A stretch of DNA of 64,000 nucleotides from an uncultured Bacteriovoracaceae bacterium (GCA_950054155.1 CATLOT010000001.1:1-64000), one strand, 5' to 3'; shown: positions 1 through 64,000, numbered from the stretch's first letter. The notes: a model not told the origin generated them from the letters alone. Program-made: numbers and translations.

Positions 1-2
1 GT

Positions 3-76
3 GCCTCGATAGCTCAGCCTGGTAGAGCGAACGCCTCGTAAGCGTTAGGTCGCGAGATCGAATCTCGCTCGAGGCT
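3..76 (+). tRNA. tRNA-Thr (anticodon CGT), archaeal type
   Basis: A full cloverleaf can be drawn: 7-bp acceptor stem GCCTCGA/TCGAGGC, D stem GCTC/GAGC, anticodon stem AACGC/GCGTT with loop CTCGTAA (anticodon CGT, codon ACG), and T stem GCGAG/CTCGC. The discriminator base is T and no CCA follows. The two other tRNAs in this window (Gln and Asn) both encode CCA, so this one fits the archaeal origin of the first 2.2 kb. Confidence 0.93.
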
Positions 77-133
77 TGATTTGTTCCCACACTTGCAACT
101 TTATCTATTGCATTCTCTTCTGTATTTTTTTTC

Positions 134-143
134 ATTTAAATTA
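134..143 (+). promoter_or_regulatory. Archaeal TATA-box candidate
   Basis: The AT run ATTTAAATTA is centred about 25 bases before the ATG at 164, and no Shine-Dalgarno sequence precedes that ATG. This spacing is what a leaderless archaeal transcript starting at or next to the start codon would show. Inferred from position and composition only. Confidence 0.45.
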
Positions 144-163
144 CTAAAAAATTTATTTCTGTT

Positions 164-967
164 ATGGAAGTAATCGAAATTTTACGGCAAGTTTCAAAAC
201 AAGTTTTTGATAATGTAAAAAACCTGTCTATAACAGAATACACTACAGGTGATTTTGGCAGAGGTGCTGGTGGAGATATTTCACAAAATATTGACATCAT
301 AGCTGAAAAAACAGTTCTAGATTATCTAAAACAAACTAATTTCAATTGTATTGTATTAGGTGAAGAATGTGGGCGTGTCGAAATAAATGATAATCCAAAA
401 GGATATGTCATTATGGACGCAATTGACGGAACATCTAATGCAGTTAACGGCATTCCGTTCTTCTGCTGTTCCTTAGCGTTTGCAACAGATAACAAACTGA
501 GTTCTATTACGGATGCAGTAGTTACTAATCTATCAAATGGAGAACAGTATTGGGCATCAAAGGGGAAAGGCGCATTTTTGAATGAGACTAAAATCCATGT
601 ACAAAATAAAGAAACAGTACACAAAATTGTTGGGGTGAATACATCTGGGGCATCTCCAGAACTTTTGGAAAAGTTACAGACAATTTTTGAACGTCATAGC
701 CCTACAAGACACTTTGGGGCAAATGCACTTGAGATGGCTTTTCTTGCAAGAGGTTCAATAGATGTTTTCATTGATTTACGAGGTAAAATTAGAATTCAAG
801 ATATGGCTGCAGGATATCTGTTAATCAAAGAAGCGGGTGGTTTAATTGTGGATGCAGATCTACAACCATTAGATTCAGATTTTGGAACTATGACTAGATT
901 GTCATTTATTGGTGCAGCCAATCAAGAAAGTCTAGATCAAATAATATCTGAAATAAAAAAACAGTGA
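164..967 (+). CDS. Inositol monophosphatase-family phosphatase (archaeal)
   Basis: A 267-residue protein of the Mg2+-dependent IMPase/archaeal FBPase family, which removes phosphate from inositol phosphates or fructose bisphosphate. The metal-binding signatures are visible: GEE at about residues 66-68, DAIDGT at 85-90 (usual form DPIDGT) and IQDMAAG at 211-217, where D213 is the third metal ligand. Length is normal for the family. The next gene (a nucleotidyltransferase/CDP-alcohol phosphotransferase fusion) suggests a role in inositol-phosphate or inositol-lipid metabolism, with this enzyme dephosphorylating a pathway intermediate. Substrate cannot be decided from sequence. No SD sequence is seen; the gene looks leaderless. 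Confidence 0.85.
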   Translation: MEVIEILRQVSKQVFDNVKNLSITEYTTGDFGRGAGGDISQNIDIIAEKTVLDYLKQTNFNCIVLGEECGRVEINDNPKGYVIMDAIDGTSNAVNGIPFFCCSLAFATDNKLSSITDAVVTNLSNGEQYWASKGKGAFLNETKIHVQNKETVHKIVGVNTSGASPELLEKLQTIFERHSPTRHFGANALEMAFLARGSIDVFIDLRGKIRIQDMAAGYLLIKEAGGLIVDADLQPLDSDFGTMTRLSFIGAANQESLDQIISEIKKQ

Positions 968-972
968 TAAAA

Positions 973-2292
973 ATGAAAGCGTTAATTATTGCCGCAGGGC
1001 AAGGAACAAGACTGAGATCTGTTGTGGATACTAAACCATTGGCATCCCTCCTTGGTTTATGTCTTATAGAACGAGTTATCCTTACTGCAAAAAAATCAGG
1101 AATTAAAGAATTTGAGATTGTAGTAGGATATCATGGGGAGAATATTCGTGAACAACTATCTGATGGAAAAAAATATGGCGTAAAGATACGGTATATTCAA
1201 AATGATCAATGGACTCAAGGCAATGCTATTTCAGTCCTAAAGGCTAGAGATCGTTTTAAGGAATCATTTGTACTTTTGATGGCTGATCACAACTATGACC
1301 ACAGAATATTAAACGAACTATTAAAAATCAAGATTAAAAAAGATGAATGCATCCTTTGTGTTGATAAAAATCCAAAAGATTATCTAAACATAGATGATGC
1401 TACAAAGGTTCTAACTATAGATCATAGAATCGAAACAATTGGTAAAAAGCTAGGTGATTACAACTGTATCGATACTGGCATATTCATATGTAATCCTGTA
1501 ATTTTTGATGCATTAGAACAAAGCATCTCCAATGGAGATGAGGGTCTTTCTGGTGCAATATCAATTCTAGCACAACGACGCAAGATGAGATATATGCCAC
1601 TTGAAGACAATTTCTGGATTGATGTTGACGATAAAACAGATAAGAATAATGCAGAACTGCTCATTTGTAACAAACTCAAAAAAAATACAGACGGACCAAT
1701 ATCAACAATACTCAACAGACCACTTTCACTGAGACTTTCTAAAATATTGCTAAAAACAAGAATTACACCAAACCAAATTTCAGTTCTGAGTCTTGTTATT
1801 GGTTTAGTTGGTGCATCTTTTTTCTTCAACGGAGAATATTTTTATCTAGTTTTAGGAGGAATACTAATTCATATACATTCTATAGTGGATGGGTGTGATG
1901 GGGAAGTAGCACGTCTTAAACTAAGGCAGACAAAGTATGGAGGTTGGCTTGATTCAGTTTTAGACAGATATGTTGATGCTATCATTGTTTTGGGACTAGT
2001 CTATGGTTACTGGAGTATCAATGGAGATATCACAATATGGGTACTCGGATTTTTTGCAATGATTGGAAGCTTCCTTAACAGCTATACTGCAGACAAATAC
2101 GACCTTAATCTCAAAATGACCATGAGTATTGGAAGCCATCAAATACGCATAGGGAGAGACATGAGATTACTACTCATAACAATTGGTGCTTTAACCTTTC
2201 CTTCACGGACGAGTTTATTAAAGATGAGTCCAGCCTTTTCGCGGTCCCCATACTTTAGCCAGCAAATACGAGAGGGGAGGCCTTGGAACTGA
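973..2292 (+). CDS. Sugar nucleotidyltransferase-CDP-alcohol phosphatidyltransferase fusion (archaeal; 3' end lost at the junction)
   Basis: The N-terminal half is a MobA-like/sugar-1-phosphate nucleotidyltransferase, with the AAGQGTRLR signature near the start. The C-terminal half is a membrane CDP-alcohol phosphotransferase: DG..AR........G...D...D is visible as [10 protein letters not shown], followed by [13 protein letters not shown]. This domain order matches the bifunctional enzymes that make CDP-inositol from inositol-1-phosphate and transfer it (di-myo-inositol-phosphate or inositol-lipid synthesis); that role is inferred. The ATG at 973 is preferred to the GTG at 964, which overlaps the upstream stop. 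Family-like sequence ends at ...LLLITIGAL (about 2193). Codons from there to the stop at 2292 are antisense urocanase, so the true C terminus is missing. Confidence 0.75.
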
Positions 2293-3476
2293 ACCATTTC
2301 TTGAGCTTTTTTAAGCCAGTTAGCAAGCTTCTTGTCTTCTGGGAAAGCTTCCATGAGCGCTTTATCGGTAATGCGGATATCCTCTGGATCACCAGATAGA
2401 GCAACCCAGCGAAAAGGACCACTGCCTTTACAGAATAGTGGGCGGATATATGCAGGTACAAAACCAGGGAAGTCAAAAGCGTTTTCAACACCGGCACGTT
2501 GAGCACCAGCTCTGAGATTATTACCATAATCAAAGACATAGGAGCCCCGACTTTGAAATTCAAGCATCGCTCTTACATGAATGGCCATAGTCTCGTAGCT
2601 AAGTTGCATAAATTTAGCAGGGTCCTCTTTTTTAAGCTTGTTCTTTTCCTCATCACTCATGTCATGAGGGTGGTAGCCATTTAAAGGATCGTGAGCACTG
2701 GTTTGATCAGTTACGAGATCAGGAAGAATATTTTTTTCAAGGAGGTAGGGAAAGAAGTCTGCAGCGTTGCCAACAACACCAATAGAAATAGCCTTTCCTT
2801 CTTCTTTAGCTTTAAGAGATAATTCAATTGCGTGGTCAAAGTCATCAGCAAGCACATCGAGATATTTAGTGGTTAAGCGTTTTTCGATACGCCATTTGGC
2901 GACATCACAACAGACACATACACCACCAGCCATTTTAACGGCGAGAGGCTGGGCACCACCCATTCCACCGATACCGGCTGTAAGGACGAGTTTACCTTTT
3001 AGATCACTACCTTCTCCATAATGTTTTTCAGCGGCGGCCATAAAGGTTTCATAGGTTCCCTGAAGGATTCCCTGAGAGCCAATGTAAATCCAACTTCCAG
3101 CGGTCATCTGGCCATACATCATAAGACCTTGATCTTTTAACTTGTTGAAGTGCTCCCAGGTTGCCCACTCGGGAACTAGGTTTGAATTGGCGATGAGAAC
3201 ACGAGGCCCTTCTTTATGACTTGGAATAACTGCAACAGGTTTACCGGATTGCACAAGCAGTGTTTCATCATCTTCAAGATTTTTTAAGGCGTTAATGATG
3301 TCATTGAGAGCTTTTGGATTTCGCGCTGCTTGACCATTGCCACCATAGACAATGAGTTCGTCACGATCCTCTGCTACTTCAGGGTGGAGATTGTTAAGAA
3401 GACAGCGAAGAGCAGCTTCTTGATGCCAACCTTTGCAAGCTAATTCACTTCCAGTGGGGGGGAGAGGGATATTCAT
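2139..3476 (-). CDS. hutU: Urocanate hydratase, truncated at C terminus
   Basis: Urocanase is the second enzyme of histidine degradation: it hydrates urocanate to imidazolone propionate with tightly bound NAD+. The N-terminal 430 or so residues are typical ([20 protein letters not shown], the [12 protein letters not shown] segment). The family is about 550-560 residues long, and this copy runs into foreign sequence after GKVKAPIV (about 2178), so the last 12 codons and the stop at 2139 are not urocanase. The start overlaps the hutH stop in an ATGA, with GGAGG six bases upstream. A complete copy presumably exists in the source genome. Confidence 0.9.
2178..2193. other. Junction between archaeal and bacterial sequence
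   Basis: Plus-strand codons continue the archaeal CDP-alcohol phosphotransferase through ITIGAL. The minus strand of the same bases reads KAPIV of urocanase, and minus-strand similarity stops immediately to the left (expected IGRDH, found MSSNL). The overlap of about 12-15 bases that fits both proteins is the length of microhomology expected at a mis-join. Gene style also changes here: leaderless and CCA-less tRNA to the left, SD-led overlapping genes and CCA-encoding tRNAs to the right. Confidence 0.8.
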
Positions 3477-5008
3477 TCTAGGCCTCCAATATTTTTAGTG
3501 ATCTCTGTAAAGATCTCATCTGTTTTTATAACTTTAATTATATTTTCTATATCAATATGAAATGCGCGGTCTTCATCGATGAAGGGGACATGCTGGCGAA
3601 TAATACGATGAACGCCTTCAAGTGCGGGTGAGCTTTTATTAGGTCTTTGAAAGTCTAGTGCTTGAGTCGCACAGAGAAGTTCAATAGCAAGACAATTAAA
3701 AGCATTATCGATAACTTCTTGAAGTTTTCGACCTGAAGTTACCCCCATCGAAACGTGGTCCTCTTTGTCGGTTGATGTGGGAACACTATCCACACTAGCA
3801 GGATGACAAAGATACTTGTTCTCTGAAGTAAGAGCTGCCGCCGTAACATGAGCTATCATTAAGCCGCTATTAAGCCCAGAGCTTTCAATAAGAAATGCTG
3901 GAAGCTCAGAGAAGGTTGGATTCATCATCTTCTCAACACGCCTCTCTGAGATATTACAAATTTCTGCAACACCCATTGCGAGATAATCCATGGCAAGAGC
4001 AATGGCTTCTCCATGGAAGTTACCACCAGAGATGACATCGTCCTCTTCTCTAAAAATGAGAGGATTATCGGTGACAGCATTAAGTTCGTAACTAAAGACT
4101 TCTTTAATATGATTGAGAGTCTGGCGACAGGCACCGTGAACTTGGGGCACACAGCGAAGTGAGTAAGGATCTTGAACCTTGCCACAATCAACATGGCTAT
4201 TCATAACTTCACTACCTGAGAGTAGCTTTCGTAGATTATTTGCGGTTTGAATTTGACCTGGATGAGGCTTTAAGTTTTGAATTCTACCATCAAATGCTCT
4301 TAAACTTCCTCTTACACCATCACACGTTAGGGCTGCAGTGACGTCAGCAAGTTTCATGAGTCGTTCAGCTTTTTCGATACCAAGAGCACCTAGGGCAACC
4401 ATTACAGCAGTACCGTTTATGAGAGCAAGTCCATCTTTTGGTCCAAGCTCAATAGGTTTCTTGCCAATTTGGTCGATTGCAAAGTCGGCACGCACCTCTT
4501 TGCCTTTATAAATAACTTGGCCTTCTCCTATCAAGCATAGAGCGATGTGACTTAAAGGAGCGAGATCACCGGAGGCGCCAACGCTACCTTTTGAAGGAAC
4601 GATGGGACAAATGTCGTGATTAAGGAAATCAAGGAGTAACTCTACTGCCTGGGGATTAACACCACTATAGCCACTTGCAAGACAATTAGCCCTTAAAAGC
4701 ATAATAGCTCTGGTGACCTCGGTGTTAAAAGGAGCACCAACACCAGTACAATGACTGCGAATAAGGTTTACTTGAAGCTTAGCAAGGTCTTCTTTGGGAA
4801 TATGGACATCACTGAGGGCACCAAATCCTGTATTGATTCCATAAACAGGCTTACCTTCATCAACAATTTTTTCTACATACTCTTTACTCTTGATAAGGAG
4901 ATCCATGCTTCCTTCGGCAAGAGAAACGGTGATGTCTTTTCCTTTTCCATAGGCGACAGCTGCGATTTGTTGAACACTTAAGTCAAGTCCATTAATTTTA
5001 ACTTCCAC
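3473..5008 (-). CDS. hutH: Histidine ammonia-lyase
   Basis: Converts L-histidine to trans-urocanate and ammonia. The protein is 511 residues, the normal family length. It carries the MIO cofactor tripeptide A145-S146-G147 in [14 protein letters not shown], a tyrosine-containing YGINTGFG loop near residue 57, and QDPYSLRC in the second half. It is translationally coupled to hutU and sits 14 bases downstream of rpe, so histidine breakdown appears to be transcribed with def-fmt-rpe rather than from its own hut promoter. No HutC-like operator was recognised. Confidence 0.96.
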
Positions 5009-5022
5009 TAAAAACCTCTTAA

Positions 5023-5676
5023 CTATCTAATGCTTGCAACCTTGGTGAGGTATTCACTAGGTTCTGCTTTGAATATATAACTACCAGCAACGAGATTATC
5101 TACGCCGGCCTTTCTGACTTTTTCAGAATTTTTGTCACTGATGCCACCATCTATCTGAATTTGATAGTGATAACCCTTTTCCTCTTTGAGTCGAATAAGT
5201 TCTTTTACCTTATCGAGACTACTTTCAATGAAGCTCTGCCCACCAAACCCAGGCTCAACTGACATGACAAGAATAAGATCAAGTTTAGTCAAAAGCTCAT
5301 GGGAGAGAGTACTAAGAGGAGTATTGGGTTTAACGCTAACGCCAATGCTCTGATAATGATCACGATATTTATCGAGAAGAGCGATTGGTTCTTTAACTGT
5401 TTCAATGTGAAAAGTAATATTGTGAAGACCAAAGTCTTTCATCTCTTCCATATGAAATTCAGGGTTTTCAACCATAAGATGAGCATCGAGAGGTAAGCCC
5501 GTTTTCGCACTGATCTGTTTAATAATCGGGATTCCGAAAGTGAGGTTAGGAACGAAGTGGCCATCCATTATATCAAGATGAATCCAAAGGTTTTCTTGTC
5601 CCTCAAAATGACTAATTTCTTTTTCAATATTAAGAAAGTCACAACTCAAAATGGAAGGGCTAACTATATTATTCAT
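5023..5676 (-). CDS. rpe: Ribulose-phosphate 3-epimerase
   Basis: Interconverts ribulose-5-phosphate and xylulose-5-phosphate in the pentose phosphate pathway. A TIM-barrel protein of 217 residues with HLDIMDGHFVPN, DAHLMVENP, the phosphate-binding VEPGFGGQ and IDGGI, which together hold the metal ligands and catalytic aspartates. The reading frame is open 64 codons further upstream, but that stretch lies antiphase inside fmt and has no family similarity. The start MNNIVSPSILS at 5676 gives the usual N terminus and overlaps the end of fmt by 8 bases. Confidence 0.95.
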   Translation of the reverse strand: MNNIVSPSILSCDFLNIEKEISHFEGQENLWIHLDIMDGHFVPNLTFGIPIIKQISAKTGLPLDAHLMVENPEFHMEEMKDFGLHNITFHIETVKEPIALLDKYRDHYQSIGVSVKPNTPLSTLSHELLTKLDLILVMSVEPGFGGQSFIESSLDKVKELIRLKEEKGYHYQIQIDGGISDKNSEKVRKAGVDNLVAGSYIFKAEPSEYLTKVASIR

Positions 5677-6622
5677 AATGATTCCTATCAAGAGAGGGAA
5701 TGACGCTCTTGCTTTTAAGGCCGTTAAGGTAGTTCTTATCTTCTTGGGGCTTCTTCCCCTCAGGTTGAACGCTTTTGAGACGAAGTGTTCCCTCTTTTGT
5801 ACCGAGAAGAAGGGCTCCGAGCTTGTGATCGATCTGACCTGCTTCAAGGTTCTGTGGGAAGAGTTCAAGTTCCGTAACCTTTAACCGTTGACCACTAATA
5901 AAAATAAAAAGACCTGGCCAAGGAGTGTAGGCCCTTAATTGGTTAAGGATTTCAGGTGCACTAAAATTAAAGGGATTAATAAGGCCATCTTGCTTCTTTA
6001 TCGTAGGGGCAAAAGTCGCTTCTGAGTCGTTCTGTTGCCGATAGGAAACTTGATCTGGCTTTTTAACTAAAGTTTCAAGAAAGTTTGAGAGGCCAAGGGC
6101 GGCTTCACCTTCAAGTTTTTTAAAAAGAGTTGCGCTCGTGTCATCATCAGAAATCGTTACTTTGTGTTCATAACAAATATCGCCGGCATCCATTTTCTTT
6201 ATCATTTTTTGAATGCTGACACCGGTCTCTTTGTCTCCATTTAGGAGTGCGTATTGAATAGGGGCCGCACCACGATATTTTGGAAGGAGGCTTGTATGGA
6301 TATTAAAGGCACCGAGCTTAGGCATCTTAAGAACTTTGCTCCCTAAGAACTGAGCGAAAGCGATAACAACGAAGAAGTCCGCCTCAATAGAGTGAAGAAG
6401 CTTAAGGGCATCCTCGTCTTTGTTAATATTCTCTGTTTGGATAAGGGGAATATTATTTTCTTTTGCAAAAGTAGCCACAGGAGGGCTTTGGAGTTGTTTG
6501 CCACGGCCTGCGCGTCGATCTGGCATTGATACAACAGCTGCAACCTCTACACTTGGGTGAAGGTGAAGGACTTTAAGAGAAGAAACAGAGAATTCAGGAG
6601 TCCCAAAAAAAACGGTTTTCAT
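5669..6622 (-). CDS. fmt: Methionyl-tRNA formyltransferase
   Basis: Formylates the amino group of initiator Met-tRNA using 10-formyl-tetrahydrofolate. A 317-residue protein with the N-terminal FFGTPEFS, the folate/catalytic segment SLLPKYRGAAPIQYALLNG, then a C-terminal OB-like domain. The start codon shares one base with the def stop (TAATG), the common def-fmt coupling in bacteria: one enzyme adds the formyl group and the other removes it. Confidence 0.97.
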   Translation of the reverse strand: MKTVFFGTPEFSVSSLKVLHLHPSVEVAAVVSMPDRRAGRGKQLQSPPVATFAKENNIPLIQTENINKDEDALKLLHSIEADFFVVIAFAQFLGSKVLKMPKLGAFNIHTSLLPKYRGAAPIQYALLNGDKETGVSIQKMIKKMDAGDICYEHKVTISDDDTSATLFKKLEGEAALGLSNFLETLVKKPDQVSYRQQNDSEATFAPTIKKQDGLINPFNFSAPEILNQLRAYTPWPGLFIFISGQRLKVTELELFPQNLEAGQIDHKLGALLLGTKEGTLRLKSVQPEGKKPQEDKNYLNGLKSKSVIPSLDRNHYE

Positions 6623-7227
6623 TATTTCCCCTTTTTCTTCTTTTTAAGAAACTTTTTCATAAGGAGGTTCTTTTTGAGCATGCTTAGTCTTTCTAAAAAA
6701 ACAATTCCTTCAAGATGATCATTTTCATGTTGGATGCAAACACTAAGAAGTTCATTAGCTTCTATGGTGTGATGGTTTCCATCCCAGTCTTGGAATTTGA
6801 CTGAAATTTCCTCCGCTCGTTTAACATCTTCATAGACGCCTGGAACACTGAGACAGCCCTCTTGATAGAGGATTTCGCCCCTCTTATTTTCGATAACAGG
6901 GTTGATGAATATCATGGGGTTGAAATGACTGAGTTGATAGTCATTGGTTCCGTCTGCTCTTGTCACGGCCTCTCGCTTATAGTCGATATCCATAACAAAA
7001 ATGCGTTCACTGATACCGACTTGAGGTGCAGCAAGGCCAATACCCGGGGCTTTATACATCGTGTAAAGCATGTTGAGGCAGAGTGATTTGAGGTCTTCAT
7101 TGAAGTCTTCAACTGGTTTAGCGACTTTTTTTAAAATAGGGCTAGGGTAGGTAAAGATCTTGAGAAGCTCGCCACTAGGACTAAAGTCCTTAAAGGCTTC
7201 TTCGTATACAGCAATAGTGGTTTTCAT
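6622..7227 (-). CDS. def: Peptide deformylase
   Basis: Removes the N-formyl group from nascent proteins using a bound metal, usually Fe2+. All three motifs are present: GIGLAAPQVG, EGCLSVP (cysteine ligand) and QHENDHLEG (HExxH). The protein has 201 residues, with about 20 extra before the usual ILKIFTYP-like start and a basic KKFLKKKKKGK tail. The tail may contact the ribosome or nucleic acid, which is inference. It heads the def-fmt-rpe-hutH-hutU run. A 68-base gap separates it from the glycosyltransferase gene upstream. Confidence 0.96.
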   Translation of the reverse strand: MKTTIAVYEEAFKDFSPSGELLKIFTYPSPILKKVAKPVEDFNEDLKSLCLNMLYTMYKAPGIGLAAPQVGISERIFVMDIDYKREAVTRADGTNDYQLSHFNPMIFINPVIENKRGEILYQEGCLSVPGVYEDVKRAEEISVKFQDWDGNHHTIEANELLSVCIQHENDHLEGIVFLERLSMLKKNLLMKKFLKKKKKGK

Positions 7228-7295
7228 GGCGTTCTTATAGCACGCACGCGGGGCGTTAGTCCAATGACATAACTTGGTACAATGGTGCTAAGCTC

Positions 7296-8870
7296 TTAAT
7301 TTTTTTGAACAATCGTATAATGTTCTTGGAGGGACTTGAGTGATCCTTTTTGGAGCGCGCCAAGTATGGCCTTCGTGTCAGAGCCTCTTTTCCAAACTTT
7401 CCAGCGGTGTAACTGTTGAAAGCTCTCTTTTTCAGGACTTTTTAGGTACTTATCTTCGTTAATAAATACGAGATCACCCGAATTAATAGAGTCTTTAGAC
7501 AGATTACCACTGGGAAGTAGCGTCACTTCTCTATCAAGGGACTCCATAATGAAGAATGGCTTTCGATAATTGACGAAGACATTGGCACTTGTTGAGCTCA
7601 TGATTGTTACGGCTTTTTGGGGAACTGTGGGCAGGATGCCCAGGGGTATGAGAAATAGCCACATGAGTTGAAAGAGAAGGGCAAAGCGAAGGAATCCAAA
7701 TGTCGCCTTCTGGTTTTGGTTAAGATAAGTCCAAAGACCAAATACAAAGAGTGCGCCTATGAAATATTCATCATTAGCTTGAAAAGACAGGTCTTCTTTA
7801 AATTTGTAGAGCGCAAATAGAAGGATAGCGCAAAGAGCGAAGAACGAGTGAAAGAGAATACTTAGTTTTTTGAAGTAATGTGCTGTTTTCTTCTTTGAAT
7901 CATAAAAATTGTAGAGAATAAACAAGCAGAAAATGGGAATAGACGGAACTGCATAGTGATGACTCCGCTGCTTTGGAAGAAACCATAGAAAGAAGAAGCA
8001 GCAAAAGCTAATCACGAAGAACCAATTTATTTTCTTAGAAAGTATTACCCTTTTGATGTCTTTCCAAAAAGCAGGAAGGAGCAACCAGATAGGAAAGCTA
8101 TAGATGAGAAGGCCTTGCAAAACATGGCGAGCGGGATAGGTCTTTGATGTGAATTTCCCAAGATTTTCTCTAATAAAGAAATAATTAAAAAACTCTGAAC
8201 CAAAACGAATGGTTGAGGCAATAAACCATAGACTTCCCACGATAAAACCAAGGGTCATGAATTTAAAAAAACGAGTGAAGTCCTTTTTTGCGAGAAAGGT
8301 GTAAGCGAAAAGGGGAGGCGCAATCATCACTAATGAAACAGGCCCCTTTACGAGGACACTTAAGCCAGTGAATATTGCGCCCCAGAGAAGATGTTTGTTA
8401 CGACCACGATTAAGATAGCTAAGGAGATAGAGAGCACCCAGTGTTGTCAGGAGTGTAAGTGCTGACTCCATCATGAAAATGCGGGAATACTTAATAAAGT
8501 AAAAGGGAACGAGAAGACCGCAAAAAGCTTCGTGCCAATTTCTCTTGAGTTCATCTTCGTACCAGAGTGATATAAGGAAAAGGCAGAAGAGACTAAAACA
8601 AAGAACACTGAAGCGGGCCCAGTAGAGATAACTCCCTCCAAAAAGTTTATAAAAACCCATGGGAAGCCAAAACTGTAAGGGCGGTTTACTCCAATGGTAG
8701 TCACCATAAATTCGAGGAGTGAGGAGGTCACCAGCTTCGTACATTTCTTGGCTAATAAGGAGATAAAAACCTTCTGTTCCTTGCCTTAAACCGTCAATAT
8801 TACCTAGGTCATAAAAGAAAAGGAGAATGATAATTCCCAAAAAGAAGTATTTAAGATTGTCTTTTTTCAT
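7296..8870 (-). CDS. ArnT-like membrane glycosyltransferase (PMT/GT83-type)
   Basis: A 524-residue integral membrane protein of the family that moves a sugar from a polyprenyl-phosphate donor to lipid A or another envelope acceptor. It starts with a hydrophobic helix, followed by a periplasmic loop with the family residues (QGTEGFY, then HWSKPPLQFW) and about ten further hydrophobic segments. The C-terminal 120 residues look soluble. The start overlaps the stop of the LptF/G gene, consistent with a lipopolysaccharide role. Donor and acceptor cannot be told. Confidence 0.8.
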   Translation of the reverse strand: MKKDNLKYFFLGIIILLFFYDLGNIDGLRQGTEGFYLLISQEMYEAGDLLTPRIYGDYHWSKPPLQFWLPMGFYKLFGGSYLYWARFSVLCFSLFCLFLISLWYEDELKRNWHEAFCGLLVPFYFIKYSRIFMMESALTLLTTLGALYLLSYLNRGRNKHLLWGAIFTGLSVLVKGPVSLVMIAPPLFAYTFLAKKDFTRFFKFMTLGFIVGSLWFIASTIRFGSEFFNYFFIRENLGKFTSKTYPARHVLQGLLIYSFPIWLLLPAFWKDIKRVILSKKINWFFVISFCCFFFLWFLPKQRSHHYAVPSIPIFCLFILYNFYDSKKKTAHYFKKLSILFHSFFALCAILLFALYKFKEDLSFQANDEYFIGALFVFGLWTYLNQNQKATFGFLRFALLFQLMWLFLIPLGILPTVPQKAVTIMSSTSANVFVNYRKPFFIMESLDREVTLLPSGNLSKDSINSGDLVFINEDKYLKSPEKESFQQLHRWKVWKRGSDTKAILGALQKGSLKSLQEHYTIVQKN

Positions 8871-9970
8871 ACGAGTTTTCTATTTTTATAAAATTGATGG
8901 GCTAGAAATACACTAAAGAGAACGGGAACGCCAAAGCTAGCGATAAAAGGATTGAGTTTGGAAGATTTTCCAAGTTCAATAAAATAACTGTTGATAAGCC
9001 AATAGAGAATAACAAAAACAAAAACAAAGAGAAGACTCTTTCCAAAAGAGCTACCGCGTCGGTTTGGCCTAAAAGCTCCAGTGGCGGCAATAAGACCAAA
9101 AACAATACATATCAAAGAGACACTGAACTTCTCAAGAAGCATAACCATATATTCGTTGACGTTAATGCCTCCTGTGTTGAGGCGTGAAATGTATTTATAG
9201 AGATCAAAAATATTCAAAGTCGTGATATCAGCTTCTATCTCTTTAAAGTCAGCAGGTGTTTCTGAAATAGATATAGGTTGTTTATCATTCCTCGTCACAA
9301 TAGGGAAAATGTTACTTTGAATGTGGGCCGTGTTGGTTACGTCGCTTCCAATCCAAGCATTGCCGATATAGCGCAGGGCTTTTGCCTTAACCTTTTTAAT
9401 AAGAAGATTCTCAGGGTTATAATAATAAATTGAGACATCATTGAGTTGATCAATTTTCTTATCAAAACTAGAAAAACTAAAATAATAGTTATTACTTTTA
9501 AACCACAGTCGACCGGACTCTATTGTAGAGGCCATTAATCCTTGGCTTTTTAGGTTTTTAAATTTGTGTTGACCATCTTTTATAAGGAAATCTTTCTTTG
9601 ATTTGGCAAAGGGTTCAAAAAATCCCGCGACCATAAATTGAAGGCTCGCGATGACTAGAGCACCTGTAGCCACATCGAGAAAGAACTTCTTTCTTGAATA
9701 ACCTGCTGCAAATATCGCCGTGAGCTCATTTCTGTTTTTTAACTTGTTGATGGCAAAGAGACTGGCCATAAGACAACTAACTGGGGTGATAAGCTTAAAT
9801 TTGTCGGTGATCTCAACAAAGTGATTAAGGATAACTTCCATCGCCGTAACGTTATGGCGTAAGAAACCCGTAATAAGTTCAGCAATAGTGATAAGAAGTG
9901 TTAGGGCAAGAAAAGCACCTAAGAAAAATCGAAACCACTCTTTGAGAATTAAGTTTCGCAAACTGGTCAC
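8867..9970 (-). CDS. LptF/LptG-family permease
   Basis: A subunit of the LPS-exporting ABC complex LptB2FG, which extracts LPS from the inner membrane. The 367 residues show the YjgP/YjgQ layout: two N-terminal helices, a FAAGYSRKK coupling-helix-like segment near residue 90, a periplasmic beta-jellyroll middle region and three C-terminal helices. Only one LptF/G gene is present here; the partner is presumably elsewhere. Start and stop overlap the neighbouring genes by 4 bases each, so translation is coupled through this operon. LptF cannot be distinguished from LptG by eye. Confidence 0.85.
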   Translation of the reverse strand: MTSLRNLILKEWFRFFLGAFLALTLLITIAELITGFLRHNVTAMEVILNHFVEITDKFKLITPVSCLMASLFAINKLKNRNELTAIFAAGYSRKKFFLDVATGALVIASLQFMVAGFFEPFAKSKKDFLIKDGQHKFKNLKSQGLMASTIESGRLWFKSNNYYFSFSSFDKKIDQLNDVSIYYYNPENLLIKKVKAKALRYIGNAWIGSDVTNTAHIQSNIFPIVTRNDKQPISISETPADFKEIEADITTLNIFDLYKYISRLNTGGINVNEYMVMLLEKFSVSLICIVFGLIAATGAFRPNRRGSSFGKSLLFVFVFVILYWLINSYFIELGKSSKLNPFIASFGVPVLFSVFLAHQFYKNRKLV

Positions 9971-10671
9971 GATAATCTTCTCTCTTTAGCGAATTGATAG
10001 AAAAAAAGAAGAGTAAGCTGTGAAAGGCATTTAACGGCATCACCTACTAGCGGCATTTTTCGAAAAAAGAAGTAAGTGGGACAAAGGGAATTGTAATAGA
10101 ATTCAACGAACTTAAAGCCCCAAGACCGAGAGAGGAGAAGAGACTTAAATTGACGATATTGATGAGTAACATGATGATCGCTCCCAAAAATATCAGAGGA
10201 AACAAAACACCCTTTAGACTCTACTTGAATTCGTTCATAGGCTTGCTTGAAAGCTTTTGGGTTATGGGCAAGTCGCTTTCGAATAAAAGCTTTCATGGTT
10301 CGTGCATTAACGTATTGATACTTATAACCAATTGTGAATTTAACGAATTGGTCTAGACATCGAATGCTTTCAAGATGGAGGTTGGGACTGCGGTCATAGG
10401 CTTTGGCGAGATCCCAATAGGCATGACTGATAAGAAATAGTTCTGCAATATCGGTTTCTTGATTAAAGAGTTTTGGCTCTAATTTTGTCTCGTCAACCTT
10501 GTAAAAGAGAGCAAGGGCGTTGAGATACTGACTGTATAGCTCTACAGCTTTTGGTATTTCATCAGCAGCACTATATTCTTGTGCTTTTTTAAGAAGCTTT
10601 AAGCGCTCTCTATAAACCTTAGGAACCGCTTCTTGCGCTTCTTCAGTTTTAGCCTTTTCATTCTCAGCCAT
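9967..10671 (-). CDS. Protein with a C-terminal CFI-box-like segment
   Basis: A 234-residue protein of unknown function. The first 150 residues are helical and charged, TPR-like in appearance (KAVELYSQYLNALALF). The last 80 begin KGCFVSSDIFGS and continue with GFKFVEFYYNSLCP and a hydrophobic end. This resembles the CFI-box C-terminal domain (CFIATAAYGS...FV..YY..SP) found on assorted bacterial proteins. It lies between an outer-membrane protein gene (1-base gap) and the LptF/G gene (4-base overlap), so an envelope-related role is likely but unproven. Confidence 0.6.
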   Translation of the reverse strand: MAENEKAKTEEAQEAVPKVYRERLKLLKKAQEYSAADEIPKAVELYSQYLNALALFYKVDETKLEPKLFNQETDIAELFLISHAYWDLAKAYDRSPNLHLESIRCLDQFVKFTIGYKYQYVNARTMKAFIRKRLAHNPKAFKQAYERIQVESKGCFVSSDIFGSDHHVTHQYRQFKSLLLSRSWGFKFVEFYYNSLCPTYFFFRKMPLVGDAVKCLSQLTLLFFYQFAKERRLS

Positions 10672-10672
10672 T

Positions 10673-11575
10673 CTAGAACCTATAAGAGAGACTAAAGCTA
10701 GTCTCTTTGATCTCTTCAGCTTCTTGGTTCATACTTTGATCTTCTAAGACATCAAGATTTTGAATCGCAAGCTCAATAACAAGCTTTGGTTGAATCCAAC
10801 CAATGCCAGCACCATTACCCTTTTCCATTTTTCCTTTATCATCAAAAGTTCCAAAACGAAGGAAAAAGTCATTAAAGAGTTTCAATTGGGTTGCAGCTCG
10901 CCACACTAGAGTGTCTGAGAGATTACGATTGTAATCAGCGCCAATATCAAACATAAGACTTACAAAGCCTTTGTATACGTACTGCATACCACTGACTGCA
11001 AGAGTGTCATTTTCTTTATCTTTAAAAGGATCATAAACAACAACACCCATGGTGACTGATTCGCTGATGGCATGAGCAACACCAAACGTTGTCTGTTTAA
11101 AGTCTTGTTCTACAAGCTCTCCACTCTCATTATAAACCTTTTCTTTACTGTAGCTGAGGTTGACACCAAAGCTGGATTTTTCACCAATGGGACGGCCAAA
11201 TGCGGAGGAAAATCTTTTTATATTTTGACCACGATAATCAATAGTATTGTAACTAAGTGAGCCACCCGTAAGACCTTTAGCATCACTTGCAATAATACTC
11301 ATAGAATCAAACTCTTGAGTGCTATTGCTATTGGTTTGTGTTGCTTCAAGACCAGACTTTTGGAAATAAAGACTTGAATTCTTATAGTAGGCAATTGTCG
11401 CGGGGTTGAGATAGGTAGCTTCATCAAGAAGAAGACTAGCAACACCTGCACCACCAGTACTTTTCATACGAGTCGTTTCAAAGCGAGGAACACGATTTGT
11501 GGCTGAGGTTGTTGGTGCCGTAAAAATTGCTAATAGTGAAATTACGGAATAAAATTGAATTCGCTTTGTAACCAT
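10673..11575 (-). CDS. Outer-membrane beta-barrel protein, unknown role
   Basis: A 300-residue protein starting MVTKRIQFYS with a signal peptide ending near TTSA. The mature part has the N-terminal pattern of FadL/PorV/TraF-like barrels (GGAGVASLLLDEATYLNPA) followed by alternating polar/hydrophobic strands, and ends SFSLSYRF with the C-terminal aromatic typical of BAM substrates. The frame stays open 49 codons upstream, but that part lies over galU; the start at 11575 gives a good signal peptide. It heads the operon running to ArnT and perhaps to hutU. Confidence 0.65.
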   Translation of the reverse strand: MVTKRIQFYSVISLLAIFTAPTTSATNRVPRFETTRMKSTGGAGVASLLLDEATYLNPATIAYYKNSSLYFQKSGLEATQTNSNSTQEFDSMSIIASDAKGLTGGSLSYNTIDYRGQNIKRFSSAFGRPIGEKSSFGVNLSYSKEKVYNESGELVEQDFKQTTFGVAHAISESVTMGVVVYDPFKDKENDTLAVSGMQYVYKGFVSLMFDIGADYNRNLSDTLVWRAATQLKLFNDFFLRFGTFDDKGKMEKGNGAGIGWIQPKLVIELAIQNLDVLEDQSMNQEAEEIKETSFSLSYRF

Positions 11576-11609
11576 TGAGACCTCAAAGACCAAGTTTAAA
11601 GATAGGATT

Positions 11610-11638
11610 ATTATAATGAAGATCAAAAAGGCCGTCAT
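11610..11638 (-). promoter_or_regulatory. Candidate sigma-70 promoter for the outer-membrane protein operon
   Basis: On the minus strand, ATGACG (11633-11638) and TATAAT (11610-11615) are 17 bases apart, about 35 bases before the start at 11575. It overlaps the galU start codon, so the two divergent genes may compete for RNA polymerase. Confidence 0.4.
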
Positions 11639-12497
11639 CCCCGTTGCCGGAAAGGGAACACGATTTCTTCCTGCTACTAAGCAAATACCCAAGGAAATGA
11701 TTCCAATAATAAATAAGCCCATGATTCATTATGCAGTGGAAGAAGCAATTTTGTCGGGTATTGAAGAGCTTGTATTTGTCACAAGTACGGGTAAAACGGC
11801 GATTGAGGATTACTTTGATAGAAACCTGGAATTAGAGAACTTCCTTCTTAAGAATGGAAAAGAAGATTATGCCAATCTTATAAAAGATATTGGCACTAAG
11901 ATTGAGATCATTACAGTTCGCCAAAAAGAGCAATTGGGTCTTGGTCACGCAATTAATTGTGCCAAACACATTATAAAAGACGATGCTTTTGCTGTGATCC
12001 TGGGTGACGACCTCGTTCTGTCTGAGGTTCCCGTTACGAAGCAGCTCATGGAAACATCTCAGGCAAATGGGGGAAGTAGTGTCATCGGGGTTATGGAAGT
12101 ACCCCCTTCACAGACAAATAAGTATGGAATTATCGACGGTACCTTACTGAAAGACTCAAGTAAGACTTATAAAATGAGCAAGATGATCGAAAAACCAGAG
12201 CCTGAAGTCGCCCCTACAAATTTAGCGACACCTGGACGTTATATCTTAAAACAAGAAATCTTTGAATTTCTTGATAAAATACCAAGAGGTGTTGGAGGCG
12301 AATACCAACTTACGGATGCTATAAATATGATGGCCGAGACAAATACAGTGCTCGCTCATGTCTTTGATGGCGACCGCTTTGATACGGGATCCGTTAATGG
12401 CTACTTAAATGCAACAGTGCAATTCGCATTGCGAGACCCAAGTCTTCGCGAGACAATGCTTGAAATTTGTAAAAGAGGCATAGAAGAACATGGTTAG
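11616..12497 (+). CDS. galU: UTP-glucose-1-phosphate uridylyltransferase
   Basis: Makes UDP-glucose from UTP and glucose-1-phosphate for envelope glycans. A 293-residue protein with the bacterial GalU N terminus: PVAGKGTRFLPATK nucleotide-binding loop, then IPKEMIPIINKP. Later segments include GLGHAI, GDDLV and KMIEKPEP. Length is standard. Only 40 bases separate it from the divergent outer-membrane protein gene. The next gene overlaps its end by 8 bases. Confidence 0.96.
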   Translation: MKIKKAVIPVAGKGTRFLPATKQIPKEMIPIINKPMIHYAVEEAILSGIEELVFVTSTGKTAIEDYFDRNLELENFLLKNGKEDYANLIKDIGTKIEIITVRQKEQLGLGHAINCAKHIIKDDAFAVILGDDLVLSEVPVTKQLMETSQANGGSSVIGVMEVPPSQTNKYGIIDGTLLKDSSKTYKMSKMIEKPEPEVAPTNLATPGRYILKQEIFEFLDKIPRGVGGEYQLTDAINMMAETNTVLAHVFDGDRFDTGSVNGYLNATVQFALRDPSLRETMLEICKRGIEEHG

Positions 12498-13506
12498 AAC
12501 TATACTTATTTCATTTTTATTTTCTTTATCAATTTTTGCGAGTCATCCGACAACAGAAGGCCTCTTTAGAAATGGTAACAATCCAGATGTGAGTTCAGAC
12601 CTTGTCGTCGTCAAGATGATGATTTCTGAAGAAGTAAGTGAAGTACTCCTAGAAAAAGAGTCTCAAGAAGCAGATGAAAATGAAGAGAAGATTGTTACCG
12701 AAGAAAAAAAGAAAGAACCTCTCTATGTGAAATACCTGTTGTCAGTAGAAGAAGGGCGGCCGGTCCAATTGCTCCAGGTTATCTACTCTAAAGGACGGAT
12801 GAATGATGAGGATATTGTTGATCTGAAATATTATTCGAACCTTGAAAGCAAGATCAAAAAATCAAATCCCAAGCTTGCGATTTACTACTCTATCTTAAGT
12901 TCGTTGGCACTTAATAGGAGTAAGGAAATGAGTTCTTTTTTAAAGCTGGTTTCAAGTGAGTATAAGCCAAATAATGAACTCATTAATAAAGAAAGGCTTG
13001 CCCTTTATAGTCGTTACAAATCATATCTAACGTTGGTGAAAAATGATGAGGCGATTAAAGAAACAATGGATAATCCTTTAAGACCCGAAGACCCAGAAGT
13101 GAGAGAAGCTGTTAATGAGATTTTAAAAAAACCATTTCTCAATAAGGATAACCACCTAACCCTTCGAAAAGCTCAAGAGGGCTATGAGTGGTATCTTAAA
13201 AATGATGTGTTAGAGGGCAGCTTTGATAGTGATACATTGAGGATGGAAAAGTTGATTTATAGGAAAAACGACAAAGAGATGAAGCTTAGTTTTGACGACT
13301 ACATCCTTTTTAATGGAACTCATGAGTTACCAAAGAATATTAATATTAAGGACGAAATAAAGAACATAAAAATAAGGGTTACAAATTTAACCCATCTTCT
13401 CTTAAACGATAAAAATATGGCTAAAAGATATGGTGAATATCGTGAGAAGTTTTCTAAGTTAGAAATTAAGCCAGAAGAGAAAGTCGATACATTTCTCGTC
13501 TATTAA
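12490..13506 (+). CDS. Secreted protein of unknown function
   Basis: 338 residues with a short signal peptide (about 17 residues, ending near IFAS). An acidic, Glu/Lys-rich segment follows around residues 45-75, then a mostly helical body. No domain was recognised. It overlaps galU by 8 bases and shares a TAATG with priA, so it is made from the same transcript. The sandwich between a sugar-nucleotide enzyme and a replication helicase gives no functional clue. Confidence 0.6.
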   Translation: MVRTILISFLFSLSIFASHPTTEGLFRNGNNPDVSSDLVVVKMMISEEVSEVLLEKESQEADENEEKIVTEEKKKEPLYVKYLLSVEEGRPVQLLQVIYSKGRMNDEDIVDLKYYSNLESKIKKSNPKLAIYYSILSSLALNRSKEMSSFLKLVSSEYKPNNELINKERLALYSRYKSYLTLVKNDEAIKETMDNPLRPEDPEVREAVNEILKKPFLNKDNHLTLRKAQEGYEWYLKNDVLEGSFDSDTLRMEKLIYRKNDKEMKLSFDDYILFNGTHELPKNINIKDEIKNIKIRVTNLTHLLLNDKNMAKRYGEYREKFSKLEIKPEEKVDTFLVY

Positions 13507-15488
13507 TGACCTACTATAAAATTGCGGTCAATACACCGTTTAATAATTCAATCCTAACCTATAAGTCGGAACGTGATCTTGAAAGAGGGACCTTGGTAGA
13601 GGTTCCTCTAGGTAAGAGGAGTGAAAAGGGTTGTGTTCTCTCTGTTGATGAAACCCCAGACCTTTCCTATGAATTAAAAGAAGTTAAAGGCTTGTTAGAG
13701 TTCGGATATGATCTCGATGCCAGTTATCTAAGCTTTCTTGAGTGGGTTGCAAGATACTATCACTATCCATTGGGACAACATATTTTCGACGTTTTAGCGA
13801 AACCCCTAAAGCGACCACGAAGTGTAGAGCTAATAAAGGGCGAAAATAGAGAGCTCCCATTTGAATTAACGAGTGACCAGCAAAACGCGTACCTGAAAAT
13901 TGCGAAATCGTTTAATACTTTTGAGAAGTTCTTAGTTCACGGTGTAACGGGCTCTGGAAAAACCTCAATTTATTTAAAGCTATTTCAAGATGTCCTCCGA
14001 AGTGGAGGGTCTGGATGCTTTCTAGTTCCAGAAATCAATTTAACACCTCAGTTTATAAACACCTTTAAAACACATCTTGATGGAATCATTCTCACTTACC
14101 ATTCTTCGATGTCTAAGTCAGAGAAAAATAAGGTTTGGGAAATCGTTCAAAAGGGAGAGGTTCCTTATCTTCTCATTGGTGTTAGGAGTAGTATCTTCTT
14201 GCCCTTTAAAGAACTCGGCGTGATTGTCATCGATGAGGAACACGATGGTTCCTATAAGCAGGACGACCGCTGCCCTTACCATATGCGAGATGTCGCCATT
14301 AAGCTTGCCTCACAAAAAAAGTGTCCAGTAGTCATGGGCTCAGCTACACCAACAATAGAGACTTATCATTCATTAGTTAACTCAAAGAACTATATCAGAC
14401 TCGCCAATCGAGTTAAGGATTTGGATTTACCAGATATCGAAGTTGTTGATAGTCGAACATCAAAGGGAAGCCGCTTTGATGAAAATTCAATCTGGCCTTT
14501 TACACAAAAAAGTATTGAGCAGATTGGCGACAAGCTCAAAAATAGCGAGCAGGTCTTAGTTTTTGTAAATCGTTTAGGATTTGCCAACTATGTCCAATGC
14601 GGATCTTGTGGAAAAGAATTTCATTGTCTGAATTGTACCTCAAACCTAAAGTTCTTTAAGAGAACGAATGTCTTAAAGTGTCAGGTATGTGACTTTACGA
14701 TGCCTTATCCAGAAGCGTGCCCAGATTGCGGGAATATGAAGCTCCTTCAAAAAGGCTTTGGAACTGAAAGATTAAAAGAAGTTTTAGAAGATCAGTTTCC
14801 GACTACTAAAATAGAACGATTTGATAGAGATGCAGTCAAGACATTTAAAGAGCTTGAAGAAATCTTAGACCGATTTGAAAAGCGAGAGTCTCAACTCTTG
14901 GTGGGAACTCAGATGCTCAGCAAGGGTCATAACTTTACGGGCGTGAATCTTGTGGTTCTACTGGGGGTAGATGGACAGCTCAATTTTCCGGACTTTAGAA
15001 GTAATGAGAAAGTTTTTCAGTTGGTTACCCAAACTGCAGGGAGGCCTGGTAGAAGTGAGATGAAAGGCAAGGTTCTCATTGAAAGTCTTTCTCCAGATAA
15101 TCAAATATTTAAATATATCAAAGACTATAATCAAGAAGCTTTTATAAAAGAAGAATTAGAAGTCAGAGAAACCTTGGGTTTTCCTCCTTTTTCAAGGCTT
15201 GTTGCCATCTATTTTACGTCGCGCTTTCAAAACGATGCCATGAATGAGGCGACTAAAGCGGGGAGAGCTCTCAATGCGATGGTATCAACTCACTTTAGCT
15301 CAGTAGAAATTCTTGGGCCAAGACCAGGAATAATGGAAAAAAGAGCTAATAAGTTTACTTGGACTATTCTCTTGAAGAGTACAAATCTTAATGAACTTCA
15401 TAATCTACTGGGCTCATTCCGAAGAAATACCAAAGTGAAGAGTGGAACATCTATAAAGGTAGATGTTGACCCTCAAAATCTTGCCTAA
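13506..15488 (+). CDS. priA: Primosomal replication restart helicase PriA
   Basis: A 3'-5' superfamily-2 helicase that rebuilds replication forks away from oriC. 660 residues, slightly shorter than E. coli PriA. Walker A is GVTGSGKTS, the Walker B box is DEEHDGSYKQ, and the zinc-binding insert has paired CxxC motifs (CGSCGKEFHCLNC, CQVCDF, CPDCG), then GTQMLSKGHNF. Motif VI reads QTAGRPGR where most PriA proteins have QVAGRAGR, a small oddity. The start shares a base with the upstream stop (TAATG). Confidence 0.95.
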   Translation: MTYYKIAVNTPFNNSILTYKSERDLERGTLVEVPLGKRSEKGCVLSVDETPDLSYELKEVKGLLEFGYDLDASYLSFLEWVARYYHYPLGQHIFDVLAKPLKRPRSVELIKGENRELPFELTSDQQNAYLKIAKSFNTFEKFLVHGVTGSGKTSIYLKLFQDVLRSGGSGCFLVPEINLTPQFINTFKTHLDGIILTYHSSMSKSEKNKVWEIVQKGEVPYLLIGVRSSIFLPFKELGVIVIDEEHDGSYKQDDRCPYHMRDVAIKLASQKKCPVVMGSATPTIETYHSLVNSKNYIRLANRVKDLDLPDIEVVDSRTSKGSRFDENSIWPFTQKSIEQIGDKLKNSEQVLVFVNRLGFANYVQCGSCGKEFHCLNCTSNLKFFKRTNVLKCQVCDFTMPYPEACPDCGNMKLLQKGFGTERLKEVLEDQFPTTKIERFDRDAVKTFKELEEILDRFEKRESQLLVGTQMLSKGHNFTGVNLVVLLGVDGQLNFPDFRSNEKVFQLVTQTAGRPGRSEMKGKVLIESLSPDNQIFKYIKDYNQEAFIKEELEVRETLGFPPFSRLVAIYFTSRFQNDAMNEATKAGRALNAMVSTHFSSVEILGPRPGIMEKRANKFTWTILLKSTNLNELHNLLGSFRRNTKVKSGTSIKVDVDPQNLA

Positions 15489-15548
15489 GTGCCTGATTTC
15501 GCTTTGTTTAAGTAGTCTTTCTCAAGAAATTTCCTCAAATACCGATAA
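15484..15548 (+). promoter_or_regulatory. Multi-part promoter module, copy 1 (sigma-28-like core)
   Basis: Elements in order: CCTAAGTGCCTGA (15484-15496, overlapping the priA stop), TTGTTT (15504-15509), TCAAGAAA (15522-15529) and ACCGATAA (15541-15548). The last two, 11 bases apart, resemble the sigma-28 (FliA) consensus TAAAGTTT-N11-GCCGATAA. The same elements in the same order and nearly the same spacing occur at 55028-55094. Likely drives the secreted-protein gene at 15593. Confidence 0.5.
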
Positions 15549-15592
15549 AACCAAGGATAAGTAATGGTCGTGTATTTTTAGAGGAAAATGCC

Positions 15593-17572
15593 ATGAAGTA
15601 TTTTAGTGTGAAATTAAGTGTCCTTACTCTTGCAATGCTAATGAATCAGGCGAATGCAAGAATTCCCGGAAGAGGCGCTAGCCCCTCAGCAGGTCCTTCC
15701 GGTGGAACCGACATTAATATCTCAAACCCTGGTGTTGGTGTTAGCAGTACTGTTGTTTCTGCGGGAAGCGCACAAGATTGTGATCCAAGAGATACTGGTG
15801 GCTACGTAAGCATGAACTTCCTCAGAAATATTGTCGACCCTTCAGTCGCATCACCTGGTGAACTACAGGTAGTTGAAGTTGAGTCTGGAAAATATCAGGT
15901 TCAAATGGCTAAGCACATTAATGCCTGTGCAGACCTCGATTTTGAAGTGACCAAGGCCGATAATAATTACTTTATTAGAGTTAAAAATAATTTTGAATTC
16001 ACACCTGAAAATGTTCCGGTCCAAGATGGGGAAAAGTTTGAGAACCTATCTTTTGATGAAAAATATTATCGTTGTGTCGAAGCTAAGGGACTTCTCAAAA
16101 ATGGTGCTTTTGACCGCATTAAAGCGGAACAAAGTGGCGCCGTATCCTATGGCAAAAACTCAAATCCTTTCGCAGTTGATGTTGGAAATGGAGATAAGAG
16201 TGTGACGGCTTATTTTGGCTCTCCAAAGGCAACGGCTTATGGTCCAGCTTATAAAGCAGAAAACGTAAACCCAAAACCCTCTGGATGGTCTTGTGTTTCT
16301 TATGAAAACTTTGGCGAGGAAGAGTCGAGATTATTTACCTCACGAAGAGATCGCGTCTACGACAGAGCACTTGGTGTTTGTGAAAAGGAAAACGCTGAAG
16401 AGATTCTGGAGGAGCTTTCAAGGCTCAGATCATCGAGTGCTGGAAACTTTCGTGATCTAGAAAACATTCTTGAAAATGCTTACGAGAAAGCCAAAGATAA
16501 GCGTGTTGATGAAATCTACGGAAGAATGGATGAAATTGAGAAGGCCATGAAACCTGACTCTGATGGAGAAATGGTTTCTGAATCAACAGCTGAGGAATAC
16601 GCAAAAGAATATAGTGCACTTTCAAAAGAGCTTAGCCGAATTGTTATTCAACCTGCGACTAGAAAAGTTACTGATCTTCTACAAGGAAGAACAAATGAAA
16701 ATAAAGAGCAAATTGATGCCGAGGTCGCGAAACTTAATAAGCAAGTTCAGGAGTTTTCTAATAGAGACTTTAATAGCTTAAGTCAGATGTATGATGTTCT
16801 AAAAGAATACAATCTAACAAAGGAAGCTCGTGACATTGAGGGGCTAAGATTAGCTTCACACCACTATGGAAGAGTCTATAAAGGTGGGCGTGAAGAAGGT
16901 CGTGGGAAGTCTCTCTCACTTGAAGAAGCTTCAGAGCAAGTTAAAAAGAAAATAGGAAGTTTCGAAGATAAAGTTTTAGCTGACTGGACCGCTCAGTATG
17001 AAATTAAGCGAGGTAATAAGAGAGTTCTTTCAAGCGCAAAAAGAGGTTACCAGAAGGAGCAAAGTGATTACCAAAGGCTTATTCAAACTCTTAGCAAAAG
17101 AGAAAGTGACTCATACAAAAAAGCATGTGCTTCAACCTTTGGCATGGTGAGAAATAGAAATGCCTGCCAGCGCTGGTACAAAGGGCGTGAGGCTCGGGCA
17201 AGAAGATATCAATCTCAGATGAATGCCAGTAAGAGAGATCTCACAAGAGCTCAGGCTCAGTATTTTAGTTATAACAGACTCTATTCTGATTACATGGCGG
17301 ATCTTGAAGAGAGAAGGGCCAACTCAGGATATGATGAGTTTAGTTACTATGATGGCAATAATTATGATTTCTACTATGATGGCGGTAGCTATGATTCCTA
17401 TGATGACAGCTACATGTTCCAGATGGGCGGTGGGATGTCATCTCCCTTTTCTCAAATGAGAATGCCTGCGACACAGGGATTTCACCAAGGTGGGATGATG
17501 CCTCAACAGCAAATGCCCATGAATGGAGGAATGTCATCTCCATTCAATATGGGCCACAATCCTTTTAACTAG
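15593..17572 (+). CDS. Large secreted protein, coiled-coil with Tyr- and Met-rich tail; unknown function
   Basis: 659 residues with a clear signal peptide (cleavage near NANA-RI at about residue 22). A Gly/Ser/Pro stretch is followed by a probable folded domain with several cysteines (about residues 60-270), a long charged helical region (about 270-560), and a low-complexity tail rich in Tyr/Asp/Gly and then Met/Gln/Pro. The tail contains two near copies of GGMSSPF. AGAGGA lies 7 bases before the ATG. Probably exported to the periplasm or surface. No family recognised. Its stop shares bases with the stop of the convergent gene. Confidence 0.65.
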   Translation: MKYFSVKLSVLTLAMLMNQANARIPGRGASPSAGPSGGTDINISNPGVGVSSTVVSAGSAQDCDPRDTGGYVSMNFLRNIVDPSVASPGELQVVEVESGKYQVQMAKHINACADLDFEVTKADNNYFIRVKNNFEFTPENVPVQDGEKFENLSFDEKYYRCVEAKGLLKNGAFDRIKAEQSGAVSYGKNSNPFAVDVGNGDKSVTAYFGSPKATAYGPAYKAENVNPKPSGWSCVSYENFGEEESRLFTSRRDRVYDRALGVCEKENAEEILEELSRLRSSSAGNFRDLENILENAYEKAKDKRVDEIYGRMDEIEKAMKPDSDGEMVSESTAEEYAKEYSALSKELSRIVIQPATRKVTDLLQGRTNENKEQIDAEVAKLNKQVQEFSNRDFNSLSQMYDVLKEYNLTKEARDIEGLRLASHHYGRVYKGGREEGRGKSLSLEEASEQVKKKIGSFEDKVLADWTAQYEIKRGNKRVLSSAKRGYQKEQSDYQRLIQTLSKRESDSYKKACASTFGMVRNRNACQRWYKGREARARRYQSQMNASKRDLTRAQAQYFSYNRLYSDYMADLEERRANSGYDEFSYYDGNNYDFYYDGGSYDSYDDSYMFQMGGGMSSPFSQMRMPATQGFHQGGMMPQQQMPMNGGMSSPFNMGHNPFN

Positions 17573-19029
17573 AAACGAATCGAAGTTCTGAGTTGAAGAA
17601 TATAACTATCATCAACACTGTTAGGCGTAGCAGTGTTGGTGTAACCAAAGTAGTCACCAGTTAGTAAGTAACCAAATTGTCCTTCTACTGCTATCTCTGA
17701 ATTCCAATGATAAGTGAAACCGGTATCAAATTCGGTACCAAGATTATCGTCTTGCGTGAAGTTCGCAGTGAAGCGCTCATTTCTAAGGTGGTTGTATGAT
17801 GTCTGACCTGCCGTAGCGACCTGATCAGCTTTCGCCATAATTAAGCCGATATTCCATCTCCACTTTTCACGGCTGTATAGTGCATGAAGCTTAAAGTAAG
17901 TGGCGTTGTGGATGTAGCTATCGTAAACATTGTAATTACCACTATCAGCGATACCTCTTAAGTTGTAGCGAAAGAGAAGGTTAGCCACTTGGTAGTTGGG
18001 GTTGAGGTACATGGCATCAACTGTATTATCAAGGCCATCGTCACCATTGACCTTTCCGAAGTTCGCACCGAAAGACCAGCTATTTGAAGCTTGATAATTT
18101 GCTTCTACAATAATCGCCTGACCCTTATAGGCCGTCTGACTACCAAAAACGCTACCAATCTCACCGGACATAATAGGAACTTCGATACCAAAATCAAAAG
18201 TGCCAAATGACTTCTTAAAGTAAAGGTCAGTCATCTTTACGTCAGTAGCACCTAGAGCAGTAGCTGCAGAGTTTGGATCTGAGGCCCCATCAACTGTCGT
18301 TGTGTAAGCAGATGAAGCTTGAGTCGTTTGCTTTTTGTTGTAAAGAATACCAAAGGCCATATCGCGATCAACACTGTCATACACAAGTGATACACCGTAA
18401 TCTTTAGTTCTCGTTCCTTTGGTAAGAGAGTTACCAGCGTTAACTCTTGTCCAATAGGGCTCAATTTTAAAATTTCCAAGCTTAATTTTTACAGTAATAC
18501 CATCTCTAAGGTAGCTAAAGCGATCCCATGTATCTTCACCTGAATCGACAACGGCACCAAGTCCAAAGTGTTGTGGGTGACGACCAAGGACATAAGTTGC
18601 AGTATCAGAGTAAAGTTCAGCATAGAGTTGATTGACGACAAGTTCATCATCACCCTGGCTAAAGTTGTATTGGTAGAGTTGGTTAGCTGTTCCCGATTGT
18701 TGAGAAAGAGTTGAATTGTCACCAACGAAACCACCACGAGCATACCCACTTGAAAGCTCAGCTTTAATGGTTGCGCTATCGTTGATTACAATATTGGGCT
18801 GAAGTCTAAAAATATAACTTTGCCAGTTACCGTTTACTGATTTGCCATTAGGAAGTTCAATTTCTTGAGAACCGGCAGTATTACCGCCGAAAGTTGTGCT
18901 CTCAATACGACGATAGCTATCAAGTCTCGTGGTATCAAAGCCAAGTACTCCATGCCAATCAATGGGAAGGGCAAATGCAGACTGAGAAATAAGTAAAATT
19001 AAACTGGTAACAATAGAAGTTTTGAACAC
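17569..19029 (-). CDS. Outer-membrane beta-barrel (porin/alginate-export-like) protein
   Basis: 486 residues from the GTG at 19029, which lies 6 bases after AAGGAG. An ATG 12 codons upstream has no such site. After a signal peptide ending near SAFA come repeated amphipathic strands (for example AELYSDTATYVLGRHPQHFGLG), Asn/Asp/Gly-rich loops and a final QLRTSIRF, all as in barrels inserted by BAM. The substrate is unknown. The stop codon is the CTA half of a CTAG whose TAG is the stop of the opposite gene. Confidence 0.7.
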   Translation of the reverse strand: MFKTSIVTSLILLISQSAFALPIDWHGVLGFDTTRLDSYRRIESTTFGGNTAGSQEIELPNGKSVNGNWQSYIFRLQPNIVINDSATIKAELSSGYARGGFVGDNSTLSQQSGTANQLYQYNFSQGDDELVVNQLYAELYSDTATYVLGRHPQHFGLGAVVDSGEDTWDRFSYLRDGITVKIKLGNFKIEPYWTRVNAGNSLTKGTRTKDYGVSLVYDSVDRDMAFGILYNKKQTTQASSAYTTTVDGASDPNSAATALGATDVKMTDLYFKKSFGTFDFGIEVPIMSGEIGSVFGSQTAYKGQAIIVEANYQASNSWSFGANFGKVNGDDGLDNTVDAMYLNPNYQVANLLFRYNLRGIADSGNYNVYDSYIHNATYFKLHALYSREKWRWNIGLIMAKADQVATAGQTSYNHLRNERFTANFTQDDNLGTEFDTGFTYHWNSEIAVEGQFGYLLTGDYFGYTNTATPNSVDDSYILQLRTSIRF

Positions 19030-19082
19030 TCCATTCTCCTTGGGGCTCTGAATTCGATCAGACACATGTCGTAAACTTTGTT

Positions 19083-19111
19083 ACTATAAGAAAAGCCTGT
19101 AAATTCGTCAA
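19083..19111 (-). promoter_or_regulatory. Sigma-70-type promoter for the beta-barrel gene
   Basis: Minus-strand TTGACG (19106-19111) and TATAGT (19083-19088) are 17 bases apart, about 50 bases upstream of the GTG at 19029. Good agreement with the consensus at both boxes. Confidence 0.65.
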
Positions 19112-19150
19112 AATAATGCGCTGGGAATAAGCGCTTTTGGAAAGAAAAAG

Positions 19151-21061
19151 ATGAAGAGAAGAGAGTCCATTAAACTTATTTTAAAGATCTTCTTAATTGT
19201 GTTCTTCGTCGTGACTCTTGGCGTTGGGTTCTTTTGTTATTCTGTCGTGAGTCACATCAATATTGAGAAAATTGCCAATAGTGCACCCCCGAGAGAAATG
19301 GAGAGAGAGGTTACCGATGCTTTGGATCAGGGGGTCTTTTTAAAGAAAGACTTGATTGGCCTCTATTACACATGGTCAGAGTCATCGAATAGCTTTGATT
19401 TGATGGTGAAGGAAAGACTCAATCAAGGCAGTTTTGAACGAAAGAGAGACGGGATTTTTACGACCGAAAAAGTGCCCCTTCCCGAGTTGAAAAGTAATGA
19501 CTGCGAAATCGTTTACTGTCTTCAGTCGCGACTATCCTTTGAAGAAATTCCAAGCCTCCTATGGAGAGGTTTGATTGGCATTGAAGATTATCGTTTTCTA
19601 GATCATGCAGGTGTCGATCCTCGCTCGCTTGCCCGTGCACTTTGGCACGATATTAAAGTGCTGAAGTTGGAACAAGGGGGCTCAACCCTGACACAGCAGT
19701 TGGTTAAAAATCTCTTTTATACGAATGAGCGAAAGTTCTCTCGTAAGATAAAGGAGATGATTGCAAGTACCTATATCGAACTCAAGTTAAAGAAGGAACA
19801 AATCCTCCAGGCTTATTTTAACGAAGTTGTTTGGGGAAGTTTTCAGGGGATAAAGATTAAAGGGGTGGCCGCGGCAGCGCTATTCTATTTTGGAAAGAAG
19901 CCAATGGAGCTAACGCCTTTTGAGGCCTCTATCTTAATTGGTTTGCTCAAGGGACCTTACTACTATAGTCCTCTGTCTCATAGAGATAGGCTTGAAAAGA
20001 GAGCAAGTGTAGTTTTTGAAAAATTAAAAGAACTGCGCCTTTTTCCAGAGAGTGCTCATAAGTGGACTCAAGATGATTGGGAAAAGTGGGGAAAAGCGAT
20101 CAAGGAGACGGCACAGAAGACTCATTTGCGCTCTCTCTACATACTTTCAAAAAAAGAGAGAAAGCAGCAAACTTTCTCCAATTACGTTTTGCTCAATGAA
20201 GTTGAGTCTTTAGATAAAGAGCTCAAGAAAAAATATAACAAAAGCGACTTTGCCATTAAAGTTGTTCGCTATCGTCTTGATGCGGAAAAACAGGACCCTG
20301 TTTTCTCTCATTATTCAAAGTATGAGAGAAGTCTTGAGCGCGCGATTAATAGCGAAATGCATCAGGTTGGGAGTACCCTTAAGCCGATAATTTATGGGCT
20401 CTTAAATATTCACGGACTTTCAATGCAGGATGAGGTGGAAACGGGGGTCTTGAATTTGAAGTTAACCTCTGGAGTTTGGTCACCAAGAGAAGCCCATTCT
20501 GGCCTTGAGCCAAAGGTGAGCTATCACACGGCACTCATTCAAAGTCTTAATCGTCCCGTAATAAGAGCTGTTCAGAACTTTGGTTTTGAGAAGTTTGAAA
20601 CTATTCTCAGTGAGAAGATACCGCGATTAAAGACGCCTCTCGCTGAATATCCTGCTCAGCTTCTTGGTAGTGTTGAGCTCTCCCTTAGTGAACTAGCTAC
20701 GGTCTTTGGTGGCTTTTTACGAAAGGCCTGTTGGGAGGGCTTTGGAGCTGAGGTCCTCAATGCACTCTCAGATCCTAAAACAACGACCATTCGTTATAGG
20801 GTGGGAGAAAAGCTCGGCCAAATGAATTTTTTTGGAAAAACAGGCACCTCTAATAATGGTTACGATAATTGGTTTGTTGGCTTTGATGGAAGAGAGCTTT
20901 TGATAACTTGGGTTGGATTAGAGGGCGATAGAACTAAGAATAAAGAGTTTCGTCTTTATGGATCAAATACCGCCTTTCTCATTTTTAGGAATTACTACCA
21001 AAAACGAGGAAAATTATTCAATGAAATGGCGTGTCAGGACAGCATAAGTATTGCCAAGTAG
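19151..21061 (+). CDS. Class A penicillin-binding protein (transglycosylase/transpeptidase)
   Basis: Bifunctional peptidoglycan polymerase, 636 residues, anchored by one N-terminal helix (about 8-32). The GT51 domain has the catalytic Glu145 in GIEDYRFLDHAGV and GGSTLTQQLVKN (177-188). The transpeptidase has SxxK at S408-K411 (GSTLKP), SLN at 465-467 and KTG at 563-565. All catalytic motifs are intact. It is rather short in the transpeptidase part compared with PBP1a/1b. The gene is alone on its strand after a divergent promoter region and is followed by tRNA-Gln. Confidence 0.9.
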   Translation: MKRRESIKLILKIFLIVFFVVTLGVGFFCYSVVSHINIEKIANSAPPREMEREVTDALDQGVFLKKDLIGLYYTWSESSNSFDLMVKERLNQGSFERKRDGIFTTEKVPLPELKSNDCEIVYCLQSRLSFEEIPSLLWRGLIGIEDYRFLDHAGVDPRSLARALWHDIKVLKLEQGGSTLTQQLVKNLFYTNERKFSRKIKEMIASTYIELKLKKEQILQAYFNEVVWGSFQGIKIKGVAAAALFYFGKKPMELTPFEASILIGLLKGPYYYSPLSHRDRLEKRASVVFEKLKELRLFPESAHKWTQDDWEKWGKAIKETAQKTHLRSLYILSKKERKQQTFSNYVLLNEVESLDKELKKKYNKSDFAIKVVRYRLDAEKQDPVFSHYSKYERSLERAINSEMHQVGSTLKPIIYGLLNIHGLSMQDEVETGVLNLKLTSGVWSPREAHSGLEPKVSYHTALIQSLNRPVIRAVQNFGFEKFETILSEKIPRLKTPLAEYPAQLLGSVELSLSELATVFGGFLRKACWEGFGAEVLNALSDPKTTTIRYRVGEKLGQMNFFGKTGTSNNGYDNWFVGFDGRELLITWVGLEGDRTKNKEFRLYGSNTAFLIFRNYYQKRGKLFNEMACQDSISIAK

Positions 21062-21096
21062 CTTTAATTTAAGTATAAATTTTTACTCAGCATCAC

Positions 21097-21172
21097 AGGG
21101 GTGTCGACAAGTGGTTAAGTCAGCAGATTTTGATTCTGCCATTCGCAGGTTCGACTCCTGCCACCCCTGCCA
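21097..21172 (+). tRNA. tRNA-Gln (anticodon TTG)
   Basis: Acceptor stem AGGGGTG/CACCCCT, discriminator G and encoded CCA (21170-21172). D stem GAC/GTC, anticodon stem GCAGA/TCTGC with loop TTTTGAT (anticodon TTG, codon CAA), T stem GCAGG/CCTGC with TTCGACT loop. It lies 34 bases before prs and may be transcribed with it. Confidence 0.95.
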
Positions 21173-21206
21173 CTTTTTTTACTAAATTCAATCAAGGTTC
21201 CCGCCT

Positions 21207-22151
21207 ATGAAAAGAATAGTCCTCGTATCCGGAAACTCTAACAGGAACCTTGCCTCTAAAATTTCAGATTTCTTAGATGTTTCACTCGTTGACCCTCAGT
21301 TGGTTAGGTTTGCGAATGGTGAAATTTTTTGTGAAATGGAAAAAAATGTTAGAGGAGCTGATGTTTTCGTTATCCAGTCAACATGCACACCGGTTAACGA
21401 CAACTTGATGGAATTGCTCATTATGGTGGATGCACTAAAGAGAGCGTCTGCGGCATCAATCACAGCAGTCATTCCCCATTACGGTTATTCAAGACAAGAT
21501 AGAAAAGTAAGTCCAAGAACGCCAATTTCAGCGAAGCTTGTTGCAGACCTTCTCACGACAGCGGGAACGACCAGAGTTATCACAATGGATCTCCATGCTG
21601 GTCAGATTCAGGGCTTCTTTAATATTCCTTTCGACAATATTTACGCGTCACCTGTCATTAGTGACTATATTGAACAATCTCTTATTCAAGAAAATTCAAT
21701 CTTTGTTTCACCAGATGCTGGTGGAGTTGAGAGAGTTCGCCATTACGCTAAAAAACTTAAGCGAGATATTGCGATGATCGATAAGAGGCGAACAGGTAAG
21801 AATGTTGCGAAGGCCATGAATATTGTCGGTGATGTAAAGGGTAAAGAGTGTATTATCATTGATGATATGATTGATACTGCGGGAACACTTGTTGAAGCAT
21901 GTAAGGCCCTTAAGGAAAATGGTGCAACAAAAGTTTATGCCTGTGCCACCCATCCTATTTTCTCAGACCCTGCACTAACCAGAATTCAAGAGTCTGATGA
22001 ACTTGATCGCGTCATTGTAACTGACACAATTCCACTTTCGCCACGTGGTCAGGAAATAGATAAAATTAAAGTTCTCTCTACGGCAGAGCTTCTCTCTAAA
22101 GCAATTCACAGAACATTCAATAATGACTCTGTGAGTTCGCTCTTCGTTTAG
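21207..22151 (+). CDS. prs: Ribose-phosphate pyrophosphokinase
   Basis: Makes PRPP from ribose-5-phosphate and ATP, the entry point for nucleotide, histidine and tryptophan synthesis. 314 residues, standard length, with FANGEIFCEM, the PHYGYSRQDRK flexible loop, VSPDAGGVERVR and the PRPP-binding signature DDMIDTAGT. Followed 8 bases later by pth. Confidence 0.97.
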   Translation: MKRIVLVSGNSNRNLASKISDFLDVSLVDPQLVRFANGEIFCEMEKNVRGADVFVIQSTCTPVNDNLMELLIMVDALKRASAASITAVIPHYGYSRQDRKVSPRTPISAKLVADLLTTAGTTRVITMDLHAGQIQGFFNIPFDNIYASPVISDYIEQSLIQENSIFVSPDAGGVERVRHYAKKLKRDIAMIDKRRTGKNVAKAMNIVGDVKGKECIIIDDMIDTAGTLVEACKALKENGATKVYACATHPIFSDPALTRIQESDELDRVIVTDTIPLSPRGQEIDKIKVLSTAELLSKAIHRTFNNDSVSSLFV

Positions 22152-22159
22152 GTAATCCA

Positions 22160-22741
22160 TTGGCCAGGTTAATAGTTGCACTCGGAAATCCTGGTCGTGA
22201 ATACGTTGATACACGACATAATATCGGTTGGCTTCTCTTTGATAGGTGGCCATTAGCCAATGAGCTCCACTGGAAAGAGAAGTTTAAAGGACTTTTTGCC
22301 CTTACAACTATAAAGGGGGAACAGGTTGTCCTTTTAAAGCCACAAACTTATATGAACTTAAGTGGCGAAAGTGTAAGACCAGCGATGGACTTTTTTAAGG
22401 TCGACGTTAACGATGTTCTCGTAGTCCATGATGAAATAGATCTTCCCTTTGGAACTCTTCACCTTAAAAAAGGTGGCGGACTTGCAGGGAATAATGGGCT
22501 CAAATCAATGGCCCAACACTTACCCAATCAAAACTTCCTCAGGCTGCGTATGGGAGTGGGTAAACCAAAATACGGAGATGTAGCTTCTCATGTTTTGGGA
22601 AAATTTAATAAGGATGAAGAGGAGCCCTTTTTGGAGGACTTCTTGGACTTGGGTGCGAAAGCTTTGGAGTTTTATTTAAAGCAGGGCTTTCAAAAAGCTC
22701 AAAATAAATACAGTAAGAAATCAGTATTAGATAAAGGATAA
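22160..22741 (+). CDS. pth: Peptidyl-tRNA hydrolase
   Basis: Cleaves peptidyl-tRNA released from stalled ribosomes. 193 residues with LGNPGREY, the catalytic histidine in DTRHNIGW, KPQTYMNLSGE, and HDEIDLPFG followed by KGGGLAGNNGLKS. The start is a TTG; no ATG is available that would keep the conserved N terminus. It sits between prs and ychF in a three-gene run common in proteobacteria. Confidence 0.95.
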   Translation: MARLIVALGNPGREYVDTRHNIGWLLFDRWPLANELHWKEKFKGLFALTTIKGEQVVLLKPQTYMNLSGESVRPAMDFFKVDVNDVLVVHDEIDLPFGTLHLKKGGGLAGNNGLKSMAQHLPNQNFLRLRMGVGKPKYGDVASHVLGKFNKDEEEPFLEDFLDLGAKALEFYLKQGFQKAQNKYSKKSVLDKG

Positions 22742-22745
22742 AGAA

Positions 22746-23855
22746 ATGGGATTAAATTGTGGAATCGTTGGATTACCAAATGTTGGAAAATCGACAATCT
22801 TTAAGGCACTAACAGCAGCTCCAGCAGAAGCCGCGAATTATCCTTTCTGTACCATTGAGCCAAACGTAGGAATTGTAAATGTCTCTGATGAGCGTTTAGA
22901 TAAAATTACCAACTTCATTAAGCCTCAGCGAATAGTTCCCACAATCGTTGAATTTGTAGATATCGCGGGCCTTGTAAAAGGAGCTTCTAAGGGTGAAGGT
23001 TTAGGCAATCAATTTCTAGGGCACATTCGCCAAGTGAGTGCGATCGTTCATGTGGTGAGATGCTTTAACGATGATAATGTTGTTCACGTTCACGGTAAAA
23101 TTGATCCTGTCGATGACATCACAACAATTAACTATGAATTAGCTCTTGCAGACCTTGAAGTTGTAGAAAAGAAGTTAACAGGTTTGCCCAAAGTTTTAAA
23201 AAGCCAAAATAAAGACCTCCAAAAGATTGCAAAGCTTCAGCAGCCTATCCTTGAGCAATTAAAAGACCATCTTGAAAAAGGGGAAAGAGCTGAAAGCCTA
23301 GAGCTTTCTGAGGATGATAGAGAAGTCATTAAAGATCTTAACCTCATTACCCTAAAACCAGTTCTCTATCTCTGTAATGTAGATGAGGACTCAGCTGGTG
23401 AAGGAAATGAATATACAAAATTAGTATCTGACCACGCAAAGAGTGAAGGGTCTCATGCCCTTATTATTTGTGGAAAGCTAGAATCAGAGATTAGTCTTCT
23501 GGAGACGGAAGAGGAAAAAGCTGAGTTCTTAGAAGCAGCAGGTATTGAAAAGTCTGGTCTTGAGACACTCACAAAGACAGCATACGATATGCTAGGGCTA
23601 AGAACATATTTCACTGCTGGCGAAAAAGAAGTTCGTGCATGGACTTTTAAAGCAGGCTCTAAAGCTCCCCAGGCCGCTGGAGTTATCCACACAGACTTTG
23701 AAAGAGGCTTTATTAAAGCTGAAGTTTATCACTGTGAAGACCTCTTTGCTCTTGAAAGTGAAGCCAAGGTTAAAGAGGCTGGTAAACTAAGAGTTGAAGG
23801 AAAAGAATATGAAGTGAAGGATGGAGATGTCGTTCACTTCAGATTTAATGTTTAG
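22746..23855 (+). CDS. ychF: Redox-responsive Obg-like ATPase YchF
   Basis: A ribosome-associated P-loop ATPase of the Obg family. 369 residues with GLPNVGKSTIFKALT (Walker A), DIAGLVKGASKGEGLGNQFL (switch II region) and a C-terminal TGS-like domain ending KDGDVVHFRFNV. Standard length. The 3' end overlaps the convergent lytic transglycosylase gene by 11 bases. Confidence 0.96.
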   Translation: MGLNCGIVGLPNVGKSTIFKALTAAPAEAANYPFCTIEPNVGIVNVSDERLDKITNFIKPQRIVPTIVEFVDIAGLVKGASKGEGLGNQFLGHIRQVSAIVHVVRCFNDDNVVHVHGKIDPVDDITTINYELALADLEVVEKKLTGLPKVLKSQNKDLQKIAKLQQPILEQLKDHLEKGERAESLELSEDDREVIKDLNLITLKPVLYLCNVDEDSAGEGNEYTKLVSDHAKSEGSHALIICGKLESEISLLETEEEKAEFLEAAGIEKSGLETLTKTAYDMLGLRTYFTAGEKEVRAWTFKAGSKAPQAAGVIHTDFERGFIKAEVYHCEDLFALESEAKVKEAGKLRVEGKEYEVKDGDVVHFRFNV

Positions 23856-25884
23856 CTTCATCATTTAGAGCTATCTGAAAGCTATTGTTTACAGGGAAAT
23901 CTAGACGGTCAAAAGAGCCGTCTAGAAGAGAATAAAAGAATAAGTTTCTATAAATCAGTTTGACGTACTTTCGAGTCTCCTTAAAAGGGATAAGCTCCAC
24001 ATTTGTCAAAACATCCTCTGTAAATGGAATAGACTTCTGCCATTTGCGAACATTCCCGGGGCCTGCATTATAGGCAGCTAGGGCAAAGACAAGATTTCCT
24101 TCATAATTTCTTAAAAGGTTTTCAAGATATTTCGTTCCAATTTTAATATTTAATTGTGGAGAATAGAGGTGTTTTGTTCTTAGGTTTCTTTTAAATTGGC
24201 GACCAGTTGCAGGCATAATCTGCATTAAGCCTCTTGCTCCGACAACACTCTTAGCTTTTTCATTAAAGGCTGACTCCTGTCGGATAAGACTAAGGATTAC
24301 CCTGTCTTCAATATTTGGTGCCGCTTTTTGAATACGTTTTCTATACTTTTGAGGAAATAGACTTTTAATAACAAGATTGTTTAGTTTGATGACACCCTTA
24401 TTAAGATTTGTGTAGGCGACTTTGAAGGAGTGGAGATGACTTTGATTTCCACTAAAAAAGCGAATTAAAAAGTATGGTTTCAGCTTAAATGACTCCTCTG
24501 TGGATAAGCCCTTAAAGAATTTGTTAGCCGAAAGTCGTCTAAGGTCATAAGCCTGAAAGTTACTTAGGGTTTTAGTGTTGGCCAATTCGAAGATATTAAA
24601 GAGTGTCGCTTTTTTAATGAGTTCCTTTTGAAGGCTGACGTTTAGATTTGGTTCTTGGGCGTCTACCATAAGGGAAACTTCATAATTTGGATTAAGTTGA
24701 CGCAAGTTTTTAAGACTAAGAATACTGTAAAAACTTAGAGGATTAGTTTTAATTTGCTCGAGGTAAAGCTCTTTAGCTCTTTTATATTCTTTACTCTCTT
24801 CATAAATACGAGCGATCCAGAATCTAAGCTTTGAATTAATAAGAGAGAATTTATCTAAAAGCTCTTCGTTTCTAATAAAGCTGCGTGCTTTTTCTAACTC
24901 TCTATCTCTATAAAAGGAAAATAATGTCTGAAACTTACTTTCAAACAGTTGGTCTTCATCCGCCGTTTTTTCACTTAACTTAAAAAGATCAACAGCTAAT
25001 TCAAAGTCGTCACGACGAGCAATTTTCTTACCTGACGTAACAAAGAGGAGCCATGCTTTAGAATCATCAATATGCTCACTGTTTTGTTCATAAAAGGAAA
25101 TCGCATTTTGTAAGTATTCTTTAGCCTGATCATCCTTACCTTTTAGGTAAAGAGATTTAAAATTCTTTACAAGTTGAGTGAATTCTTTAGTGATATACCC
25201 TCGGTTCTTCTTGTCAAAGAGACGATTCTTTTGAATGAAAAGAGTAAAGTCAGGATCAATATTGATGTAGCTTAGAAGACTATGGTGGGGAAGCTTTTTA
25301 TTTTGATAAACAGCATCTTTAAGAAGATTACCTACAAATTGTTGATCTGGTTTTGGCCAAGCTTTGAGAGCTCGTATTAACTTTTTTTGATTTCGGTAAG
25401 TTGAAAAAAGTGAAAAATTGTTTTTTAAATAATTACGACCCTTGTCTTTAAGGGTTTTAGCTTTAAAGACAGCGTTAACATTGTGGCTTTCACATTTACT
25501 TTTGTAGAGAGAAGTATAACTTCTCCAAATATTATCTCTACTATCGATCTTGGGGCAGGAGGTGATCTTTCTGGGCTTCATTTTGAAATGAAGTCTCGAT
25601 CCCATCTTAAGAAGCTCGTAATAGGGTTTAAGTTCTTTACTCTTTCTCGCTTTAAACCTTGCTAGGTTAAACTTAATGCTCCTTGTATCTCGTCGTCTAA
25701 AGGACCAGTAGAAGTCCTCTAGGTTTTTAGCCGCACGAATGTCGTTAGAAGATATCTTCTTGGCTTCAAGGTCAAGACTAGGAATTCCACTAACAGTCGC
25801 ATGAGTGGAACTCATGAATAAGATAGCTATGAATAGGTACTTGCTGAGATGAACCAAAAAAAACTCCATTTTTCGCTCATTCAA
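23845..25884 (-). CDS. Soluble lytic murein transglycosylase (Slt-like)
   Basis: 679 residues: signal peptide, a long helical TPR-like superhelix (about 40-500) and a C-terminal SLT lysozyme-like domain. The catalytic glutamate is in SLIRQESAF, followed by GLMQIMPATG and AAYNAGPGNVRKW, the full set of family motifs. It cleaves peptidoglycan glycan strands with 1,6-anhydro-MurNAc formation in the periplasm. It links to the AmgK/MurU recycling genes at 36-38 kb. It lies 8 bases downstream of the HAMP protein gene. Confidence 0.9.
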   Translation of the reverse strand: MNERKMEFFLVHLSKYLFIAILFMSSTHATVSGIPSLDLEAKKISSNDIRAAKNLEDFYWSFRRRDTRSIKFNLARFKARKSKELKPYYELLKMGSRLHFKMKPRKITSCPKIDSRDNIWRSYTSLYKSKCESHNVNAVFKAKTLKDKGRNYLKNNFSLFSTYRNQKKLIRALKAWPKPDQQFVGNLLKDAVYQNKKLPHHSLLSYINIDPDFTLFIQKNRLFDKKNRGYITKEFTQLVKNFKSLYLKGKDDQAKEYLQNAISFYEQNSEHIDDSKAWLLFVTSGKKIARRDDFELAVDLFKLSEKTADEDQLFESKFQTLFSFYRDRELEKARSFIRNEELLDKFSLINSKLRFWIARIYEESKEYKRAKELYLEQIKTNPLSFYSILSLKNLRQLNPNYEVSLMVDAQEPNLNVSLQKELIKKATLFNIFELANTKTLSNFQAYDLRRLSANKFFKGLSTEESFKLKPYFLIRFFSGNQSHLHSFKVAYTNLNKGVIKLNNLVIKSLFPQKYRKRIQKAAPNIEDRVILSLIRQESAFNEKAKSVVGARGLMQIMPATGRQFKRNLRTKHLYSPQLNIKIGTKYLENLLRNYEGNLVFALAAYNAGPGNVRKWQKSIPFTEDVLTNVELIPFKETRKYVKLIYRNLFFYSLLDGSFDRLDFPVNNSFQIALNDEAKH

Positions 25885-25892
25885 AATCGGTA

Positions 25893-26459
25893 TTATTCTT
25901 CTTCGAAGCGATTTTGAATTTGATTCAGTCTCTGAGTGATTTCCGCGAGCACAGCACGTTTATCCTCAGGAACAACCATTCCTAGGTTGCTTATGTAAGA
26001 ATTGACTTCATTGAGATAGATAAGATCCTGGTGGTGCCTGTCTTCAAGCTCATCAAAAGCATCATTAAAGTCGTCGGCAACTTCTTGAAAGTAGTCGCCT
26101 TTTCTAAAGAATAGTTTACCACCATCGATACCGTCCCTTTTGCCGCGTAGAAATTTTTGCAGCTTAAACATAGGTCCAGCAATTTTATGACTAAAGAAAA
26201 TACAGGCTACAAAGACAAGGGCCGTGAAACCAACTTGCCAAAGGCTAAGGATGACGATGAGGCTCGTTCTTTTGGCCTCGAGTTGTGCAGCCGCCTCAGG
26301 GCTTTTTGAAGCGATAAATTCAATGAAACTTGTAAGTAAATCAAAAATGGTTAAGGGATAAATTATGGAGGAAACAAAAACGAGCCCACATACATAAAGA
26401 CTGAACTTTAGTTGGAAGTGCGGGTTAATAAGATAAGTATTTCTTTTGTATCCAGCCAT
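25893..26459 (-). CDS. Membrane protein with a HAMP-like linker and no output domain
   Basis: 188 residues: two membrane helices (about 14-38 and 66-92) flanking a short periplasmic loop, then a HAMP-like segment (SHKIAGPMFKLQKFL) and a C-terminal coiled-coil-like tail. No kinase, cyclase or methyl-acceptor domain follows, so the signal would have to pass to a partner protein. It is in one transcription unit with the lytic transglycosylase, and a role in controlling envelope growth is possible. No SD sequence is obvious. Confidence 0.6.
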   Translation of the reverse strand: MAGYKRNTYLINPHFQLKFSLYVCGLVFVSSIIYPLTIFDLLTSFIEFIASKSPEAAAQLEAKRTSLIVILSLWQVGFTALVFVACIFFSHKIAGPMFKLQKFLRGKRDGIDGGKLFFRKGDYFQEVADDFNDAFDELEDRHHQDLIYLNEVNSYISNLGMVVPEDKRAVLAEITQRLNQIQNRFEEE

Positions 26460-26538
26460 TTTAATTATTTTAACGGGTTAGAAGGTAAATGATAAAGGGA
26501 AATGTCATTACGCACCAGAAATTTAAAGAATGGCAATA

Positions 26539-26566
26539 TTGTCCAATTCCAATTGTTTGATATTAC
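26539..26566 (+). promoter_or_regulatory. Weak candidate promoter for the Mrp-type ATPase
   Basis: TTGTCC (26539-26544) and TATTAC (26561-26566) are 16 bases apart, about 50 bases before the ATG at 26616. The boxes are imperfect; listed because no better candidate is seen between the two divergent genes. Confidence 0.3.
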
Positions 26567-26615
26567 TTTAAATTCTCCTTTGCTTGGTTTAAGAATAAAG
26601 CAGGAGATACTACTT

Positions 26616-27728
26616 ATGGAAAACACGATAAAATTACTCGGTAATGTTAAAAACCCCAAAACAGGTAAAACTCTCGGTGACGAAGAGAGATGGGTCAATG
26701 CAGAAGCCAATGAAAATGGTCAGGTAATTATAACTTATAAGCGTGATGGAATTAGTCCTCAGGAAAAGCGCCAGATAGAAGACGATATTGTTGACGCCCT
26801 TAAGTCCCAATATGACGAAGATAAGATCCTTGTAAAAACTGTAAGCTCATCTGAAACACCAAGTGCTCAAAAGCCAACAGCAGCCCATGCTAATTTAAAA
26901 GTCGGTCATGGGGTCAATGGAAACAAGAAGAGAATACCAAATGTTAAAAAAGTAATTGCTGTATCAAGCTGTAAGGGCGGGGTTGGCAAAAGTACTGTTT
27001 CTGTAAACTTAGCCTTATCTCTTAAGAAGCTTGGAAACAAGGTCGGTATTCTTGATGCTGACATTTATGGCCCTTCATTACCGCTTCTGCTTAATAAAAA
27101 AGGTGTAAAGCCAGAGGCGACGGAAGACAAAAAAATCCGTCCTTTAGAAGCTTACGGTCTTTCTTTCATTTCATTTGGTCTCTTCATTGATGAGGGTGAT
27201 CCTGTTATTTGGCGAGGGCCAATGCTTGGTGGTGTCCTCAATCAATTTTTCTTTGATACTAAGTGGGATGAACTGGATTACCTTATAATAGATTTGCCAC
27301 CGGGCACTGGTGATACCCAGTTGAGCCTTGTTCAAAATACTGAAGTTGATGGTGTCGTTGTTGTATCAACACCTCAATCAGTGGCTATTGCTGATACCAT
27401 TAAGGGACTCAAAATGTTTCAACAGGTCAATACGCCTGTTCTGGGTATGGTTGAAAACATGTCTTACTTTAGCCCTGATGGAAAGGAAGAGAAGTACTAT
27501 ATCTTTGGTAAAGATGGGGTGAAAAATATCTCAACGGAACTAGAGGTACCATTCCTTGGGCACATCCCCTTAGAAATGGTGATGCGAGAAGGTGGCGATA
27601 GCGGTAAACCCTATATGGCCGATGATACATATAAAGATAATGAAGGATATGCTTCTTATATGGATATTGCTGAGAAAGTTGCTAAAATAGGAAAAGAAAA
27701 AGGATTTTTTGGCAAACTTTTCAAGTAG
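26616..27728 (+). CDS. Mrp/ApbC-family P-loop ATPase (no CxxC)
   Basis: 370 residues from the ATG at 26616, which has GGAG about 10 bases upstream; the open frame before it has no similarity. An N-terminal MIP18/DUF59-like region (about 1-75) is followed by the Mrp ATPase: CKGGVGKST deviant Walker A, DADIYGPS, DLPPGTGD and the ENMSYF segment. Family members usually carry iron-sulfur clusters to target proteins through a CxxC after ENM. Here that place reads SPDGKEEKYYIFG, and the only cysteine in the whole protein is in the P-loop, so a classical bridging cluster is not possible. Confidence 0.85.
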   Translation: MENTIKLLGNVKNPKTGKTLGDEERWVNAEANENGQVIITYKRDGISPQEKRQIEDDIVDALKSQYDEDKILVKTVSSSETPSAQKPTAAHANLKVGHGVNGNKKRIPNVKKVIAVSSCKGGVGKSTVSVNLALSLKKLGNKVGILDADIYGPSLPLLLNKKGVKPEATEDKKIRPLEAYGLSFISFGLFIDEGDPVIWRGPMLGGVLNQFFFDTKWDELDYLIIDLPPGTGDTQLSLVQNTEVDGVVVVSTPQSVAIADTIKGLKMFQQVNTPVLGMVENMSYFSPDGKEEKYYIFGKDGVKNISTELEVPFLGHIPLEMVMREGGDSGKPYMADDTYKDNEGYASYMDIAEKVAKIGKEKGFFGKLFK

Positions 27729-27734
27729 GATATA

Positions 27735-28268
27735 TTGGCCTTCTTAAAGACGATCTCTGATCAAGTGACCCTGAACTTTACGGGCAGGGTCAATATTTTG
27801 GATAAGAAAAATAACAAGTTTCTTGGAAAGGTTTCTCTTTTAGAGGGAGCGATTGTCTACTCTAGCTATGAGGCAAAAGTAGGTAAATCAACTCTTTACG
27901 ATATCATTATAGAGGATCTTGAAGGCGAAAATTTAAGATTCGTAGTAGAGCCAGAAATTGTCACTCTCTCTGAAGCTATTTTTGAACTATCTTTTGATGA
28001 GCTTAAAGTTTCAGCTCAAGCTATTTTCCAGCAGTATAAAGAATCAAGGAAAATGCTTCCACCACCACATTTAAGGCTTATGATCGACCCTGATTTTGTT
28101 GCAAGAGGACCTAGTGTGTCGTTTTGGGAGTTTGAAACTTTGACTGTTATTTCAGACTTTAATAAAGTATCGGATATATTTTTGGAGTCACCACTTTCAG
28201 AGTATCAAACAAGTCTCTCATTGGTTAGTTTGAGAAAGAAGGGTGCATTAAAGGTTTTAGGGCAATAA
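27735..28268 (+). CDS. DUF4388/PatA-N-like protein
   Basis: 177 residues beginning at a TTG with AGGATA just upstream; no ATG is available. The N-terminal 75 residues (FTGRVNILDKKNNKFLGKVSLLEGAIVY...) resemble the DUF4388/PatA N-terminal domain found in signalling and motility proteins of Deltaproteobacteria-like groups. The C-terminal part is helical and unrecognised. It lies 6 bases after the Mrp ATPase gene. Confidence 0.5.
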   Translation: MAFLKTISDQVTLNFTGRVNILDKKNNKFLGKVSLLEGAIVYSSYEAKVGKSTLYDIIIEDLEGENLRFVVEPEIVTLSEAIFELSFDELKVSAQAIFQQYKESRKMLPPPHLRLMIDPDFVARGPSVSFWEFETLTVISDFNKVSDIFLESPLSEYQTSLSLVSLRKKGALKVLGQ

Positions 28269-28279
28269 AGGAAAGGCTT

Positions 28280-28471
28280 ATGAAGTCACAAAAGCACAAT
28301 CAAGGCGATCTTAAAGAACTTACAGTAAAAATCGAAAAGGACATTGTGGAAAGCTTTGAAGCAATGGCTAAGAATAGTGGTATTCCTCTAGAGGATTTGG
28401 TTGTAACAGCACTTAAAAGATTTAGAGCTTCTCATGGAGATTACACAGGGAAAACTCCTGAGTTGGATTAA
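28280..28471 (+). CDS. Small ribbon-helix-helix-like protein
   Basis: 63 residues with a good SD (AAGGA/AAAGG) before the ATG. The pattern LTVKIEKDIVESFEAMAKNS, a short turn, then LEDLVVTALKRF fits a beta strand plus two helices as in MetJ/Arc repressors, but the protein could equally be a small adaptor. Last gene of the Mrp/DUF4388 unit; an intrinsic terminator follows 46 bases later. Confidence 0.5.
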   Translation: MKSQKHNQGDLKELTVKIEKDIVESFEAMAKNSGIPLEDLVVTALKRFRASHGDYTGKTPELD

Positions 28472-28517
28472 GTTTTTTGTGTAGTTTCTACTACCCTGTT
28501 TAAATTCTTTACACTTT

Positions 28518-28541
28518 GCCCGGTTTTCATCGGGCTTTTTT
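28518..28541 (+). terminator. Intrinsic terminator after the RHH-like gene
   Basis: Stem GCCCG/CGGGC (28518-28522 with 28531-28535), loop GTTTTCAT, then six T. Ends the Mrp ATPase unit. Confidence 0.8.
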
Positions 28542-28592
28542 GTTTAAACTTCAGTCAAATATTCACGTAATTTCAATTATATAGTCCCGCTT

Positions 28593-28619
28593 GGGGCTTA
28601 ATATGCCCCTATAGGGGCA
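28593..28619 (+). promoter_or_regulatory. Palindrome with two mutually exclusive hairpins
   Basis: TGCCCCTATAGGGGCA (28604-28619) is a perfect 16-base palindrome ending 13 bases before the sigma-54 -24 box. Its left arm GCCCC (28605-28609) can pair either with GGGGC at 28614-28618 or with a second GGGGC at 28593-28597. As DNA it looks like an activator or repressor site; as RNA from an upstream transcript it could act as a switch, and a T5 follows at 28621. Confidence 0.5.
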
Positions 28620-28631
28620 GTTTTTAAGTTC

Positions 28632-28647
28632 TGGCACGCGCGTTGCA
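28632..28647 (+). promoter_or_regulatory. Sigma-54 (RpoN) promoter
   Basis: TGGCACG (28632-28638) and TTGCA (28643-28647) match the consensus TGGCACG-N4-TTGCW exactly, with GG and GC separated by 10 bases. Transcription would start near 28658, leaving a short leader with AGGAGG before the ATG at 28679. Confidence 0.85.
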
Positions 28648-28678
28648 ACATATATCCTCATAAGAACCAGGAGGATTA

Positions 28679-29941
28679 ATGAAAGCCGCGAAGACTTTGG
28701 CAAAGACATTCACAGTAGCGATGGGGGTAATGTCTCTTGTAGCTATGGCCGAGTCTTACTATGACAGCAAGTTTTACACTGCTGACTTCATGGATAGTGT
28801 GGCCGAAGTTAAAGTGAATATCCCAAGAGCAAAAGTAGATAATAGGGTGGTTGCTTCACAACAAAAGAAGCTCCCTTTAGTCCAAAGGGTAGACCTTAGT
28901 AATAGCGAACTTGTTAATGGTGAATGGATCATTACTAAAGTTGTCGATGATAAAGAGCAAATTGCTTATGATTCTTCAAGGGAAATTGATGGAGAGCGTG
29001 TTGTTGTTAAGCTTGAGTTAATTGATACCAGTATCGTAAGAATTGATGATGATTTTGGACAAACTTTTAAAATTTCTCTCTTAACTCGTGAGGGTACAAT
29101 TGCCCTCTTTAAAGAATTCGGCGAGGGATATGAGATTGTTCAGGCAATTAGAGTTCGCTCAAATGACTTACTAGCTAATAAAAAAGTAAATAAGCCCATT
29201 CAAGAGGTTAAAGAAAATAAGAATGCCCAAAAGTATCACATTGAGGAAGACCTTCTTCTGGTATCCGCTTTGGATCCTCAGAAGAATAGAAACGTTCTAA
29301 GAGCTGACAACCTTGAAGGTTATGCTTACCTAAGAAATGGTGAGCTTATAATGGAAAGTGTGAGACTTCATGTCGGGACCAATAAGCAAACGGAATCTCT
29401 TTCAACAGAGGCAAGAGTTAAAGATCATGGTGTTTTTAACGATGAAAGAGGAAATCAAGGGATTGTGACGAACGTAAATAATGACGAAGTGAAAGTTCGC
29501 TTCTCAACAGGACCATTAGCCGGTGCGATGTTAAATTTTGTAACTGAACAAAAGAAAATGGAAATTGAGGAAAAGTTTGGAACATCTACGCAAACACCCG
29601 TGAGAGCAGCTGCTGAAACCCAAGCGCCACAGAATCCTTATCCTGAGGATAGTTATAAAGATAACTATGAGGAAGAGGCTCAAGATAATGATTATTATCA
29701 AGATGAAGTTAAGGAAGAGGCGCGGGAGCAAGTTAATGATCAAGTGGAAGAAGAGCCAGTAGAAGAACAGTATTACGATGAAGGTGAGTATCAAGAAGTA
29801 GAAGGTGATCGTGAAAACGATTCAGACCTCATGCAAATCGATGAATATGAAGTTGAAAAGTTTCAGGACTTAAGAAATCAGGCGCCAAGATATTCAGATA
29901 GAGATCCGGCAAGTGTAACGAAGACGGGTTTTTCATTCTAA
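28679..29941 (+). CDS. Secreted acidic protein under sigma-54 control, unknown function
   Basis: 420 residues with a signal peptide (cleavage near AMA-ES, residue 24). Residues 25-300 look like beta-rich folded domains. The last 120 are very acidic and rich in Glu, Asp, Tyr and Gln, and probably disordered. No family recognised. A strong SD (AGGAGG) and a near-perfect sigma-54 promoter imply high, tightly regulated expression that needs an NtrC-type activator; one such activator is encoded at 43759. It ends at a bidirectional terminator. Confidence 0.65.
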   Translation: MKAAKTLAKTFTVAMGVMSLVAMAESYYDSKFYTADFMDSVAEVKVNIPRAKVDNRVVASQQKKLPLVQRVDLSNSELVNGEWIITKVVDDKEQIAYDSSREIDGERVVVKLELIDTSIVRIDDDFGQTFKISLLTREGTIALFKEFGEGYEIVQAIRVRSNDLLANKKVNKPIQEVKENKNAQKYHIEEDLLLVSALDPQKNRNVLRADNLEGYAYLRNGELIMESVRLHVGTNKQTESLSTEARVKDHGVFNDERGNQGIVTNVNNDEVKVRFSTGPLAGAMLNFVTEQKKMEIEEKFGTSTQTPVRAAAETQAPQNPYPEDSYKDNYEEEAQDNDYYQDEVKEEAREQVNDQVEEEPVEEQYYDEGEYQEVEGDRENDSDLMQIDEYEVEKFQDLRNQAPRYSDRDPASVTKTGFSF

Positions 29942-29945
29942 AAAA

Positions 29946-29966
29946 AAAGCCCCTTTCGGGGCTTTC
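29946..29966. terminator. Bidirectional intrinsic terminator
   Basis: Stem GCCCC/GGGGC (29949-29953 with 29958-29962) extended by A-T pairs, loop TTTC, flanked by an A run on the left and T residues on the right. It serves both the secreted acidic protein gene (plus) and etfA (minus). Confidence 0.85.
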
Positions 29967-29970
29967 TTAA

Positions 29971-30927
29971 TTACATCATTTTTTTAAATTCTTCAGTAAG
30001 AAGAGGAACAATTTGGAAAAGGTCTCCAACGATTCCATAATCTGCTTTTGTGAAGATAGGTGCATCAGGGTCAGTGTTTACAGCGACGATAACTTTAGAA
30101 GTTCTCATCCCTGCAAGGTGCTGAATAGCTCCTGAAATACCACATGCAATATAGAGTGAGGGAGCAACTGTTTTACCAGTTTGACCAACCTGCATTGCAT
30201 GAGGTGCAAAACCTGAATCTACAGCAGCACGAGAAGCACCAACTGTAGCGCCAATAACATTTGCACAGTCCTCAAGAATTTTGAAGTTCTCTGCATTCTT
30301 CATGGCACGGCCACCACTGATAATGATATTTGCTTCCGTGAGGTCAACCTTTTCAGAAGCACCCTTAACAATCTCTTTAATAGCGGCTTTAATTTCACCA
30401 ACGTCCGCACTAACTTCATTAACAGTTCCAGCTGCACCATTGGCACTTTCTGGCATTCCGAGTGCATTTGGTCTAACCGTTACAAAATGAGGCTTAGGTC
30501 CTTGAATTTCAACTTTTGCAAGAACTTTACCAGCGAATAGTGGTCTTGTTCCAGCAAAGTTTCCACCATCCATTGTGAAATTCGTTACTTCTGAGGCCAT
30601 CCCTGCATCAAGTGAACCGGCAAGTCTTGGGAGAAGGTCTTTACCAAGTGATGTAGAACCGGCCATTACATAATCATAACCACCATTATCAATTACTGAC
30701 TTAAGGGCTTTTGAGTAACCTTCAGGTGAATATTGCTCAAGTCCTGAACCTGTAATCTTGTGAATGTTAGCAGCACCATGCTCAGCGAGTGCTTTAGCAC
30801 CGGCTTCAGGAAGGTTGCCAATACAGGCTACATCTACTTCTTGACCACTTAGGCGACCAAGGATTTCTAGAGTAACACTCTTAACATTATCATCTGTTGT
30901 TTCTGTAAAAACTAATATCTTAGACAT
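29971..30927 (-). CDS. etfA: Electron transfer flavoprotein, alpha subunit
   Basis: FAD-binding subunit of ETF, which accepts electrons from acyl-CoA dehydrogenases and passes them to ETF:quinone oxidoreductase. 318 residues with the C-terminal FAD signature, from SGISGAIQHLAGM through VNTDPDAPIF. It follows etfB by 15 bases and the acyl-CoA dehydrogenase gene further upstream, a natural fatty-acid or branched-chain oxidation unit. Confidence 0.96.
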   Translation of the reverse strand: MSKILVFTETTDDNVKSVTLEILGRLSGQEVDVACIGNLPEAGAKALAEHGAANIHKITGSGLEQYSPEGYSKALKSVIDNGGYDYVMAGSTSLGKDLLPRLAGSLDAGMASEVTNFTMDGGNFAGTRPLFAGKVLAKVEIQGPKPHFVTVRPNALGMPESANGAAGTVNEVSADVGEIKAAIKEIVKGASEKVDLTEANIIISGGRAMKNAENFKILEDCANVIGATVGASRAAVDSGFAPHAMQVGQTGKTVAPSLYIACGISGAIQHLAGMRTSKVIVAVNTDPDAPIFTKADYGIVGDLFQIVPLLTEEFKKMM

Positions 30928-30942
30928 TATGATCTCCTAAAA

Positions 30943-31731
30943 TTAAATAACTTTTGCTTCGTTACGAAGAAGTTGAACAACTTCGGCAACAACTTCAGCT
31001 TGCTTTCCTTCATCCATGGCGTCGTACTTTTTACCAGGTGGCTTTTCTGGAGGAAGTTGAAAGTTACTATACTTAACTCGACGATCGTCGGCTGAAACTC
31101 CAACATCAGCTAGAGATAGGTTTTGAAGAGGCTTTCTTTTCGCTTTCATAATTCCTGGAAGACTAGCATAGCGAGGTGTATTGAGGCCTTTGTTACAAGC
31201 TACAAGAACTGGGTTAGTAACTTCGTATACTTCAAGAGCTCCACCTTCAACTTCACGCTTTAGAGTGGTCTTGCCATCAGCATGGTCAAAGCCAACAACA
31301 ACTGAGACAGAAGGCATATCTAGCATTTGTGCAAGAAGTTGAGGAACTTGAAGGCAGTCATCATCAATTGCTTGCTTCCCAGTGAAGATAATGTCAGGAG
31401 TTTTTCCTGATTTCTCAATTCCACCTTTAATTGCTTTGGCAATCATGTAAGAGTCGAGATTGTCATCACCTTCAACAAGAATTGCTTCATCAGCGCCCAT
31501 TGCTAGGGCCGTACGAAGGGCTTCTGTGTCTTGAGTAGAACCAACTCTAACGACTGTAACTGTTGAACCAGCATTTGCAGCTTTAAGAAGAAGAGCTTGC
31601 TCTACAGCGAATTCATCATAAGGATTCATAATCCATTTGATAGAACTTGTTTCAATAAATGTACCATCACCATTTGGTGTTACTTTGGTTTCCGTGTCTG
31701 GAACTTGCTTTACGCAGACAAAAATATTCAT
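30943..31731 (-). CDS. etfB: Electron transfer flavoprotein, beta subunit
   Basis: AMP-binding partner of EtfA. 262 residues starting with MNIFVCVKQVPDTE, with MNPYDEFAVEQAL and, near the C-terminal third, KAKRKPLQNLSLADVG, the recognition-loop region. Standard length. Operon order is acyl-CoA dehydrogenase, etfB, etfA. Confidence 0.96.
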   Translation of the reverse strand: MNIFVCVKQVPDTETKVTPNGDGTFIETSSIKWIMNPYDEFAVEQALLLKAANAGSTVTVVRVGSTQDTEALRTALAMGADEAILVEGDDNLDSYMIAKAIKGGIEKSGKTPDIIFTGKQAIDDDCLQVPQLLAQMLDMPSVSVVVGFDHADGKTTLKREVEGGALEVYEVTNPVLVACNKGLNTPRYASLPGIMKAKRKPLQNLSLADVGVSADDRRVKYSNFQLPPEKPPGKKYDAMDEGKQAEVVAEVVQLLRNEAKVI

Positions 31732-31766
31732 CTTATATCTCCTTATAAAAGAAAAAAATTGATATG

Positions 31767-32906
31767 TTACTTCAGTACTTCTTTGGCAATAACGAGTCGT
31801 TGAATTTGAGAAGTCCCTTCGTAGATTTGGATGAGTTTAGCGTCTCTCATTAATTTTTCTACAGGGTATTCTTTACTATAACCATAGCCTCCGTAAATCT
31901 GAACCGCGTCAGTCGCGATCTCCATAAAGCTATCACTAGCAAAGGATTTGGCCATACTTGCGAGCCTCGTATTTGGCTGATTATTATCAATAAGCCAGGC
32001 TGACTTGAGAACCAATAATCTCGAAGCCTCAACTTTAGTCGCCATCTCTGCGAGCATAAATTGAATGGATTGGTGCGCGGCAATTGGCTTACCAAATTGG
32101 TTTCGCTCTAACGCATAGCCTTTAGCGTGGTCAAGCGCGCACTGAGCACCTCCAACAGCACTTGCGGCAACCATGGGCCTTGAGTGGTCTAAGGTTTTCA
32201 TCGCTATTTTCCAGCCATCACCAGGTTGACCAAGCATATTTTCTTTAGGCACTTTAACATCACGAAAGGTAACGCTTCTTGTATCAGAACAACAGTGGCC
32301 CATTTTCTTTTCAGGTTTACCGACCTCTATTCCCTCTGCTTTAGCATCAATAACTAGAGCGCTAATACCCTTATGCTTTAAGCTCGGATCAAGAGTTCCA
32401 TACAAGGTAAAGAGATCTGCGTATCCTGCATTGGTAATCCACATCTTTTCACCATTAACTACCCAGTGATCTCCACCGTCTTTTATGGTCGTTTTAAGCC
32501 CGGCAGCATCGCTGCCATTACCTGGCTCTGTAAGACAAAAAGCCGCAATTTTATAAGACTCTGTGAAAGGCTTAAGAAACTTTTCTTTTTGCTCTGAGGT
32601 GCCGCCAATAACAATAGGAAGAAGGGCTAAGTCATTGGCCATAATGGCTGTATTCATACCGAGGCATCCATAGGCAAGAGCCTCTGTAATTACCATTGAA
32701 TCAATTGTGCTGAAACCAGCACCGCCAAATTCAACAGGGATACAGGTATTAACTAAACCTAGTGACCATGCCTTTTGAAGGATATCCATAGGCATCTCGC
32801 CTTTTAGATCATACTCAGAGGCGTTGGGCATCATTTCGTTCTTAGCGAACTTCATGGCCATCTCTTGAATTTCTTTTTGTTCAGAGGTTAATTCAAAGTT
32901 AAGCAT
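31767..32906 (-). CDS. Acyl-CoA dehydrogenase
   Basis: FAD enzyme that oxidises acyl-CoA to trans-2-enoyl-CoA and reduces ETF, encoded next door. 379 residues from the ATG at 32906. The ATG three codons upstream abuts its AGGA site, which is better placed for the second. Motifs: CLTEPGNGSDAAG, WITNAGYADLF, YGGYGYSKEYPVEKLMRDAK and the catalytic glutamate in IYEGTSQIQ. It looks like the short/branched or butyryl-CoA type, but chain-length preference is not decidable. Confidence 0.93.
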   Translation of the reverse strand: MLNFELTSEQKEIQEMAMKFAKNEMMPNASEYDLKGEMPMDILQKAWSLGLVNTCIPVEFGGAGFSTIDSMVITEALAYGCLGMNTAIMANDLALLPIVIGGTSEQKEKFLKPFTESYKIAAFCLTEPGNGSDAAGLKTTIKDGGDHWVVNGEKMWITNAGYADLFTLYGTLDPSLKHKGISALVIDAKAEGIEVGKPEKKMGHCCSDTRSVTFRDVKVPKENMLGQPGDGWKIAMKTLDHSRPMVAASAVGGAQCALDHAKGYALERNQFGKPIAAHQSIQFMLAEMATKVEASRLLVLKSAWLIDNNQPNTRLASMAKSFASDSFMEIATDAVQIYGGYGYSKEYPVEKLMRDAKLIQIYEGTSQIQRLVIAKEVLK

Positions 32907-32943
32907 GGTTACCATTCCTAAATGAGTTAATGAGAATGGCTTA

Positions 32944-32973
32944 ATTATAGTGGGGCGTGAGAATCTGGGTCAA
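32944..32973 (-). promoter_or_regulatory. Sigma-70 promoter for the acyl-CoA dehydrogenase-ETF operon
   Basis: Minus-strand TTGACC (32968-32973), 18-base spacer, perfect TATAAT (32944-32949), ending 38 bases before the ATG at 32906. Confidence 0.75.
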
Positions 32974-32985
32974 TTTAATTAGAAT

Positions 32986-33459
32986 TTACCTGTTACCAAG
33001 TAACCAACAAGAATTGTCAAATGATGTAGGGAAGTCAAACTTCTTTTTAAGCGTTTCAAAGTAATCGAGTTCACGTAAGGGAGTGACTATAAAACTACGT
33101 TGAAATTGCCTAGGGTGGGGTATTGTTAGGTTTGGCGACTCTAGTGTTTCGAGACTATAGAAGAGTATATCGATATCTAAAGTACGAGGGCCTTTATTAA
33201 TCAATCTTTTTCTACCGTGAGCATGCTCAATTTGATTAATTATCTTCAGCACCTCATCGGCACTCGTTTTTTTGTCTAATAAAAAGTGATGAACTTGATT
33301 AAGAAAGTCGGGTTGATCTTCATAATCAACAGCACTTGACTCATAAATTCTGCTCGATTGGATATGAGGAAAATGTGAACACAAATCTTTTAAAGCTTCT
33401 TCAAGGTATTGTTCTCTATCACCTAGATTAGTGCCCGTAGATAATATAAGATCAGTCAT
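32986..33459 (-). CDS. folK: 2-amino-4-hydroxy-6-hydroxymethyldihydropteridine pyrophosphokinase
   Basis: HPPK of folate synthesis, which transfers pyrophosphate from ATP to the pterin. 157 residues with STGTNLGDRE, the substrate-binding DFLNQV and the signature GPRTLDIDILFY, then IPHPR. Overlaps the lipoprotein gene upstream by 8 bases. Confidence 0.95.
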   Translation of the reverse strand: MTDLILSTGTNLGDREQYLEEALKDLCSHFPHIQSSRIYESSAVDYEDQPDFLNQVHHFLLDKKTSADEVLKIINQIEHAHGRKRLINKGPRTLDIDILFYSLETLESPNLTIPHPRQFQRSFIVTPLRELDYFETLKKKFDFPTSFDNSCWLLGNR

Positions 33460-33664
33460 TTTTATTTGTTTCTTTTTTATTCTCTTTTTTATTCGCTTTA
33501 GAAGCTTCTTTTAAGATTGGCTCCTCACTGTAGCGTTTTTCAACTGAAGGAAGTTGAGTGTCGGCCGGGGGAATTGGCGCAGACTTTACGCCACAGCCAC
33601 TAGCTAAAACTAAAGAAAGAAGTAAAAGTTTAAAATTCAAGGGAAAATCCAAAGTTGAGTGCAT
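33452..33664 (-). CDS. Small LptM-like lipoprotein
   Basis: 70 residues: a short signal peptide with lipobox ASGC, then CGVKSAPIPPAD, close to the CG.KGPLY.P motif of LptM (YifL), which helps the LPS translocon LptD mature in the outer membrane. The rest is charged and probably disordered. The ATG at 33664 overlaps the outer-membrane protein gene by 35 bases. A TTG at 33640 is an alternative start; neither has a clear SD. Confidence 0.55.
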   Translation of the reverse strand: MHSTLDFPLNFKLLLLSLVLASGCGVKSAPIPPADTQLPSVEKRYSEEPILKEASKANKKENKKETNKND

Positions 33665-34604
33665 CAGATCCTACATCAATGCGCGCAAACCATCCAGGGA
33701 CGAGACGCTTTAGAATAGTGACACCAAAGACCGGTCCAGATTTTTTAAGGGTCTCAATAAGGGCGAGCTCGTCTTCAGCTTGTGTCGGATCAATATCTCC
33801 GGTTCCAGCCTCTGGGCTATCAGCATTTATTATTTGATATCCTGCATAGGGCTGAATGAAGGAATAAAAAGGAGCTTCCACAGTGTATTTCACCTTTAGA
33901 GTAAGGGAAGTGAAGGTTGTATCAATTTGATCGCCTGGAAAGTCCGTAATTGTTGTTTGGCCGTAGCTAGCTTCCCCCCAAATATTGTCGTCGAGTTGGT
34001 AGGCCCATGCACCCGATACTTGGCTATATCTCTTGGAATCTCTGTTGGCATCAACACCTTCTACTTGAGAGAGAAAGATAGAAACAAGATTATCATTTTT
34101 GATTTTACGATTGGTATTTTCTTCTAAAGAGAGGTCATCTTCTAAGAGGGTTGATTCATCAAAGAGTCCTTCCTCATCTTGAATAATGGCAACTTCTTCA
34201 GGGTTTTCAGCAGCTTTTTTACGATTCAAGAAATAGCTATCATCACCTCTAATAACCTTAACTTCCATTCCAGGTCTAAGAAGTTTATTAATTTCTGGAT
34301 TATAAATTTTAACGATTTTAATACCGCCACTGCCATTTGATGTTTTGGCCACAATGGAGCGGTTAACAAGTTTGTCATCGAGAACAATTGAGATGAAATC
34401 ACCTTTACCATAGCCACCAGAATTATTGGTAAGGATAAGAACACGTCCACTAGCACTGATCTTTTCTATTTTCTCTGTACTCATTTCTGCAGCGTTAAAG
34501 GTTGTGCCACCGCCGCCAAAGCCACCTGAATCAAGTTCATCTACAATTGATTGAGCGCTGGTTGAAAAAGAAATAATAAAAATAAGTAAGAAGATCCATC
34601 TCAT
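33630..34604 (-). CDS. Predicted outer-membrane protein, unknown function
   Basis: 324 residues with a signal peptide (cleavage near SAQS, residue 19), an N-terminal Gly-rich and beta-rich periplasmic-type region to about residue 165, and a C-terminal half of amphipathic strands ending LNFGFSLEF, typical of a small barrel. No family recognised. First gene of the unit with the LptM-like lipoprotein and folK. Confidence 0.6.
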   Translation of the reverse strand: MRWIFLLIFIISFSTSAQSIVDELDSGGFGGGGTTFNAAEMSTEKIEKISASGRVLILTNNSGGYGKGDFISIVLDDKLVNRSIVAKTSNGSGGIKIVKIYNPEINKLLRPGMEVKVIRGDDSYFLNRKKAAENPEEVAIIQDEEGLFDESTLLEDDLSLEENTNRKIKNDNLVSIFLSQVEGVDANRDSKRYSQVSGAWAYQLDDNIWGEASYGQTTITDFPGDQIDTTFTSLTLKVKYTVEAPFYSFIQPYAGYQIINADSPEAGTGDIDPTQAEDELALIETLKKSGPVFGVTILKRLVPGWFARIDVGSDALNFGFSLEF

Positions 34605-34620
34605 AGGAAAAATTCTACCT

Positions 34621-34650
34621 TTTATAGTTAATTACTGTCCACATGGGCAA
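34621..34650 (-). promoter_or_regulatory. Sigma-70 promoter for the outer-membrane protein gene
   Basis: Minus-strand TTGCCC (34645-34650), 18-base spacer, TATAAA (34621-34626), 16 bases before the ATG at 34604. Confidence 0.55.
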
Positions 34651-34662
34651 ACCTGACCAAAA

Positions 34663-34706
34663 AAGTTGCCAAAATTCAGGAATTTTTGAGGCCGATCCGG
34701 CAACTT
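34663..34706. repeat. Inverted repeat in a divergent intergenic region
   Basis: AAGTTGCC (34663-34670) and GGCAACTT (34699-34706) are perfect inverted copies 28 bases apart. The space between holds a shorter inverted GCCG/CGGC. It lies between two divergent promoters and may be an operator. Confidence 0.4.
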
Positions 34707-34724
34707 ATTTACCATTGTAACACA

Positions 34725-34754
34725 TTGAATTTATTCTAAAATAGAGATTATAAG
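34725..34754 (+). promoter_or_regulatory. Candidate sigma-70 promoter for the LysM protein gene
   Basis: TTGAAT (34725-34730), 18-base spacer, TATAAG (34749-34754). The predicted leader to the ATG at 34843 is about 80 bases and contains the short hairpin TTCC-GAAAA-GGAA; no known riboswitch was recognised in it. Confidence 0.5.
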
Positions 34755-34842
34755 GGTTTAGGGGTGTTTTGCCTTAAGCAACCGGTATGATGTTCCGAAA
34801 AGGAATAAAACAAAGAACGAAAACCTGTATAGGGAGCCTATA

Positions 34843-35460
34843 ATGAAAGTAACAAACTATCTATTACTCTTAGCCCTGATCGCGACAGTATCTTGTTCGC
34901 GCGGAACAAAGAATGAAGAAATGGCAGAGGGTGGAGATCCTTCAATTAGTGAAGCGGACTTCATCGTTGATGCTGAAGATGAGCAACTTATTATAGAAGA
35001 TGAGCCTCTTATGGCTGAAAGCGAGCCAATGATGGAAGAGGTATCTCTCGACTCTGGTGTAGCATCATCACCTCAAATTGAACTTAGTTCTGATGAGGGT
35101 CAATATACAGTAAAAAGAGGGGAGACTCTCATGATGGTCGCTTTTAATATCTACGGCGATTATAGAAAATGGCAAGACCTTAGAAATCTTAACGGCCTAT
35201 CAGGTCAAACAGTAGCCGAAGGTTCTGTTATCCGATACATGAAGCCAGTTCAAGAATTTGTATGGAACCCAGAAGGCCTTCCTTACCTCATCAAAAATGG
35301 TGACTCTCTAGTTTCAATTTCATCTGATAAGTATGGAACGCCAAAGAAGTGGGAACTTATTTACAATAATAATAGACCACTTATTAAAGATCCAAATTTG
35401 ATTTTTGCTGGATTCACTCTGTATTATATCCCTGAGAGAGAAATCGCTTCGGAATACTAA
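34843..35460 (+). CDS. Exported protein with two LysM domains
   Basis: 205 residues: signal sequence ending at TVSC (a weak lipobox, so probably but not certainly a lipoprotein), an acidic linker (about 25-85), then two LysM repeats, YTVKRGETLMMVAFNIYGD (about 87-130) and YLIKNGDSLVSISSDKYG (about 147-198). LysM binds N-acetylglucosamine in peptidoglycan. GGGAG precedes the ATG. The next gene starts 3 bases after its stop. Confidence 0.8.
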   Translation: MKVTNYLLLLALIATVSCSRGTKNEEMAEGGDPSISEADFIVDAEDEQLIIEDEPLMAESEPMMEEVSLDSGVASSPQIELSSDEGQYTVKRGETLMMVAFNIYGDYRKWQDLRNLNGLSGQTVAEGSVIRYMKPVQEFVWNPEGLPYLIKNGDSLVSISSDKYGTPKKWELIYNNNRPLIKDPNLIFAGFTLYYIPEREIASEY

Positions 35461-35463
35461 TAA

Positions 35464-36267
35464 ATGCTAAAAAATGAAGTAAAGCGCCCTCTTTTAAAGA
35501 GGGCGTTTTTTTTTTCCATTTGTCTGATATTACTTTCATCTTGTGCACAGATGAAAACACTCTTTTATAGAGAAAACCCGATTGTTCCTAATAATCAAAT
35601 ACCCGGTATTCAAAATAAAGACTATGTATCCCACCTGATTCATTTGGAAGAATCTCTAAAAGAAAACAGAAGGATAAAGTTCAAAAGACTCACGGCAAGA
35701 AACAGGGATTATCTTACAAGAGTTTTTTATAGAGTTGTCACAAATAACGAACTTCTCTTGCCTCAAAATATAAAGCCAAAGTTTTCTATTGTGAGAGATA
35801 AGACACCCTTTATATTCTCGCTACCTCATTTTCATTTCTATATCTCTACCGGCTTAGTCAAAAGATACTTAAAGAACGAAGCTCTTTTACTCGCAGCTTT
35901 TGGTTTCGAAATTGTAAAATCTGGTCGAAATGTCTTTGAGAAAAAAAGAGTGATCCCTCTTGGTGTTACCGGAGTGAAGGACTTACTTACTCTCACTCGA
36001 GTAGACTATTCAACAAAGCTGGAAATCTATAAATGGACATATTATGCCTTAAGACGATCTGAGTATGATGCTGCAGCAATATTGAATTGGATACAAACTC
36101 AAAATAAAAATGCCCTCGATTTTTCTTGGCAAATTAGAGATCCAAGAGGGGTTTCAAGAGAGGAACTTGCCTTTAAGAGCTTTTTAGTGGCGCAGGGGAT
36201 AGAGCAGTTTGAGCTTAGTGAAACAAACTCCTCTAAAGACTTTTATAAATTCAAGGATAGTATTTAA
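35464..36267 (+). CDS. Lipoprotein resembling an M48 metallopeptidase with lost zinc site
   Basis: 267 residues with signal peptide and lipobox LLSSC (Cys27). The core has the M48 layout: FSLPHFHFYISTGLVKRYLKN (about 118-138), where active enzymes read NAFALPGG.IYV..GLL...N, followed by EALLLAAFGFEIVKSG, where the HEIAH zinc helix should be. Both histidines are replaced (F148 and K152) while the glutamate E149 remains. SEYDA at 199-203 matches the E..AD third-ligand helix. Probably a non-catalytic scaffold or chaperone. Its first codons contain an intrinsic terminator; a start further in would lose the signal peptide. Confidence 0.6.
   Translation: MLKNEVKRPLLKRAFFFSICLILLSSCAQMKTLFYRENPIVPNNQIPGIQNKDYVSHLIHLEESLKENRRIKFKRLTARNRDYLTRVFYRVVTNNELLLPQNIKPKFSIVRDKTPFIFSLPHFHFYISTGLVKRYLKNEALLLAAFGFEIVKSGRNVFEKKRVIPLGVTGVKDLLTLTRVDYSTKLEIYKWTYYALRRSEYDAAAILNWIQTQNKNALDFSWQIRDPRGVSREELAFKSFLVAQGIEQFELSETNSSKDFYKFKDSI
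35485..35515 (+). terminator. Strong intrinsic terminator inside signal-peptide codons
   Basis: A perfect 10-base inverted repeat (35485-35494 with 35496-35505) is followed by ten T. It stands 25 bases after the LysM gene stop but inside codons 8-17 of the lipoprotein gene, where it encodes RPLLKRA and then FFF, the positive and early hydrophobic parts of the signal peptide. Confidence 0.85.
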
Positions 36268-36269
36268 AA

Positions 36270-37307
36270 ATGACAACAGACGCTCAAATAAAGACAGAAA
36301 AGCTTTTTATTGACTCTTTAGTCTCAAGATCAATTGAGGCTAAAAAAATTTCTACGGGCACGATTGAGGATATAACTAGATTAACTGGGGATGCCTCAAG
36401 TCGTCGCTATTATAGAGTTTTTCGTCAGAAGGATTGTTTTGTCGTTTGCTTACAACAACCAAGTGAAAACAAGACAGACGACTTCTTAAATATCCAATCA
36501 ATATATGAAAAGAATAATATTAGAGTTCCGAAGATTTTTGATTACGACTTATCTAAGGGTTACTTGCTCGAAGAAGATTTAGGGGACATCACACTTCTTA
36601 AAGAATTATCTGGTTTAGGAAGTCAGAAGGAAGAGTTAAAACAGTATAACCTAGCACTAGAGAGTCTATTTAAAATTCAATCCATTAAAAGAGATGATTA
36701 TGTAAACGAAAGCTTCACTAAGCGTTACTTCGATATTGATAAATTAATGTGGGAGGTAGAGTTTACTGTAAAACATCTTATCGAAGGCTTTTTAAAAGCA
36801 GATGTGGGACCGACAGAAAAAAAAGTCATCATTAATGGCTTTAGAAAGATATGTAAAAAGCTAACAGAACAAAAAATGGTTGTAACCCATAGAGATTTTC
36901 ACTCTCGTAATATAATGAGCTCTCAAGGAGAGCAGATCATAATCGATTTTCAGGACACAAGAATTGGCTTGCCTCAATACGATCTCGTCTCACTTCTAGA
37001 AGACTGTTACTATAAAATCTCCCCTAAGAATAAAATGACACTCAAAGAGCAATATTGGACTGAGTTTGTAAAAAAGAAATCTCTTCAAGAATCAGAAGAA
37101 GAGTATCTCTATCTTTATGAGCTAATGACAATTCAGAGAACTTTTAAGGCCCTTGGCAGCTTCGGATACATCTACGCATTAAGAGGAGATAGTCGCTATT
37201 TGAAGTACATAGGTTATTCTTTTGAAAAATTAAGGAACCTCCTTTTTAATTACGAAGAGTTTTCTAATTTGAGAAAAGTTCTTTCAGAGTACTATTATGA
37301 AAGCTAA
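36270..37307 (+). CDS. amgK: N-acetylmuramate/N-acetylglucosamine kinase AmgK
   Basis: An aminoglycoside-phosphotransferase-fold kinase that phosphorylates MurNAc at C1 so that it can re-enter UDP-MurNAc synthesis. 345 residues, with catalytic VTHRDFHSRNIM and the Mg-binding IDFQDTRIGLPQYDLVSLLED, matching the AmgK form (HRDyHsRNLM, DFQDA..GP..YDLvSLL). Overlaps the uridylyltransferase gene by 11 bases, the usual amgK-murU arrangement. Together they bypass de novo fosfomycin-sensitive MurNAc synthesis. Confidence 0.85.
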   Translation: MTTDAQIKTEKLFIDSLVSRSIEAKKISTGTIEDITRLTGDASSRRYYRVFRQKDCFVVCLQQPSENKTDDFLNIQSIYEKNNIRVPKIFDYDLSKGYLLEEDLGDITLLKELSGLGSQKEELKQYNLALESLFKIQSIKRDDYVNESFTKRYFDIDKLMWEVEFTVKHLIEGFLKADVGPTEKKVIINGFRKICKKLTEQKMVVTHRDFHSRNIMSSQGEQIIIDFQDTRIGLPQYDLVSLLEDCYYKISPKNKMTLKEQYWTEFVKKKSLQESEEEYLYLYELMTIQRTFKALGSFGYIYALRGDSRYLKYIGYSFEKLRNLLFNYEEFSNLRKVLSEYYYES

Positions 37308-38172
37308 GGTTGCCTTTATTCCCTGCGCAGGCTTTGGTTCTCGGATGGGACCAATTGGAAAGTCTATCCCGAAACCACTTTGGCCTCTCTTTGGTAAGAC
37401 ACTTTTGGAACACCAAATAAACTATTGTAGAGAGCTGGGCTTTAGTCATTTTGTTATTAATGCCCATCACTTAAAAGATCAGTTCATAGAGTTTGAAGAA
37501 CAAATTAAACTGAAAGAGGGAGAGAAGTTATCGATATTGGTAGAAGATCCTCTCTTAGGTAATGGTGGCTCTTTTCATAATATAAAGAAAAGCTTTCCTG
37601 ATATTGAAGAAGTCTTTGTGTTTAATCCAGACTCTTTTTTGATGATGAGTCCAAAGGACTGGTCTAAGTTTTTTAATGAGGCAGAATTAAAAACAAACCT
37701 TCTCATCACTATTCCTTGTAAAGAGGAAGACCAATATAATCGTTTTGTTGTCGATAAAAAAAATTGTCTTTTAGAGATAAGGCCTCCTTCTGCTGGCAAT
37801 GCACCTAATTTAACTTACGCTGGTTTTGGGAAAGTGAATCTTGAAGCTTTTCCATACGTTAAGGGGGCTTCCTCCTTCTTTGAAACCGTGGCTGACCCAA
37901 AGACAGAAAAAGTTTTTACTTATGAAGTTGAGGACTATGAATATTGGGATCTGGGAACTCTCGATTTATATAGAAAAGTAGTATCAACACTCCATTCCAA
38001 TAAGAACACGAGGCTCTATTCCTTTCTTAAGAATTATGACTCAAGCGATACTGATTTCTCTTCTTACAACGCTGAAAAAAATGGGTGCTTTAACTTTACA
38101 CAAGAGCGACTCAGCTGCGAGGAAAGAGGGATATTTATAAGGAAAGACTTACCTAAGATTCATCTTGATTAG
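37297..38172 (+). CDS. murU: MurNAc-1-phosphate uridylyltransferase-like protein MurU
   Basis: A nucleotidyltransferase that turns the AmgK product into UDP-MurNAc. 291 residues with the PCAGFGSRMGPIGKSIPKPLWP nucleotide loop (split here as PCAGFGSRMG and IPKPLWP), EDPLLGNGGS, NPDSF and a C-terminal YWDLGT. MurU proteins are usually nearer 225 residues; here the last 50 or so are an unrecognised tail. The role is supported mainly by the overlapping amgK gene. The 3' end overlaps the convergent ferredoxin gene by 20 bases. Confidence 0.8.
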   Translation: MKAKVAFIPCAGFGSRMGPIGKSIPKPLWPLFGKTLLEHQINYCRELGFSHFVINAHHLKDQFIEFEEQIKLKEGEKLSILVEDPLLGNGGSFHNIKKSFPDIEEVFVFNPDSFLMMSPKDWSKFFNEAELKTNLLITIPCKEEDQYNRFVVDKKNCLLEIRPPSAGNAPNLTYAGFGKVNLEAFPYVKGASSFFETVADPKTEKVFTYEVEDYEYWDLGTLDLYRKVVSTLHSNKNTRLYSFLKNYDSSDTDFSSYNAEKNGCFNFTQERLSCEERGIFIRKDLPKIHLD

Positions 38173-38341
38173 GTTTAATGGCATCAGTAGGACATAGTTC
38201 GACACAGAGGTTGCAAAGGCTGCAAGACCAATTATCGATGAGATATTGGTCATTATGAAAAGTGATACTGTTCTCTGGACATATAACTCTGCACAGGTCA
38301 CAGTTAATGCATCTTGTGTTAACCTCTAAATTGATAGCCAT
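38153..38341 (-). CDS. Small 2[4Fe-4S] ferredoxin
   Basis: 62 residues with two cluster motifs, CINCDLCRVICP (about 11-22) and CSLCNLCVELCP (about 40-51). A low-potential electron carrier in the cytoplasm; no partner enzyme is encoded nearby. Overlaps murU tail to tail by 20 bases. Confidence 0.88.
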   Translation of the reverse strand: MAINLEVNTRCINCDLCRVICPENSITFHNDQYLIDNWSCSLCNLCVELCPTDAIKPNQDES

Positions 38342-38373
38342 AAAAGCATATTAACATTTTTTGGAGAAATAGT

Positions 38374-39075
38374 TTGAGATTTTTAAGACGTTCAGCCGTA
38401 GTAAGAAATATCCTACTGTTTTGTTTTCTTTCACTTTTCTTTTTATCAATCGTAAATTCTCTTTTTAGTGGTACTTCAGCATTAAACTTGGAAAGCTTTC
38501 TAACATTCCTGACTGCAAATAAAAATAATGTGGCACTGAGTTTAATTACAGTTTTTACAGTTGTTAGAGGACTAAAAATATCTTCCTACCTCTTTCTTGC
38601 TTTTTGTGCCTTTATTATTATTCAATCAATTACTGTCTTTATTCAGGACTTTAATAAAATAATCCTGGGACTTACTTTCCTCTATAGTGTTGTAGCTTAC
38701 AACCTCTTTCTCTTTTTAAAACTAGAGCTAGATGAGCCTTTTTATAATCCCCAATACCCCAATAATATAATGCCTAGCTTTGAAAATAAGGCACTACCTG
38801 TTGTCATTAAGGATGGTGGCAAAAACTATATTGGTCACCTCACTAATTGGGGTAAAAATGGATTCTACTGTAAATTAATCAACGCTACTGAAATCCCAAC
38901 TGGTAAAATAGAAGTTGAGGTCGGCTATGAGGGCTATCTTTTCCAGGCGATAGGCACCATCGTGACCACGCGAAGAGGTGGAATTGGAGTCAAAATTAAC
39001 AGAAATCCTGTCCCCGAGTTAGGCTGGCCTGACTTTTATGGTATTATTTCAGAATTAGGTTTAAAGCCTTGTTAG
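38374..39075 (+). CDS. Membrane protein with a PilZ-like C-terminal domain
   Basis: 233 residues from a TTG start with GGAG 8 bases upstream. Four hydrophobic segments fill residues 10-120. The C-terminal 95 residues look like a PilZ barrel (GHLTNWGKNGFYCKL, similar to the D/N..S..G motif). The RxxxR arm that grips c-di-GMP is not seen, so ligand binding is doubtful. A possible envelope or motility effector. Confidence 0.5.
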   Translation: MRFLRRSAVVRNILLFCFLSLFFLSIVNSLFSGTSALNLESFLTFLTANKNNVALSLITVFTVVRGLKISSYLFLAFCAFIIIQSITVFIQDFNKIILGLTFLYSVVAYNLFLFLKLELDEPFYNPQYPNNIMPSFENKALPVVIKDGGKNYIGHLTNWGKNGFYCKLINATEIPTGKIEVEVGYEGYLFQAIGTIVTTRRGGIGVKINRNPVPELGWPDFYGIISELGLKPC

Positions 39076-39096
39076 GTATAAAAAGGAATGATTAGG

Positions 39097-39561
39097 ATGA
39101 TCAAATATATCTTTGTATGTTTACTTGTTTTTAGTGCTTCTTGTACAAAAAAGTCGACACCAGAAACAGCTTTAAACGACTTCATCAATTACCGTTTTAA
39201 GAGCTCCCAGAGTAAGGATGACCTTCTTGAAATGGCCGCTAATCCTCTAAGAGAAAAGCTTGAAAGCATCGAGGGTGAGGATTTAGAAAAGTTTCTTAAT
39301 ACAAGCGCTATTCATAAAAGAAAGTTGAAGGTTTTACTCAAGAACTGCGAAGAGACGAAGTGTTTTATCACTTATGTCCTCCGATATGAGCAAGGAAAGG
39401 ATAATCCTAAGGACTTTGGTGTAGAAGTTAAGAAAATTGCTCAAGTTATTAAGGAAGGCGAGGCTTGGAAGGTTTCAGATATCAATAATGTAAAAACATA
39501 TGTTGAAGCAAAGGGAAATCTCGATGTTAGCGCTGAGGGCCCAACAGAAACAAATAACTAA
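39097..39561 (+). CDS. Small lipoprotein, unknown function
   Basis: 154 residues from the ATG at 39097 (AAGGA 9 bases upstream); an ATG three codons earlier abuts the same site. Signal peptide with lipobox FSASC, then a helical segment resembling DUF4878/NTF2-like lipoproteins (PETALNDFINYRFKS at the start of the mature part). Two further cysteines at about 90 and 95 could pair. No clear family. Confidence 0.6.
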   Translation: MIKYIFVCLLVFSASCTKKSTPETALNDFINYRFKSSQSKDDLLEMAANPLREKLESIEGEDLEKFLNTSAIHKRKLKVLLKNCEETKCFITYVLRYEQGKDNPKDFGVEVKKIAQVIKEGEAWKVSDINNVKTYVEAKGNLDVSAEGPTETNN

Positions 39562-39592
39562 ACTCAAATAAAATATCTGCCGAAAAGCAGGT

Positions 39593-40027
39593 ATGAAAGC
39601 TGACGACGAAAAGCTCATAAGTAAGCTCTTAGATGAGACTTATAATAAGAACTCCCACAATGCGAGGAGTTCTGTTAGTAATGTCGTTAACCTCGCAGAT
39701 TATTTTAACCGCCGAGAAAACTACTACAAAGATCAGTCTAAAGGTATAAAAGTTAATGAACTAATGTTCTACTTTAAGGACTATGGGGATTATAGGCGAT
39801 TAATTTTTGGTGACCATAAAATCGATATTCCCAAAGGGCTTGGGATTATTAAGATTGATCCAACGTACGAAGAGGAAATCGTTTTCAAAATTTCGGATGA
39901 AGTATTTAGGAGTGTTATCTCAAAGACTCTTGCTAAGGAGATTAGTCATCTTTGGATCAACGGGGGCAGTAGTGGCCAATTTATTCCGAAAGGTGAAAAG
40001 GTAGAACTTTTAAAAATTGCAGCATAA
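39593..40027 (+). CDS. Hypothetical protein
   Basis: 144 residues, cytoplasmic by appearance, no cysteine and no signal. The first 50 are charged and helical; the rest is mixed alpha/beta. No family recognised. It ends just before a bidirectional terminator and lies 31 bases after the lipoprotein gene. Confidence 0.55.
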   Translation: MKADDEKLISKLLDETYNKNSHNARSSVSNVVNLADYFNRRENYYKDQSKGIKVNELMFYFKDYGDYRRLIFGDHKIDIPKGLGIIKIDPTYEEEIVFKISDEVFRSVISKTLAKEISHLWINGGSSGQFIPKGEKVELLKIAA

Positions 40028-40031
40028 AAAA

Positions 40032-40057
40032 AGCCTCCTTTCGGAGGCTCTTTTTTT
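40032..40057. terminator. Bidirectional intrinsic terminator
   Basis: Stem AGCCTCC/GGAGGCT (40032-40038 with 40043-40049), loop TTTC, followed by CTTTTTTT on the plus strand and preceded by an A run for the minus strand. It ends the 39593 gene and the endonuclease IV gene, whose stop codon lies in the T run. Confidence 0.88.
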
Positions 40058-40892
40058 ATAATGACATGTAATAGTCTTTAAGCATTTTTGCATCATCTTC
40101 CAAGTTAGGAGAGTTGCAAATCATATAGCCTCGACAGTCTTCTTCTTTAAGGGCTTGCATAAGCTCCTTCCAATTGAAGTCTGATTTTTCAAGGTTGATG
40201 TGCTTAAGGTCCCCCTTAGAGTTTGAGCTGATACCAGAGATATGGATATGCATATTTCTAACGGCATCTTCACCAAGCTCTTCTTTTAGGGCTCCAAGAA
40301 CATTATGAAATTCTTCCTTAGAGTTATATTGACCAGTTCTTGCAAAGAGGTGGCTGAAGTCCATACAAGGACGACAACTTGTTACATTCTTTGTAAGACT
40401 AATAAGTTCTTCGAGGCTTCCAAACTGAGAGGTCTTTCCTGTAAGTTCTGGACGAAGCTCAATTTCAATGTCGAGTCTATTCAGACGCTCTTCAATGACA
40501 TTCATTGATTTTTCAACAAGATCGAATACATCAAAAGGACTGTCTTTCATGTAGAAAGCGGCGTGGAAAGTCATTGATTCAGCACCACAAAGATCTGAGA
40601 TCTTGGCTGTCTGGATAATTCTTTCAACGGAACTATCAATCTTATCCTGCTCACGAGCATTAAGATTAATATAATAAGGACCATGACTAGTAAGAGGAAT
40701 TCCTAGCTCGTAAGAGATCTTTCTCAGACCACTACTCACTTCTTCTTTCATTCTTACGCCATGAGCAAACTCAAGTTGCATACAATCGAGTCCAAGTTGA
40801 TGGATTGCTTTTACTCCCTCAATTGGATTATTCTTCTTCGCGGTGCTGTTTGGTACTCCAGCTGTCCCGAATAAGAGCCTGTCAAAACGCAT
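40056..40892 (-). CDS. nfo: Endonuclease IV-family AP endonuclease
   Basis: A TIM-barrel, zinc-dependent enzyme that cuts DNA at abasic sites. 278 residues with the expected metal-site segments: TSHGPYYINL, TFHAAFY, ELRPELTGKTSQFGS, CMDFSHLFARTG and HIHISG...KHINL. The sequence is closer to the short archaeal/thermophile-like Nfo than to the E. coli one; an alternative role in another xylose-isomerase-like barrel family is possible. AGGGGG precedes the ATG. Confidence 0.78.
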   Translation of the reverse strand: MRFDRLLFGTAGVPNSTAKKNNPIEGVKAIHQLGLDCMQLEFAHGVRMKEEVSSGLRKISYELGIPLTSHGPYYINLNAREQDKIDSSVERIIQTAKISDLCGAESMTFHAAFYMKDSPFDVFDLVEKSMNVIEERLNRLDIEIELRPELTGKTSQFGSLEELISLTKNVTSCRPCMDFSHLFARTGQYNSKEEFHNVLGALKEELGEDAVRNMHIHISGISSNSKGDLKHINLEKSDFNWKELMQALKEEDCRGYMICNSPNLEDDAKMLKDYYMSL

Positions 40893-41042
40893 ATAACCCC
40901 CTGCTTAAAGGCTGCTCAGGTGTGTGTTGTGTGTATTTTTCGCGCGTCACGTGCTAAACTATCGAAAACACGATGTTTAAGAATTGCTTAATTGCGGCGT
41001 GACATGACGGTTTATAGCCCTAATAGAGTTTAATGTCTATAA

Positions 41043-41071
41043 TTGACACGAAAACCGGTGAATTCTATAAA
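41043..41071 (+). promoter_or_regulatory. Near-consensus sigma-70 promoter for the HtpX-like/two-component operon
   Basis: TTGACA (41043-41048), 17-base spacer, TATAAA (41066-41071). Start of transcription is expected near 41078, leaving a leader of only about 14 bases before the TTG start codon at 41092. Confidence 0.8.
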
Positions 41072-41091
41072 CGCACCGCGTAACAGGGGGG

Positions 41092-41856
41092 TTGGCTATT
41101 CGTAATTTAGCAGGCTTAGCAATACTCACTTTTTTTATAGGAGTGTTGTCTTTAATAGGGTTCTTTGTCTTTGGTCCTCAAGGTGAACTTGTGGGATTAG
41201 TTATAGCTCTTCTGACAATATTTTTTGTTTTTCTTTTTGGTGACAAGTTATTTCTCGTTTGTATCGGCGCTAAAGAAGTTGAGTCGAAGAGAGTGGGAAT
41301 TTATGATCGACTTGAAAACCTCGCCTGTCTTAATGAATTAGAGGGAGTTAGGCTCTATCAAAGTTTTGATGTGCCCGTTAATGTCCTCTGTATTCATCCT
41401 CTCGTCGGGATGCCGTGCGTTGTGTTTTCGAATGAGGTCTTAGAGGCAAATGGAGGCGAGTTTGTTGAAAGCGCCTTAAGCCTTTCGATGGAGTTGATTA
41501 ATAAAAAGGCCTTGAAAGGAATCAATACCTTTGTTTTTGTGGCCAATTTAGTTTTACTTCCCAAGTTCTTCTTTAATCATTTTCGTCTCAAGAGAACTGG
41601 TGCTCTTGTCGGATTCTTTCTTTTACCAATTGCGTTTTTAAAAGACTTTATTTCTCAAGCTACTCTCGATGTGATTCATTCAGATCGTGATGAGCGTTAC
41701 CTGCGCATTAGTTATTTTTTAGAGAAATATTCGTACTCCAAGGAAAGTCTTGTAATGAGCTTGGCGGATGACTTTAGTATAATCAAGAGAACAGATTATG
41801 GTTTGTGGAATCAGTTAAGAGGATCAAAACCTATAAAGCAGCAGCCTTCGGTGTAA
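41092..41856 (+). CDS. HtpX-like membrane protein with lost zinc site
   Basis: 254 residues. Two N-terminal helices (about 7-50), then GDKLFLVCIGAKEVES at 50-65, nearly the HtpX hallmark SDKLVL...GAKEV. Later, ESALSLSMELINKKALKG (126-143) aligns with the HtpX zinc helix AHELAHIKNRDTL, but the histidines are M133 and N137 while E134 remains. Two more hydrophobic segments follow, as in HtpX, then an ER pair near residue 201 where the third ligand would be. Likely a non-proteolytic descendant of the HtpX membrane protease. Start is TTG, with GGGGGG directly before it. First gene of a five-gene operon; the stop is 1 base before the kinase GTG. Confidence 0.65.
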   Translation: MAIRNLAGLAILTFFIGVLSLIGFFVFGPQGELVGLVIALLTIFFVFLFGDKLFLVCIGAKEVESKRVGIYDRLENLACLNELEGVRLYQSFDVPVNVLCIHPLVGMPCVVFSNEVLEANGGEFVESALSLSMELINKKALKGINTFVFVANLVLLPKFFFNHFRLKRTGALVGFFLLPIAFLKDFISQATLDVIHSDRDERYLRISYFLEKYSYSKESLVMSLADDFSIIKRTDYGLWNQLRGSKPIKQQPSV

Positions 41857-41857
41857 A

Positions 41858-43738
41858 GTGAAGCAAAAGAACACTAAGTCCTTTGATTTTTCTCGATATT
41901 ACCCTCTCTTCTTTACAGTCGTTTTTGTTTTTATTCTTTTCCAATATTCTTTTAGTTCTTTAGAGGCAATCTTTTACGATATTCGTGTAAAGTATGATGT
42001 CGGAATAGGGCAAAGTGAGAATATTATTCTCATTGTGATGGATGAAGAGTCGGATGAGTTTTTAGGCGAAAGTTATCCTTACTCCTATGCTACTCATTAT
42101 CATCTTTTTGAGAAGCTCTCAGCAGATAAGCCTAGAGTAATTAACTATTTTGTAAATCTTCAAGACCCAAGTAATGAAATTGAGAAAGAAAATTTAAGTC
42201 GTTTTAAAGGGTCTATATCATCCTTTATATCAAGCAAGGGTATTTTTCGTTTTGGGACGACAATGGATACCTGGGGGCAACGTCTACCGCCTGAGGATCT
42301 AAGAACATTTGGCTATTCATTGAGTCTTATCAATAAAGATACCAATATCTTTGCAAAAGATTCTGTCGCGAGAAGAGTCATTCTCAATTACAGTGGAGAG
42401 GATAGTCTGCATTTATGGACTGCCAACGAGTATAGAAAGTTTCTGGGGCTTAAGCCGATACCTGCCAAATCTCACATGGGCGCTTACTATCTTAGAGAAG
42501 CTGATGCCACCTTTGCCTTAACAAGATTTTATACGTCCCCTTTAGAATCCAATAAGAAGATTAAGAGAATTCCTTTTCACTCCGTACGAGTGGGTAATTT
42601 TCCAGAGGGATACTTTAAAGATAAAATCGTTTTGATCGGGCCGAGCTATATAAGCAATAGTGAAGACTATGTTTCCACACCTTTTGATAAAGAAAACACA
42701 AGAAGCTCTATCATGGCCCTTCATGGCGTCTTTATTCAGTCACTTATTCAGGGAAAAACAGTCTATAGGGTACCAAGAAAAGTTTCTTATGTTTTATGCG
42801 TCATTATAGCCGTTTTTCTCTCTGTGATGATCTCGTGGCTTAAGCCTACTCATGGTCTTCTCACAACTGTGGCGGTTATGCTTTCGTCACTATTAATAGC
42901 TTATATTCTCTTCGCCGGATTCGGTGTTTGGCTCTACATTTCACACATCGTCCTTTCCGTCTTTGTTGTCTATTACATCTGGGTTCCTTTTAGGGCGATC
43001 GGTGAGTACCAAAGACGTTATGCAATTCAAGAGGAGACGAAGCTCTTAAAAAAGGTAGAGAATTTAAAGCAGAACTTTATTAGTCTTATGAGTCATGATT
43101 TGAAAACGCCTGTGGCAAAGATTGCCGGTTTAACTGACAATATGCTTAATCAAAGGCAGTTCTCTTCTCCAGAGGGGGAGAAAAATCTACGATCGATTGT
43201 GGATTCAACAAAAGAGCTTAATAAGTTTATTACAAGTATTCTCGATCTCACCAAAATTGAATCAAGAAACCTAACACTTAATATGGTGAATAAGGACATT
43301 AATAATACGATTGAAATGGTGGTTAATAACCTAAGGTTTGAGGCAAGTAATACAAATGTAAGAGTTGAAAAAGAACTCGGTCCTTTATATCCCATTCAGT
43401 TTGACCCGAATCTTATGAATAGGGTTCTTTCAAACCTAATTGAGAATGCAATTAAGTATTCTGGAGAGGGTTCCGCCGTTAAAGTAACGACGTGGGATGA
43501 CGAAAAGTGGGTATATATAGAGATAGCTGATAATGGAGTAGGTATCCCGGCTGGAGATATCGAAAATATATTTGAGAAATTTTATCGGGTTAAGAATGAC
43601 GCGAGTCACTCAATCAAGGGAACGGGTTTGGGTCTCTATTTGGTTAAATACTTTGTTGAACTTCACGGGGGAGAAATATCTGTTTCCAGTGAGTTAGGAC
43701 AAGGAACCAAATTTCAGATAAAATTAAAAAATGAATAA
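41858..43738 (+). CDS. CHASE2-domain sensor histidine kinase
   Basis: 626 residues. One N-terminal helix, an extracytoplasmic CHASE2 sensor (about 35-305), then three membrane helices (about 307-380), a short coil, the dimerisation domain with phospho-acceptor H413 in SLMSHDLKTPVAKI, and a full HATPase domain (N box SNLIENAIKYSG, G1 ADNGVGIPAGD, F box FYRV, G2 GTGLGLYLV). Starts at GTG. Pairs with the response regulator 20 bases downstream. The CHASE2 ligand is unknown; co-transcription with LspA/Lgt-like genes suggests envelope or lipoprotein stress. Confidence 0.92.
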   Translation: MKQKNTKSFDFSRYYPLFFTVVFVFILFQYSFSSLEAIFYDIRVKYDVGIGQSENIILIVMDEESDEFLGESYPYSYATHYHLFEKLSADKPRVINYFVNLQDPSNEIEKENLSRFKGSISSFISSKGIFRFGTTMDTWGQRLPPEDLRTFGYSLSLINKDTNIFAKDSVARRVILNYSGEDSLHLWTANEYRKFLGLKPIPAKSHMGAYYLREADATFALTRFYTSPLESNKKIKRIPFHSVRVGNFPEGYFKDKIVLIGPSYISNSEDYVSTPFDKENTRSSIMALHGVFIQSLIQGKTVYRVPRKVSYVLCVIIAVFLSVMISWLKPTHGLLTTVAVMLSSLLIAYILFAGFGVWLYISHIVLSVFVVYYIWVPFRAIGEYQRRYAIQEETKLLKKVENLKQNFISLMSHDLKTPVAKIAGLTDNMLNQRQFSSPEGEKNLRSIVDSTKELNKFITSILDLTKIESRNLTLNMVNKDINNTIEMVVNNLRFEASNTNVRVEKELGPLYPIQFDPNLMNRVLSNLIENAIKYSGEGSAVKVTTWDDEKWVYIEIADNGVGIPAGDIENIFEKFYRVKNDASHSIKGTGLGLYLVKYFVELHGGEISVSSELGQGTKFQIKLKNE

Positions 43739-43758
43739 TCCACTGGTGGGAGAGAAGT

Positions 43759-45252
43759 ATGCATAAGGTATTAGTTGTTGATGATGATAAGGTTTTACAA
43801 GGCTCAGTAAAAGAGGCGCTAGAGTATCATCACTTCTATGTTGAAACTGCTGATAATGGAAAAGAGGCCCTAAATAAAGTGACCTCTGGGCAGTATGACT
43901 TGGTTGTTATGGATGTGAATATGCCAGAGATGGATGGTATTGAAGCGTTAGAGCAAATCAAGAAATATAACCCTTCTATTATTGTTCTTATATTAACGGC
44001 TTATTCTAATGTCGGTGATGCTGTTAAAGCTGTTAAGTTAGGTGCATTCAACTATCTTGAAAAACCCATTACATCAGACAACCTTGTTGCTCTTATAAAG
44101 AGAGCATTAAAGGCAAGAAGTCTTGTAGAGACTTCAAAATTTTCTGCTCCAACCTTGAGCTTAGGAAATGATGACAAATTTGTTGGTGAATCTGATGAAA
44201 TGGTTAAGGTTTTTAATGTCATTTCTAAATTAAGTCAGGTCAACACACCAGTACTTATTAGAGGTGAATCAGGTACTGGTAAGGAACTTGTCGCCAAGGC
44301 AATTCATTACAACGGACCTCGAAAAGATGAGCGTTTCGTTACAATCAATTTGGCAGCGGTGCCAGATAACTTGATTGAATCAGAGCTCTTTGGTCATGAG
44401 AAGGGAGCCTTTACCGGAGCATCTGAAAGAAAAATTGGTAAGTTTCAGTACGCAGATGGGGGAACCATTTTTCTCGATGAAATTGGAGATATTAGTGCGA
44501 CGATGCAGGTTAAGCTTCTAAGAGTTCTCCAAGAGAAAAGTTTCACACCTGTTGGATCAAACCGAGACGTAAAGGTTGATGTTCGTGTTATTGCAGCATC
44601 ACATAAGCCGTTTGAGGAGATGATCAAAGATGGCTCATTCAGAGAAGACTTATTTTATCGTTTAAATGTCTTACCAGTTTACCTTCCTCCGTTAAGGGAA
44701 AGAATCTCTGATATCCCCCACCTCATTGACTATTATGTAAGCTACTTTAACAGCATTCATAATCTTGAAATCAAGGGACCGAATGAAGAGGCGTTAAATT
44801 TACTGTCTCACTATACATGGCCTGGGAATATTAGAGAGCTTAGAAATGTCATTGAGCACGCATTCATTATAGAGTCTACTGATCATATACGACCTTCTTC
44901 ACTTCCGGAGTCAGTTCGAAAAGGAACTCGACAAGAGGGAGCTAATTCAGATTCGGAAGATGAAACAAGCCGAATTGATTTCAAAGGAATTAGAGAGTCT
45001 GTTCTCGATAGAGACATGAGTGATGAAGATGTAAATCAGTATCAATTCACTTTTGCTCAGGTAACCGAAGATAATGATATCAAAATGGACTTTCAGGTTG
45101 CGAAAGATCTTTTTGAGAAGGAATTTATTGTTCAAGCTTTAAAGCTTAATAAGGGCAAGATTAATCAAACTGCACTTAAGGCCAATATTCCAAAGAAGAC
45201 ACTCTTAAGAAAAATTGAAAAGTACGAGATTAACCCGAAAGAATATTACTGA
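43759..45252 (+). CDS. NtrC-family sigma-54 response regulator
   Basis: 497 residues: receiver domain (acidic pocket D8-D10, phosphorylated D52 in VMDVNMPEMDG, K102), AAA+ domain with Walker A GESGTGKE (169-176), sigma-54-contacting GAFTGA (216-221) and FLDEIGD, and a C-terminal Fis-type helix-turn-helix (KGKINQTALKANIPKKTLLRK). All catalytic and contact residues are intact. Its target promoters must be of the -24/-12 kind; the only one seen in this window is at 28632. GGGAGAGA precedes the ATG. Confidence 0.95.
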   Translation: MHKVLVVDDDKVLQGSVKEALEYHHFYVETADNGKEALNKVTSGQYDLVVMDVNMPEMDGIEALEQIKKYNPSIIVLILTAYSNVGDAVKAVKLGAFNYLEKPITSDNLVALIKRALKARSLVETSKFSAPTLSLGNDDKFVGESDEMVKVFNVISKLSQVNTPVLIRGESGTGKELVAKAIHYNGPRKDERFVTINLAAVPDNLIESELFGHEKGAFTGASERKIGKFQYADGGTIFLDEIGDISATMQVKLLRVLQEKSFTPVGSNRDVKVDVRVIAASHKPFEEMIKDGSFREDLFYRLNVLPVYLPPLRERISDIPHLIDYYVSYFNSIHNLEIKGPNEEALNLLSHYTWPGNIRELRNVIEHAFIIESTDHIRPSSLPESVRKGTRQEGANSDSEDETSRIDFKGIRESVLDRDMSDEDVNQYQFTFAQVTEDNDIKMDFQVAKDLFEKEFIVQALKLNKGKINQTALKANIPKKTLLRKIEKYEINPKEYY

Positions 45253-45728
45253 TGAATAATATATGGAAATATAGCCTCGTTTTGGCTTTTTCCATCATTC
45301 TTGATCAACTGCTTAAGGGAACGGCACAAAGTCTAATCTCCATGGAGGGTGGCTTTCATCCTATAAGTGATTCCTTTCTCTTCGTGAGAGAGTCTAATGC
45401 AGGTTTAATTTTTGGTTTTCGCGCTTTCTTTGATTTAGAGACTTTGAATACCTTTTCCTGGATAGTGACTCTCATTTTTATTATTCACTTTCTGAGAAGA
45501 ATTGTTTTTTACCGTAATCGTTCCCCGATAAGAGGTTGGGGTTATACCTTACTCTTAATGGGCTTCTTTTCCTCATGGCTTGACCGCTATTCTCAGGGAA
45601 GTACTCTGGATTATTTAGGGCTTAAGCTAGGTGAATATACTCTCACTTTCAGTGTTGGTGACATCTCAAGTGCACTAGGGGCGTTGATTCTAATGACAAC
45701 AATCTCTAAAAGAGTGACAGTAAAGTGA
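45252..45728 (+). CDS. Divergent signal peptidase II (LspA-like)
   Basis: 158 residues with four membrane helices. LspA cleaves lipoprotein signal peptides using two aspartates. Here LDRYSQGSTLDYL and FSVGDIS keep both catalytic aspartates, but the conserved asparagines of GN..DR and FN.AD are both serine. DQLLKG near the N terminus matches the family's DQ..K. Probably active, perhaps with changed specificity. The start shares a base with the regulator stop (TGATG). Confidence 0.75.
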   Translation: MNNIWKYSLVLAFSIILDQLLKGTAQSLISMEGGFHPISDSFLFVRESNAGLIFGFRAFFDLETLNTFSWIVTLIFIIHFLRRIVFYRNRSPIRGWGYTLLLMGFFSSWLDRYSQGSTLDYLGLKLGEYTLTFSVGDISSALGALILMTTISKRVTVK

Positions 45729-46459
45729 AGCCTATCCTTTTTCACCTTTTGCATGAACCCATTTATAGTTATCCCTTGTTAATGGGATTGGGATGGGGAG
45801 TTGGTTACAATATAACAGCGTCCTTATGGTCTCAGGCCAAGCTACCAGAAAAAGTCCTTAAGGCTTTCTTTATCTTAACCTTTGTCATTGCATGGATAGG
45901 AGCTAAAGCTTTCTTTTTAATATTCTCTGCCCCTGAGAAGGCCTTGGACTATTCAAAAGAAATAAACTTTTGGATGGGAGGGGGCTTCGTTTTCTATGGC
46001 GGTCTCGTTTTTGCCGGACTCTTTGCCGTTCTTTTTTTTAAATTCCAGAAAGGCCTTGACCTTTCTCACCTCGGGCTTGTCACACCTGGAGTCGCTCTTG
46101 GACATGCAATAGGAAGAGTTGGCTGTTTACTCGCAGGTTGTTGCTTTGGTGATCAGTGTGACCTTCCAATAGCGATAACAGTTAATGGCCTCTCAAGACA
46201 TCCTGTCCAAATCTATGAGTCAATTGGCCTAGTCGTTATTTTTTTCATCTTAAAGTGGCTCTGGAAAAAGAGAAGAGATCCTCTGATGATGTTAAGCAGC
46301 TATATGCTTTCGTATTCAACATTGAGAATGATCAATGAGTTTTTTCGTGGTGATTCTATACGCGGAATCCACTACGGGCTTTCAACCTCACAGTGGGTAA
46401 GTGTTGTCATTTTTATAATGGGGACTGTCGTTCACTTTAAAGCGATTAAGGAATCTTAG
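45725..46459 (+). CDS. Lgt-like prolipoprotein diacylglyceryl transferase
   Basis: 244 residues, about seven membrane helices. The Lgt signature region is present as GHAIGRVGCLLAGCCFGDQCDLP, with HPVQIYES and the C-terminal RMINEFFRGD, but GRIGNF is GRVGCL and the FHGG histidine is a tyrosine (VFYGGL). This is the divergent Lgt subtype with a Cys-rich loop. It may modify lipoproteins or a related substrate. The GTG start overlaps lspA by 4 bases (GTGA). Its stop overlaps the convergent ferredoxin gene. Confidence 0.78.
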   Translation: MKPILFHLLHEPIYSYPLLMGLGWGVGYNITASLWSQAKLPEKVLKAFFILTFVIAWIGAKAFFLIFSAPEKALDYSKEINFWMGGGFVFYGGLVFAGLFAVLFFKFQKGLDLSHLGLVTPGVALGHAIGRVGCLLAGCCFGDQCDLPIAITVNGLSRHPVQIYESIGLVVIFFILKWLWKKRRDPLMMLSSYMLSYSTLRMINEFFRGDSIRGIHYGLSTSQWVSVVIFIMGTVVHFKAIKES

Positions 46460-46923
46460 GCGGACTCTTCACTACCTTCATCAGACTTTGGTGGCTCTAA
46501 ACTAATATTCTCTTTTTCGAGAACGTCAGCTAGTTTTCCTTGTGTCATATAAAGGTTGGAGCTAAGGGTTTCGTTACCCCATGCGATGAAAGAGTCATTA
46601 TGCTCGTACATGGTGATAGTTTCCCAAGGGCAATCTTGAGAGCAGTTTTGACAGCCGATACAGCGAGCAATATCAATTTCTACCATTTGTCTAAAGCCAG
46701 GGTTTGAAGCATCCGGCCCAGGAACAAGCTCGATTGAGTCAACAGGACAGCCTGCGATACATACCTCACAGCCTGTACAACCACTTTGGTGAACAACAGC
46801 AATGAGCTTAGGCGGCTTTTTCCCTTTTCTTTTAGGCTTTAGTCGCGCTGTGTGAAAGGGATTTTCAACTAAAACTTCTCTTTCATCAATGTGTTCACTC
46901 ATAACAGAACCCTGTTTATTCAA
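46456..46923 (-). CDS. 2[4Fe-4S] ferredoxin-type protein
   Basis: 155 residues. A basic N-terminal part (to about 45) is followed by two cluster motifs, CTGCEVCIAGCP and CIGCQNCSQDCP, in a NapF/NuoI-like arrangement, and an acidic C-terminal tail. Probably an electron carrier or the iron-sulfur subunit of an oxidoreductase encoded elsewhere. Overlaps the Lgt-like gene tail to tail by 4 bases. Confidence 0.82.
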   Translation of the reverse strand: MNKQGSVMSEHIDEREVLVENPFHTARLKPKRKGKKPPKLIAVVHQSGCTGCEVCIAGCPVDSIELVPGPDASNPGFRQMVEIDIARCIGCQNCSQDCPWETITMYEHNDSFIAWGNETLSSNLYMTQGKLADVLEKENISLEPPKSDEGSEESA

Positions 46924-47037
46924 TTGCTTAAGAGCATTCTAATACAATGAACGCGTCTCACAAAGCAATTTTGCTTGGACTTTTTTTTTAAGCTATATTG
47001 GCTGAGCTGTAAATATCCATAATTTCAAGGTTTGAAA

Positions 47038-50000
47038 ATGAAAAAACTTCGCTTTGTAACGGCTGCCAGTCTATTTGATGGCCACGACGTGTCAATTAAT
47101 ATTATGAGAAGACTCCTCCAGAGTAAGGGTGTGGAAGTGATCCATCTTGGTCATAACCGATCTGCTCAAGAGGTTGTCGACGCTTGTCTACAAGAAGATG
47201 CCCACGCGGTAGCTCTGTCGTCTTACCAGGGCGGTCATATGGAGTATTTCACCTATATTAGAGAGCTTCTTAACGAAGCAGGTGCCACCAATGTGAGAAT
47301 GTTTGGAGGCGGCGGAGGCGTGATTACGCCATCAGAGATCAAAGAACTTCACAAGCGTGGAATTAATAAAATCTATTCTCCAGAAGACGGAATGAAGCTC
47401 GGTCTAACGGGAATTATTGATGACATGATTGAAAGATCGACTTTCGATACAACAGAAAATGTAGACTTCTCAAAACTTGCAAGCACCCCTCTCGCGGCGA
47501 CTCAAATTTCTAAAGTTATTAGTCACATTGAAAATAGTGGTGAAGCACCTTTTGATTTTAAAGAAAAGAATATTCCCGTCCTTGGTATTACCGGGACCGG
47601 TGGAGCGGGTAAATCTTCACTTATTGATGAGCTCCTTCTTCGTTTTCATCGTTATTACAAGGATGCGAAGATTGCTTTGATTTCAGTCGATCCGACTAAG
47701 AAGAAAACTCAAGGAGCCCTTCTCGGTGATCGGATTCGCTTGGGGTCGGCTTCTTACGATCAGTTCTTTATTCGCTCATTAGCGACGAGAGAATCAAAAA
47801 CCGAATTAAGTCCTCAGATCAAGAAAGTCGTATCTTTTTTAAAGTCTCAAGACTTTACTTTCATTCTTGTTGAAACGTCTGGGATTGGTCAGGCGTCAGA
47901 TGAAATTACACAAGTTGCTGATAAGTGCATCTATGTTATGACTCCTGAGTATGGTGCAGCTACGCAACTTGAAAAAATTGAAATGCTTGAGTCCGCCGAC
48001 TTCATCGTCCTCAATAAATTTGAAAAGCCACGTTCTGAGGATGCTATCCGCGATATTAGAAAGCAGTATCGTCGTAATCATGAACTCTTTGCAGGGCACC
48101 CAGGATCACCTGAAGATGATGAGCTTCCAGTTTTTGGGACGATGGCCTCGAAGTTTAATGATAGCGGTGTGAATGCACTCTTCTTTGAATTGGCAAAGTC
48201 GTTAGATTTTGACGTAGAGCCGGTTAAAGAATTACCACTTGAAAAGTTACCAAGTAGAAAAGGTAGCATTATTCCTCCAGAGCGAACGCTATACTTAAGA
48301 GATATCGCAAAGACTTGCCGCGACTATAATAATGAAACGACAAGAAGAGTAGAGCTTTTAAAAGACTATGAAGCGCTTAAAAAAGCATGTGAGCTTGTAC
48401 CTGAAAATGGTGATCTCAAGACTAAGCTTGAAGAGGTTACTAAAGACCTTGGTGAAGATGCTGTAAAAGAAGCTGAAGAATTTTTTAAAACAAGAGATGA
48501 GTATAAATCTGGTGAATTCTCTTACACAGTTCGAAACAAAGAAATAAAAGTTCAAACTCTAACAGAGTCATTAAGTGGCAATAAAATAAGTCGTGTCGCT
48601 TTACCTCAAATGAGCTCGATGGCTGATATTCATCGCTATCAGCGTTCATGTAATATCCCAGGTTTCTTTCCCTATGGTGCTGGAATCTTCCCTTTTAAAA
48701 GAGCAGATGAAGAGCCCAAGAGGATGTTTGCAGGAGAGGGCGGACCCTGGAGAACCAATAAACGATTTCATTACCTGTCAAAAGATGACCCGGCCAAGAG
48801 ACTGTCGACAGCTTTTGATTCTGTAACTCTTTACGGTGAAGACCCAGATGAGAGACCTGATATTTTTGGTAAAATTGGTGAGGCCGGTGTTTCCATAGCG
48901 ACTCTTGATGACATGCAAGCGCTCTATGATGGATTTGATCTCACTAGTCCTAATACGTCAGTCTCAATGACAATTAATGGTCCAGCACCAATTATTCTAG
49001 CTCTCTACATGAACACTGCAATTAAGCAAAAACTAAGTGAAGATGACTTCTGGAATGAAGAGAAACGCACGGAGATAATGCGTCAGGTTCGAGGTACTGT
49101 TCAAGCCGATATCCTAAAGGAAGATCAAGCTCAGAACACTTGTATTTTTTCTCTTGAGTTTAGCTTAAAGCTCATGGGTGATATCCAAGAGTACTTTTGT
49201 AGAAACGCTATTAAGAATTATTATTCAGTCTCAATTAGTGGTTACCATATTGCTGAAGCTGGAGCTAACCCTATCACTCAAACGGCATTCACCCTTTCAA
49301 ATGGATTCACCTTCGTCGAATACTATTTAAGTCGCGGGATGAATATTGATGACTTTGCAACAAACCTAAGTTTCTTTTTCAGTAATGGCCTTGACCCAGA
49401 GTACTCAGTGATTGGACGAGTTGCTCGAAAGATTTGGGCTGTGACGATGAGGGATAAATACGGTGCAAACGATAAGTCGCAAAAATTTAAATACCATATA
49501 CAAACCTCGGGTCGTTCTCTTCATGCCCAAGAGATTGACTTCAACGATATCCGTACAACACTTCAGGCCTATCTTGCTCTAAGCGATAACTGTAATAGTC
49601 TCCATACAAATGCTTATGATGAGGCGATCACTACGCCTACGGAAGAATCAGTGAGAAGGGCGATGGCCATTCAAATGATTATTAATCGTGAATTCGGTCT
49701 CAATAAAACAGATAATCCAATGCAGGGCTCTTACCTTATTGAAGAGCTTTCTAATATTGTTGAAGAAGCGATTCTCACAGAATTTGAAAGAATTTCTGAC
49801 AAGGGAGGCGTTCTAGGAGCAATGGAGAGTATGTACCAAAGAGGGAAAATCCAAGAGGAGTCCCTTCATTATGAAACTCTCAAAGACTCTGGCGAAATGC
49901 CAATCATAGGTGTGAACACATATCTCTCTCCAGATATCGAAGAACAAATGCAACAAGAGATTGAAATTTCAAGATGTTCTAATGAAGAAAAGCAAGAGCA

Positions 50001-50193
50001 AATCACAAGACTCAATGCTTTCAAAGATAAGAACAAAGATAAGTCGGCACAGGCCTTAGAAGACCTCAAAAGTGCGGTTCTCGCTGATAAGAATGTTTTC
50101 GAAGAGCTTCTAAAGACAGTTAATTATTGTTCTCTTGGTGAGATTACGAATCTTCTGTTTGAAGTCGGTGGTCGCTATAGAAGGAATATGTAA
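47038..50193 (+). CDS. icmF: Fused isobutyryl-CoA mutase IcmF
   Basis: Adenosylcobalamin enzyme that interconverts isobutyryl-CoA and n-butyryl-CoA. 1051 residues in the IcmF order: B12-binding domain with FDGHDVSIN (His near residue 17), a MeaI-type GTPase chaperone with P-loop GITGTGGAGKSS (about 183-194), a linker and the substrate-binding barrel (GFFPYGAGIFPFKR, RMFAGEGGPWRTNKRFHYLS). These match IcmF rather than methylmalonyl-CoA mutase. The ATG at 47038 has AAGG 7 bases upstream; the TTG two codons before is too close. The next gene makes its cofactor. Confidence 0.93.
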   Translation: MKKLRFVTAASLFDGHDVSINIMRRLLQSKGVEVIHLGHNRSAQEVVDACLQEDAHAVALSSYQGGHMEYFTYIRELLNEAGATNVRMFGGGGGVITPSEIKELHKRGINKIYSPEDGMKLGLTGIIDDMIERSTFDTTENVDFSKLASTPLAATQISKVISHIENSGEAPFDFKEKNIPVLGITGTGGAGKSSLIDELLLRFHRYYKDAKIALISVDPTKKKTQGALLGDRIRLGSASYDQFFIRSLATRESKTELSPQIKKVVSFLKSQDFTFILVETSGIGQASDEITQVADKCIYVMTPEYGAATQLEKIEMLESADFIVLNKFEKPRSEDAIRDIRKQYRRNHELFAGHPGSPEDDELPVFGTMASKFNDSGVNALFFELAKSLDFDVEPVKELPLEKLPSRKGSIIPPERTLYLRDIAKTCRDYNNETTRRVELLKDYEALKKACELVPENGDLKTKLEEVTKDLGEDAVKEAEEFFKTRDEYKSGEFSYTVRNKEIKVQTLTESLSGNKISRVALPQMSSMADIHRYQRSCNIPGFFPYGAGIFPFKRADEEPKRMFAGEGGPWRTNKRFHYLSKDDPAKRLSTAFDSVTLYGEDPDERPDIFGKIGEAGVSIATLDDMQALYDGFDLTSPNTSVSMTINGPAPIILALYMNTAIKQKLSEDDFWNEEKRTEIMRQVRGTVQADILKEDQAQNTCIFSLEFSLKLMGDIQEYFCRNAIKNYYSVSISGYHIAEAGANPITQTAFTLSNGFTFVEYYLSRGMNIDDFATNLSFFFSNGLDPEYSVIGRVARKIWAVTMRDKYGANDKSQKFKYHIQTSGRSLHAQEIDFNDIRTTLQAYLALSDNCNSLHTNAYDEAITTPTEESVRRAMAIQMIINREFGLNKTDNPMQGSYLIEELSNIVEEAILTEFERISDKGGVLGAMESMYQRGKIQEESLHYETLKDSGEMPIIGVNTYLSPDIEEQMQQEIEISRCSNEEKQEQITRLNAFKDKNKDKSAQALEDLKSAVLADKNVFEELLKTVNYCSLGEITNLLFEVGGRYRRNM

Positions 50194-50765
50194 TGACGGA
50201 GAAGTCGAAGGTTTATACAAAAGGCGGAGACCGGGGCGAAACTGGTCTGGTGGGTGGAACACGAGTCTCCAAGTCAGATCAACGAATTGATCTCTATGGT
50301 GAAGTCGATGAGTTAAATTCTTGGGTTGGTGTTGTTGTGTCTCATTTGGATAATAAACTCTTTATTAATGAGATAGAGTCGTTAAAGACAATTCAGAATC
50401 TTCTTTTTGATTTGGGGAGTAATCTTGCTTGTGAAGCCGAGAAAAGAAAGGCTTTCAAGTTACCGGCAATAAAGGAAAAAAGCATTAGTAACATAGAATT
50501 GGCAATTGATCGCTTGGACTCGGAATGTCCCAAGCTCACCAACTTCATTCTTCCAGGTGGAGGGGCAGCCGCAAGCTTCCTTCACCTCAGTAGAACCGTT
50601 TGCCGAAAGGTTGAGAGAAAGCTCATTCAGTATCAAAAGACTACTGGTGAGGAGCTTCCTGAAAATAGTGTTAAATTTATAAATAGATTGAGTGATTTCT
50701 TCTTTGTCCTCTCTCGCTATGTAAACTTGAAAATGGGAGAGAGTGAAGTTTTGTGGAAGCCGTAG
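50193..50765 (+). CDS. Cob(I)alamin adenosyltransferase, PduO type
   Basis: Transfers the adenosyl group of ATP to cob(I)alamin to give coenzyme B12. 190 residues with KVYTKGGDRGETGL (ATP-binding N terminus), DELNSWVG, FILPGGGAAASFLHLSRTVCRKVER and ENSVKFINRLSDFFFVLSRY. Starts on the last base of icmF (TAATG), so cofactor supply is coupled to mutase synthesis. Ends 3 bases before the convergent FHA gene. Confidence 0.95.
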   Translation: MTEKSKVYTKGGDRGETGLVGGTRVSKSDQRIDLYGEVDELNSWVGVVVSHLDNKLFINEIESLKTIQNLLFDLGSNLACEAEKRKAFKLPAIKEKSISNIELAIDRLDSECPKLTNFILPGGGAAASFLHLSRTVCRKVERKLIQYQKTTGEELPENSVKFINRLSDFFFVLSRYVNLKMGESEVLWKP

Positions 50766-50768
50766 GTC

Positions 50769-51446
50769 CTATTTTTTAAAAAGGCCTTTTAATTTATTCA
50801 CGAGACCAGCATCTTCTTTTTCTTTTGAGGCCTCTTTAACGGAACCTCTTTTCTTTTTGCTCTTTTTCTTTTCTTTTTTGAGGAACTCACTCGCTTCTTT
50901 TAATTCGTTGTGTTCGTCAATCGTAGTTGCAGCAGTTCTTGTGTGATCCTCTTGGGAAGCCTCAAGGACATCACTGCCGGTATCTTCCTGTTCTTTCTTT
51001 TGACGAATCTTAGCGAGTAAGTTCTTTTGTTTGACGTGCCCGAACTCATCTTCTTCATAGTCATCAACGCCTTCAACTTGTGCACCCATTTTGACAAAGG
51101 TTACATTCGTTCTTTCATAATCTCTTTTATGAAGGCCAAGTTCTTTTGCGGACATGTCACTATCATCAAGCTGGAGAGAGACCTTACCAATTTGAACAAA
51201 GTCATCAAGATAAAGGTAAGATTCATCTATTTTTGACCCGTTAAGGTAAGTACCGTTGGTCGTACCAAGGTCTTTAAGAACGACGCGAAAGTCATCATTT
51301 ATTTTTATAGCTAAGTGCCTACCGCTGACCATATTGTCATCGAGTGTTTTGTGACACTTGCTTGAGCGACCGAGGATAAAAGGTTTGGAAGTGAGTCTGA
51401 CCCTCTCTTCGCTACTTTCGTCTTTTATAATTAAAAAAATTGCCAT
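50769..51446 (-). CDS. FHA-domain protein with charged Lys-rich tail
   Basis: 225 residues from the ATG at 51446 (AGGTGA upstream; a start 6 codons earlier has no SD). The forkhead-associated domain (about 3-95) keeps the phosphothreonine-binding residues LGRSSKC, SGRHLAI and LGTTNGTYLNG. The remainder is charged, includes KKEKKKSKKKRG, and ends VNKLKGLFKK. Probably recognises a phosphorylated partner; no Ser/Thr kinase gene is in the window. Confidence 0.85.
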   Translation of the reverse strand: MAIFLIIKDESSEERVRLTSKPFILGRSSKCHKTLDDNMVSGRHLAIKINDDFRVVLKDLGTTNGTYLNGSKIDESYLYLDDFVQIGKVSLQLDDSDMSAKELGLHKRDYERTNVTFVKMGAQVEGVDDYEEDEFGHVKQKNLLAKIRQKKEQEDTGSDVLEASQEDHTRTAATTIDEHNELKEASEFLKKEKKKSKKKRGSVKEASKEKEDAGLVNKLKGLFKK

Positions 51447-51501
51447 ATGTTCACCTAATTTCAATATTATAGGATTATTTGGTCTGTGTAAAAATAGGTT
51501 C

Positions 51502-51530
51502 TTGGTCTACTTCAAATTTGCCGGTATTAT
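51502..51530 (+). promoter_or_regulatory. Candidate promoter for erpA-ygfZ
   Basis: TTGGTC (51502-51507), 17-base spacer, TATTAT (51525-51530), about 55 bases before the erpA ATG. No IscR-like site was recognised. Confidence 0.4.
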
Positions 51531-51586
51531 AGAGGTGTTGTAAATAGGTCAAGAAAAGACGTATTTTAAGGAACGGTGGCAATTAT

Positions 51587-51928
51587 ATGAGCAATTCAAC
51601 AAATTTAGTCAATCTCACTGATAAGGCAATTGATCAGGTTAAGAATATCTTTAGCCAAGAAGATAAGGGTCCAGAGTATGGCCTACGCTTAGGAGTCGTC
51701 GGTGGAGGCTGTTCTGGGTTGAGCTATAAAATTGATTTTGACACGAAAAGAGAGAAAGACAATGTCCTCGATTTTAATGGTGTGAAGGTTTATATAGATT
51801 TGAAATCATCAATTTATTTAAAAGGGGTCACTCTTGATTTTAAAGATGGTCTCAATGGAAAAGGTTTTGTCTTTATAAATCCTAACGCTGCCAATACTTG
51901 TGGTTGTGGCGAATCTTTTTCTGTATAG
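51587..51928 (+). CDS. erpA: A-type iron-sulfur carrier protein (ErpA/IscA)
   Basis: 113 residues with the three conserved cysteines in GGGCSGLSYKIDF and TCGCGESFSV, the HesB signature. Delivers iron-sulfur clusters to target enzymes. ErpA and IscA cannot be separated with certainty by eye; NPNAANTCGCGESF fits ErpA. The next gene encodes YgfZ, a known partner in cluster delivery, 8 bases downstream. Confidence 0.9.
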   Translation: MSNSTNLVNLTDKAIDQVKNIFSQEDKGPEYGLRLGVVGGGCSGLSYKIDFDTKREKDNVLDFNGVKVYIDLKSSIYLKGVTLDFKDGLNGKGFVFINPNAANTCGCGESFSV

Positions 51929-51936
51929 GTCGTTCA

Positions 51937-53478
51937 TTGCGAGAACTACAAAATAAGTATTTTAATCTTGATAGTGAATACGAAGCACTCCTCATTTGTG
52001 GCCCTGATGCTGAAAGGTTTTTACAGGGGCAGCTTACGAATGACATAAGCAAGCTTGAAAATAATAGCTTTCAACTTCAATGCCGCCTCGACCGAGGGGG
52101 AAGAGTCCAGTCCTACTTTTATTTATTAAAAGGCGTTGAGGGATTTATAGCTCTTGTACCACAAGAGCTAAAAGAAGATTTAAAAGCTGACCTTGAAAAG
52201 TACATCATCATGGATGACCTTACTATCGAGGATCATAAAGTAACTCCTATCGTCGTATGGAGCTTTGAAGAATTAAACTCCTCATATTCTGGCATCCTGG
52301 CAAATTTTCCTGCTAAGGTTATTCTCGAGCCATGCAAGGCCCTAGAGGACTTTGAAGAATTAAATAAAGAAACCTATCAAGATCTTCTTGTCCTTGGAGG
52401 TGCACCTGTTCTTGGTAAGAATGTCACCATAGGCACCTTAGTCACTGATACTATTTTAAATTTCAAAGGCGTCTCATTGGATAAAGGCTGTTTTTTAGGC
52501 CAAGAAACAGTTTCAAAAATTGAGACAAGACGTGGGGGAGCTTACTTTCCTGTTGCAATAAAATTAAAGGGAGATCAAGCCCAAAGGGGAAATTCTGGTG
52601 AGAAGTTTTCCGTTGAGGGAAAGGCTGCTGGAAAAATAATTGATTTCATCAATTTCAAGGGACAGGCTTATCTTATTGTGTCGCTTATTCGTAATCATAG
52701 AGTTCAAGGTAAAGAGTTAACCCTAGTATGCACTGAAAGCTCTTTTATGGGTGAGGTTGAGTATATTCCTCTTGGTGGCGAATTCAATCATGAGAGTTTT
52801 GTTCAAGACCTCTATGAAAAAGCCGTAAGTCTTTTTCAGTCTGATAATGAAGAGGAAGCGATTAATCTCCTTAAGGCTGTTGTAAAACTAAGTCCAGATT
52901 ACGAAGATGCCTACGAAGCGATTGGCGTTATTCTAGGAAGGCAGGAGAAGTTTCAGGAGGGAATAGAGTTCATGGATAAAGTTCTAGAAGCCAATCCTGA
53001 CTCTGTAATGGCCCACACAAATAAGAGCCTCTTTTATATGCGTCTTGGAAAAATTGAAGAAGCTGAGGAAGAAAAAGCACAGGCAACAGTAAAGAGTTTT
53101 TCTCAATATGGTAAAGAGGCACAACAAAAAAAGGCGAAAGAAGAGCAGAAGAAAGCAGAAGAGGCTGAGATCGAACGCCGGTTTGATATGTTCAAACAAG
53201 TTCTCGAGATAGATCCTGATGATAATCTCGCGAACTATGGTTTAGCAGATATTTACTTTCAAAGAGGAGAAGCTGAAAAGTCGATACCTCTTTTAGAGAA
53301 AGTGATTAGCATCGATAAAAATTATTCAGTAGCTTATCTTCTCTTAGGAAAGGTCTTTTTGAATACTGAGAATAAAGATAAGGCGAGAGAGGTCTTTAAG
53401 AGGGGCATAGAGATTGCTTCAGCTCAAGGAGACCTAATGCCTGCTAATGAGATGCAGGCTAAGCTAAGCGGGCTTTAG
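51937..53478 (+). CDS. ygfZ: YgfZ folate-binding protein fused to TPR repeats
   Basis: 513 residues from a TTG at 51937 (TAGG upstream); earlier codons overlap erpA in another frame and add no similarity. The N-terminal 280 are a YgfZ/GcvT-like domain with the signature KGCFLGQETVSKIETRRG. YgfZ aids repair or maturation of iron-sulfur enzymes and binds folate. The C-terminal 220 hold TPR repeats interrupted by a highly charged helix (QQKKAKEEQKKAEEAEIERR). Standard YgfZ has no TPRs. Overlaps the HExxH gene tail to tail by 20 bases. Confidence 0.88.
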   Translation: MRELQNKYFNLDSEYEALLICGPDAERFLQGQLTNDISKLENNSFQLQCRLDRGGRVQSYFYLLKGVEGFIALVPQELKEDLKADLEKYIIMDDLTIEDHKVTPIVVWSFEELNSSYSGILANFPAKVILEPCKALEDFEELNKETYQDLLVLGGAPVLGKNVTIGTLVTDTILNFKGVSLDKGCFLGQETVSKIETRRGGAYFPVAIKLKGDQAQRGNSGEKFSVEGKAAGKIIDFINFKGQAYLIVSLIRNHRVQGKELTLVCTESSFMGEVEYIPLGGEFNHESFVQDLYEKAVSLFQSDNEEEAINLLKAVVKLSPDYEDAYEAIGVILGRQEKFQEGIEFMDKVLEANPDSVMAHTNKSLFYMRLGKIEEAEEEKAQATVKSFSQYGKEAQQKKAKEEQKKAEEAEIERRFDMFKQVLEIDPDDNLANYGLADIYFQRGEAEKSIPLLEKVISIDKNYSVAYLLLGKVFLNTENKDKAREVFKRGIEIASAQGDLMPANEMQAKLSGL

Positions 53479-54832
53479 AGACCTCTTGCAGCTGTTCTTT
53501 TAGTTCTGAGCGAGATGCTTCTGAAAGTATAGTCCAGCTTTTCTCTTCAATAGCTTTATCCCTTTCAACTTCGCTTAAAACTTCATCGATAATTTGTTTA
53601 CCAAAGTCAGTGATTTTTTCCATCTGATAGGCCTTTTCAAGATCTTCATGGCATTGGCGGATGAGCTCTGCTTCCTCAAGAAAGCGCATGTGAATTTTCT
53701 GAACTTCATCTTTGGTGAAAAATTGATCAAGATTCTCAGCCAGGGAAAGTTCTTTGAAAAGGCGGTAAGCCCAGTAAAAAGTCACAACAGCATGATAAAG
53801 ACCTCTGATTGGCCTTAAGCTTCTACGCCATGGGGAAAAGAAAATTTTGTCATCATCCTCAAATATGATCTCTTCTTCCCCTTCTAAAAGGGCATTTAAG
53901 AAGTGATGACCATTTTCATGAAGAAGGTCATCTGTCATATCAACAAAATCTCTATTGGCCATATTGATTGACGAATAGCCGGGGAGGGTTGCCATTGAGA
54001 AGCTTACAAGCTCTTCCTCAAAAATCGGGACAATATTCTGAGTATAAGTTTTAAATAAATTCCAAAGTTCAGGCGTTAATTTACTTAAGACTTGGGATGC
54101 TTTTTTGATTTTATCGAGGTGATCAAGGGAAGGCGCCCCATTTTCAGAAAGACCTGCAAGGATATCAATACCATCTGAAGTTTGGTGAAGTGTATCGAAT
54201 CCATGCTCGATAACCTTATCGTCAACAAGGACTTGTATTTTTCCTTGGTCAGGGAAGTACCCAACGATTGGAAAAACGGCTTCTGTAGTTAGCTCACTAA
54301 CATAGCAATGCTTTTTCTGTTGACCGAGAACAAGATGGCCAAAGCCTTCTCCGAGCTCTGTGACGGGACGATAGCTAACGGGTCCCTCTGGCTGCCACTC
54401 TTGCGTATTGATATGAAGATAGTAGAAACTTACGATTTGTAGCTCTTGCATCTCTAAAATTTCTTCAAAGATAGTTTCAATTTCAGCTTTATCTTCTAGC
54501 CTTTCAACAATAAAGCCAAGTAGATCAGATTCAGAGAAAACACCAATGAGATCACTAGGCTCATTGAGCTCTTCTTCGATTAAAGCAAGAGTATCAACGA
54601 GTTTATCAATAAGATTTAGCCAATAGAATTTAAGGGGATGATAAGAATCAAGATCTTTTTGGAAAATGATTTCCCTCAATTCATCTTGAAAGTCGGCACT
54701 AAGATGTTCGCTTTCATGTCCCTCGCCAATATCTTCTCTGACTTCGCTAAGGAATTGAAGATAGCTTTCTTCAACAAAAGTAGAATGACCCTCTAATGCA
54801 TTAGAGTTTGAGATATTTTTTTTTAATTCCAT
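53459..54832 (-). CDS. HExxH protein resembling putative alpha-ketoglutarate peptide beta-hydroxylases
   Basis: 457 residues, no signal peptide. The first 250 are helical and acidic. Then LPGYSSIN (283-290), LLHENGHHFL with H305-E306 and H309, and FSPWRRSLRPIRGLYHAVVTF with W335, R340-P341, G344 and H347. This spacing (PG, HExxH, then WR..RP..G..H) is that of the mod_HExxH family, proposed to be iron/alpha-ketoglutarate enzymes that modify peptides. A zinc peptidase is the alternative. No RiPP precursor or maturase is nearby. It starts 37 bases downstream of tRNA-Asn on the same strand. Confidence 0.6.
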   Translation of the reverse strand: MELKKNISNSNALEGHSTFVEESYLQFLSEVREDIGEGHESEHLSADFQDELREIIFQKDLDSYHPLKFYWLNLIDKLVDTLALIEEELNEPSDLIGVFSESDLLGFIVERLEDKAEIETIFEEILEMQELQIVSFYYLHINTQEWQPEGPVSYRPVTELGEGFGHLVLGQQKKHCYVSELTTEAVFPIVGYFPDQGKIQVLVDDKVIEHGFDTLHQTSDGIDILAGLSENGAPSLDHLDKIKKASQVLSKLTPELWNLFKTYTQNIVPIFEEELVSFSMATLPGYSSINMANRDFVDMTDDLLHENGHHFLNALLEGEEEIIFEDDDKIFFSPWRRSLRPIRGLYHAVVTFYWAYRLFKELSLAENLDQFFTKDEVQKIHMRFLEEAELIRQCHEDLEKAYQMEKITDFGKQIIDEVLSEVERDKAIEEKSWTILSEASRSELKEQLQEVSKARLA

Positions 54833-54869
54833 GGGATTGTCCTAGCGATTTAGGAAAAGGATATGAAAG

Positions 54870-54944
54870 TGGCTGGAGTGGCGGGATTCGAACCCGCGAC
54901 CAACGGATTAACAGTCCGCTGCGCTACCGCTGCGCCACACTCCA
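54870..54944 (-). tRNA. tRNA-Asn (anticodon GTT)
   Basis: On the minus strand the acceptor stem is TGGAGTG/CACTCCA with discriminator G and encoded CCA. D stem GCGC/GCGC, anticodon stem GCGGA/TCCGT with loop CTGTTAA (anticodon GTT), T stem GCGGG/CCCGC with TTCGAAT loop. Confidence 0.95.
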
Positions 54945-54965
54945 ATCCATTTTCATGAGCTTCCT

Positions 54966-54994
54966 TTTATAAAAGACTTCTTTTCTCTTGTCTA
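54966..54994 (-). promoter_or_regulatory. Promoter for tRNA-Asn
   Basis: Minus-strand TAGACA (54989-54994), 17-base spacer, TATAAA (54966-54971), about 22 bases before the mature tRNA 5' end. It may also transcribe the HExxH gene, since no terminator separates them. Confidence 0.6.
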
Positions 54995-55027
54995 CTGTAA
55001 AGTGTGAAAATAACAAATGGGTAAAAA

Positions 55028-55094
55028 CCTAAGTGCCTGAAAACCCGTATTGCTTGACAGGATCGCTCAAGTTAATTGCAGAATAAACCGATAC
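55028..55094 (+). promoter_or_regulatory. Multi-part promoter module, copy 2 (sigma-28-like core)
   Basis: Elements in order: CCTAAGTGCCTGA (55028-55040), TTGCTT (55050-55055), TCAAGTTA (55067-55074) and ACCGATAC (55087-55094). The first box is identical over 13 bases to 15484-15496, and the other elements recur in the same order within two bases of the same spacing. It stands directly upstream of the unknown gene at 55111. Confidence 0.5.
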
Positions 55095-55110
55095 AAGATT
55101 GAGGAATATT

Positions 55111-55674
55111 ATGGAGTTCAAAGGTGAACTGGTAAGGAATCTGCTTAGGATTCTTACTCCAGAGGAAATTGCTGATTTAACGGTCTCTTCTTCAGGTAAG
55201 AAGAAAGTCGACCTCTCTTTACTTGTTGAATCTAGCCTTAGGGGTGAAGATTACAAGTCTATTATCGAAAAAGCTCAAATCGAAGATGAAGAAGAAAGTG
55301 AATTAAATGAAGCAAAAATTCTTCCTTTCGATGAAGGTGAGGTGATCACTGAGCCGCTCACTTTTCAGGCTGGTCAGAGGGTCCATGCCCTTATAGAACA
55401 ATACTCCAAGGTCTTTGCGGAAATGGACAAAAAGGTTCTAGGACCTAAAAGATTTCCCAAGATCAAAGGCTTTTCTTCAAAACAACAAACAAGTACCTTA
55501 ATTCTCGAACAAAAGAAAAAGCTCTTTGCTTCTTATTCAAAAATAAAATCGATGGAAGTTTTATCTCTTTATAAAGATAGTAATGCTGTAGAGTTAAAGC
55601 ACACGAAAGGAAAAGAAGAAGACTTCTCCCTCTCCTCTCGTCAAGGTGTTCTCGTTAATAAGAAGCAAGCCTAA
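55111..55674 (+). CDS. Hypothetical cytoplasmic protein
   Basis: 187 residues from the ATG at 55111 (GAGG 6 bases upstream); a TTG at 55099 is also in frame but lies over the SD. No signal peptide. A helical N terminus with a LTPEEIADL motif, an acidic middle, then a basic C-terminal half. No family recognised. It shares its upstream promoter module with the secreted protein gene at 15593, so the two may be co-regulated. Confidence 0.6.
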   Translation: MEFKGELVRNLLRILTPEEIADLTVSSSGKKKVDLSLLVESSLRGEDYKSIIEKAQIEDEEESELNEAKILPFDEGEVITEPLTFQAGQRVHALIEQYSKVFAEMDKKVLGPKRFPKIKGFSSKQQTSTLILEQKKKLFASYSKIKSMEVLSLYKDSNAVELKHTKGKEEDFSLSSRQGVLVNKKQA

Positions 55675-57191
55675 AGGTCAATACCTTTAATGCTATTTAG
55701 TCCACTTGGACTAACTTCTTGCATTTGTAAGCTAGCTTTTTGCTGAACACAGCTATCAATCATTGCCACAGCAGCAGGACGATAGTTACCACTGTTTTTT
55801 AAACCACCAAAGGGAAGTTTAGGGCTGGCTCCACAAGTCGATCGATTCCAGTTAATTAGGCCGGCTTCAATGTCTTCAAAACACTTTCTAAAGATGGTTT
55901 CATCTTGAGTAAAGATACCTGCAGCCAGACCGTATTCTGATTGGTTGGCCATTTCGATAGCTTCTTCAATATTTTCATAAGTAACAAAAGTACAATTTGG
56001 ACCAAAGATTTCACTCGAAAGAAAATGGCTGTCACTTTTCCACTCTTCACTAAAATGAATAGATGGTGTCACATAATACCCTTGGTGCTTTTTAGTAATT
56101 TGCTTTCCTCGCATAATCTCTTCAAAGCCTTCACGCTTGGCCATTCCCATAAAGGTTAGGTAAGCATCAACTGCGCGTTGGTCAACAAGAGGGCCCATGA
56201 AAGGTTCTTTTTCAAAGTCCATGGGATGATCAATGATAATTTTCTTACTAATGCTATGAAATTGCTGAATAAACTCTTCGGCAATACTTTTATGAATGAA
56301 GGTGATGCTATTGCTAGTACAGCGCTGTCCACTTGTCAGGTAACAGGCTTTTATCATCTCTTCGAGGGCAACTTCTTTATTGGCATCTTTATGGATAATA
56401 CCTGGATTTTTACCTCCAAGCTCTAGGGCCACTAGCTTTGTTAGGTCAGAGTGAGTCGATTTGAGGATGTTTAATCCAACTTCTTTACTTCCTGTGAAGT
56501 AAACACCTTTGATCTCTTTAAAGTTGAGAAGCCTTCTTCCAATTTCGCCATCTCCTTGAATAAGGTTGATGACTCCTTTTGGAAAACCGGCTTCGTGAAA
56601 ACAGTCGATAAGTATTTGGGCACTATAAGCCGTTTTTTCAGAGGGCTTAAAGATAACTGAATTACCTGTGATAAGTGCACTTAAAATCTGAGTATTCGCC
56701 AGGTGGCATGGAAAATTAAAGGGCCCAATAATAAGACAAGGACCAAGGGAACGATAGGAAAGGGCACCGCGAACTCCAGGCATTATCTCGTCATAGCTTT
56801 TGTCGGCTACTCTTGGCAGACTATCATTGATCGTTATGTCGACTTTACCTATGACACTATTAACTTCTCCTGTCGCTTCCCATAGGGGTTTGCCCATTTC
56901 TAAAGATATGGCCTCAGCCATTTGTTCTTTGCGCTTTTTTACTTGTTCTTGAAATTTCTTTAAGAAAGTTATTCTCTCCTCTAGGGGTAGTTTTCTCCAG
57001 AATTTATACCCTTCAACCGAGCTCTCAACGACGTCATCAACTTGCCCGTATACAATTGGCATTTCCCACAAGATCGTATCGAGATCACTTGGACATTCCC
57101 GTTTAATAAAGTGCTCGATACCGTCGTGACCTTTTTGAGATGCCGTATTGTAGCGACCGAAGAAATAATTACCTTTGATTTCAAACTTCAT
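55671..57191 (-). CDS. astD: Aldehyde dehydrogenase, probable succinylglutamate semialdehyde dehydrogenase
   Basis: NAD(P)-dependent enzyme, 506 residues, that would oxidise N-succinylglutamate semialdehyde in the arginine succinyltransferase (AST) pathway. Family motifs are present: GPFNFPCHLAN, KPSEKTAYSA, YFTGSKEVG, catalytic Glu in ALELGGKNP and catalytic Cys in SGQRCTS. The AstD assignment rests on the adjacent astA (8-base gap); another aldehyde substrate is possible. Confidence 0.85.
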   Translation of the reverse strand: MKFEIKGNYFFGRYNTASQKGHDGIEHFIKRECPSDLDTILWEMPIVYGQVDDVVESSVEGYKFWRKLPLEERITFLKKFQEQVKKRKEQMAEAISLEMGKPLWEATGEVNSVIGKVDITINDSLPRVADKSYDEIMPGVRGALSYRSLGPCLIIGPFNFPCHLANTQILSALITGNSVIFKPSEKTAYSAQILIDCFHEAGFPKGVINLIQGDGEIGRRLLNFKEIKGVYFTGSKEVGLNILKSTHSDLTKLVALELGGKNPGIIHKDANKEVALEEMIKACYLTSGQRCTSNSITFIHKSIAEEFIQQFHSISKKIIIDHPMDFEKEPFMGPLVDQRAVDAYLTFMGMAKREGFEEIMRGKQITKKHQGYYVTPSIHFSEEWKSDSHFLSSEIFGPNCTFVTYENIEEAIEMANQSEYGLAAGIFTQDETIFRKCFEDIEAGLINWNRSTCGASPKLPFGGLKNSGNYRPAAVAMIDSCVQQKASLQMQEVSPSGLNSIKGIDL

Positions 57192-57199
57192 AGATACCT

Positions 57200-58219
57200 C
57201 TAATAGCTAAACCCAAGACCGCTAGGTTGGGTGATAAATTTTTCTTTTTCAATTTTAGGATCGATAGTAAGCTCATCTCCATTCTCACCTTGAGTTTCTT
57301 GACCGCTTAACAGTGGACAATAAAAAGTATACTCAGGGTGTTGAGTAGAAAGAAGAAAACACTGCTTCTTATCCGAACTCTTAGATACTACCGTATATGA
57401 TTTGATTTGATTAATTTTAGTAATCTTGTCTAAGGCGGCTCTATAGTGTGGTCCGCCATCAAAGGGATCAACTTCGTTAACATATTCAAATCCGATAGAT
57501 TCGAGCATTGTCTTAACAGGAGCCGTTTGCTCACCAACTTTTCCAATAGCGTCTCTTGCCGCTAGGGGGAGAAGTGCTTCGTAGATAGTGTCATGAGGGA
57601 AGAGAGAAAGGATAAACTCTTTGTTTTTTCGAGAGAGGATATCAGCATCATGATAGTTCATATTAAGAAACTGACGGCCTACCGCTTCCCAAAGAGGTGA
57701 TTTTCCCTCGCTGTCAAAAGGGGGCATAAGCTCGACATGGATGGTGTCGGTAAAGAGGCTTTTGTTTTGACCGATAAAGAGAAAACGCGCAAAGCTGAGA
57801 GCTTTCCCAAGCTTTTGCTCATGTCCTCGATAGGTTGGATTAAGAACCAATCCACCTATTTCAGTAAAACCTTTTGTTGTGTGACCAAACTTTAGGGTCC
57901 CATGAATAAAGCCAGTGTTTAAGGATTGGCTATATTTATGCTCTTGGCCCACTGTCAGATAGAAGTGAGGTTCCTCTTCTGTACCATGTAAACCATGGAT
58001 TAATGAGATTCCGATAACTTTCTTTTTTTGAAGATCCTCGAGGACAAAAATGTAGGTACTCTCTTCTTTTGAGAGCTCCCCTTTGAAACTTTTAAGACTT
58101 TTTTGGATCTTGGTCTCAAGGAGATCTTTATCATTTGGAATATTGATGAACTGCATGAGTTGGCTCAGCTCAAAAATATCTTCCAAATCCTTTAAGTTTA
58201 CATTTCTTATGACAAACAT
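57200..58219 (-). CDS. astA: Arginine N-succinyltransferase
   Basis: First enzyme of the AST pathway; transfers succinyl from succinyl-CoA to arginine. 339 residues with IRNVNLKDLEDIFELS, FTEIGGLVLNPTYRG, HVELMPPFDSEGKSPLWEA and VDPFDGGPHYRA, all typical. Lies 2 bases after the aminotransferase-derived gene and 8 bases before astD. AstB and AstE are not in the window. Confidence 0.92.
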   Translation of the reverse strand: MFVIRNVNLKDLEDIFELSQLMQFINIPNDKDLLETKIQKSLKSFKGELSKEESTYIFVLEDLQKKKVIGISLIHGLHGTEEEPHFYLTVGQEHKYSQSLNTGFIHGTLKFGHTTKGFTEIGGLVLNPTYRGHEQKLGKALSFARFLFIGQNKSLFTDTIHVELMPPFDSEGKSPLWEAVGRQFLNMNYHDADILSRKNKEFILSLFPHDTIYEALLPLAARDAIGKVGEQTAPVKTMLESIGFEYVNEVDPFDGGPHYRAALDKITKINQIKSYTVVSKSSDKKQCFLLSTQHPEYTFYCPLLSGQETQGENGDELTIDPKIEKEKFITQPSGLGFSY

Positions 58220-58221
58220 AA

Positions 58222-58947
58222 CTAATCCATAAAAGAAGTGATCTCACGAAGAAGATCATCATTAAAAGACAGGGGAAAGCGCATCAAGTTAGGACTATGG
58301 CAGTAAAGTAAAAAATGTTCCGGTAAGGATTCTGTTTCGAGTTCAACTTCAAGTCCATCAATTCTTTTAACAGAGTTTAAGGAGTTAAAAGCCTGTTCAA
58401 GCTGTGTTTGTCTTTGCCTAATGAGGCCATTTTTCCCATAGAACTGCCCCTTAGTGAGGAAGTTTAACGTCATAAGAATTTCAGTCATGTCCTCGCGGTA
58501 ATCCTTTTCAACAAAAGAAATCCCAATGGGTTTAGAAAATAATCCAACTAAGTTGTAGTGATTGTCGCTAAGCTTTTTACTCAGGAACTCACAAGAGCGC
58601 CCAGCAAATAAGTTTTCGGCGTCTTTTTGGGGATAAGTGATAAAAATATTTTGTCCAATAAGTTTTGAAAGAAGAGATTCACATTCCTTTTTTTGGCCCG
58701 TATCGTCTTTAGGTATTCGGTCATTGAGAAGGCGAATAAGGTTAATTTTAAAGCTTAACGGGTGACCATAGCCTAAGAGTCCATTTTGCCCGGTGAAGTC
58801 AAAAAAGGTTGTTCCGTCGGACGAAGTGAATTTAGGACCTGTGCCTGTTGCGTATTTTAATCCTTCAAAATCAAAACTTTCGTAGTTTCGACTAGCTTTA
58901 AGAAGGGAGGTAAATAGTTGATGGGAATGCTCTTCAATTGTACTCAT
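58222..58947 (-). CDS. Internally deleted class III aminotransferase (AstC remnant-like)
   Basis: 241 residues, against about 400 for an AstC/ArgD-type aminotransferase. The N-terminal part is recognisable (SSDGTTFFDFTGQNGLLG, then YGHP, residues 42-63) and so is the C-terminal end (HSPNLMRFPLSFND, 217-230, as in class III SP.LRF.PP). GQFYGKNGLIRQRQ (167-180) resembles the segment after the active site (G.TFGGNPLACA). The large PLP-binding domain with its lysine is missing, so transamination is not possible. The frame is clean, with an ATG and tight operon spacing, so it may be a kept structural protein rather than decay. Confidence 0.6.
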   Translation of the reverse strand: MSTIEEHSHQLFTSLLKASRNYESFDFEGLKYATGTGPKFTSSDGTTFFDFTGQNGLLGYGHPLSFKINLIRLLNDRIPKDDTGQKKECESLLSKLIGQNIFITYPQKDAENLFAGRSCEFLSKKLSDNHYNLVGLFSKPIGISFVEKDYREDMTEILMTLNFLTKGQFYGKNGLIRQRQTQLEQAFNSLNSVKRIDGLEVELETESLPEHFLLYCHSPNLMRFPLSFNDDLLREITSFMD

Positions 58948-59002
58948 AGGAACCTAATTTTGCTTACTTGAACTCTTATTACTAGCCCATAATAATAATA
59001 CC

Positions 59003-59668
59003 ATGGCCAAAGATAACTCATCTGAAATTTTAAATACAGCGAAAGACTTATATTTAAAGGCTGATTATGAATCAGCTCTTGAGACGATAAGAGAGGGACG
59101 TGATGATTTAGACCCAGGTCTATTTCATTATAATCTGGGCTCACTTCATTTAAAGAAAAATGAACTTGGGCCAGCACGGCTCCATCTGGAAAAGGCGAAG
59201 AAAGAATCTTTTAGTTTTCCTATGGTCTATAAGAACCTGGATATCGTCATCGCTCAACCTCAGGTCTATGACCCGACAAAATCAAAAGATATCCTAGAGT
59301 CTTTGACAGCAAAAGTATTAGATACACCAGTTACTTTCTTCTTCATCCTCGCTGCTGTCATCTGTTCAGCGGGCTTACTGGCGGTGCGAAAGAACCTTTT
59401 AAAGAGTGTTGCCACGGCATCACTCGTCTTAATTTTAGGAATAGTGCCTCTTAGCACAAAAATGATTTTGGATAATCTTTATAGTTCAGCAATCGTTCTT
59501 AAAACGGTGAGAGTATTTGAAGGCCCCTCTCAGGTTTTTACAGATTATGGTGAAATTGCAGAAGGAAGTCGGGTGATTATAGGGGAATCCAAGGCAGATT
59601 GGTATTACGTCATTTCACCTAAGGCCATTCAAGGTTGGGTTCCCAAAGCAGATATCGCATTTTATTGA
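59003..59668 (+). CDS. TPR-membrane-SH3 protein (BatE-like)
   Basis: 221 residues: two TPR-like repeats (about 6-75), two membrane helices (about 110-130 and 136-155), then a C-terminal bacterial SH3 domain (VRVFEGPSQVFTDYGEIAEGSRVIIGESKADWYYV, described here by its ends VRVFEGPSQ and KADWYYV). This layout matches BatE proteins of the aerotolerance/MoxR set, but no MoxR or VWA genes are near. No clear SD. A 9-base gap leads to the next gene. Confidence 0.65.
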   Translation: MAKDNSSEILNTAKDLYLKADYESALETIREGRDDLDPGLFHYNLGSLHLKKNELGPARLHLEKAKKESFSFPMVYKNLDIVIAQPQVYDPTKSKDILESLTAKVLDTPVTFFFILAAVICSAGLLAVRKNLLKSVATASLVLILGIVPLSTKMILDNLYSSAIVLKTVRVFEGPSQVFTDYGEIAEGSRVIIGESKADWYYVISPKAIQGWVPKADIAFY

Positions 59669-59677
59669 GGATAAAAC

Positions 59678-60304
59678 TTGAGTTACGAAAAAGAAATTAA
59701 AGAGAAAATTAACGGCCATGAAAAGTTACCTGAGAGAATAGAGATTTCAGTTCTCAAGTACTTCTGGCAATCTAACCCTCTTGTCGGCCGTAAGAAAGAT
59801 ACCATTCCACGTTTTTTGAGAAAGATGGGTGTCTTTAGTAATTTCAGTGAAAATGAACTGCGTATTTTTGCTAAGTTTCTCCACCACAGAAAATTCTCTC
59901 CTGGCGAGACTATATTTAAGCAAGGGGAATTGGGTGTTGGTTTCTATTTGATTTTTAATGGCTACACGGACATCGTCGTAGATTCGATTTCTCCTGAATC
60001 CAATGAAGGGCAAGGAGGAAACCGCCACATTTTGACTCTTGAGAAGGGGGATTACTTTGGTGAACTCGCTCTCTTACAGGAAACCAGTGTAAGAAATGGT
60101 TCTGCGATAAGCCGCCAGGGTTGTGAGCTATTGGGGATCTTTAAGCCTGATGTTGAAGAACTTATTAACACCTATCCCTTAATAGCGGCGAAACTTCTGC
60201 AGTCGGTTAGCCTCATTGTTGCGAACAGATTATTTAATCTTACAAGAGAAGTTCAGGAGCTTAAGTTCAAACTAAGCTCTTATGAAAAGGACGCGAATGC
60301 CTGA
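59678..60304 (+). CDS. Cyclic nucleotide-binding-domain protein without DNA-binding domain
   Basis: 208 residues from a TTG with GAGG 7 bases upstream. A CRP-like sensor domain spans about 50-175 (FSPGETIFKQGELGVGFYLI and GDYFGELALLQETSVRNGSA, where FGELALL and the arginine form the phosphate cassette), followed by a helix and no HTH. May sense a cyclic nucleotide and act on a partner, perhaps the transporter gene overlapping its end. Confidence 0.82.
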   Translation: MSYEKEIKEKINGHEKLPERIEISVLKYFWQSNPLVGRKKDTIPRFLRKMGVFSNFSENELRIFAKFLHHRKFSPGETIFKQGELGVGFYLIFNGYTDIVVDSISPESNEGQGGNRHILTLEKGDYFGELALLQETSVRNGSAISRQGCELLGIFKPDVEELINTYPLIAAKLLQSVSLIVANRLFNLTREVQELKFKLSSYEKDANA

Positions 60305-61340
60305 TTCAAGACAGCGTGTCCCACGTGAAGGGGTAAAACTTTTTTTCTTCCTCGGCTCGATAGTTGTTTTCTTAGCTGTGTTAGCCTTAATGCCAAGGGT
60401 TAGCATTCCGTTGTTACTCGGTTATGTGATCTTTCTCATCATCTCTCCAGCGATTCCGACGTTAGAGAAGCTGGGAATTAATAGAACAGGCGCCGTTTGG
60501 ATTGTCTTCACTTCAGTGATTTTCTTTTCTACTTATCCCTTTGTAAAAATTGTGCCGACAGTGACATCGGAAGTTGAAAATATTCAGTATTATCTTCCTA
60601 AAATTGAAAGATACGTCGTAAAAAACTATGAGGACTTTCAGTTTTTAGTAAAAGAAAAAACTAGCTTTGAATTAGGTGATAAATATCTCTACCAAGGATT
60701 AGAGTGGGTAAGATCTAAAACAACGAGAATTCTCCTGAATCTTCCCACTCTTTTAGCATCGGTAATTGAATGGGTCTTTCTCATTCCTTTAGTTGTCTTT
60801 TTTCTGCTAAAGGATGGATCAATTTTTAAAAAGGGGATACTCAAATTAACACCCAATAGAATATTTGAGAGGTTTTATTTTCTTTCCCATCAGTTCAACA
60901 AAAAACTAGGTGATTATATTTTTGCCAAATTTGTTGAAGCTTCAATTGTAGGCATAACAATCACGTCAGGGTTACTCATTCTGGAGGTGCGCTTTGCCCT
61001 TCTTTTTGGTCTTTTGGCTGCCTTTACCAATATAATCCCTTATGTCGGCCCTATTTTTGGCTTTATTCCGGCCCTTGTTTTTGCCTTAGCTGAGTATGGA
61101 ACCGGGACAACACTTGGAGCAATCATAATTCTCTACCTAGTAGCGAATGCTATTGATATTGCTATTGTTTTTCCCATCCTTGTTTCTAAAGTTGTTGATC
61201 TCCATCCTCTAACTGTTGTGGCCAGCGTTATTCTCGGCTCCCAGTGGCTTGGGGTTGTGGGAATGGTTATCTCTATTCCACTGGCAGCAGCTGTTAAGTT
61301 AATCCTACAAGAGGTTTACAAGGAAATTTACCAAGAGTAA
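60297..61340 (+). CDS. AI-2E/PerM-family membrane transporter
   Basis: 347 residues from the ATG at 60297 (AAAGGA 7 bases upstream; overlaps the previous stop by 8 bases). Seven or eight hydrophobic segments in the family arrangement: three at the N terminus, a soluble periplasmic-type region (about 80-145), then a C-terminal bundle with the NIIPYVGPIFG motif and DLHPLTVV. Such proteins export small molecules or couple cation gradients; substrate unknown. Confidence 0.85.
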   Translation: MPDSRQRVPREGVKLFFFLGSIVVFLAVLALMPRVSIPLLLGYVIFLIISPAIPTLEKLGINRTGAVWIVFTSVIFFSTYPFVKIVPTVTSEVENIQYYLPKIERYVVKNYEDFQFLVKEKTSFELGDKYLYQGLEWVRSKTTRILLNLPTLLASVIEWVFLIPLVVFFLLKDGSIFKKGILKLTPNRIFERFYFLSHQFNKKLGDYIFAKFVEASIVGITITSGLLILEVRFALLFGLLAAFTNIIPYVGPIFGFIPALVFALAEYGTGTTLGAIIILYLVANAIDIAIVFPILVSKVVDLHPLTVVASVILGSQWLGVVGMVISIPLAAAVKLILQEVYKEIYQE

Positions 61341-61396
61341 GTCTCTTTCATTTTGACGATATTTGTTAAGAATTGATAGGATAGAGAGAAATCCTC

Positions 61397-62155
61397 ATGG
61401 GTATAGCTATGCATAAAATATATTTGATTGGTCTCGTTCTCAGTTTGCTAGTCGGGTGTGCAACACCTCGACCTACGGGCAAAACTGAAGCTGAAAAACT
61501 TTATAAAGAAGCTGAAAGTTTAGTTAAAGTTGGACGCTATATTCTCGCTACTGAGAAGCTTAATAGAATCCGCAGTAAATACCCTTATAGTTACTATGCT
61601 ACTTTTGCGGAGCTCCTTGGAGCTGACGTTCTCTTCAAGCAAGAGAATTACGCAGAGGCGGCCGCAGCCTATATTGTTTTCAAGGACTTTCACCCTCGCC
61701 ATAAAAAAGTGGATTACGTAACCTGGAAAATTGGAGAATCATTCTATCGTCAATTACCAGATACTCATGATCGTGACTTAAGCAGTGCCTTTGAAGCAAT
61801 TAAACATTTTAAAGAACTTTTAAGGGTTTTTCCTCAAAGTGAGTACGCAAAGAATGCAACTTCTCGCATTGAAGACTGTAAAGAAATGCTGAGGTCAAAA
61901 GAGCAGTACATAGCTGATTTCTATTATAAGACCGGAGTATATGATGCCGCTCGCTTTAGATATGAAAATATTATTAGCGAGTTTAAGGAGCCAGGAATCA
62001 GAGCTCATGCGATGATTAGAGCCATTAAAGCTTCAAATGAGCTGGAAGATAAAACATACTGCCTTAAGCATAAGGCCCTTTATTTAGATTTGATCGCTGA
62101 TGACTCAAAAGAGGATTTAGCACAAGCTCTTGATAACTGTACTGCTCAAAACTAG
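61397..62155 (+). CDS. bamD: Outer-membrane assembly lipoprotein BamD
   Basis: 252 residues with lipobox LLVGC (Cys at about 21) and tandem TPRs. YKEAESLVKVGRYILATEKL opens the first repeat, followed by FPQSEYAKNA and the C-terminal RYE-containing repeat, as in BamD/YfiO. BamD is the essential partner of BamA in folding the barrel proteins seen elsewhere in this window. An internal ATG at 61409 is an alternative start. The next gene follows after 9 bases. Confidence 0.85.
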   Translation: MGIAMHKIYLIGLVLSLLVGCATPRPTGKTEAEKLYKEAESLVKVGRYILATEKLNRIRSKYPYSYYATFAELLGADVLFKQENYAEAAAAYIVFKDFHPRHKKVDYVTWKIGESFYRQLPDTHDRDLSSAFEAIKHFKELLRVFPQSEYAKNATSRIEDCKEMLRSKEQYIADFYYKTGVYDAARFRYENIISEFKEPGIRAHAMIRAIKASNELEDKTYCLKHKALYLDLIADDSKEDLAQALDNCTAQN

Positions 62156-62164
62156 GAGAGATAG

Positions 62165-62908
62165 GTGAGATCTTTGAGAAGAAACGAAAGCTATAGAAAA
62201 GCAAAAGAGTTCTTTGATCAACAAGAGTATAAAAAGGCAATTATCCTCCTCAACGAAATTATTGAAGAAGAGAAGGACGATAAAACACTTCTTGCTAAGA
62301 CCTACTTCTTAATGGCGAATATATTTCATCTTAAGGGTGAGGTCGGAAAAGCAATCAAAGGCTTTAATAAATGCCTGAGTTTGGACCCAACTCACACCGA
62401 TGCTTCCATCAGTCTTTCAGTACTCTACAACGATATCGGACAGTACGAAGAAGCAAAGAGAATCTTTGAGGTTGCGAACCAGAGAGTAAAGTCAGGCAAT
62501 GATAATAGCTTCTTAGAAGATGGGCATATTAATAAGAAGTTTGCGGCTAAGCACTTTGAATTAGCAGAAATGTACTTTACCTATAATAGGTTAGATGAGG
62601 CACTCTTTGAATATAATAAAGTCAAAAACCTCGATGCAACAAACTTGGAAGTAAGAATAAAAATAGCAAAGACTTATGCTAAGAAAGGCTTTGTGAATAA
62701 GGCTTTCGATGAACTTCAAAAGCTCAAGAATGAAGAGCCAAATTTTATTCCCGCAAGAGTCGCTCTAGGTGTTCTTCTTTATGGAACAGGGAAAATTCTA
62801 GAGGCACAATCTGAATGGGAAAAGATTTTAACAAAAGACCCAAGAAATGATGAGGCCCTCATGTACTTGAATCTCTCTCGTACGGCCACAGAAACATCGC
62901 TTAGCTAA
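62165..62908 (+). CDS. TPR-repeat protein
   Basis: 247 residues from a GTG with AGGAG 7 bases upstream. Five or more TPRs (for example AKTYFLMANIFHLKGEVGKAI and AKHFELAEMYFTYNRLDEAL segments) fill nearly the whole chain. No signal peptide, so it is probably cytoplasmic or peripheral. Follows bamD; last gene before a bidirectional terminator. Confidence 0.75.
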   Translation: MRSLRRNESYRKAKEFFDQQEYKKAIILLNEIIEEEKDDKTLLAKTYFLMANIFHLKGEVGKAIKGFNKCLSLDPTHTDASISLSVLYNDIGQYEEAKRIFEVANQRVKSGNDNSFLEDGHINKKFAAKHFELAEMYFTYNRLDEALFEYNKVKNLDATNLEVRIKIAKTYAKKGFVNKAFDELQKLKNEEPNFIPARVALGVLLYGTGKILEAQSEWEKILTKDPRNDEALMYLNLSRTATETSLS

Positions 62909-62931
62909 GTTCGAAAATAGAAATCAGAAAT

Positions 62932-62963
62932 AAAAAAGCCTGCTCGTAAGCAGGCTTTTTTTT
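62932..62963. terminator. Bidirectional intrinsic terminator
   Basis: Stem AGCCTGC/GCAGGCT (62937-62943 with 62950-62956), loop TCGTAA, A run on the left and T run to 62963. Serves the TPR gene (plus) and fliW (minus). Confidence 0.88.
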
Positions 62964-62982
62964 ATTGTGTTAAATAAACTTC

Positions 62983-63552
62983 TTATAAATCTTTAGTGGG
63001 ACCTTGCTCTTCAGTAACAGAAGGCTCAGTTGAGGATATTTGTGCGTCTGATGGAGATGTAACAGAAGGAGCGCTAGCAGTAGTTCTGTTGCTATCATCT
63101 GAAGCATAGCTCACAATGTATTTCTTAAGTTCTTTATACATCTTACAACGTACTTCTAACTTGCTGTCTTGAAGGACAATTTGACGAGCTACTTTAGTTT
63201 TGTTGTTAATTACGATTGGAGCTTTAAGGTTTGCAGACATCTCTGTGACAACTTTTGGAATTGTAAGGATGGTGTAAACACTAGCATCGTTAATACTTTC
63301 AAGGTCTAGTGAATTAAGTTCGGCAGGAAGAAGCTTAACTACGTAGTTAGGTTGAAAGATTTTAGGTTCAATAATTGGGAAAGCAGTTGCAGGATCTTCT
63401 GCAGACTGAAACCAAAGAATAAGAGTTTGATCACCTGGATCAACAATAAAAAACTTTTTAAGGTTTTCGAAACCAAGTAGACCTTCTTTGAAGACGATAA
63501 CGTCCTTTTTTTCTACTTCAAGTTCTCCGAAACGTGTGGTGTTGATTTTCAC
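62983..63552 (-). CDS. fliW: Flagellar assembly factor FliW
   Basis: 189 residues from a GTG at 63552. FliW binds flagellin and, when free, binds and inhibits CsrA, so flagellin export controls flagellin translation. Typical segments: FGELEVEKKDVIVFKEGLLGFE, LWFQSAEDPATAFP and NLKAPIVINNKTKVARQIVL (each present within residues 7-160). The Ser/Thr/Pro-rich tail (about 155-189) is extra. Encoded 79 bases downstream of csrA, the classic pair. Confidence 0.92.
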   Translation of the reverse strand: MKINTTRFGELEVEKKDVIVFKEGLLGFENLKKFFIVDPGDQTLILWFQSAEDPATAFPIIEPKIFQPNYVVKLLPAELNSLDLESINDASVYTILTIPKVVTEMSANLKAPIVINNKTKVARQIVLQDSKLEVRCKMYKELKKYIVSYASDDSNRTTASAPSVTSPSDAQISSTEPSVTEEQGPTKDL

Positions 63553-63631
63553 TTACCTGCCTCCAATATAGGACCAAACGGCCATGGTAATTGATTCTAG
63601 CAGTCAGCAAATCGAGAAAGCAAGTGGGAAT

Positions 63632-63862
63632 TTACTTCTTCTTAAGATCTGAAGTGAGGTCGGATAAGCTACTTAAATCACTTTGGGAGGCTTCGGTGTT
63701 TTGGTCTTGAATGGCCTGGTAAACCTCTTCTCGATGGATTTTGGTCTCTTTAGGAGCCTTGATCCCAAGTCTTACTTGCTTACCTTTAATTTGCACCACA
63801 ACAATCTTAATGTGATCGTCAATTGCAATACTTTCGCCTAGCTTCCGTGTCAAAACTAACAT
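63632..63862 (-). CDS. csrA: Carbon storage/translational regulator CsrA
   Basis: 76 residues from the ATG at 63862, with GAGGGA 7 bases upstream; the longer open frame lacks the family N terminus. MLVLTRKLGESIAI...IKGKQVRLGIKAPK...HREEVY is standard CsrA. It binds GGA motifs in mRNA leaders. Its own leader contains CAGGAATCC and GAGGGA, so self-repression is plausible. The C-terminal 20 residues (Ser/Asp-rich) extend beyond the usual length. Confidence 0.95.
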   Translation of the reverse strand: MLVLTRKLGESIAIDDHIKIVVVQIKGKQVRLGIKAPKETKIHREEVYQAIQDQNTEASQSDLSSLSDLTSDLKKK

Positions 63863-64000
63863 AAATGTTCCCTCAAATAGGATTCCTGAACCTTCCTGAT
63901 TCGGTCCGAAACCTTCATATATTACCTGCAAAACTTAAAGGCAAGTAAAAAAATTAAGTTTGAGGAGTACTATCTAAAGAGTTAAGACATTTAAAGAGCT

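Follow-up and report, generated by a model that had tools for sequence, protein, structure and literature searches.

In a 64,000-nucleotide stretch of DNA from an uncultured Bacteriovoracaceae bacterium (the whole of which is referred to here as the window), the gene that follows tRNA-Asn encodes a member of the aKG-HExxH family and is a vertically inherited housekeeping gene of the Bacteriovoracaceae rather than a RiPP gene. It and the gene for YcfD/RoxA nearly exclude each other, with a complementary distribution among Bacteriovoracaceae genomes. Our working proposal, which we hold tentatively and with somewhat less than even confidence, is that this cytosolic, zincin-fold oxygenase hydroxylates a conserved cellular protein, the translation apparatus being the likeliest source of its target, and that it is expressed by read-through from tRNA-Asn. 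The HExxH enzyme would then stand in, in the Bacteriovoracaceae, for RoxA/YcfD, the JmjC enzyme that beta-hydroxylates uL16.

The HExxH protein and its predicted chemistry

The nearest named relatives are MAGs of the Bacteriovoracaceae/Bacteriovoracales. The features of the locus, in window coordinates, are as follows.

51587..51928 (+): A-type Fe-S carrier (ErpA/IscA-like), conserved neighbour
51898..53478 (+): convergent ygfZ-like/TPR gene, conserved neighbour (TPR from Pfam; ygfZ-like from a reading of the N-terminal half)
53459..54832 (-): HExxH gene, 457 aa, ATG start; predicted cytosolic Fe(II)/alpha-ketoglutarate protein hydroxylase
53462..54115 (-): catalytic domain, residues 240-457, matching TIGR04267 and ChlH
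53792..53836 (-): SPWRRSLRPIRGLYH, residues 333-347, including the third conserved histidine, H347 (37/37); aligns with SPWREDLRPPSGLLH of ChlH
53903..53920 (-): HENGHH, H305-H310, metal-binding motif, conserved 37/37
54116..54832 (-): N-terminal region, residues 1-239, mostly helical, weakly conserved, without a Pfam match
54833..54869 (-): 37-nt gap from the tRNA-Asn CCA end to the HExxH ATG, with a pyrimidine-rich start
54840..54843 (-): AGGA, likely Shine-Dalgarno of the HExxH gene, read from the sequence
54870..54944 (-): tRNA-Asn(gtt), CCA encoded
54966..54994 (-): sigma70-like promoter TAGACA-17-TATAAA 5' of tRNA-Asn, kept across the family

The first-pass annotation had assigned the product to the mod_HExxH (aKG-HExxH) family, and an HMM search confirms this: TIGR04267 (aKG-HExxH peptide beta-hydroxylase) scores 46.7 bits against a curated cut-off of 40 (E 3.5e-12) and matches all 17 aligned orthologues. 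By phmmer the protein matches ChlH, the HExxH domain of ChlB (PDB 8s5f) and an aKG-HExxH peptide beta-hydroxylase to which the catalytic domain is homologous, with E 6e-10. A search of the PDB with a 17-sequence profile returned ChlH (8s5f, E 4e-13) and a radical-SAM protein (22nu, E 4e-5), with no matches beyond these two. The motifs run in protein order from PGYSSIN..., through H305-E-N-G-H309-H310, to S333-PWRRSLRPIRGLY-H347. The set is conserved in 37 orthologues with identity down to about 30%; HENGHH, SPWR..RP.RG and the third histidine are each present in 36-37 of the 37, with their spacing kept and in alignment with 8s5f, and the second conserved histidine, whose loss had been named as a possible point of failure for the assignment, is kept in every one. 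Invariant residues comprise V276, S277, S279, P284, S287, N290, R294, D295, D301, D302, HENGHH 305-310, N313, E325, SPWR 333-336, R340, R343, G344, H347, T351, F352, R383, E386, E387 and G411. Given a TIGR04267 score above cut-off, the phmmer match to ChlH and motifs kept across 37 orthologues, the HExxH match is not a matter of chance. The N-terminal 240 residues are far less conserved than the catalytic part, and no Pfam model matches this region.

Structure prediction, which had been suggested as a check, gave ChlH as the best fold match and no zinc peptidase. The 8s5f chains were the sole confident Foldseek matches (probability 1.00, with low TM-scores) of AlphaFold models of both the full-length protein (pLDDT 66) and the catalytic domain (pLDDT 73). 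These models were built from 4 sequences, their overall confidence is only moderate and confidence at the active site is low, so we claim the fold family but not the metal geometry. HExxH plus a third histidine is a zincin signature. The fold of the aKG-HExxH family itself resembles that of zincins, and PflC without its leader peptide shows some hydrolysis (PMC12636437), all of which could be read in favour of a zinc metallopeptidase; the best peptidase match to the predicted fold, however, was IRAP (E 0.84, probability 0.14), and the SPWR..LRP..G.xH block is common with ChlH. With its best fold and sequence matches lying outside the peptidases, we rejected this reading and consider it very improbable.

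The protein very probably has the chemistry of an Fe(II)/alpha-ketoglutarate oxygenase, as judged from these sequence relationships. Motif conservation suggests that Fe(II) would be bound by H305, H309 and probably H347. In the proposed mechanism, alpha-ketoglutarate and O2 would generate a ferryl species, which would hydroxylate some conserved protein of the cytosol on a side chain. ChlH and the protein described here share HExxH and SPWR..LRP..G.xHA, but ChlH forms part of a fusion with a radical SAM enzyme within a RiPP cluster, whereas the present protein stands alone, with an N-terminal region of its own, in a housekeeping slot. PflC/PosC, PesO and BipH/BpmH belong to the same family by annotation and carry out Fe/aKG peptide hydroxylation or backbone cleavage; all lie in RiPP clusters beside precursors, and none is described as core or tRNA-linked.

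One genus departs from this picture of a conserved catalyst. In g24 (L051, L175, L174) a homologue occupies the same slot with a QSNALH-type sequence in place of HExxH and with SPWR and the third histidine lost, while its N-terminal region is kept. The two full copies share 62% identity, and their pN of 0.22 and pS of 0.75 are comparable to those of pairs of active proteins; in the third species (L174) the homologue is split over two frames. Since the dead copy is under purifying selection, a non-catalytic role has probably been selected in g24. Extending this to the whole clade, such that the protein would be mainly a binding or scaffold protein with catalysis secondary, strikes us as extremely improbable, given that outside g24 the catalytic residues are the most conserved part of the protein.

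A housekeeping slot behind tRNA-Asn

A full-length, catalytically intact HExxH gene is present in 73 of 115 Bacteriovoracaceae genomes. The full-length clade is confined to this family, and elsewhere in the phylum we saw only short, distant paralogues. The order tRNA-Asn / HExxH / ygfZ-erpA is fixed; of the 37 loci inspected, 34 have tRNA-Asn preceding the HExxH gene on its own strand. AstA/AstD flank the slot on one side and ygfZ-erpA-FHA-cobalamin adenosyltransferase-mutase on the other, and most genomes that lack the HExxH gene still have these neighbours around tRNA-Asn. Neighbouring genes are of Ast, Fe-S, cobalamin, Bam and TPR types; AstD/AstA form a unit separate from the HExxH gene, and the 3' ends of the latter and of the convergent ygfZ-like/TPR gene overlap by 20 nt. 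A conserved 191-aa ORF of unknown family (window 55099-55674) is divergent from tRNA-Asn in most genomes of the family.

We found no precursor peptide gene near the HExxH locus, and no space for one. No MNIO was found in the genome, whose sole YcaO belongs to the OsmC/YcaO type known from E. coli. With neither an adjacent precursor nor other RiPP enzymes at the locus, membership of a RiPP cluster was rejected. The characterised members of the family described in PMC12636437, PMC13060819 and PMC12707348 all act in RiPP clusters and unlinked precursors are possible, so that the enzyme could conceivably tailor a distant, unrecognised precursor; against this stand a housekeeping slot fixed across the family, the lack of MNIO and of any YcaO other than the E. 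coli type, and more than 30 invariant residues, and we regard it as improbable. The first-pass annotation had argued from the absence of a precursor that the target may be a cellular protein. Family-wide housekeeping synteny, the absence of MNIO and the RoxA exclusion pattern described below strengthen that suggestion, and the substrate is probably cellular and unrelated to RiPPs.

The ATG lies exactly 37 nt past tRNA-Asn, as had been noted, and scans likewise bore out the absence of a terminator or separate promoter from the gap: no terminator-like site was found in 53300-55300 and no sigma70-like match within the 37 nt themselves (CTTTCATATCCTTTTCCTAAATCGCTAGGACAATCCC, which includes the likely Shine-Dalgarno AGGA). 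The promoter scanner missed TAGACA-17-TATAAA because its rule demands T at position 6 of the -10 element; the end coordinate given earlier for the gene region, 54994, is the first base of the -35-like hexamer TAGACA. Co-transcription with tRNA-Asn, proposed in the first-pass annotation, gains comparative support from promoter, gap and terminator distribution, and read-through from the tRNA-Asn promoter most likely accounts for transcription of the HExxH gene. T(A/G)GACA-17-TATAA(A/C) is kept 5' of tRNA-Asn in most genomes, with the HExxH gene present or absent. The gap from tRNA to ATG is at most 120 nt in 30 intact loci and often 5-40 nt; in about a dozen it is 5-14 nt, so short that a Shine-Dalgarno outside the tRNA would hardly fit, if at all. 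A terminator was found in 2 of 31 adjacent loci (the pseudoenzyme locus L051 included) versus 7 of 14 in which the gene is missing or no longer adjacent (Fisher 0.002, with phylogeny not corrected for and with adjacent gaps being shorter). A terminator is detectable for only 6 of the 22 tRNAs of this genome that do not precede another tRNA; its absence is therefore weak evidence by itself, and it is the comparison among genomes that carries the argument. Since four orthologues are found 0.6-1.5 kb away from tRNA-Asn and two show a terminator in the gap, the link cannot be obligatory. Read-through would make the level of the HExxH protein follow translation capacity. The same layout is found in the window at 21097-22151, where a prs-like gene (314 aa, a name given from sequence only) follows tRNA-Gln on the same strand after 34 nt with no terminator, so tRNA-mRNA units are not unique to this locus.

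Complementary distribution with RoxA

YcfD/RoxA was chosen for comparison because it is a known bacterial protein hydroxylase of the kind proposed here (PMC4295552); the test is accordingly post hoc, with a single named candidate. RoxA-type JmjC proteins are present in 20 of the 115 genomes, their best PDB matches being to YcfD (1e-38 for the E. coli enzyme). A local RoxA profile gives them at least 322 bits (at least 209 in the case of a split copy in G012) versus 67 or less for other JmjC proteins, the call in G134 being made by Pfam scoring only. The winged-helix model PF20514 was dropped as a marker, as it finds only 2 RoxA proteins. Three genomes carry both genes, 70 the HExxH gene only, 17 RoxA only and 25 neither (Fisher 1.4e-6), such that 25 of the 42 genomes without the HExxH gene are also without RoxA.

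The association was examined on a tree of YgfZ, a single gene, with 89 rows drawn from MAGs, over which a minimum of 8 changes is required for the HExxH gene and of 10 for RoxA. Pagel's test favoured correlated evolution over independence (2dLL 28.4, p 1e-5, with 0 of 60 simulated nulls reaching this value), and the result persists when the rows are limited to genomes of 90% completeness or more (p 4e-4), when long branches are removed and when genus g52 is left out. AstD, used as a control trait at the locus, was not significant (p 0.18); on the same rows the HExxH gene gave p 0.014. Pagel's test can over-react to few events, and well-supported branches provide only 4 independent contrasts (typically 2 opposite and 0 same), too few for significance.

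RoxA, an Fe/2OG protein hydroxylase, is thus a possible functional analogue of the HExxH protein, which is likewise acidic, is predicted to be a hydroxylase of this type and has a near-complementary distribution in the family. Its JmjC/cupin fold and sequence are unrelated, and Pfam gave no JmjC match in the HExxH protein, so the likeness is one of analogy only. Whereas uL16-Arg81 is the established substrate of RoxA, for the HExxH protein it is only hypothesised.

The substrate and its alternatives

With a pI of 4.54 the HExxH protein falls in the lowest 6% of ORFs in the window, and the median for its orthologues is 4.70; the corresponding values are 4.76 for RoxA and 6.5 (median) for the short HExxH paralogues. 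Acidity has been described as characteristic of the YcaO enzymes that modify uL16, and the YcaO of E. coli, a RiPP-class enzyme, thioamidates uL16-Met82, beside the Arg81 modified by RoxA (PMC13063428). E. coli-type YcaO therefore offers a parallel, in that it is an acidic member of a RiPP enzyme class acting on a ribosomal protein, with a copy in this genome; its ATP-dependent thioamidation and its fold are unrelated to those of the HExxH protein. That copy, an OsmC/YcaO protein of 731 aa and pI 4.68 (L176; G000:C37:21798-22793), is a candidate for the thioamidation of uL16, and the genome that encodes it has no RoxA. A further hint comes from genus g52 (L168-L171), in which the HExxH gene has moved directly 5' of a YbiT-like ABC-F gene in all 4 species (the ABC-F frame of L169 runs off the contig and was recognised by similarity). 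This genus sits within a part of the tree that mainly has RoxA and lacks the HExxH gene, and gave no RoxA hit. The genes inserted beside it vary from genus to genus (a cyclase in g6, a thioesterase in G006, ABC-F in g52), and for this reason only ABC-F is kept as a clue to the substrate, and as a weak one. 

A substrate in the translation apparatus, the best-supported target class, is a possibility we take seriously while leaning slightly against it, and uL16 itself is unlikely. The hydroxylation targets reported for aKG-HExxH enzymes are His, Asp, Phe, Gln and Pro, with Arg not among them (PMC13060819); hydroxylation of Arg81 would thus be a novelty among these enzymes, and a different ribosomal residue is an equally likely target. 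The fullest version of the proposal, in which a RiPP-derived aKG-HExxH enzyme made from a tRNA-mRNA transcript replaces RoxA, possibly on uL16, as a second and structurally unrelated class of bacterial ribosomal oxygenase, seems to us rather unlikely.

It is also quite conceivable, though we doubt it, that the enzyme hydroxylates a cellular protein or metabolite outside translation, with the RoxA pattern reflecting lineage sorting and the tRNA serving as a cheap promoter. Family and synteny evidence bear equally on this explanation and on a role in translation, genomes lacking both enzymes are common, and the phylogenetic contrasts are few. Moreover, the protein is basic in five orthologues, from genera g5, g25 and g66 (pI 8.2-9.7), and g25 accounts for two of the three genomes with both HExxH and RoxA; from this combination the clade may not share one substrate, and the lineage with basic orthologues may have changed its own. 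On the other hand, correlated evolution is still supported after incomplete genomes, long branches or the relocated genus have been taken out, AstD as a control gave no significant result, and the acidity of the protein matches that of uL16-modifying enzymes.

Whichever protein is modified, a core, vertically inherited member of this family points to protein hydroxylation in the ordinary physiology of a predator lineage, in contrast to the characterised aKG-HExxH enzymes described in PMC12636437, PMC13060819 and PMC12707348, which all act in RiPP biosynthesis. If the exchange with RoxA is real, ribosomal hydroxylation would have arisen anew from a class of enzymes that tailor peptides, much as with E. 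coli YcaO on uL16, and the question of what orphan RiPP-class enzymes modify would become a single one for mass spectrometry.

Finally, short HExxH paralogues of the Bdellovibrionota (260-300 aa; L145, L146, L148, L149, L150, L152 and L153) lie in apparent signalling operons. Profile scans of the L146 operon identified a sigma54 response regulator, a small secreted ORF, an SBP_bac_5 binding protein and a HATPase kinase, and an SBP_bac_5 protein is also encoded at L145; a peptide-modifying sensor system is possible. At L151 (G001:C64:20000-29049), a 356-aa HExxH paralogue stands beside a 135-aa secreted ORF and a 310-aa protein that is SET-like by eye with no Pfam match, which is possibly a RiPP-like cluster.
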